Made by a program: the position numbers and the translations under genes
Origin: a virus
IMG/VR virus record: IMGVR_UViG_3300007276_000405
Location: 1-20,372 of that record
Length of the DNA stretch: 20,372 nucleotides
Strand: one strand, 5' to 3'
Shown here: positions 1 through 20,372 of the stretch, piece after piece
Layout: each line of letters starts with the position of its first letter
How positions within the stretch are numbered: position 1 is the stretch's first letter
The notes under the pieces: generated by a model
Database searches by the model: none
What the model saw: the letters and a program-made list of their open reading frames with translations, nothing else
Told to the model about the DNA's origin: nothing

Positions 1-2
1 AA

Positions 3-284
3 GCGTTTGATCGCTACGTTGATTCTAACCGTGAATTGCCGCACATAATGGACATTGATAAGCTATGCAAGCCAGCTCATTTTGCAATTACTCACGAGCC
101 AGTTATAATTGACTACGAGAAAAGCAAAGAGAACGCGAGCAATGTTAAGAAGTTTATTGCAAGCAAGATGAAAGGCAGTAACCAAAGCACGGAGTGGGCT
201 GAAAAAATACTAGCAAATGAGCAAGACTATAAGCCTATAGCGGTTAGCTACGCGAAGCAAGCTCTTGGAATTAAAGACAACTAA
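3..284 (+). CDS. Unknown protein, 5'-truncated by window edge
   Basis: The reading frame is open from the first complete codon at position 3 to TAA at 282-284, so the gene almost certainly starts upstream of the window. A TTG at 36 could serve as a start, but it has no convincing ribosome-binding site and the frame is coding-like before it (FDRYVDSNREL...). The visible part ends in a Lys/Glu-rich, probably helical segment (EWAEKILANEQDYKPIAVSY). I do not recognise a family. It lies just upstream of a recombination and nucleotide-metabolism operon on the same strand, so a replication-side function is possible, but that is inference only. Confidence 0.7.
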   Translation, partial: AFDRYVDSNRELPHIMDIDKLCKPAHFAITHEPVIIDYEKSKENASNVKKFIASKMKGSNQSTEWAEKILANEQDYKPIAVSYAKQALGIKDN

Positions 285-296
285 GGAGTTATGCAA

Positions 297-419
297 ATGA
301 TTATTTTGGAGTACATTTTATGTTACAGTAGTGCCTTCTTTTTAGGCATCATTACTGGCTGGACAATGCTATATTTTGTTATCAAATGGTTGGCGAAACG
401 TGTTAGAACAGCGAAGTAA
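297..419 (+). CDS. Small membrane protein, 40 aa
   Basis: A short ORF starts 12 bases after the preceding stop. AAGGAG at 283-288 is 8 bases from the ATG at 297, which favours this start over the in-frame ATG at 291 (only 2 bases away). The product is hydrophobic (MIILEYILCYSSAFFLG then IITGWTMLYFVIKWLA) and ends in a basic tail (KRVRTAK). This predicts one long or two short membrane segments with the C-terminus in the cytoplasm. No family is recognised. Phages often carry such small membrane proteins, including superinfection or lysis accessories, but nothing here assigns a role. Confidence 0.6.
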   Translation: MIILEYILCYSSAFFLGIITGWTMLYFVIKWLAKRVRTAK

Positions 420-549
420 AAAGTATGTGTTGCTAGACTTTGACGGCAACCCAATACGATATTTTGACCACCCAGCAACTGGTGCTGTTGAAGTGCTAGA
501 GCCAGTTTATGAGGTGGATTGGGATGACTTTGAGCCAGCACCATTTTAA
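400..549 (+). CDS. Small acidic protein, 49 aa, with SSB-like C-terminal tip
   Basis: The frame is open from after a stop at 343 to TAA at 547-549. I chose GTG at 400, which overlaps the end of the preceding gene and suggests coupled translation. TTG 376 and GTG 427 are alternatives, and none has a strong Shine-Dalgarno sequence. The protein has a plausible beta-rich core (KYVLLDFDGNPIRYFDHPAT) and a strongly acidic end finishing DWDDFEPAPF. That end resembles the acidic-then-Pro-Phe tail by which bacterial SSBs recruit partner proteins, and the SSB in this window ends DDVPF. No family is recognised, and the likeness may be chance. Confidence 0.5.
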   Translation: MLEQRSKKYVLLDFDGNPIRYFDHPATGAVEVLEPVYEVDWDDFEPAPF

Positions 550-552
550 TGG

Positions 553-584
553 TTGACAGATATAAATTAGATATGTAATATAAT
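553..584 (+). promoter_or_regulatory. Sigma70-type promoter upstream of the recombination cassette
   Basis: A perfect TTGACA -35 box lies at 553-558. The -10 is either TAATAT at 576-581 (17 bp spacer, 4 of 6 consensus) or the overlapping perfect TATAAT at 579-584 (20 bp spacer). The region lies in the 62-base gap between a stop at 549 and the annealing-protein ATG at 612, and AT-rich sequence follows. It would drive the DUF1071, exonuclease and SSB operon with the host RNA polymerase. Confidence 0.65.
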
Positions 585-611
585 ACTTGTAACACGATAA
601 GGAGTAACACA

Positions 612-1187
612 ATGAGTCAACAACAGTATCAAGCAGAAGTGCTAGACGAACTTAAACAACAGGAGCTTACGATGAAGACCTACAATGATTTAAAAACGAT
701 TAACGTTAACGACCACACCGAGAAAAAAGGCCAACTAACATATTTGTCATGGGCATGGGCAGTAGATAAATTGCTAGAGAATGACCCAATGGCTACATGG
801 GAGTTCCCTGAGCCAAAATACTTTGGCGATACTGTGATGGTATTCTGCAATGTAACAGCATTAGGTAAAACAATGCGCATGCAGTTGCCAGTAATGGATA
901 ACCGTAACAACTCTATCTCAAACCCAGATTCACGCAAAATTTCAGACGCTACTATGAGATGCCTTGCGAAGTGTGTTGCATGCTTCGGGATTGGGCTATA
1001 CATTTATGCGGGGTCAGATCTGCCACAAGCGGATATTGACGGCATCCTTGCTGAGTTAGGAAAGGCAAAAGATACTGAACAGCTTACTGCCGCTTATAAA
1101 AAAGCTATGGTTGAATGTAATAACGATAAAGATTTGCAAGAGCAAGTTAAGCAACGTGCAATTGAAATCAAATCACTATTTAACTAA
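612..1187 (+). CDS. Single-strand annealing protein, DUF1071/Sak type
   Basis: This 191-aa protein matches the DUF1071 phage single-strand annealing family by its hallmark stretches. These are TEKKGQLTYLSWAWAVDKLL near residue 40, a beta-rich middle (TWEFPEPKYFGDTVMVFCNV), MQLPVMD near 93 and the conserved MRCLAKCVACFGIGLYIYAG near 115-135. Such proteins bind single-stranded DNA and anneal complementary strands during phage recombination. The next gene encodes a YqaJ-type exonuclease, giving the classic Red-like pair. Two starts have good ribosome-binding sites: ATG 612 (AAGGAG at 599-604) and in-frame ATG 672 (AGGAG at 661-665). The second would remove a Gln-rich 20-residue N-terminus that lies outside the family core. 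The C-terminal third is helical and charged. Confidence 0.85.
   Translation: MSQQQYQAEVLDELKQQELTMKTYNDLKTINVNDHTEKKGQLTYLSWAWAVDKLLENDPMATWEFPEPKYFGDTVMVFCNVTALGKTMRMQLPVMDNRNNSISNPDSRKISDATMRCLAKCVACFGIGLYIYAGSDLPQADIDGILAELGKAKDTEQLTAAYKKAMVECNNDKDLQEQVKQRAIEIKSLFN
661..674 (+). promoter_or_regulatory. Internal ribosome-binding site and alternative start of the annealing protein
   Basis: AGGAG at 661-665 lies 6 bases before an in-frame ATG at 672-674. The start at 672 would give MKTYNDLKTINVN..., closer to where I expect DUF1071 proteins to begin. Either this is the true start or the gene makes two forms. Confidence 0.5.
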
Positions 1188-1202
1188 CGATAAGGAATTA
1201 AA

Positions 1203-1817
1203 ATGGACACAATTATTCAAGGTTCGCCTGAATGGCATCAGCTACGAGTTGGTAAAGTAACCGCCAGTAGGGTTTCTGACTGCGTAGCGCAGATTAAAAC
1301 AGGCGAGGCAGCTAGTAGGTCAGAGTATCGCATAGAAATCGTTACAGAGCGTTTAACAGGCAATCCAACAGAAGGCTTTACTAATCACCATATGATGCGT
1401 GGCACAGAGCTTGAGCCATTAGCACGAGTAGCTTACGAAGTTGAGAAAGGTTTGTTTGTAACTGAAGTTGCTTTTGTAGATCATCCAACCGTTGCAATGT
1501 CAGGAGCTAGTCCAGATGGCCTGGTAGGTGATGACGGTTTGATTGAGATTAAATGCCCAGCAGTAAAAACACACATCAAATACTTACTTGATGGCCGTGT
1601 ACCAGCTAAGTATAAAAATCAGATGGCTTGGCAGATGGCGTGTACTGGTGCTAAGTGGGTGGACTTTATGTCGTACTGCCCAGAGCTTCCAGAGAACATG
1701 CAGTCTTTCATTATTCGCTACGATCGTGATGAAGCTTTGATTGCAGAGCTAGAGGCAAAGGTTGCTGAGTTTAACGAAGAGGTTGAGCAAGTTGTAAATA
1801 GATTGAAGGAGCTGTAA
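1203..1817 (+). CDS. YqaJ / lambda-exonuclease-type recombination nuclease
   Basis: The 204-aa product is a PD-(D/E)xK nuclease of the YqaJ viral recombinase type. Visible landmarks are GSPEWHQLRVGKVTAS (residues 7-22), RGTELEP (66-72), the catalytic Asp105 in GASPDG, the Glu115-x-Lys117 pair in IEIKCP and the following QMAWQM helix (140-145), in the usual order and spacing. It would digest one strand of double-stranded ends processively and expose DNA for the annealing protein encoded upstream. Full length is typical for the family. The C-terminal 35 residues are a charged helix or coiled coil. A weak AAGGAA-type site precedes ATG 1203. The stop overlaps the next start (TAATG). Confidence 0.93.
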   Translation: MDTIIQGSPEWHQLRVGKVTASRVSDCVAQIKTGEAASRSEYRIEIVTERLTGNPTEGFTNHHMMRGTELEPLARVAYEVEKGLFVTEVAFVDHPTVAMSGASPDGLVGDDGLIEIKCPAVKTHIKYLLDGRVPAKYKNQMAWQMACTGAKWVDFMSYCPELPENMQSFIIRYDRDEALIAELEAKVAEFNEEVEQVVNRLKEL

Positions 1818-2017
1818 TGCAATACGAAAAAATGAATCTTGTTACTAAGCATGGCAAAGTAAAAGGCCCTGATGGTACGCTTAGAAACAATTGGATTAAG
1901 ATAGGCGAAACGCATGAAACTAGAAACGGCGGAATCAGTTTTCAGATTCACACCTTGCCAGTAGATTTTGATGGATGGATTAATCTAGCTTTACCGAACG
2001 AAGATTATAATTACTAG
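1817..2017 (+). CDS. Unknown small protein, 66 aa, in the recombination operon
   Basis: The ATG at 1817 overlaps the exonuclease stop (TAATG) and has AAGGAG at 1806-1811, 5 bases away. SSB follows after 9 bases. The sequence looks beta-rich (WIKIGETHETRNGGISFQIH, then LPVDFDGWINLALPN), with a phrase pattern common in small phage proteins next to SSB. I can name no family. Its position between nuclease and SSB suggests a DNA-transaction accessory role, but this is context only. A second in-frame ATG at 1832 is possible but has no better binding site. Confidence 0.75.
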   Translation: MQYEKMNLVTKHGKVKGPDGTLRNNWIKIGETHETRNGGISFQIHTLPVDFDGWINLALPNEDYNY

Positions 2018-2026
2018 GAGAAAAAT

Positions 2027-2416
2027 ATGAATGTATTATCAGCAATTGGAAACTTACCGCGTGACGCAGAGTTGCGCTTCTTACCAGACAGCACACCAGT
2101 GTTGAGCTTTAGCCTAGCATTAAACAGTGGCTATGGAGAAAAGGCACAAACAGACTGGTTAGATTGCAGCTTGTTTGGCAAGCGTGGTGAATCATTGGCC
2201 CCCATCCTATTAAAGGGTACAAAGGTTGGTGTTACTGGTGAGTTCTCAACAGGCAAATACCCAGACAAAAAATCTGGAGTAGAAAAAACAACATTGCGCT
2301 TGCGTGTACAATCTGTGACATTGACTGGCAACAAATCAGATACTGTTGCAGCAACACCAAGTAAGAACCCAGCACCTGAGTCAATCCAAGACTTAGAAGA
2401 TGACGTACCATTTTAA
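2027..2416 (+). CDS. ssb: Single-stranded DNA-binding protein
   Basis: The 129-aa product has the bacterial/phage SSB OB-fold pattern: MNVLSAIGNLPRDAELRF, then VLSFSLALNSG, DWLDCSLFGKRGESLAPILLKG, and KKSGVEKTTLRLRVQSVTL, ending near residue 105. A short disordered linker leads to the acidic tip DLEDDVPF, the conserved tail that recruits partner proteins. It coats single-stranded DNA during phage replication and recombination. AGGAG lies just before ATG 2027. It completes an annealing protein, exonuclease and SSB set in one operon. Confidence 0.93.
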   Translation: MNVLSAIGNLPRDAELRFLPDSTPVLSFSLALNSGYGEKAQTDWLDCSLFGKRGESLAPILLKGTKVGVTGEFSTGKYPDKKSGVEKTTLRLRVQSVTLTGNKSDTVAATPSKNPAPESIQDLEDDVPF

Positions 2417-2431
2417 CAAGGGATATACGAT

Positions 2432-2887
2432 ATGAATATTCAAACGATTACAGCCGCAACAAAAGAAAGATGGGAATTAGTTTTAGATTACTGCTCTGAG
2501 CCTCGCTCAAAAAATGAAATCATGAAGGAGCTTAACTCTGTGGGAGCGTTATATACAAAGCCACAGATCTACTGGATTGTAGAAAGACTGGCAATGATTG
2601 GTGCATTGAAAGAATTTATTGTTATGAATGGCAATAAAAAATTATTCTTGCATCACGCAAAAATCAATTCTAGTGAGTTAAGTGCAGTTCTTGAAAGTAA
2701 TGGTATTAAAGTTACTGAGAATTCATACCGCCGCCACAAACCTACAAAGGGCGTTGCAACGCAGTCAGTTATAACAGTTAAAGGTGCGTCAACTATTGTG
2801 AGAGGCTTTGATGGTTATCATACAACAAGCAACAAATCAAAGTCATCATCAATGTATCGCACGTTTAGTAGCTTAGAAATTGTTTAG
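2432..2887 (+). CDS. Putative winged-helix protein with C-terminal TIVRGFDGYH motif (paralogue 1)
   Basis: The 151-aa product begins with a helix-rich region (RWELVLDYCSEPRSKNEIMK, then KPQIYWIVERLAMIGALKEF and KKLFLHH) that reads like a winged helix-turn-helix: two helices, a recognition helix, then a beta wing. After a linker comes TIVRGFDGYH followed by 21 residues ending LEIV. The next gene has the same architecture, the same motif and the same 21-residue tail length, so the two are paralogues. It may bind DNA as a phage regulator, but the target is unknown. The motif in the tail may be a partner-binding peptide. AAGGG lies upstream of ATG 2432. Confidence 0.75.
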   Translation: MNIQTITAATKERWELVLDYCSEPRSKNEIMKELNSVGALYTKPQIYWIVERLAMIGALKEFIVMNGNKKLFLHHAKINSSELSAVLESNGIKVTENSYRRHKPTKGVATQSVITVKGASTIVRGFDGYHTTSNKSKSSSMYRTFSSLEIV

Positions 2888-2895
2888 GAGTTGAT

Positions 2896-3333
2896 ATGCC
2901 TGTACTTAGAATTGACCCTGAAGTTTTTATGCAGCGCATACTTGAAGAATGTCAAGAGCCAAAGCTGTTGGCTGACTTAATTAAAACATTTGGATGCAGT
3001 TACTCATCAGCCTATAAGTATGTAAAAATATTAGCCAATAAAAATAAGATAATAATAATACCGTTATTGAAAGAGGGTACTAAAAAATTTCTATACAAAA
3101 CATCAACTGGTTTTGAGCTAGCTGAGATTGATAGCAGAAACTTTTACAAGCAGCTAGAGAAGCCATTGAAGAGTGATGGCGAGAAGTTTATACATGACAT
3201 CAAAGATCATGGCGTAGTAGTTAAGCAAGGCAACAGGACTATAGTCAGAGGCTTTAACGGCTATCACCCATCAAAGGTTGAGCGCGTAAGGTCTAAGACT
3301 TATGTAGCTGGTGGGACTTTGGAGATGATTTAA
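2896..3333 (+). CDS. Putative winged-helix protein with C-terminal TIVRGFNGYH motif (paralogue 2)
   Basis: The 145-aa product parallels the preceding gene. An N-terminal helical domain (VFMQRILEECQEPKLLADLI, CSYSSAYKYVKILANKNK) is followed by a wing-like KEGTKKFLYKTS, a variable middle, then TIVRGFNGYH and a 21-residue tail ending LEMI. AGGAG overlaps the upstream stop and sets the ATG at 2896. The stop overlaps the next ATG (TAATG at 3331-3335). The pair probably arose by tandem duplication followed by strong divergence outside the motif. DNA binding is inferred from the fold-like pattern only. Confidence 0.75.
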   Translation: MPVLRIDPEVFMQRILEECQEPKLLADLIKTFGCSYSSAYKYVKILANKNKIIIIPLLKEGTKKFLYKTSTGFELAEIDSRNFYKQLEKPLKSDGEKFIHDIKDHGVVVKQGNRTIVRGFNGYHPSKVERVRSKTYVAGGTLEMI

Positions 3334-3560
3334 TGGAATACGATATGGATTTTAGTAAGTTCCTAAACGATAGGTACCCAATTACTAAACCTGCATCTAA
3401 TGGTGGAGTTAAGTTGCCAGTAGTTACGGTTAAGTCTGTAAAGAAAATGCTGCATGAAGGTATAGCACCTAAGGTAATTGCAATTGATTTAAACATTAAT
3501 ATTAATAACGTTTACAACATAAAGAACGGCTACACTCACAGGAAAATAAAATGGGAATGA
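3333..3560 (+). CDS. Small helix-turn-helix protein, 75 aa
   Basis: The ATG at 3333 overlaps the preceding stop. A second in-frame ATG at 3345 is possible. Residues about 33-68 (VKSVKKMLHEGIAPKVIAID, then NININNVYNIKNGYTHRKI) follow the pattern of a resolvase/Fis-type helix-turn-helix. A helix ending in a short turn leads to ..VIAIDL.. and a recognition helix ending IKNGYTH, as in many phage proteins where this unit precedes a nuclease or stands alone. It probably binds DNA. The last 10 bases overlap the DUF3310 gene. Confidence 0.65.
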   Translation: MEYDMDFSKFLNDRYPITKPASNGGVKLPVVTVKSVKKMLHEGIAPKVIAIDLNININNVYNIKNGYTHRKIKWE

Positions 3561-3829
3561 CATTTACAGAGTACAACAACCTGGTTAATAACGGATCAAC
3601 AATCATGAAAAAAGATAGCGCATTAGATAAGCAAGTTGCTGGTACACATTACAAGTCAATGGCCATTCAGCCCGTGGAATTTATCACACGAAATTCTATC
3701 GGATTTTTAGAAGGCAATATTATTAAGTATGTATGCAGACATCATGCAAAGAATGGCGTTGATGATATTAGAAAAGCTATTCACTACTGCGAGCTGCTGC
3801 TTGAAACAAAGTACGGAGAAAATAAATGA
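3551..3829 (+). CDS. DUF3310 family protein
   Basis: The 92-aa product carries the DUF3310 signature: DKQVAGTHYKSMAIQPVEFI at residues 26-45, then GFLEGNIIKYVCRH and DDIRKAIHYCELLLE. This short domain is common in tailed phages, often near nucleotide-metabolism genes. It is sometimes labelled a nucleotide kinase, but its function is not established. Here it sits directly before dUTPase with an ATGA overlap. AGGA at 3540-3543 supports ATG 3551. An in-frame ATG at 3605 would start closer to the domain core (MKKDSALDKQ). Confidence 0.88.
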   Translation: MGMTFTEYNNLVNNGSTIMKKDSALDKQVAGTHYKSMAIQPVEFITRNSIGFLEGNIIKYVCRHHAKNGVDDIRKAIHYCELLLETKYGENK

Positions 3830-4242
3830 TACATATTAAACGATTAACAGACACAGCAATAATACCAACACGCAACAATCCTACAGACGCTGGCCTAGAT
3901 GTTTACTCAGACGAGGACTGGTTTGTAACAGGAAGACACAAGTCCATCATTAAGACTGGCATAGCTATCTCAATACCAGATGGCTATGTTGCTAGGATTG
4001 CCCCGCGCAGTAGCTTGGCTATGAATAACATTGATGTGCTTGCTGGCGTAGTTGATAGCTCGTACAGAGGCGAGGTAAAGATTATTCTTATGAACCACGC
4101 TGATAGCGATTATGAAATCAAGCAGGGCGATAAGATAGCGCAGATATTAATTCAGCCAGTAGAGCTATGGATGCCAGTTGAAGTTAAGTTCTTAGATGAT
4201 ACTAAGCGTGGTGAAAAAGGTTTTGGTAGTAGTGGTAAATGA
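3826..4242 (+). CDS. dut: dUTP diphosphatase (dUTPase)
   Basis: The 138-aa product has all five trimeric dUTPase motifs. I is DAGLDV (21-26), II is PRSSLA (60-65), III is AGVVDSSYRGE (73-83, with Asp77 as expected catalytic residue), IV is QGDKIAQ (100-106) and V is the C-terminal RGEKGFGSSGK that closes over the active site. It hydrolyses dUTP to dUMP and pyrophosphate, keeping uracil out of phage DNA and feeding dTMP synthesis. GGAGA at 3815-3819 sets the ATG, which overlaps the DUF3310 stop (ATGA). A micro-ORF starts on its own stop codon (ATGA at 4239). Confidence 0.95.
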   Translation: MIHIKRLTDTAIIPTRNNPTDAGLDVYSDEDWFVTGRHKSIIKTGIAISIPDGYVARIAPRSSLAMNNIDVLAGVVDSSYRGEVKIILMNHADSDYEIKQGDKIAQILIQPVELWMPVEVKFLDDTKRGEKGFGSSGK

Positions 4243-4319
4243 AACCGCTGGATTGGATTAGGTTACTAGAAGTTATAACCTGTTTACATATAATCGTAAA
4301 CGTTTGGAGGCATTGGTAA
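4239..4319 (+). CDS. Possible micro-ORF, 26 aa, coupled to both neighbours
   Basis: The ORF starts at ATG 4239, overlapping the dUTPase stop (ATGA), and ends in TAA at 4317-4319, overlapping the next ATG (TAATG). Both junctions match those of genuine genes in this operon, which is the main support. The peptide (MKPLDWIRLLEVITC, then HIIVNVWRHW) would be an amphipathic or membrane-associating helix. It has no strong ribosome-binding site of its own and overlaps a promoter/operator-like sequence at 4282-4305. It could equally be a chance frame in a regulatory gap. Confidence 0.35.
   Translation: MKPLDWIRLLEVITCLHIIVNVWRHW
4282..4305 (+). promoter_or_regulatory. Palindromic operator-like sequence around a TATAAT box
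   Basis: GTTTAC (4282-4287) and GTAAAC (4296-4301) form a perfect 6-bp inverted repeat whose 8-bp spacer contains TATAA(T) at 4289-4294. AAACGTTT (4298-4305) is a further palindrome. A dyad centred on a -10 box before a well-placed ribosome-binding site suggests a regulated internal promoter. I see no good -35 box 17 bp upstream, so the call is tentative. Confidence 0.35.
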
Positions 4320-4501
4320 TGGCATACAAATCACAAGCAATTATATTGCTAACGCTTGGATGGTTTCTAGGTGTGGCAACAGTAGTAGGTATGATCATGA
4401 TGAATGAGAAAGAACCTGTACAGGCAGAGCCAGTTGTCTGTGTAGTTAAGTTGAAGTCTGGCCCAGTAGTAACACACAATTTAAAAGGAGTAGTAAAATG
4501 A
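4319..4501 (+). CDS. Small membrane protein, 60 aa
   Basis: GGAGG at 4306-4310 lies 8 bases before ATG 4319, which is preferred to the TTG at 4304 that overlaps this binding site. The product has a short basic N-terminus (MAYKSQ), one membrane segment of about 23 residues (AIILLTLGWFLGVATVVGMI) and a tail of about 32 residues (NEKEPVQAEPVVCVVKLKSG...) that would lie in the periplasm if the positive-inside rule holds. No family is recognised. Its stop overlaps the next gene, which encodes a secreted Cys-rich peptide (ATGA), so the two may act together at the envelope. Confidence 0.7.
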   Translation: MAYKSQAIILLTLGWFLGVATVVGMIMMNEKEPVQAEPVVCVVKLKSGPVVTHNLKGVVK

Positions 4502-4647
4502 AAACAATATTAATCGCACTAGCTTTATTAACAACATCACTTGGTGCTTATGCTGCATGCACTACGCACACAGTATATCAAGGCGGTAGAACTGTGGTAT
4601 GTACTACATGCTGTAGCTATGGCAACTGTACAACAACCTGCTATTAA
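4498..4647 (+). CDS. Secreted Cys-rich small protein, 49 aa
   Basis: AAAGGAG just before ATG 4498 supports the start. The product begins with a clear Sec signal peptide (MKTILIALALLTTSLGAYA, predicted cut after residue 19). The mature part of about 30 residues is rich in Cys and Thr, with Cys at 21, 35, 38, 39, 44 and 48 (CTTCCSYGNCTTTC). Six cysteines in a tiny exported peptide suggest disulfide bonding or metal binding in the periplasm. No function is known to me. Its stop overlaps the next ATG (TAATG), and it follows a one-TM protein with an ATGA overlap. Confidence 0.75.
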   Translation: MKTILIALALLTTSLGAYAACTTHTVYQGGRTVVCTTCCSYGNCTTTCY

Positions 4648-4826
4648 TGAGAGAACCAGAACTATCAGCAGAAGAGATGGCCAAGTTTAACATGAGGCCA
4701 TCTCATGATGAAAGATACAGGCAGTCAAACTTAGCCAGGTCAGAAGAAGTTTACGGCAAGGAATACGCCGAAGCTGTCAGAAGATACATGGAAGAGTTAA
4801 AAAAGAAGCAGAAAAAGGCGAAGTGA
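4647..4826 (+). CDS. Small charged protein, 59 aa, end of the early operon
   Basis: The ATG at 4647 overlaps the preceding stop (TAATG). The product is highly charged and helical, from REPELSAEEMAKFNMRPSH to a Lys-rich tail (EELKKKQKKAK), with no hydrophobic segment. It could bind nucleic acid, but no family is recognised. It is the last plus-strand gene before the convergent terminator. Confidence 0.65.
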   Translation: MREPELSAEEMAKFNMRPSHDERYRQSNLARSEEVYGKEYAEAVRRYMEELKKKQKKAK

Positions 4827-4861
4827 TATATTACTTTTTTGCGTTTAATTATTGTAGGCAA

Positions 4862-4913
4862 TAAAAAACCCCACAAGGTTGCGCTTCTACGATAGGCGTG
4901 TGGGGTGTGTTTT
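4862..4913. terminator. Bidirectional hairpin terminator between convergent units
   Basis: CCCCACA (4869-4875) pairs perfectly with TGTGGGG (4899-4905). Within the 23-base loop CGC (4882-4884) can pair with GCG (4896-4898). On the minus strand the stem is followed by a T6 tract (A6 at 4863-4868), a textbook Rho-independent terminator for the late unit ending in pqqA. On the plus strand the stem is followed by TGTGTTTT, a weaker tract. A separate 6-bp hairpin (TTATTG/CAATAA, 4849-4864) abuts it without its own T tract. Confidence 0.85.
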
Positions 4914-4937
4914 AGTAACAGTCTGTAACAAATATCA

Positions 4938-5009
4938 TTACTTATTCATTACGTACATTGTAACTTCAAAACCGAAACGCATTTCAGTAGCTGCTGGTGA
5001 TGTCCACAT
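4938..5009 (-). CDS. pqqA: PqqA, pyrroloquinoline quinone precursor peptide (phage-encoded)
   Basis: This 23-codon ORF has AGGAG at 5016-5020, 6 bases before ATG 5009. The peptide begins MWTSPAATEMRFG, continues FEVTMYV and ends MNK. This matches the PqqA pattern MW-x2-P...R-x-G-(F/L)-E-V-T-x-Y at the usual 23-residue length. Glu15 and Tyr19 are the pair that host PqqE (radical SAM, with chaperone PqqD) crosslinks and that ends up as the PQQ skeleton. PQQ is the redox cofactor of periplasmic methanol, alcohol and glucose dehydrogenases. Each PQQ consumes one PqqA, so extra peptide could raise supply without phage-borne pqqBCDE, none of which is seen here. It is the last late gene, just before the terminator. 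The motif match is strong for so short an ORF; action in the host is inferred. Confidence 0.88.
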   Translation of the reverse strand: MWTSPAATEMRFGFEVTMYVMNK

Positions 5010-5028
5010 AATATTCTCCTAGAATTAG

Positions 5029-5077
5029 TACGCAATCTGCGTATATTTATAATGCGCCAGATATTAAATAAGCGCAT
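5029..5077 (-). promoter_or_regulatory. Leader of pqqA with two hairpins
   Basis: The 79-base gap between the small acidic gene and pqqA contains two perfect inverted repeats. TACGCA/TGCGTA (5029-5034 and 5038-5043, 3-base loop) lies 8 bases upstream of the pqqA ribosome-binding site. ATGCGC/GCGCAT (5052-5057 and 5072-5077, 14-base loop) lies farther upstream. Neither is followed by a T tract on the minus strand, so they look like RNA stabilising or processing structures rather than terminators. A TATAAA at 5045-5050 region without a clear -35 box leaves a separate promoter possible but unproven. Confidence 0.5.
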
Positions 5078-5088
5078 CAGGAAAATCA

Positions 5089-5262
5089 TTAATTGTCATA
5101 GCGATCTGTTTCAATATACATGTGAAGGTCGTCACCTTCTATGCTAATAGTGCCACGATTTGTGCTGATATAAATTACTTCGTCATCAGGATCAATTTCA
5201 ATACCCTCAAGCTCTGAGCCTAGCATCATATTGCATAGGTCATACATATCTTTTTCAGCCAT
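5089..5262 (-). CDS. Small acidic protein, 57 aa
   Basis: The ATG at 5262 overlaps the stop of the metallophosphoesterase gene (TAATG), indicating coupled translation. The product is acidic, with a helical N-terminus (MAEKDMYDLCNMMLGSELEG) and then alternating beta-like strands (IEIDPDDEVIYIST, RGTISIEGDDLHMYIETD). No family is recognised. It lies between the phosphoesterase and pqqA near the end of the late unit. Confidence 0.75.
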   Translation of the reverse strand: MAEKDMYDLCNMMLGSELEGIEIDPDDEVIYISTNRGTISIEGDDLHMYIETDRYDN

Positions 5263-6023
5263 TAGTAATTATACCTTTCTTTTAAGAAGCGAATTGAAAC
5301 GGCCATCTCATCAAAGCTACCATCATTAACTTCATGTAATACATAGAAGCCACGATAGTGCTGGTTACCTTGTGAGCCTAGATAGTCTTCATGATGTTCA
5401 TAGAAGCTACCACATATTATAGCTGTCATCTCTTTGCCGTCAGCTCTTTTACCATAGGCAATATTTCTACCCTGTTGGTGGCCAGCAAAGCATGACATGT
5501 GCTTCTTGTTTAGTATCGCTTGAGCAGTAGTGACAGGTCTTCCCATAGGACCGCTAGTAAAATAATGGGAATAAGCAACGCCATCAATAACAACAACGTC
5601 AAGGAAAGGATGAACTTCCCAGTCTTGGTACGGCAGATCATTGGTAGATATAAGTCCATCAAGTTTTCTGTCTTCATTTATTGCTCGGTTGATTCTGTTC
5701 TCGTGATTGCCTAGTGTCATTACTAATCTAGGTTTATACTTTTTCTTTTTATGTATTTTAGCATGCTTATTGTGTTCAAAGAGTGGTACCAAGAGCGCAT
5801 CCATGGCCTCTCTAGCAGCCCAAATATCTTTCTGGTAGCTACGCCCTTCAAAGGATTTCAATCCTCTGTCATAGGTGCTTAAAGATTCCATGTCAGCGAA
5901 GTCGCCAATGCAAACAATTACATCTGGCTTCTTTTCAATAATGTAATTGCCTAAACATTTTAGAAATGTGAAATCGTTTCCGTCTTTAGCCTGAACGTCA
6001 GGTATTACTAAGTGTGTCGTCAT
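5262..6023 (-). CDS. Calcineurin-like metallophosphoesterase
   Basis: The 253-aa product shows the metallophosphoesterase motifs in order: DVQ (Asp9, Gln11 in place of the usual His), GDFAD (Asp41), GNHEN (Asn106, His107), His153 in SHYF, and GHQQ (181-184, Gln in place of the final His). These residues bind a di-metal centre that hydrolyses phosphomonoesters or diesters. Gln variants are seen in phage members. The substrate is unknown; nucleic acid, cyclic nucleotides and other phosphates are all possible. It follows the endolysin gene after 32 bases, in which a hairpin (6029-6044) includes the only AAGGA-type binding site. Confidence 0.9.
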   Translation of the reverse strand: MTTHLVIPDVQAKDGNDFTFLKCLGNYIIEKKPDVIVCIGDFADMESLSTYDRGLKSFEGRSYQKDIWAAREAMDALLVPLFEHNKHAKIHKKKKYKPRLVMTLGNHENRINRAINEDRKLDGLISTNDLPYQDWEVHPFLDVVVIDGVAYSHYFTSGPMGRPVTTAQAILNKKHMSCFAGHQQGRNIAYGKRADGKEMTAIICGSFYEHHEDYLGSQGNQHYRGFYVLHEVNDGSFDEMAVSIRFLKERYNY

Positions 6024-6028
6024 AACTT

Positions 6029-6044
6029 TAGAAGTATCCTTCTA
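6029..6044 (-). promoter_or_regulatory. Hairpin over the ribosome-binding site of the phosphoesterase gene
   Basis: TAGAAG and CTTCTA form a perfect 6-bp stem with a 4-base loop. On the minus-strand RNA the AAGGA Shine-Dalgarno candidate (6041-6037) lies in the 5' arm and loop. Its distance to ATG 6023 is 13 bases if linear, longer than usual, so folding may hide or reposition it. Confidence 0.4.
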
Positions 6045-6055
6045 CTAAGTTGTTG

Positions 6056-6487
6056 TTACTTATACACCTTTACGCCAGACTTGTCAATAATCATCATTTG
6101 TCTTCTTGGTTTAGCACCAGCTTCAGCGAAGCCAATGTGAATCCATGAATCAAATTCTAATATAAGCTGATCAAACTCTATGCTTGAATCTGCTAATGCT
6201 CGCATGACTTCTGGCACTGTACCAAACCTTGGGCAAGTAAAGTCAGCAGCCAATCCTTTAACATGGTATGAAGTGTCCCTGCTTTTCAATGCACGGTTGA
6301 GCTTCAAACACCGATAGCCACTAGAAACTTTAATTGGATTGCTATATAGCTTCGCTCTTACAGCTTCTAATCCGTTAGCTAGTATCTCTAGGTTGGCCAG
6401 TGCTTCTGGTGTGGGTATGTTGTCAATGTCTAATCTGATTGCTGTGTTGCTAAATATTAATTCTTCTAAACTAAAGTGTGGTGTCAC
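6056..6487 (-). CDS. M15-family peptidase, probable endolysin
   Basis: The 143-aa product has the peptidase M15 (D-Ala-D-Ala carboxypeptidase / L-Ala-D-Glu peptidase) zinc site: His75 in SYHVKG, Asp82 in LAADF, and Glu111 plus His117 in LEFDSWIHIGF. The N-terminal PHFSLEELIFSNTA and SSGYRCLKLNRAL segments are also typical of phage M15_3 lysins. It would cleave peptidoglycan peptide crosslinks at lysis. The start is GTG at 6487, overlapping the holin stop (GTGA), which agrees with the expected N-terminus. There is no signal peptide, so release depends on the holin encoded just upstream. Confidence 0.93.
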   Translation of the reverse strand: MTPHFSLEELIFSNTAIRLDIDNIPTPEALANLEILANGLEAVRAKLYSNPIKVSSGYRCLKLNRALKSRDTSYHVKGLAADFTCPRFGTVPEVMRALADSSIEFDQLILEFDSWIHIGFAEAGAKPRRQMMIIDKSGVKVYK

Positions 6488-6888
6488 TTCTTACCTCTCA
6501 TGTCAATGATCTTTTCTAGTGTACGCCCGCCAAAGTAGAATGACATTACTAGCATACCCCATTGGCCAAGCAGCGTGACGTAAACCTCGTTCGCATCCAA
6601 GTCAAAGGCAGACATCATCGCGAATACAAAGTAGCCTACAAAGATAGCAACAAGTGTAAGCGGCCTAATGTTTTTAGATAGCCAGCTGTCAGATGACATG
6701 TCAGCATGGTGTCTTGCAGATAGATTATTCTGCTCAGGCTTAAACAATTCAGTTTCATTTGCAAGTTTGGCACGCTCCCCCTCATGGGCCATCTTAGCTA
6801 AGTCAATTTGTGCTTGAGCCTTAGCCTTTGGGTCTGGGATAATCTTGTCTAGGACAGTACCAATCAATGGCAACAATGCAGTTATCAT
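6484..6888 (-). CDS. Holin, 3-TM type
   Basis: The 134-aa product has a hydrophobic N-terminal segment (MITALLPLIGTVLDKIIPDP), a charged helical stretch (KAKAQAQIDLAKMAHEGERA) and WLSKNIRPLTLVAIFVGYFV. A second strong membrane segment near 102-124 (LLGQWGMLVMSFYFGGRTLE) follows, with a basic C-terminus. This pattern is that of the three-TM phage / gene-transfer-agent holin group. It would open the inner membrane to the M15 endolysin encoded next, with which it overlaps. Its start overlaps the upstream gene's stop (ATGA). Confidence 0.85.
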   Translation of the reverse strand: MITALLPLIGTVLDKIIPDPKAKAQAQIDLAKMAHEGERAKLANETELFKPEQNNLSARHHADMSSDSWLSKNIRPLTLVAIFVGYFVFAMMSAFDLDANEVYVTLLGQWGMLVMSFYFGGRTLEKIIDMRGKK

Positions 6889-7118
6889 TTGTCCACCTTA
6901 TTCTCTAGCTTATCGTAGATACGAGTCAGCATATTTTCAAACTTGTCAAAGCGGGCATCCAAGTCTTCCTTGCGAACGTAGTGTGTAGGTAAGTCAACCT
7001 CTAGGTCTTTCATGTCGTGCTTTAGTTCTTGCACAGCATCCCATAGTTGCCTAGCAAACCAGCCTAGCACAGAAAGGATAGTTCCTATAATGATGTTAAG
7101 TATCTCTTGGAATTCCAT
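6885..7118 (-). CDS. Membrane-anchored coiled-coil protein, possible lysis accessory
   Basis: The 77-aa product has an N-terminal membrane segment (EILNIIIGTILSVLGWFARQ) followed by a charged coiled coil (LWDAVQELKHDMKDLEVDLP, then YVRKEDLDARFDKFENMLTR). Small proteins of this build are frequent next to holins in podoviruses. The topology resembles an inner-membrane spanin, but no matching outer-membrane spanin lipoprotein was found, so that role is unproven. AAGGA precedes ATG 7118, and the gene overlaps the holin (ATGA). Confidence 0.8.
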   Translation of the reverse strand: MEFQEILNIIIGTILSVLGWFARQLWDAVQELKHDMKDLEVDLPTHYVRKEDLDARFDKFENMLTRIYDKLENKVDK

Positions 7119-7131
7119 TAGTTTTCCTTAG

Positions 7132-7425
7132 TTACAGGCTGTTAATCTTAGCTGTTAATGCTTCAAGCTGTGCTAGTAGCTCTGCTTTAGTTGGCTCAGG
7201 TGGCGCTACATATTCAGGTTCAGTGGGTGCTACATATTCTGCAATAGCACCATAGTTACCCGCTAAACATTCAGCAAAGATTTGATGTGAGTGTTCATAA
7301 TCACCTGAAGCAACTGCTGTAAATGGGACTATATCATCACGCAAGTCATCAAAGTCAACATCACAGTTAATACTTGTATGTTCTGCATTAGCCCAGCGAG
7401 GGTTTAAAACTTTTGTATATCTCAT
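7132..7425 (-). CDS. Small tail-fibre-associated protein, 97 aa
   Basis: The N-terminus (MRYTKVLNPRWANAEHTSIN, then CDVDFDDLRDDIVPFTAV) and the HSHQIFAECLAGNYGAIAEY segment resemble small proteins found beside tail fibres in many phages. A Pro-rich double repeat follows (EYVAPTEPEYVAPPEP, encoded by a near-direct repeat at about 7203-7239). The C-terminal helix (LLAQLEALTAKINSL) resembles the ends of fibre-assembly proteins. It may help fold or attach a fibre. AAGGAT precedes ATG 7425. Confidence 0.75.
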   Translation of the reverse strand: MRYTKVLNPRWANAEHTSINCDVDFDDLRDDIVPFTAVASGDYEHSHQIFAECLAGNYGAIAEYVAPTEPEYVAPPEPTKAELLAQLEALTAKINSL

Positions 7426-7434
7426 AATTTATCC

Positions 7435-7941
7435 TTAACTAATGCGAACCCAAAGTCCTGTAAAAGCGGAAGTGTAAATGCTGTTATAAAAGCATGGAGA
7501 CACACAACGCCATGTTCCTACGTTTACTAAAACTGCACCTGAATTAATTCCGCCGCCAGCGGCAACTAGACCCCAATTAGATGGTGTACGCGTAACACCC
7601 GTTCCAGTTGAGAATAAACTACTTCCAGCTACAGTACTATTAACAGCATAACTTGTTATGTCTGCTGGTCTTCCGATTGTATAACTACCAATCGCATATA
7701 ATGATGTATTAGTAATAGCCCCTATTTCACCATTAAGGCTTGTTACTCCACCAGCACTAGGTAGATTAGTCAGTCCTGAACCATCGCCTACAAAAGCTGT
7801 AGCTGTTACAGTACCACTTCCATTGTCTGTTACTAAAGAACCACTCGTTGCAGGTAAAGTTAATGTAGTAGTTCCAGCCACATCAGGTGCAGCAATCGTT
7901 ACACTTCCACTTGTATTCCCTGCTATGACTATCTCTGACAT
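7435..7941 (-). CDS. Short tail-fibre-like protein, 168 aa
   Basis: The sequence is rich in Gly, Ser, Thr and Ala, with the phage fibre phrases TTTLTLPATSGSLVTDNGSG, TATAFVGDGSGLTNLPS and LNGEIGAITN, and ends in an aromatic/Cys-containing tip (WRCVSPCFYNSIYTSAFTGL). This is typical of modular distal fibre or receptor-binding components. Its start overlaps the stop of the S74 fibre gene (TAATG), so the two are probably expressed together. The tip may contact the host surface; specificity cannot be read from sequence. Confidence 0.8.
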   Translation of the reverse strand: MSEIVIAGNTSGSVTIAAPDVAGTTTLTLPATSGSLVTDNGSGTVTATAFVGDGSGLTNLPSAGGVTSLNGEIGAITNTSLYAIGSYTIGRPADITSYAVNSTVAGSSLFSTGTGVTRTPSNWGLVAAGGGINSGAVLVNVGTWRCVSPCFYNSIYTSAFTGLWVRIS

Positions 7942-8777
7942 TATGCTACTCCTTCTAGTGCTTCTATTCTTGCTGTTAATGATTTAATTATAGCTTGTTG
8001 CTCTTGGATGGCTGCTGTTAGTGTAGCTACTAGGAATGAAGTGTCAATGCCTTGATGTATTGGATTACCTTTTTCATCTACTGCATCTTTCTCACCATGT
8101 ACACAATCTGGGACAATAGCTTGTAGCTCATGGGCAATAAACCCTTGACCTAATTTACCGTCTGTTTTCCATGTGTAGGTAACAGGTTTTAGTGCTGTGA
8201 CTTTGGATAAAGCACCTGTCATTGGGGCAATGTTTTCTTTTAGACGATAGTCGGATGATGTTACATAAGATGTTGCTGTTCCATTTGTAAAAATGGCTCC
8301 AACTACTCCGTTAGGGTTTACAAACTGACATTGTTGAAAAGAACCAGTTGTGTTTTGAACCTCAAAGATTGCAGAACCTCTTAGCCCAGCAGCTCCTCTA
8401 ACCACTAATGTTGCATTATTAGCTAATGGAGCAATAGTCCCAACCAACAATCTACCACTAGCATCAATACGCATCTGTTCGTTTGCGCCATTTGTTAAAA
8501 ATCTAATTGTATTTGCAGAATGAAGTTCTAATCCATCCGCTGCTCTAATAAAATAATCTGTGTTAAAAAAACTAATTTTGTTTATGCTTTGAAGCAACAT
8601 TGAACCATTAATATCAAGTTTTTGTGTAGGGCTACTAGTACCAATCCCTACATTCTGACTAGCATCAACCGTAATAGCCGTTGTGTCATTTGTTTGTATC
8701 TCTAATATCCCACTATTGTCAGCACTTGTAGCAAGTCCGCCAACTCCAGTTGATATTGCGTTTATCTTTGAACTCAT
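7941..8777 (-). CDS. Tail fibre/spike with C-terminal S74 intramolecular chaperone
   Basis: The 278-aa product has a beta-rich fibre part ([40 protein letters not shown]) and, from residue 174, the S74 self-cleaving chaperone. That begins [10 protein letters not shown], continues [15 protein letters not shown] near 211-224 and ends in a trimeric coiled coil ([18 protein letters not shown]). The domain drives trimer folding and then usually cuts itself off at the Ser of the SD motif. The fibre part is short, so most of the mature trimer would be a small spike. ATGA overlap with the upstream small gene. Confidence 0.92.
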
Positions 8778-8926
8778 AGTGTTACCTCGTCTGCTGGTTC
8801 TGGTGTGTTGCCTTCATCAAGCCATGCTAGATATGCTTGGTAGTCTGTGTTGGCTTCATCAAATGGGATAACTGCATTGTCTGAAAGACGTTGGACAGCA
8901 TCATTATATTTTGTTAATTTATACAT
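8774..8926 (-). CDS. Small tail-associated protein, 50 aa
   Basis: The reading frame extends to 8971, but AAGGA at 8932-8936 points to ATG 8926. This start also avoids overlap with the upstream fibre gene, which ends at 8935. The product ([20 protein letters not shown], then [20 protein letters not shown]) contains the Y-x3-L-x-W-x3-GN-x-P-x-P phrase that recurs in small proteins and fibre ends of tailed phages. It probably associates with a fibre. Molecular role not known. Confidence 0.8.
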
Positions 8927-8934
8927 AATTATCC

Positions 8935-9987
8935 TTATAATTCCGCCACAGCTAGTAAGTCTGAAGTCCACAGCGCTTGTGCTGTGCTTCCAGTTATTGT
9001 ATTTTTATAAGCTCGGAAGGCGTTGGTTGTAGCCTCGTTTACAAATGGAGCGGTCGTTGCGAAGTTTGAAGCAGATATAGAGGCTAATTGTGTAAATGTA
9101 GGAGTTGCTCGCATTGTTACAGGTAGGCTAAACAAACCTCCCATGCTTACATTTGTAGAAGGAGCTACACCTACAAACCCTACTCGCGTTGTTGCTGCAT
9201 ACCTCTGACACAAAGCCAACTCAGTACCATAAGGTCTATAGTCAAATGATGTAGCAGTATCGCCTTTTTCTAGTTGAACACCTGTGATGTAGAAGGTAGC
9301 ACCTGCTGTGCCGACTACTGATGTAGCGCCTGTAGCTGATACATATCCTGCTCCTGCCCATGCCCCAGCAGTTCCACTATATGTAGAGCCGACTCCTAAG
9401 CCAAATATTACTTGAATTCCAAGCGTGTTATTTGTTGCCCAAGTGCCTGTAGTGTCACCTGCAATAATTATAGATTTTTGTTCCCATGTGTTTGCTGATG
9501 AGATTGTGTATGTAAATGGATATGAACGATTAAATGTCCCATTACTTAAAGCACCACCAAAAGTTCCAGTAAGGCTTGAACGAACCCAAAAAGACAAAGT
9601 TACTGTTGATGCGTTAGCAGTTCCCCAATTTAAATCTGCGCAATTAAATCCCTCAATTGGTTGGCTAATATAAAAAAGGTCACCAGATAAAATAGAGTAA
9701 GCTGTGGATGAGGTTATATTTAATGAATTTGTAAAACCATTTGCAGCTATAGAGCTTTGTTGAGTCGTAAGTTTTGATGCTTGACTTACTCCAATAAGAA
9801 ATCTATCTAATGTGTATTGTCCATTTGAAGGTGTAATACTAGCCCCAGCATTACGCTGGTCAATTACCATTGCACCGTTAATAATACGATTCTTAAAGCC
9901 TGTTACTGGAGTAATGTATTCGGCAGATACGCTACCACCATAAGTAGGTGTAGTTATCCCAGTACTGCCATTTAATGTTATTGCCAT
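8935..9987 (-). CDS. Tail protein with carbohydrate-binding-like domain
   Basis: The 350-aa product opens with a fibre-type leader ([18 protein letters not shown]), then [18 protein letters not shown] and YTLDRFLIG. It continues as a beta-sandwich-like region ([56 protein letters not shown]). This series of phrases is common in phage and prophage tail proteins that carry a carbohydrate-binding-type jelly roll. The C-terminal third is divergent and probably near the receptor-binding end. No enzymatic motif seen. It follows the gp17-like fibre. Confidence 0.85.
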
Positions 9988-9996
9988 ATTTATCCT

Positions 9997-11646
9997 TTAC
10001 AATACTACCCAGCGTGAGCCACTAGGAACGGTTACTGTTACGCCACTATCAATAGTTATTGGCCCCACGCTCATTGCGTTCTTATCAGTTGATATGGTAT
10101 AATCTGTTGTAACTGATGTGGTGTTTTCTACAAATACTTCATCTCCACCTGCACCAGTTGCACCACCACCAATTGAACCCCACGCTGTGCCATTATAACC
10201 TTCAAAACTAGCCGTGTCTACATTGAATCTAAAGTAGCCAGAAGCTGGACTTCCATCACGTTCAGCAGTTGTACCATTTGGTATTCCAGCAGATCCAGTA
10301 GCAGATGTTTTAGATACAATGGTAGCAATATCAACAGCCACAAAGTCCCATGCAGAACCATCATAGATTCTACTTCTGTTGCTAGATGTATTGAAGTACC
10401 AATCACCAGCAGTAACAGGGTCGCCATTATTATCTAAAGTAGGATCACTAGCTTGTGCGCCTAAGTATGTTTCGTTAAAGTCAGCTAATGCAGCTTCAGC
10501 CGCAGCTTGTGCTGTTTGAGCATCTGTTGCAGAACTTGCAGCGTTACTAGCAGATGTTGCTGCGTTACTAGCTTGTGTTGTTGCAATACCAGCTTGTGTT
10601 GTTGCTGTACTTGCAGATGTTGCAGCATTACTTTCTGAAGTGGCCGCATTAGATTCTGATGTAGCCGCATCACTAGCAGATGAACTCGCAGCACTAGCAG
10701 AATTAGAAGCGTTAGTTTCAGATGTACTTGCAGAACTAGCACTACTTGCTGCATTAGTTTCGCTTGTAGATGCTGCTGAAGCTGAGTTGCTAGCATTAGT
10801 TGCACTTGTAGATGCTGATGACGCACTAGATGCTGCTGCTGTTGCACTATTACCAGCGTTTGTTTCTGCTGTTTCTGCATTAGTTTCTGCTGTTTCAGCA
10901 TTAGTTTCAGCTAACTCCGCTGCCACTTGTGCCGCTTCTGCTGCTGCTTGAGCCGCCTCTGCTGCAATCCTAGCTGTTCCTGCTGCTTCTGCATCTACAA
11001 CTAAGGCCCATTTAGCTACGTCAGCATTTGTGCTAATTGGTAATGATCCGCTAGATATATGAGCTGTAATAGCTAGATAAACATTGTCGTTAGTTGTATC
11101 TTTAATAAGATCACGGTTCTGATATGAAATGCCAGAAGCCCAGTCACCACGCCAGTTACCAATAGGATCACCAGCAACAGGATCACCATTAGCATCAAAC
11201 GCTAATGTCTTACCAGCGCGGGCTGTGTTAATAGGCAATACCATGTTAATAGTAGTAGGGTCAGTAACTGGAGCTTTGATAGAACGTTCGGCAGATTCAG
11301 CAACCTGTTGCACTAGGATTGTTTGAGAATCCATTTCATCATTAAGCGTATTAGCAAAGAAGTCGCCACCAGTAGTAAAGTCAGTAGTACGCTCTACAGG
11401 TCTAGCACCAACAATTGTAATACGATTGTCACCAGTAGCAGGTACAACTAACGTAACAGATCCAGTTCCTAGTGTAGGACTAATTGATACTGTGTAGTCT
11501 GTTGTCAATACTAGAAGTACATCATCTTGATACACGTTAATATCTGTATCATCTAGCACTTCAAACTCAAAGGCGTATGGACCTACACCAGCCGAGCCAG
11601 TATAGACTATACGTCTTGCTACATCACTTATTGGATAATCTGCCAT
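9997..11646 (-). CDS. T7 gp17-like tail fibre
   Basis: The 549-aa product starts with a domain like the N-terminus of T7 gp17, which attaches the fibre to the tail (residues 1-150: RRIVYTGSAGVGPYAFEFEV, NVYQDDVLLVLTTDYTVSIS, GARPVERTTDFTTGGDFFAN). Residues about 218-386 form an Ala/Ser/Thr/Asn/Glu repeat shaft (AETNAET and SASSASTS units), probably an extended coiled coil. Two small modules follow (GDWYFNTSSNRSRIYDGSAW; FRFNVDTASFEGYNGTAWGS), then a beta-rich C-terminal tip ending GVTVTVPSGSRWVVL. The tip lacks an obvious receptor domain, so the next genes probably supply it. AAAGGAAAG precedes ATG 11646. Confidence 0.92.
   Translation of the reverse strand: MADYPISDVARRIVYTGSAGVGPYAFEFEVLDDTDINVYQDDVLLVLTTDYTVSISPTLGTGSVTLVVPATGDNRITIVGARPVERTTDFTTGGDFFANTLNDEMDSQTILVQQVAESAERSIKAPVTDPTTINMVLPINTARAGKTLAFDANGDPVAGDPIGNWRGDWASGISYQNRDLIKDTTNDNVYLAITAHISSGSLPISTNADVAKWALVVDAEAAGTARIAAEAAQAAAEAAQVAAELAETNAETAETNAETAETNAGNSATAAASSASSASTSATNASNSASAASTSETNAASSASSASTSETNASNSASAASSSASDAATSESNAATSESNAATSASTATTQAGIATTQASNAATSASNAASSATDAQTAQAAAEAALADFNETYLGAQASDPTLDNNGDPVTAGDWYFNTSSNRSRIYDGSAWDFVAVDIATIVSKTSATGSAGIPNGTTAERDGSPASGYFRFNVDTASFEGYNGTAWGSIGGGATGAGGDEVFVENTTSVTTDYTISTDKNAMSVGPITIDSGVTVTVPSGSRWVVL
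10485..10990 (-). repeat. Degenerate short tandem repeats in the fibre shaft
   Basis: This section of the gp17-like gene encodes seven-residue and similar units of Ala, Ser, Thr, Asn and Glu. Best conserved are two to three copies of a 21-base unit around 10860-10910 that encodes ETAETNA. Such repeats can change copy number by slippage or recombination and so alter fibre length. Confidence 0.7.
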
Positions 11647-11656
11647 TTACTTTCCT

Positions 11657-14143
11657 TTATTTAGGTGGTTCTTCAAACATTTTTGATAAATCTGGACCTC
11701 TACTTGGCATACCTTTTCCAGGCTTCCAAAAATATTCCTGACCTGTTTCTCTTCTTAATCTCATTGCTTTTTGTCTTAGCTTTGCTTCTGCTTTTGGATC
11801 AGACCATTTGGTTAATGTTTCAAGCAAATTTCTTTCAACTAACAATCTTGAATACCATATTGATTTTAATGGCATATATTTTGTTCCAAATTTTACAGTT
11901 TCTTTTATTACTTCTGTATCTTGGCCTAGCATTGCTTGTTTCATATTGCCAAAAGTTAAATCTAGTACATCTCCGCCAAATTCAAAAACAGGACCAGCTA
12001 ATTGACTGCCCAAATCTTTTCCATATTTAGTTCTATTAGAAAGTAAATAATCCCCAGCAAGACCAAGGCCCCCTCCTTGCATTAAAGCATCTATCCAAAA
12101 TTGTTTACTTTTAATTGATTGCGGATCTTTTCCTTGGCTAATATTTTTTAATTGCAAGATTAATGCGCCCATAAGCGTTGTTGAAATTAAAAGGCTACTT
12201 CCATAAGCAAGTTTGTTTTTAAACCCAGTTTCGTTTACAGTTCTTGTAATGTGTGTATTCATCATTGTAATTGGAAAATTAGTAAACAATAATGCAGATC
12301 TTTTTATTTCACCAATAAAACTGTTTGCTTTATCTTGACCTATAATATTCGCTCTGGCTTTCAATGAACTTGTAGGTACTGCAAAGTTTGTTTCATAATT
12401 AATTAACTCTAAATATTTTGTTGCTATTAAATCCGCCTCTTCTGCACTAACAGATTTTAGTTTTTCAATTTCAGCAGATCTTAATATCTGAACGCCATTA
12501 TTGTCAAACAATTTTGCTTTTCTCATTACATCCCAATGAACATCAAGACCTGCTCTTTTTAAAGCGTTTTGAAAAGGAGCATCAAGCTGATCAAAATTCT
12601 TTCCAGAATTTCTAGCAAAAGAAGCCATAAACTCCATACCAAAAGCAAATCTTCCAGCCTGTGTCCAAGGTGAAAGTAATGATAGCTTCATAGTGGCATC
12701 TGCAAGCCTTTGAGTAATCATTGGCCCAGTAATGTCGCCAACATATCTAGCTTGACCAGCAGCTAATTGAATCCATGTTTCTGCTATTAATCCAGCTTGA
12801 ATAGCAAATCTACCATTATCTTTTACTTTTAATGGATTTATATATTTTAATATATTTTTAATTAATTGAGTTTCTGATAGCCCGTTAAATCTTGCAGTAA
12901 CTTTCTGAGTTGCTAAATCACCTAAAGCTGTTACTGATGCAGCTCCTAAAAATGCAGAACTTATTAATTGTCTTGTTCCAATAAAAATATTACCAAGCAT
13001 ATTTTCTGGTAAAGAGTTATTTGCTCCAGTTATTTCAGCGTACATATTGTCAAATAAATTTAAAGCCGCTCTTGCTTTGTCACCGCTTTTTGTATTTGCA
13101 CCTTCTAAATTTTTTATGCTTGATTTTTTTTCAACAAATGCTTTTAAACTTCTAATCATTGCTGTTGGATTAGGGCCAAATGTTTCAATCATAGCAATGT
13201 CTTTTGATATGCTACTTATATACCCCATCATTGCTTCAAAAGGATGAGTTGTTCCAAATTCTTTTTGATAATTCATCCATGACTCAGCATCTTTAAAAAC
13301 AAAAAATCTATGTTGTTTACCTTTGTTATACAAAGCAGACCTATGTTGAGATTGACCTTCTTTTACCTTACTCCAGCCATCTGTTAGTATAGCTTCATAA
13401 GATGCTTTTAATGCACCTTCAAGTTCGTCTGCCGTATAAGCAATTTTTGTTATTGGATTTACCATTTTATTTAAATCTAACAATGGAGATATTTTTTCTT
13501 TCCATACATTATATCCAACTTTTCTGATTGCCATAGCATCATGAATTTGAGGAAGACCCCAATCAGACATTTTTGGAATTGAACCGCCAGCCCTGTTGAA
13601 TCTAACTCTTGCATATTCAATAGCCTCTGACCACCCTTTATATAATTCTATTGCATTAAGATTATCTGTAGCTTCTCCAAAAGCAATTTTTACTAAATCA
13701 AAAGCTGTAGTTTTATTAGAATAATTACCTAGAACTCCTCTTTTAAATGTAGAAAGAACAGAATCCATTTTTGCAAATATCTGTCCTTTTACAGCTTCTG
13801 CTCTATCTGAAAATCCAAAATAATTAACATCTTTTTTTTCTTGCCGCGCAATCAAATTAATGGCTGCGTCACCTAAATCTTCACCATTATTGTATGAATT
13901 TAAATCTTTTTGTATTTGACTCCATTTTTTTAATTGTAAAAATTTAATCCTAGACTTTTCGCTTGTTTGAGATTTTAATATTTCAACAGTTTCTCTTGCA
14001 GCTCTTTCAGCCGCTTGCTCTGGTCCAAGCTCGTTTGTGTATTTTAATACTAAATTTTCATAAATATCTGTAGCTTCTCTTGCTTGAGAATCTGTTAAAG
14101 CTCCAACGTCTTGCCCAACTTCAATACATTCTTTTAAACTCAT
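11657..14143 (-). CDS. Internal virion protein, gp16-like C-terminal partner, 828 aa
   Basis: A long, helix-rich, Lys/Asn-rich protein in the T7 ejection-protein position. It starts MSLKECIEVGQDVGALTDSQ and includes several hydrophobic stretches (LISSAFLGAASVTALGDLAT around residue 390; LAYGSSLLISTTLMGALILQ around 645; QGGGLGLAGDYLLSN around 695). It ends in a basic region (KLRQKAMRLRRETGQEYFWK). In T7, gp14, gp15 and gp16 leave the head and build a channel for DNA across the envelope; a similar role is inferred. No lytic transglycosylase motif was noticed. It overlaps the preceding gene by 4 bases (ATGA) with AAGG upstream. Strongly AT-rich compared with the fibre genes. Confidence 0.75.
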   Translation of the reverse strand: MSLKECIEVGQDVGALTDSQAREATDIYENLVLKYTNELGPEQAAERAARETVEILKSQTSEKSRIKFLQLKKWSQIQKDLNSYNNGEDLGDAAINLIARQEKKDVNYFGFSDRAEAVKGQIFAKMDSVLSTFKRGVLGNYSNKTTAFDLVKIAFGEATDNLNAIELYKGWSEAIEYARVRFNRAGGSIPKMSDWGLPQIHDAMAIRKVGYNVWKEKISPLLDLNKMVNPITKIAYTADELEGALKASYEAILTDGWSKVKEGQSQHRSALYNKGKQHRFFVFKDAESWMNYQKEFGTTHPFEAMMGYISSISKDIAMIETFGPNPTAMIRSLKAFVEKKSSIKNLEGANTKSGDKARAALNLFDNMYAEITGANNSLPENMLGNIFIGTRQLISSAFLGAASVTALGDLATQKVTARFNGLSETQLIKNILKYINPLKVKDNGRFAIQAGLIAETWIQLAAGQARYVGDITGPMITQRLADATMKLSLLSPWTQAGRFAFGMEFMASFARNSGKNFDQLDAPFQNALKRAGLDVHWDVMRKAKLFDNNGVQILRSAEIEKLKSVSAEEADLIATKYLELINYETNFAVPTSSLKARANIIGQDKANSFIGEIKRSALLFTNFPITMMNTHITRTVNETGFKNKLAYGSSLLISTTLMGALILQLKNISQGKDPQSIKSKQFWIDALMQGGGLGLAGDYLLSNRTKYGKDLGSQLAGPVFEFGGDVLDLTFGNMKQAMLGQDTEVIKETVKFGTKYMPLKSIWYSRLLVERNLLETLTKWSDPKAEAKLRQKAMRLRRETGQEYFWKPGKGMPSRGPDLSKMFEEPPK

Positions 14144-15429
14144 GTTAAACAGCCTTCTAGTCTTTCAACCATTTTTTTATCTTGAGACATTTCATCCAAA
14201 ATATCTTTAACTTTAACTTCTGTTTGTATGAACTCATTTGTTGCTGAATCAAATACATCAACTGGAACTGTTTCTTCTAAAAACGCATCACCTTTAACAG
14301 CAAACTCTTCTTCAAACTCTGAACCTAACAATGCAATTTGTTCTTTATATCCTTCAGAATTAGGGCCGTCAAATTCTTTTGCATTTACATTAAAGTCAAA
14401 TTCTAATTGAGGCTCAGTATCTTCAACAAGAGATTCAAATCCTTTTTCTTCTATAGTTTTTTCTAAATCATTTAACTCAGTAATGTGATTTAAATCACCA
14501 GCATCAGTTTCATCTAAGTTATAAGACGATACCAACTCATCAACATCATCAAGATCAGAAGCAATTTTAACATCATTATTTTTAGTGTATTTAACTCCGT
14601 TAGCCATTGCTTTGGCTTTATCAAATGCTTCAATACCTTCTGTGTAAAGTTTTTTAGTTAACTTAACTCCTGGTATTATTGCTGAAATTGCGCCAGTAAA
14701 AGCAGCAGCACCAGCACTTGCAGATAAAACATTAGTTGCAAAAGTATTAAAATCATAAGGTAGATCTAACTTTTTGTACCAATCAGAAACTGGCTTTTGA
14801 ATAATAGATTCTGATGTTGCTGCAATAGCAGATTCTCTTAACATTAATTGTAATGTTTGTTTTCCCAAAAATGCACTTGTTGCTGTTCTTGCTGCACCTT
14901 TAGTAAATAAAACATCTGCAGCCATTGCAGTAAGGTTTACTGGGTCAGTAAATGCTGCAGACGCCATTCCAGCAAATTCACCAACAGCACCTAATGCTGT
15001 TTGCCTTTTTGATGTATCTATTTGAGATTCTTGAAGTTTATTAACATCATTTGTAATTTCTTTGTATATACCATCTAAACTTAAATTATTATATTCTGGA
15101 AACAATTCTTTGTTCTGTTGAATGATATTAAAAACTTCTTTAACGTCTGCATCAAAAGTTGATTCCCAAATATTGCCAATAGACATTTGATCTTTTTTTG
15201 TTTCTGTCATTGGATTAGCTAAATCAATATTTAATCTTTGATTAACAGTATTAACAATAGGATCAATTTTAGTTCTTAACGCATTGTATTCAGAATCAGA
15301 TCTATTTTTTAATTCAAACAAATCTCTACTTTGTCTGTAATTTTCAATGTAAGAAGTTTCTTCTCCTCCGCCAACTGCTTGACCAGTAGGAAAAAATGAT
15401 TCATCTACTTTTTCAAAAACAAATCCCAT
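14140..15429 (-). CDS. Internal virion protein, gp16-like N-terminal partner, 429 aa
   Basis: The product has a charged helical N-terminal half (MGFVFEKVDESFFPTGQAVG; SYIENYRQSRDLFELKNRSD). A hydrophobic/Ala-rich central segment follows (EFAGMASAAFTDPVNLTAMA; NVLSASAGAAAFTGAISAII, about residues 150-250) that may insert in membranes. The C-terminal part is very acidic and ends KKMVERLEGCLT. Position and composition fit a T7-type ejection protein. Together with the next ORF its length (1257 aa) approaches that of T7 gp16 (about 1318 aa). Its start overlaps the stop of the gp15-like gene (TAATG). No catalytic motif seen. Confidence 0.72.
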   Translation of the reverse strand: MGFVFEKVDESFFPTGQAVGGGEETSYIENYRQSRDLFELKNRSDSEYNALRTKIDPIVNTVNQRLNIDLANPMTETKKDQMSIGNIWESTFDADVKEVFNIIQQNKELFPEYNNLSLDGIYKEITNDVNKLQESQIDTSKRQTALGAVGEFAGMASAAFTDPVNLTAMAADVLFTKGAARTATSAFLGKQTLQLMLRESAIAATSESIIQKPVSDWYKKLDLPYDFNTFATNVLSASAGAAAFTGAISAIIPGVKLTKKLYTEGIEAFDKAKAMANGVKYTKNNDVKIASDLDDVDELVSSYNLDETDAGDLNHITELNDLEKTIEEKGFESLVEDTEPQLEFDFNVNAKEFDGPNSEGYKEQIALLGSEFEEEFAVKGDAFLEETVPVDVFDSATNEFIQTEVKVKDILDEMSQDKKMVERLEGCLT

Positions 15430-17870
15430 TAATCTACCTTAACCAAATTGCCAAGTTGCTTTAAATTGATTATAACAGGACGATTATCTCCTGTATAGAA
15501 ACGCAATGCGCCAGGATTATTGCGATAATCTTCAGCATACAAATAAGCTGTTTCGTTATCAATTGGAGCAATAACAGCATTTTGTAAAGATTTTATTGAG
15601 TATGCTCGCCCTATACTATCTTTTAATGTTCCATTTGCTACCTTTTGAAAATCTTCATAAGTAGCGTTATTTATAATATCTTCAAAATCATTTTGTTTAA
15701 TATTATTTGGAATAGGCATTTGTTTTTCTTGGTATGTAATAACTCCGCCATAAATATCCTCTCCAGTATAAATGGCTCCAGAAGCTTCTTGAAAAGCTTT
15801 TGTGTACATCTCTTCATCAAATTCAGTTTGACCGTTATTGATAGCGCGCTGTGTATATATTGCATTTGCAGTTTTAATTATTGCAGATCTTGTTTTTGGT
15901 AAATTTGAATAAGCAGATCCTAGTGTAAATTGAAGTGCTGTAAATTTATTGTTTGTTGCATCTTTAGTTTCAAGCGGAGAGTTCCCAGCTTTAATTTGTT
16001 GCAATCCATTTAAAGCATCAACAATTGTTTCTTGTTGCGTACTTACTAAAGAAAGTCCACCCAAATGAGAAATAATAGGTGACTGATCTGATATTTCAGC
16101 AAATGCTTCAGGAGCTTTATTTCCAAAAGCGTCTGTTAATTTAACCAAAATACCAGCTTGCGTCATAGTATCAGATTGATTAAATAGATTTCCTAAAGAT
16201 GCTTTTTCAGCAAGAGTAAAATACTTTGGAGCTTTTCCATTTTGGTTTGCAAATGTAGTTGTATCAGTAATTCTTTTTTTAACATCAGCTACAAAATCTT
16301 CTTGATTAGCTGTCCAGTTTAATGGAATTGCTTTTTCCCCACCAAAACGGCTCATTGCTGAAACAGGATCTTTGTTAATTAGCTCTTGTCTATTAGACCT
16401 AAATGTTCTTAGATTATCTAATCTAGCAGCTGTTAATGGTGACGCTCCTTCTTTTGAGGTTTTTAAATTTAAATCAGATTCGTATTTAGTTAACTCATCA
16501 GAATTTAATGTTAAAAATAATTTAGTATCACTGTTTACAACAAATAATTCTTGAATAGATTTTGCAAGTTTACTACCAGGCTCAACTCCCAAATCATCAG
16601 CAAGTTGCACTAATTCCAACATATCTTTTTCTGTTACTGTTGAGCCGTCTGTAAGAACTCCTTTTAACTCTGAAACTCTATCATTTAAAAGATTTTGTCT
16701 TGTTTTGTTTTCAGAATTAATTTTATTAATATCTGCAGCAAATGCTGATTGCAATCTTTCTACTTCATCAAAAGAAATTCCTCTAGTCAATCTTTCTTTT
16801 TGAGATGGGATGCCATCCTTGTTAAACAAATTTCCAACTGGACCAGATTTTGCATCAGCATTAAATTTATTTAAAAAATCAACTTTATTTTCAGCGGCAT
16901 TGTATTCTTGTTTAATTCTAGCTGAATGAAACTTTTCAATAGTTTCATTTTTTAATTTTTCTACAGCAGTTGGGTTAATATTAAAAATAGATGCAGCTTC
17001 ATCAAATTGACCTAATGTAACAAATAAAGCGTCTTCAGCCTGAGGATTTCCTGATGCGCTTAATCTTACAACATCATCAATGCCGTTTGATATTACTGTT
17101 GTAAATAACGCTGCTTTTTTATTACTCCAAACAGATGCTTGAAGCTTTGCATTTTCAACAGTTCCTTGTTGAATTGACTTTTCAACATTGCTATCTAAAA
17201 GACTAACTGTGTCTTGTATAACTTTTAAGTTACTTAACCCATAATTTGGAATTACTTCATCTGCAATTTTGCTTGCATTTAAAACACTTTGTTCTGAAAC
17301 TTGATCATTAATTTTTCTAAATTGATTATCAAATTCTTTATTAGCAGCCACAGTAATATTAAATCCACTGTTTGCTGCATAAGCTTGAAATTTTAAAGCT
17401 TCTTCTGGATCAATGCCATTTAATACTTTTAGCATTCCTTGTATAGGAGCATTTAATTTGGATTTTAAAGTTACATCATCTGTAATATTTCCAGATTTAA
17501 CTTCTTCCAAATTATTTAAATATCCTGTTTCAAGATCAACTTGCAATGTATTTCTTAATTGCGAAGCCATTAATTTTCTAACAGTTTGTTGTGCTGCAGC
17601 TCCACCTTTTGGAATTAAATCTTCCATTGTAATTTCGCCAGCCTTAGCTAATTCAATTTGTTCTGGCGTTGGCGGATTGTCAATAGTATATTGTGCAGCT
17701 TCTTTAACAGAAGTTTCTGCTACTTTTTCAAAAGCAAATTTAGATATTTTATCAAGGCCTTGTTGCATAGACTGAGTAGCTCTATAAGCCTCTCTTGTTG
17801 ACGCAAAGTCAAGCTGAGGTGTGCTAACAAGACCCCTTGATATTGGTTGATACTTAGGTAATTCAGCCAT
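15429..17870 (-). CDS. Internal virion protein, gp15-like, 813 aa
   Basis: A long, almost entirely helical protein (MAELPKYQPISRGLVSTPQL, then ASTREAYRATQSMQQGLDKI) with no membrane segments and many Asn/Lys/Glu residues. Its place between the gp14-like and gp16-like genes and its length (T7 gp15 about 747 aa) suggest the gp15 ejection protein that forms the periplasmic part of the DNA channel. I see no enzymatic motif. The assignment rests on gene order, size and composition rather than on residue-level homology. It lies in the most AT-rich block of the window. Confidence 0.78.
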   Translation of the reverse strand: MAELPKYQPISRGLVSTPQLDFASTREAYRATQSMQQGLDKISKFAFEKVAETSVKEAAQYTIDNPPTPEQIELAKAGEITMEDLIPKGGAAAQQTVRKLMASQLRNTLQVDLETGYLNNLEEVKSGNITDDVTLKSKLNAPIQGMLKVLNGIDPEEALKFQAYAANSGFNITVAANKEFDNQFRKINDQVSEQSVLNASKIADEVIPNYGLSNLKVIQDTVSLLDSNVEKSIQQGTVENAKLQASVWSNKKAALFTTVISNGIDDVVRLSASGNPQAEDALFVTLGQFDEAASIFNINPTAVEKLKNETIEKFHSARIKQEYNAAENKVDFLNKFNADAKSGPVGNLFNKDGIPSQKERLTRGISFDEVERLQSAFAADINKINSENKTRQNLLNDRVSELKGVLTDGSTVTEKDMLELVQLADDLGVEPGSKLAKSIQELFVVNSDTKLFLTLNSDELTKYESDLNLKTSKEGASPLTAARLDNLRTFRSNRQELINKDPVSAMSRFGGEKAIPLNWTANQEDFVADVKKRITDTTTFANQNGKAPKYFTLAEKASLGNLFNQSDTMTQAGILVKLTDAFGNKAPEAFAEISDQSPIISHLGGLSLVSTQQETIVDALNGLQQIKAGNSPLETKDATNNKFTALQFTLGSAYSNLPKTRSAIIKTANAIYTQRAINNGQTEFDEEMYTKAFQEASGAIYTGEDIYGGVITYQEKQMPIPNNIKQNDFEDIINNATYEDFQKVANGTLKDSIGRAYSIKSLQNAVIAPIDNETAYLYAEDYRNNPGALRFYTGDNRPVIINLKQLGNLVKVD

Positions 17871-17883
17871 TATTTATTTGTTC

Positions 17884-18375
17884 CTAGGCGTAAAAAGATT
17901 TATCTTCAACAGGAGCTGGAGTTCTAGGTGTTTCAAGTTTTGATGCTTGACTATACATATAAGCTCCTTGTCCTATTGCAGTAATTGCATCATAGTAAGA
18001 AGATGTGCGCGCAGCAGATCCAGCAGCTTTAAAAATTTGAGATTGCGATTGACCAAATTTAATTGCTGAATCAGCATTTTGTTGAAAATCTTTTATATCT
18101 TCTCCAGCTTTTCTTGTATTAACTATTTGAATTAATTTTGCAGATCCATCTAGCCCCTGAACTCCACCAGCAAAAGCTCTTGCATTAGCATTAGCATTAA
18201 CCATTAACAATTGTTCAAATGCTTTATTTGCAGCTCTTTCAGCAGCCAAAGCATCTTGAGAAGCTTTTAACTCAGCTTGTTTAGCTTGAGTTTTGTACAT
18301 ATCAGCTTGAGCTTTTCCTTGGTCTATAGCTCCAACTGCTGACATTACTGTACTTGCTATTGCTACATATTGCAT
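17884..18375 (-). CDS. Internal virion protein, gp14-like, 163 aa
   Basis: The product begins with a weakly hydrophobic segment (MQYVAIASTVMSAVGAIDQG) followed by an Ala/Gln-rich helix (KAQADMYKTQAKQAELKASQ). A conserved-looking middle follows (NANARAFAGGVQGLDGSAKL) and an Ala/Tyr-rich end (YYDAITAIGQGAYMYSQASK). This pattern recurs in small internal virion proteins of marine T7-like phages at exactly this position. In T7, gp14 forms the outer-membrane portion of the ejection channel. It starts immediately after the tail nozzle gene. Confidence 0.82.
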   Translation of the reverse strand: MQYVAIASTVMSAVGAIDQGKAQADMYKTQAKQAELKASQDALAAERAANKAFEQLLMVNANANARAFAGGVQGLDGSAKLIQIVNTRKAGEDIKDFQQNADSAIKFGQSQSQIFKAAGSAARTSSYYDAITAIGQGAYMYSQASKLETPRTPAPVEDKSFYA

Positions 18376-18376
18376 A

Positions 18377-20368
18377 TTAAGTTCCTTGATTTACCGCTAT
18401 TTTATATTCCATACCAAGTAAAGTAAACTTTAATGGATAGGATTGTGTAATAGTAATTCTAGCATCATTGCTGTAACCTAAAATACCATGAACAACTTTA
18501 GTTCCTGTGAAATCTGGAATAACTGAATCTAACATGCCAGCTGTGTCAAACGTTCTAAATGGTACAAGTTTACCATTAATCTCCATGTGCTGAGTATCTA
18601 TGACCATAGCGTTAACTTCAACAATACGTTTCTTAAAGCCAATACGAGTACCAGCTCTTATGTCAACCTCAACAGGCATTGTTCTAGCTTCAACGCTAAT
18701 TGGTAATCCAACCTCATAACTTGTTGTAGATGGCCTAGGGATGCTTACAGAGCCTCCAGAAGCCACGATCTCATTTGCTTGAACCAATCCATCAAGTAAA
18801 AGATTTACGGACTCTCCTGCGACTTGTGGAGTTGATATAGATGATACAGCGCCGCCTGTTGTTGCACAGTCTGTTAACAATCCTTTTTCAAATTTCTCTA
18901 TATAGTATTGGTCAGTACCTTCAATAGTGCGCTTAACAACTGCATAGATGTCATCAATGTCAATACCCACCTCATCAAACTCACCATCAACTGTAATAAA
19001 CTCTGACGGAGCAATAACATTCTGTGAGCGAATCAATGAGAAAGCGGCCATAGTGCCATCAAGCTCATTAACAATAAATAGCAAATCGTTCTCGTCTGTG
19101 TTAATACCACGTCTTAATGCAATACGCTTTGGATCTTTAAGCAAGTGGCCAGCAAGCAATGAAATCTTACTTGTCAAATATGTTAATGCAGTATCGTTGT
19201 ATGCAACCTCATTCAACATCTTACCTTGGCGGTGAATAAACATAACGCCAGATTCTAACTGTTGAACCCTAACGCCAGGCTTACTACCATTTCTACCAGC
19301 AGTAGCTAAGAAAAATGCAGATGGAGTAATAGGTTCAAGACCTTGTTGCGGTACAAAGAACTCACCACCAGTTGTAAACACTTGCAAATCTTTTGTGGAG
19401 ATCATGTCAGTAATAGCATTGTAAGTGTTAGTATCTAACGTTGCTTCTACTGCGTCATCATCAAAACCTTCGGTTCCTTCAAAGTCAAAGAACAGTCCTA
19501 CTTTAGAACCCCAAATAGTAGATGGTCTTGATTTACTACCACCAAAATATAGACGGCCTTGATGGAATGTTACTGTCCTTGGGTAACCTCTAGTGACAGA
19601 CCACACATCCTCATAACCAGTTTCTAAACTCCAGCTTCCACTAGCAATAGCTGATGTACTAAAAAACGGGAACTCTGTTACTACGTTTACTTGTGTTGTG
19701 CTTTTGTATTCAATAATCTTTGCACGGCCTTGTGGCGAAGCATTAATGTACTGACCAACATGACCTGAGTTAAACACACCAGCAGATGCGTTAATTGTCA
19801 CCTTGCCTGATACAGCACTTGGAGTAATGTTTGCTGCTGGATTAGTAATTGTTACAGTAAACGCATACTTAGGCACACTATCAAATGCTAATGTACTTGC
19901 TGTCCATGTTGAATCAGACGCTCCACGAACAATCTTAATAGGCGCAATATCTTCATGCACAACAATTAATGTATCAGCAGATTGTGTCCAGCACATTTCG
20001 TTTAAAGATGTTGATGGCAATGTTAATGCAAGATAGTCGTTACCACTTCCATTAATGTTTGTAACCAAAGCACCATTTTTAAAGACGTGCATACGGTTAT
20101 GTGTAAAGCACAACATATAACTGTCGTCAGTAGAAAACTCAAATGATACTAATCTTGATCCGTTTGCGGCAGATTCAGCACCAGAATTTGGCAACGACAT
20201 TAAGTAACGAGTACCTGATCTACGAGTAATTCCGCCTTGTGGTTGGCAGACTACATTAGTAGCTTTCTCTAAAGCATTTTTATAAGTAGCTAAATCAACA
20301 CGCGCGCGTAGTAATGGGTCTAATTCCCCACCAGTAAAGTTTGTCTGTACTGTGACAAAGCGAGCCAT
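18377..20368 (-). CDS. Tail tubular protein B / tail nozzle, gp12-like
   Basis: The 663-aa product starts with the conserved nozzle opening (MARFVTVQTNFTGGELDPLL, RARVDLATYKNALEKATNVV, CQPQGGITRRSGTRYL). It continues with the characteristic RLVSFEFSTDDSYMLCFTHN, VWSVTRGYPRTVTFHQGRLY, FGGSKSRPSTIWGSKVG and later FIHRQGKMLNEVAYND. Proteins of this kind form the distal nozzle of the podovirus tail, onto which fibres attach. At 663 aa it is shorter than T7 gp12 (about 794 aa), as in many marine relatives. A TAG at 20369-20371 just before the ATG may be the stop of the preceding gene, expected to be tail tubular protein A, outside the window. Confidence 0.9.
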   Translation of the reverse strand: MARFVTVQTNFTGGELDPLLRARVDLATYKNALEKATNVVCQPQGGITRRSGTRYLMSLPNSGAESAANGSRLVSFEFSTDDSYMLCFTHNRMHVFKNGALVTNINGSGNDYLALTLPSTSLNEMCWTQSADTLIVVHEDIAPIKIVRGASDSTWTASTLAFDSVPKYAFTVTITNPAANITPSAVSGKVTINASAGVFNSGHVGQYINASPQGRAKIIEYKSTTQVNVVTEFPFFSTSAIASGSWSLETGYEDVWSVTRGYPRTVTFHQGRLYFGGSKSRPSTIWGSKVGLFFDFEGTEGFDDDAVEATLDTNTYNAITDMISTKDLQVFTTGGEFFVPQQGLEPITPSAFFLATAGRNGSKPGVRVQQLESGVMFIHRQGKMLNEVAYNDTALTYLTSKISLLAGHLLKDPKRIALRRGINTDENDLLFIVNELDGTMAAFSLIRSQNVIAPSEFITVDGEFDEVGIDIDDIYAVVKRTIEGTDQYYIEKFEKGLLTDCATTGGAVSSISTPQVAGESVNLLLDGLVQANEIVASGGSVSIPRPSTTSYEVGLPISVEARTMPVEVDIRAGTRIGFKKRIVEVNAMVIDTQHMEINGKLVPFRTFDTAGMLDSVIPDFTGTKVVHGILGYSNDARITITQSYPLKFTLLGMEYKIAVNQGT

Positions 20369-20372
20369 CTAG

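Follow-up and report, generated by a model that had tools for sequence, protein, structure and literature searches.

Phages can place a metabolic gene under the operator of a host regulator, as cyanophages do with auxiliary genes controlled by host PhoB through the pho box. For pqqA, the available passages of a 2020 study describe a T4-like viral population from Lake Baikal, VP_266, that encodes PqqA together with methanol dehydrogenase (PMC7678222), and viruses of reservoir sediments carry pqqA, pqqE and pqqD (PMC13188868). Viral pqqA, whose novelty the original prediction for the present locus had left open, was therefore already described. On the host side, Methylophilaceae have 3–12 pqqA genes yet one pqqBCDE set (PMC4109929). 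Phage P19250A is said in the same passages of the Baikal paper to have none of its reported genes (PMC7678222), and pqqA is not reported in the passages searched of the papers on MEP301, MEP401/402 and Melnitz.

The stretch analysed here (the window) is a viral record of 20,372 bases, probably a fragment (20 kb). Its pqqA and the surrounding features all lie on the minus strand:

4863..4905, minus strand: terminator-like hairpin CCCCACA...TGTGGGG then TTTTTT, from the predicted fold, downstream of pqqA
4938..5009, minus strand: pqqA ORF, 23 aa, MWTSPAATEMRFGFEVTMYVMNK; PQQ precursor peptide with crosslink residues Glu15 and Tyr19
5016..5020, minus strand: Shine-Dalgarno sequence AGGAG
5029..5043, minus strand: stem-loop TACGCA-GAT-TGCGTA at the predicted 5' end of the pqqA mRNA
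5046..5051, minus strand: -10 box TATAAA of the inferred promoter, 42 nt from the operator start; predicted transcription start at about 5039-5040
5072..5093, minus strand: host-type pqqA operator ATTAATGATTTTCCTGATGCGC, 24.3 bits with the viral pqqA motif (next best in the window 12.7)
5089..5262, minus strand: 57-aa ORF upstream of pqqA, function unassigned, no PHROG match; its stop codon lies inside the pqqA operator
5262..6023, minus strand: metallophosphoesterase (phrog_221, PF00149), used as anchor for collecting related phages
6056..6487, minus strand: M15 peptidase endolysin (PF08291, phrog_894), 65% identical to that of Methylophilales phage MEP301
6484..6888, minus strand: holin (phrog_3427)

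Translation of the minus strand closes the pqqA frame at a stop codon (MWTSPAATEMRFGFEVTMYVMNK*), and the residues put forward in the original prediction, which had not given the strand, are each found in the peptide (W2, P5, R11, G13, E15 and Y19). Its claim of PqqA identity is borne out by profile searches, where the peptide exceeded the curated thresholds of both PF08042 (37.9 bits, E 1.7e-9; cut-off 21.1) and the equivalog TIGR02107 (34.4 bits, E 1.4e-8; cut-off 20). The E-x-x-x-Y motif whose Glu and Tyr become PQQ is present as E15-VTM-Y19, and the length of 23 aa falls among the short peptides of the family (about 23-29 aa) with their own ribosome-binding site; the near-ideal Shine-Dalgarno sequence that had been claimed is the AGGAG listed above, and a similar motif occurs in 150/156 viral pqqA leaders. 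No PHROGs family matched the ORF. A chance ORF would show neither such profile scores nor conservation across dozens of diverged relatives.

The late block on the minus strand runs holin, M15 endolysin, phosphoesterase, 57-aa ORF, pqqA and terminator. A simple terminator scan overlooked the hairpin at 4863-4905 because of its long loop. For positions 4868-4905 (minus strand) the Rfam abiF model gave 29.7 bits, short of its threshold of 37 and probably no more than a resemblance between hairpins; no Rfam model was matched above threshold. As had been predicted, a profile search of the window found no PqqE alongside pqqA; a PQQ dehydrogenase was likewise not found in this 20-kb fragment, whose tail proteins are podovirus-type. 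The gene is virus-encoded (holin, endolysin and tail genes flank it), host-like and of neither virion nor replication function, and it also lies inside complete cultured phage genomes. From sequence, we regard it with good confidence as a genuine pqqA that phages infecting Methylophilaceae carry as an auxiliary metabolic gene, in a small stand-alone, host-regulated unit.

Viral pqqA genes were collected with a degenerate DNA pattern and with the neighbouring phosphoesterase as anchor. The pattern scan of IMG/VR gave at least 120 viral contigs, each with one intact pqqA ORF; for the most part, the viral contigs are genome fragments. Among phosphoesterase relatives chosen irrespective of pqqA and having at least 4 kb downstream, 34/43 carry it. 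PF08042 had no match in the records of 17 phosphoesterase relatives, some of them short fragments, so pqqA is not essential to the lineage of the window phage; L123 and L141, among others, are close relatives whose records contain no pqqA. Glu15 and Tyr19, expected to be kept in related phages, were absent from no relative among the pqqA-independent loci, the scan itself having used that motif. In a tblastn search of a phage collection, all nine recovered Methylophilales/Methylophilaceae phages matched (P19250A, MEP301, Venkman, MEP401, MEP402 and four Melnitz), a count that covers the phages recovered and not MEP431-434, Venkman EXVC038S, HIM624-A or phiMB624-A. Among the other ~50,700 phage records, matches were confined to a spring podovirus, two bacterial contigs that are mislabelled and one record hit by chance. 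'Acinetobacter phage MD-2021a' (CAKLQF020000010.1) was rejected as a bacterial contig with ppk then a complete pqqBCDE, and the match in Escherichia phage ERS-1 as chance, since it sits within a longer frame. Carriers are diverse, including short-tailed phages, P19250A and the T4-like Melnitz. The pqqA of cultured relatives is unannotated or 'hypothetical' in their records; five phage records among the tblastn matches have no feature at the ORF, in keeping with the expectation that annotation pipelines would miss it. In the P19250A record (KX815270) an intact ORF, MWTTPAATEMRFGFEVTMYVMNK, lies unannotated at 28085-28153.

PqqE was found in 0/43 viral pqqA records and a PQQ alcohol/methanol dehydrogenase in 1/43, the host control being positive in both searches. 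The single case (L026, in a 72-kb record, G318) has, besides pqqA, the dehydrogenase at about 34.0-35.7 kb and resembles the Baikal case. Thirty viral contigs (L330-L359) encode a second peptide class, DLRFGFEITMYIANR, and one (L329) an alpha-type peptide, EICLGMEVTSY; none of these contigs has PqqE over the cut-off. Judged by their peptides, these classes suggest phages of other PQQ-making hosts.

The original prediction had also implied a PQQ-making methylotroph as host, and this fits our comparisons. The peptide pattern matched genome contigs titled Methylophilaceae or broader betaproteobacterial or unclassified metagenome bins, and cultured Methylophilales phages carry pqqA. The two peptide forms most frequent in phages have identical counterparts in hosts; no sampled host had the S4 form of the window. 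A distinction between K4 (host) and T/S4 (phage) was rejected, as both forms occur in hosts. Because near-identical peptides occur in Methylophilaceae genomes, the host of the window phage is very probably a Methylophilaceae methylotroph. PqqA was present in 100/100 Methylophilaceae genomes at 1-12 copies, and PqqA-bearing others of the same order have mostly 1-3. Nucleotide sequences shared between hosts and phages are few, with exact matches for 5/143 distinct viral pqqA sequences.

Host pqqA genes have an operator, TCATGAAATTCATTAG-N6-TTCATGA, at fixed spacing from a -10 box, and the window operator has the same core. The form nTCATGAAatTCaTTAG-N6-TTCATgA was found in about 95% of 100 dereplicated host pqqA upstream regions (0.1-0.3% in shuffles), with the -10 box at 61 nt from the operator in 40/60. 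Across the Methylophilaceae genomes (G001-G101), the scattered pqqA copies, 1-12 in each, lie under this common strong operator. By coordinates, 20 of the 28 distinct exact-core sites in seven host genomes are just upstream of a pqqA. In two hosts (L388 and L389; G005:C1:1088707 and G008:C3:25301) the core lies upstream of orthologous genes for a predicted secreted glycine-rich protein, possibly a second target of the candidate regulator. We do not claim a wider methanol regulon, the sites at the methanol dehydrogenase genes of one host being weak.

The operator motif came to notice by visual inspection, and a subsequent test on held-out halves recovered the viral motif in 83-88% of upstream regions vs 1.6-2.6% in shuffles. 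Trained on hosts, the motif scored at least 9 bits upstream of 25% of the phage pqqA genes (n = 114) vs 0/2000 other phage genes; the phage version, aTTAATGATTTTCnnTAt, was present in 91% of phage pqqA upstream regions vs 1.5% for other phage genes. Promoters were not in excess in a plain sigma-70 scan; a signal emerged only once the operator was taken into account. The host-type operator stands before about 85-90% of phage pqqA genes, and after it come a -10 box and, at the predicted 5' end, a stem-loop. The phage -10 box lies mainly 39-42 nt from the operator, with a minority at 61-63. In the window the TCATGAAATTCATTAG-like operator is followed by a -10 box at 42 nt, the phage form, vs 61 nt in hosts. 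This difference, about two helical turns, would fit an activator acting on the same face of the helix.

With the transcription start placed 7 nt after the -10 box, a stem of 5 bp or longer beginning no more than 3 nt from the start was found in 28/64 viral leaders, compared with a mean of 4.4 (maximum 9) in shuffles and at most 10 at shifted positions. Compensatory changes affect 4/7 pairs in 14 leaders, whose covariation score was attained by 0/500 shuffles; as this set was chosen for having the hairpin, it speaks for maintenance of the pairs, not for prevalence. The 3' flank of phage pqqA is also structured (mean z -3.0).

These features suggest how the gene may act. During infection the host pqqA regulator and host RNA polymerase would transcribe it into a short, stabilised mRNA with a 5'-terminal stem-loop, a strong Shine-Dalgarno sequence, 23 codons and a terminator. 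As extrapolated from the PqqA family, the phage peptide would be crosslinked between Glu15 and Tyr19 by PqqD/PqqE of the host, whose enzymes would then complete PQQ. Because one PqqA is consumed per PQQ, the phage would provide only the consumable part and lean on the host for catalytic enzymes, and PQQ-dependent methanol oxidation would be kept supplied with cofactor. We tentatively propose that unrelated methylotroph phages share pqqA as a mobile unit under host regulation (operator, -10 box, mRNA-capping stem-loop, 23 codons and terminator), which would tie precursor supply to host control of methanol oxidation and would be near-universal because precursor limits energy supply during infection. 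A raised PQQ supply is a plausible benefit of such a unit. Hosts already carry 1-12 pqqA copies, however, so that precursor may not be limiting. In Acetobacter pasteurianus, overexpression of pqqAB raised PQQ only 29% and that of pqqABCDE eightfold (PMC7936290). The case for an effect of pqqA dosage is indirect and mixed.

The phage gene could instead replace host supply: if infection silences or destroys the DNA and transcripts of the host, phage pqqA might only hold PQQ synthesis at the normal level. We consider this quite possible, if doubtful, since supplying the precursor alone fits replacement as well as boosting and a short, hairpin-bounded mRNA could be stable, but a host-type operator implies that the regulator and polymerase of the host must still function.

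Another account, that pqqA is just the final gene of a late operon expressed by read-through, builds on the original prediction, which placed it last in the late unit before the terminator. That position holds in the window, where pqqA follows the 57-aa ORF by 79 nt on the same strand and the terminator comes next, and the upstream gene is on the same strand in 61/124 viral loci. The gene is not merely an operon tail, however: it has its own operator and -10 box, and in 59/124 loci the upstream neighbour is on the opposite strand, which argues for a self-contained unit. In Venkman, pqqA adjoins early genes. We therefore think read-through by itself unlikely, and phage pqqA is best read, from its arrangement across these loci, as a self-contained, host-regulated unit and not just the last late gene; in the window, where it is also last in the late block, its own promoter and read-through may act together.

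Far less probable is that the locus works as DNA or RNA, the operator titrating a host activator or the hairpin-headed RNA regulating host pqqA mRNAs, with the peptide incidental. The high recurrence of operator and 5' hairpin and the very short transcript would suit this, but a single operator would compete poorly against several host copies, and the codons themselves are constrained. In the phosphoesterase-anchored loci, which were not chosen via pqqA, the overall pN/pS is 0.18, falling to 0.075 among close pairs; the larger viral set gives 0.13, a biased value since it was mostly gathered with a motif covering codons 10-19. R11, G13, E15, T17 and Y19 are invariant in the sampled sequences, most of which were collected with a motif spanning those residues. 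To judge from these ratios, selection on pqqA codons is strong and purifying, and synonymous change is free. That pqqA is a functionless passenger, a host gene captured recently and repeatedly with its promoter, is the least credible account, because the peptides identical to host ones, the five exact nucleotide matches and the many small host units available for capture are set against its presence in diverse phage types and most phosphoesterase relatives, its many diverged alleles with low pN/pS, and a phage operator spacing of 39-42 nt vs 61 nt in hosts.

By its distribution, the gene for the consumable PQQ precursor, too short for most pipelines, seems to be common among viruses of abundant aquatic methylotrophs, and the published statement on P19250A is revised by the intact pqqA in its record. 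P19250A, MEP301, Venkman, MEP401/402 and Melnitz are culturable phages for a direct test of the proposed host-regulated unit, and the operator common to host and phage pqqA points to a regulator of PQQ synthesis.

Compared with the systems introduced above, the window phage resembles VP_266, as portrayed in the available passages, in encoding a PqqA predicted to serve PQQ in Methylophilaceae (PMC7678222). VP_266 is T4-like with its own methanol dehydrogenase, whereas the window phage has a podovirus-type tail and none was found in its 20-kb fragment; those passages do not mention a promoter element (PMC7678222), and host-type regulation of phage pqqA appears to be the new part of the finding. 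The additional, solitary pqqA genes on Methylophilaceae chromosomes (PMC4109929) share with the phage gene the peptide, the operator and the form of a short stand-alone unit apart from pqqBCDE. Chromosomal pqqA differs in its operator to -10 spacing of 61 nt and an extra half-site, the phages having mainly 39-42 nt. By analogy with the cyanophage pho-box system, the operator of a host regulator would control a phage gene here too, although regulator and pathway are different and the product is a consumed peptide here and an enzyme or binding protein there.
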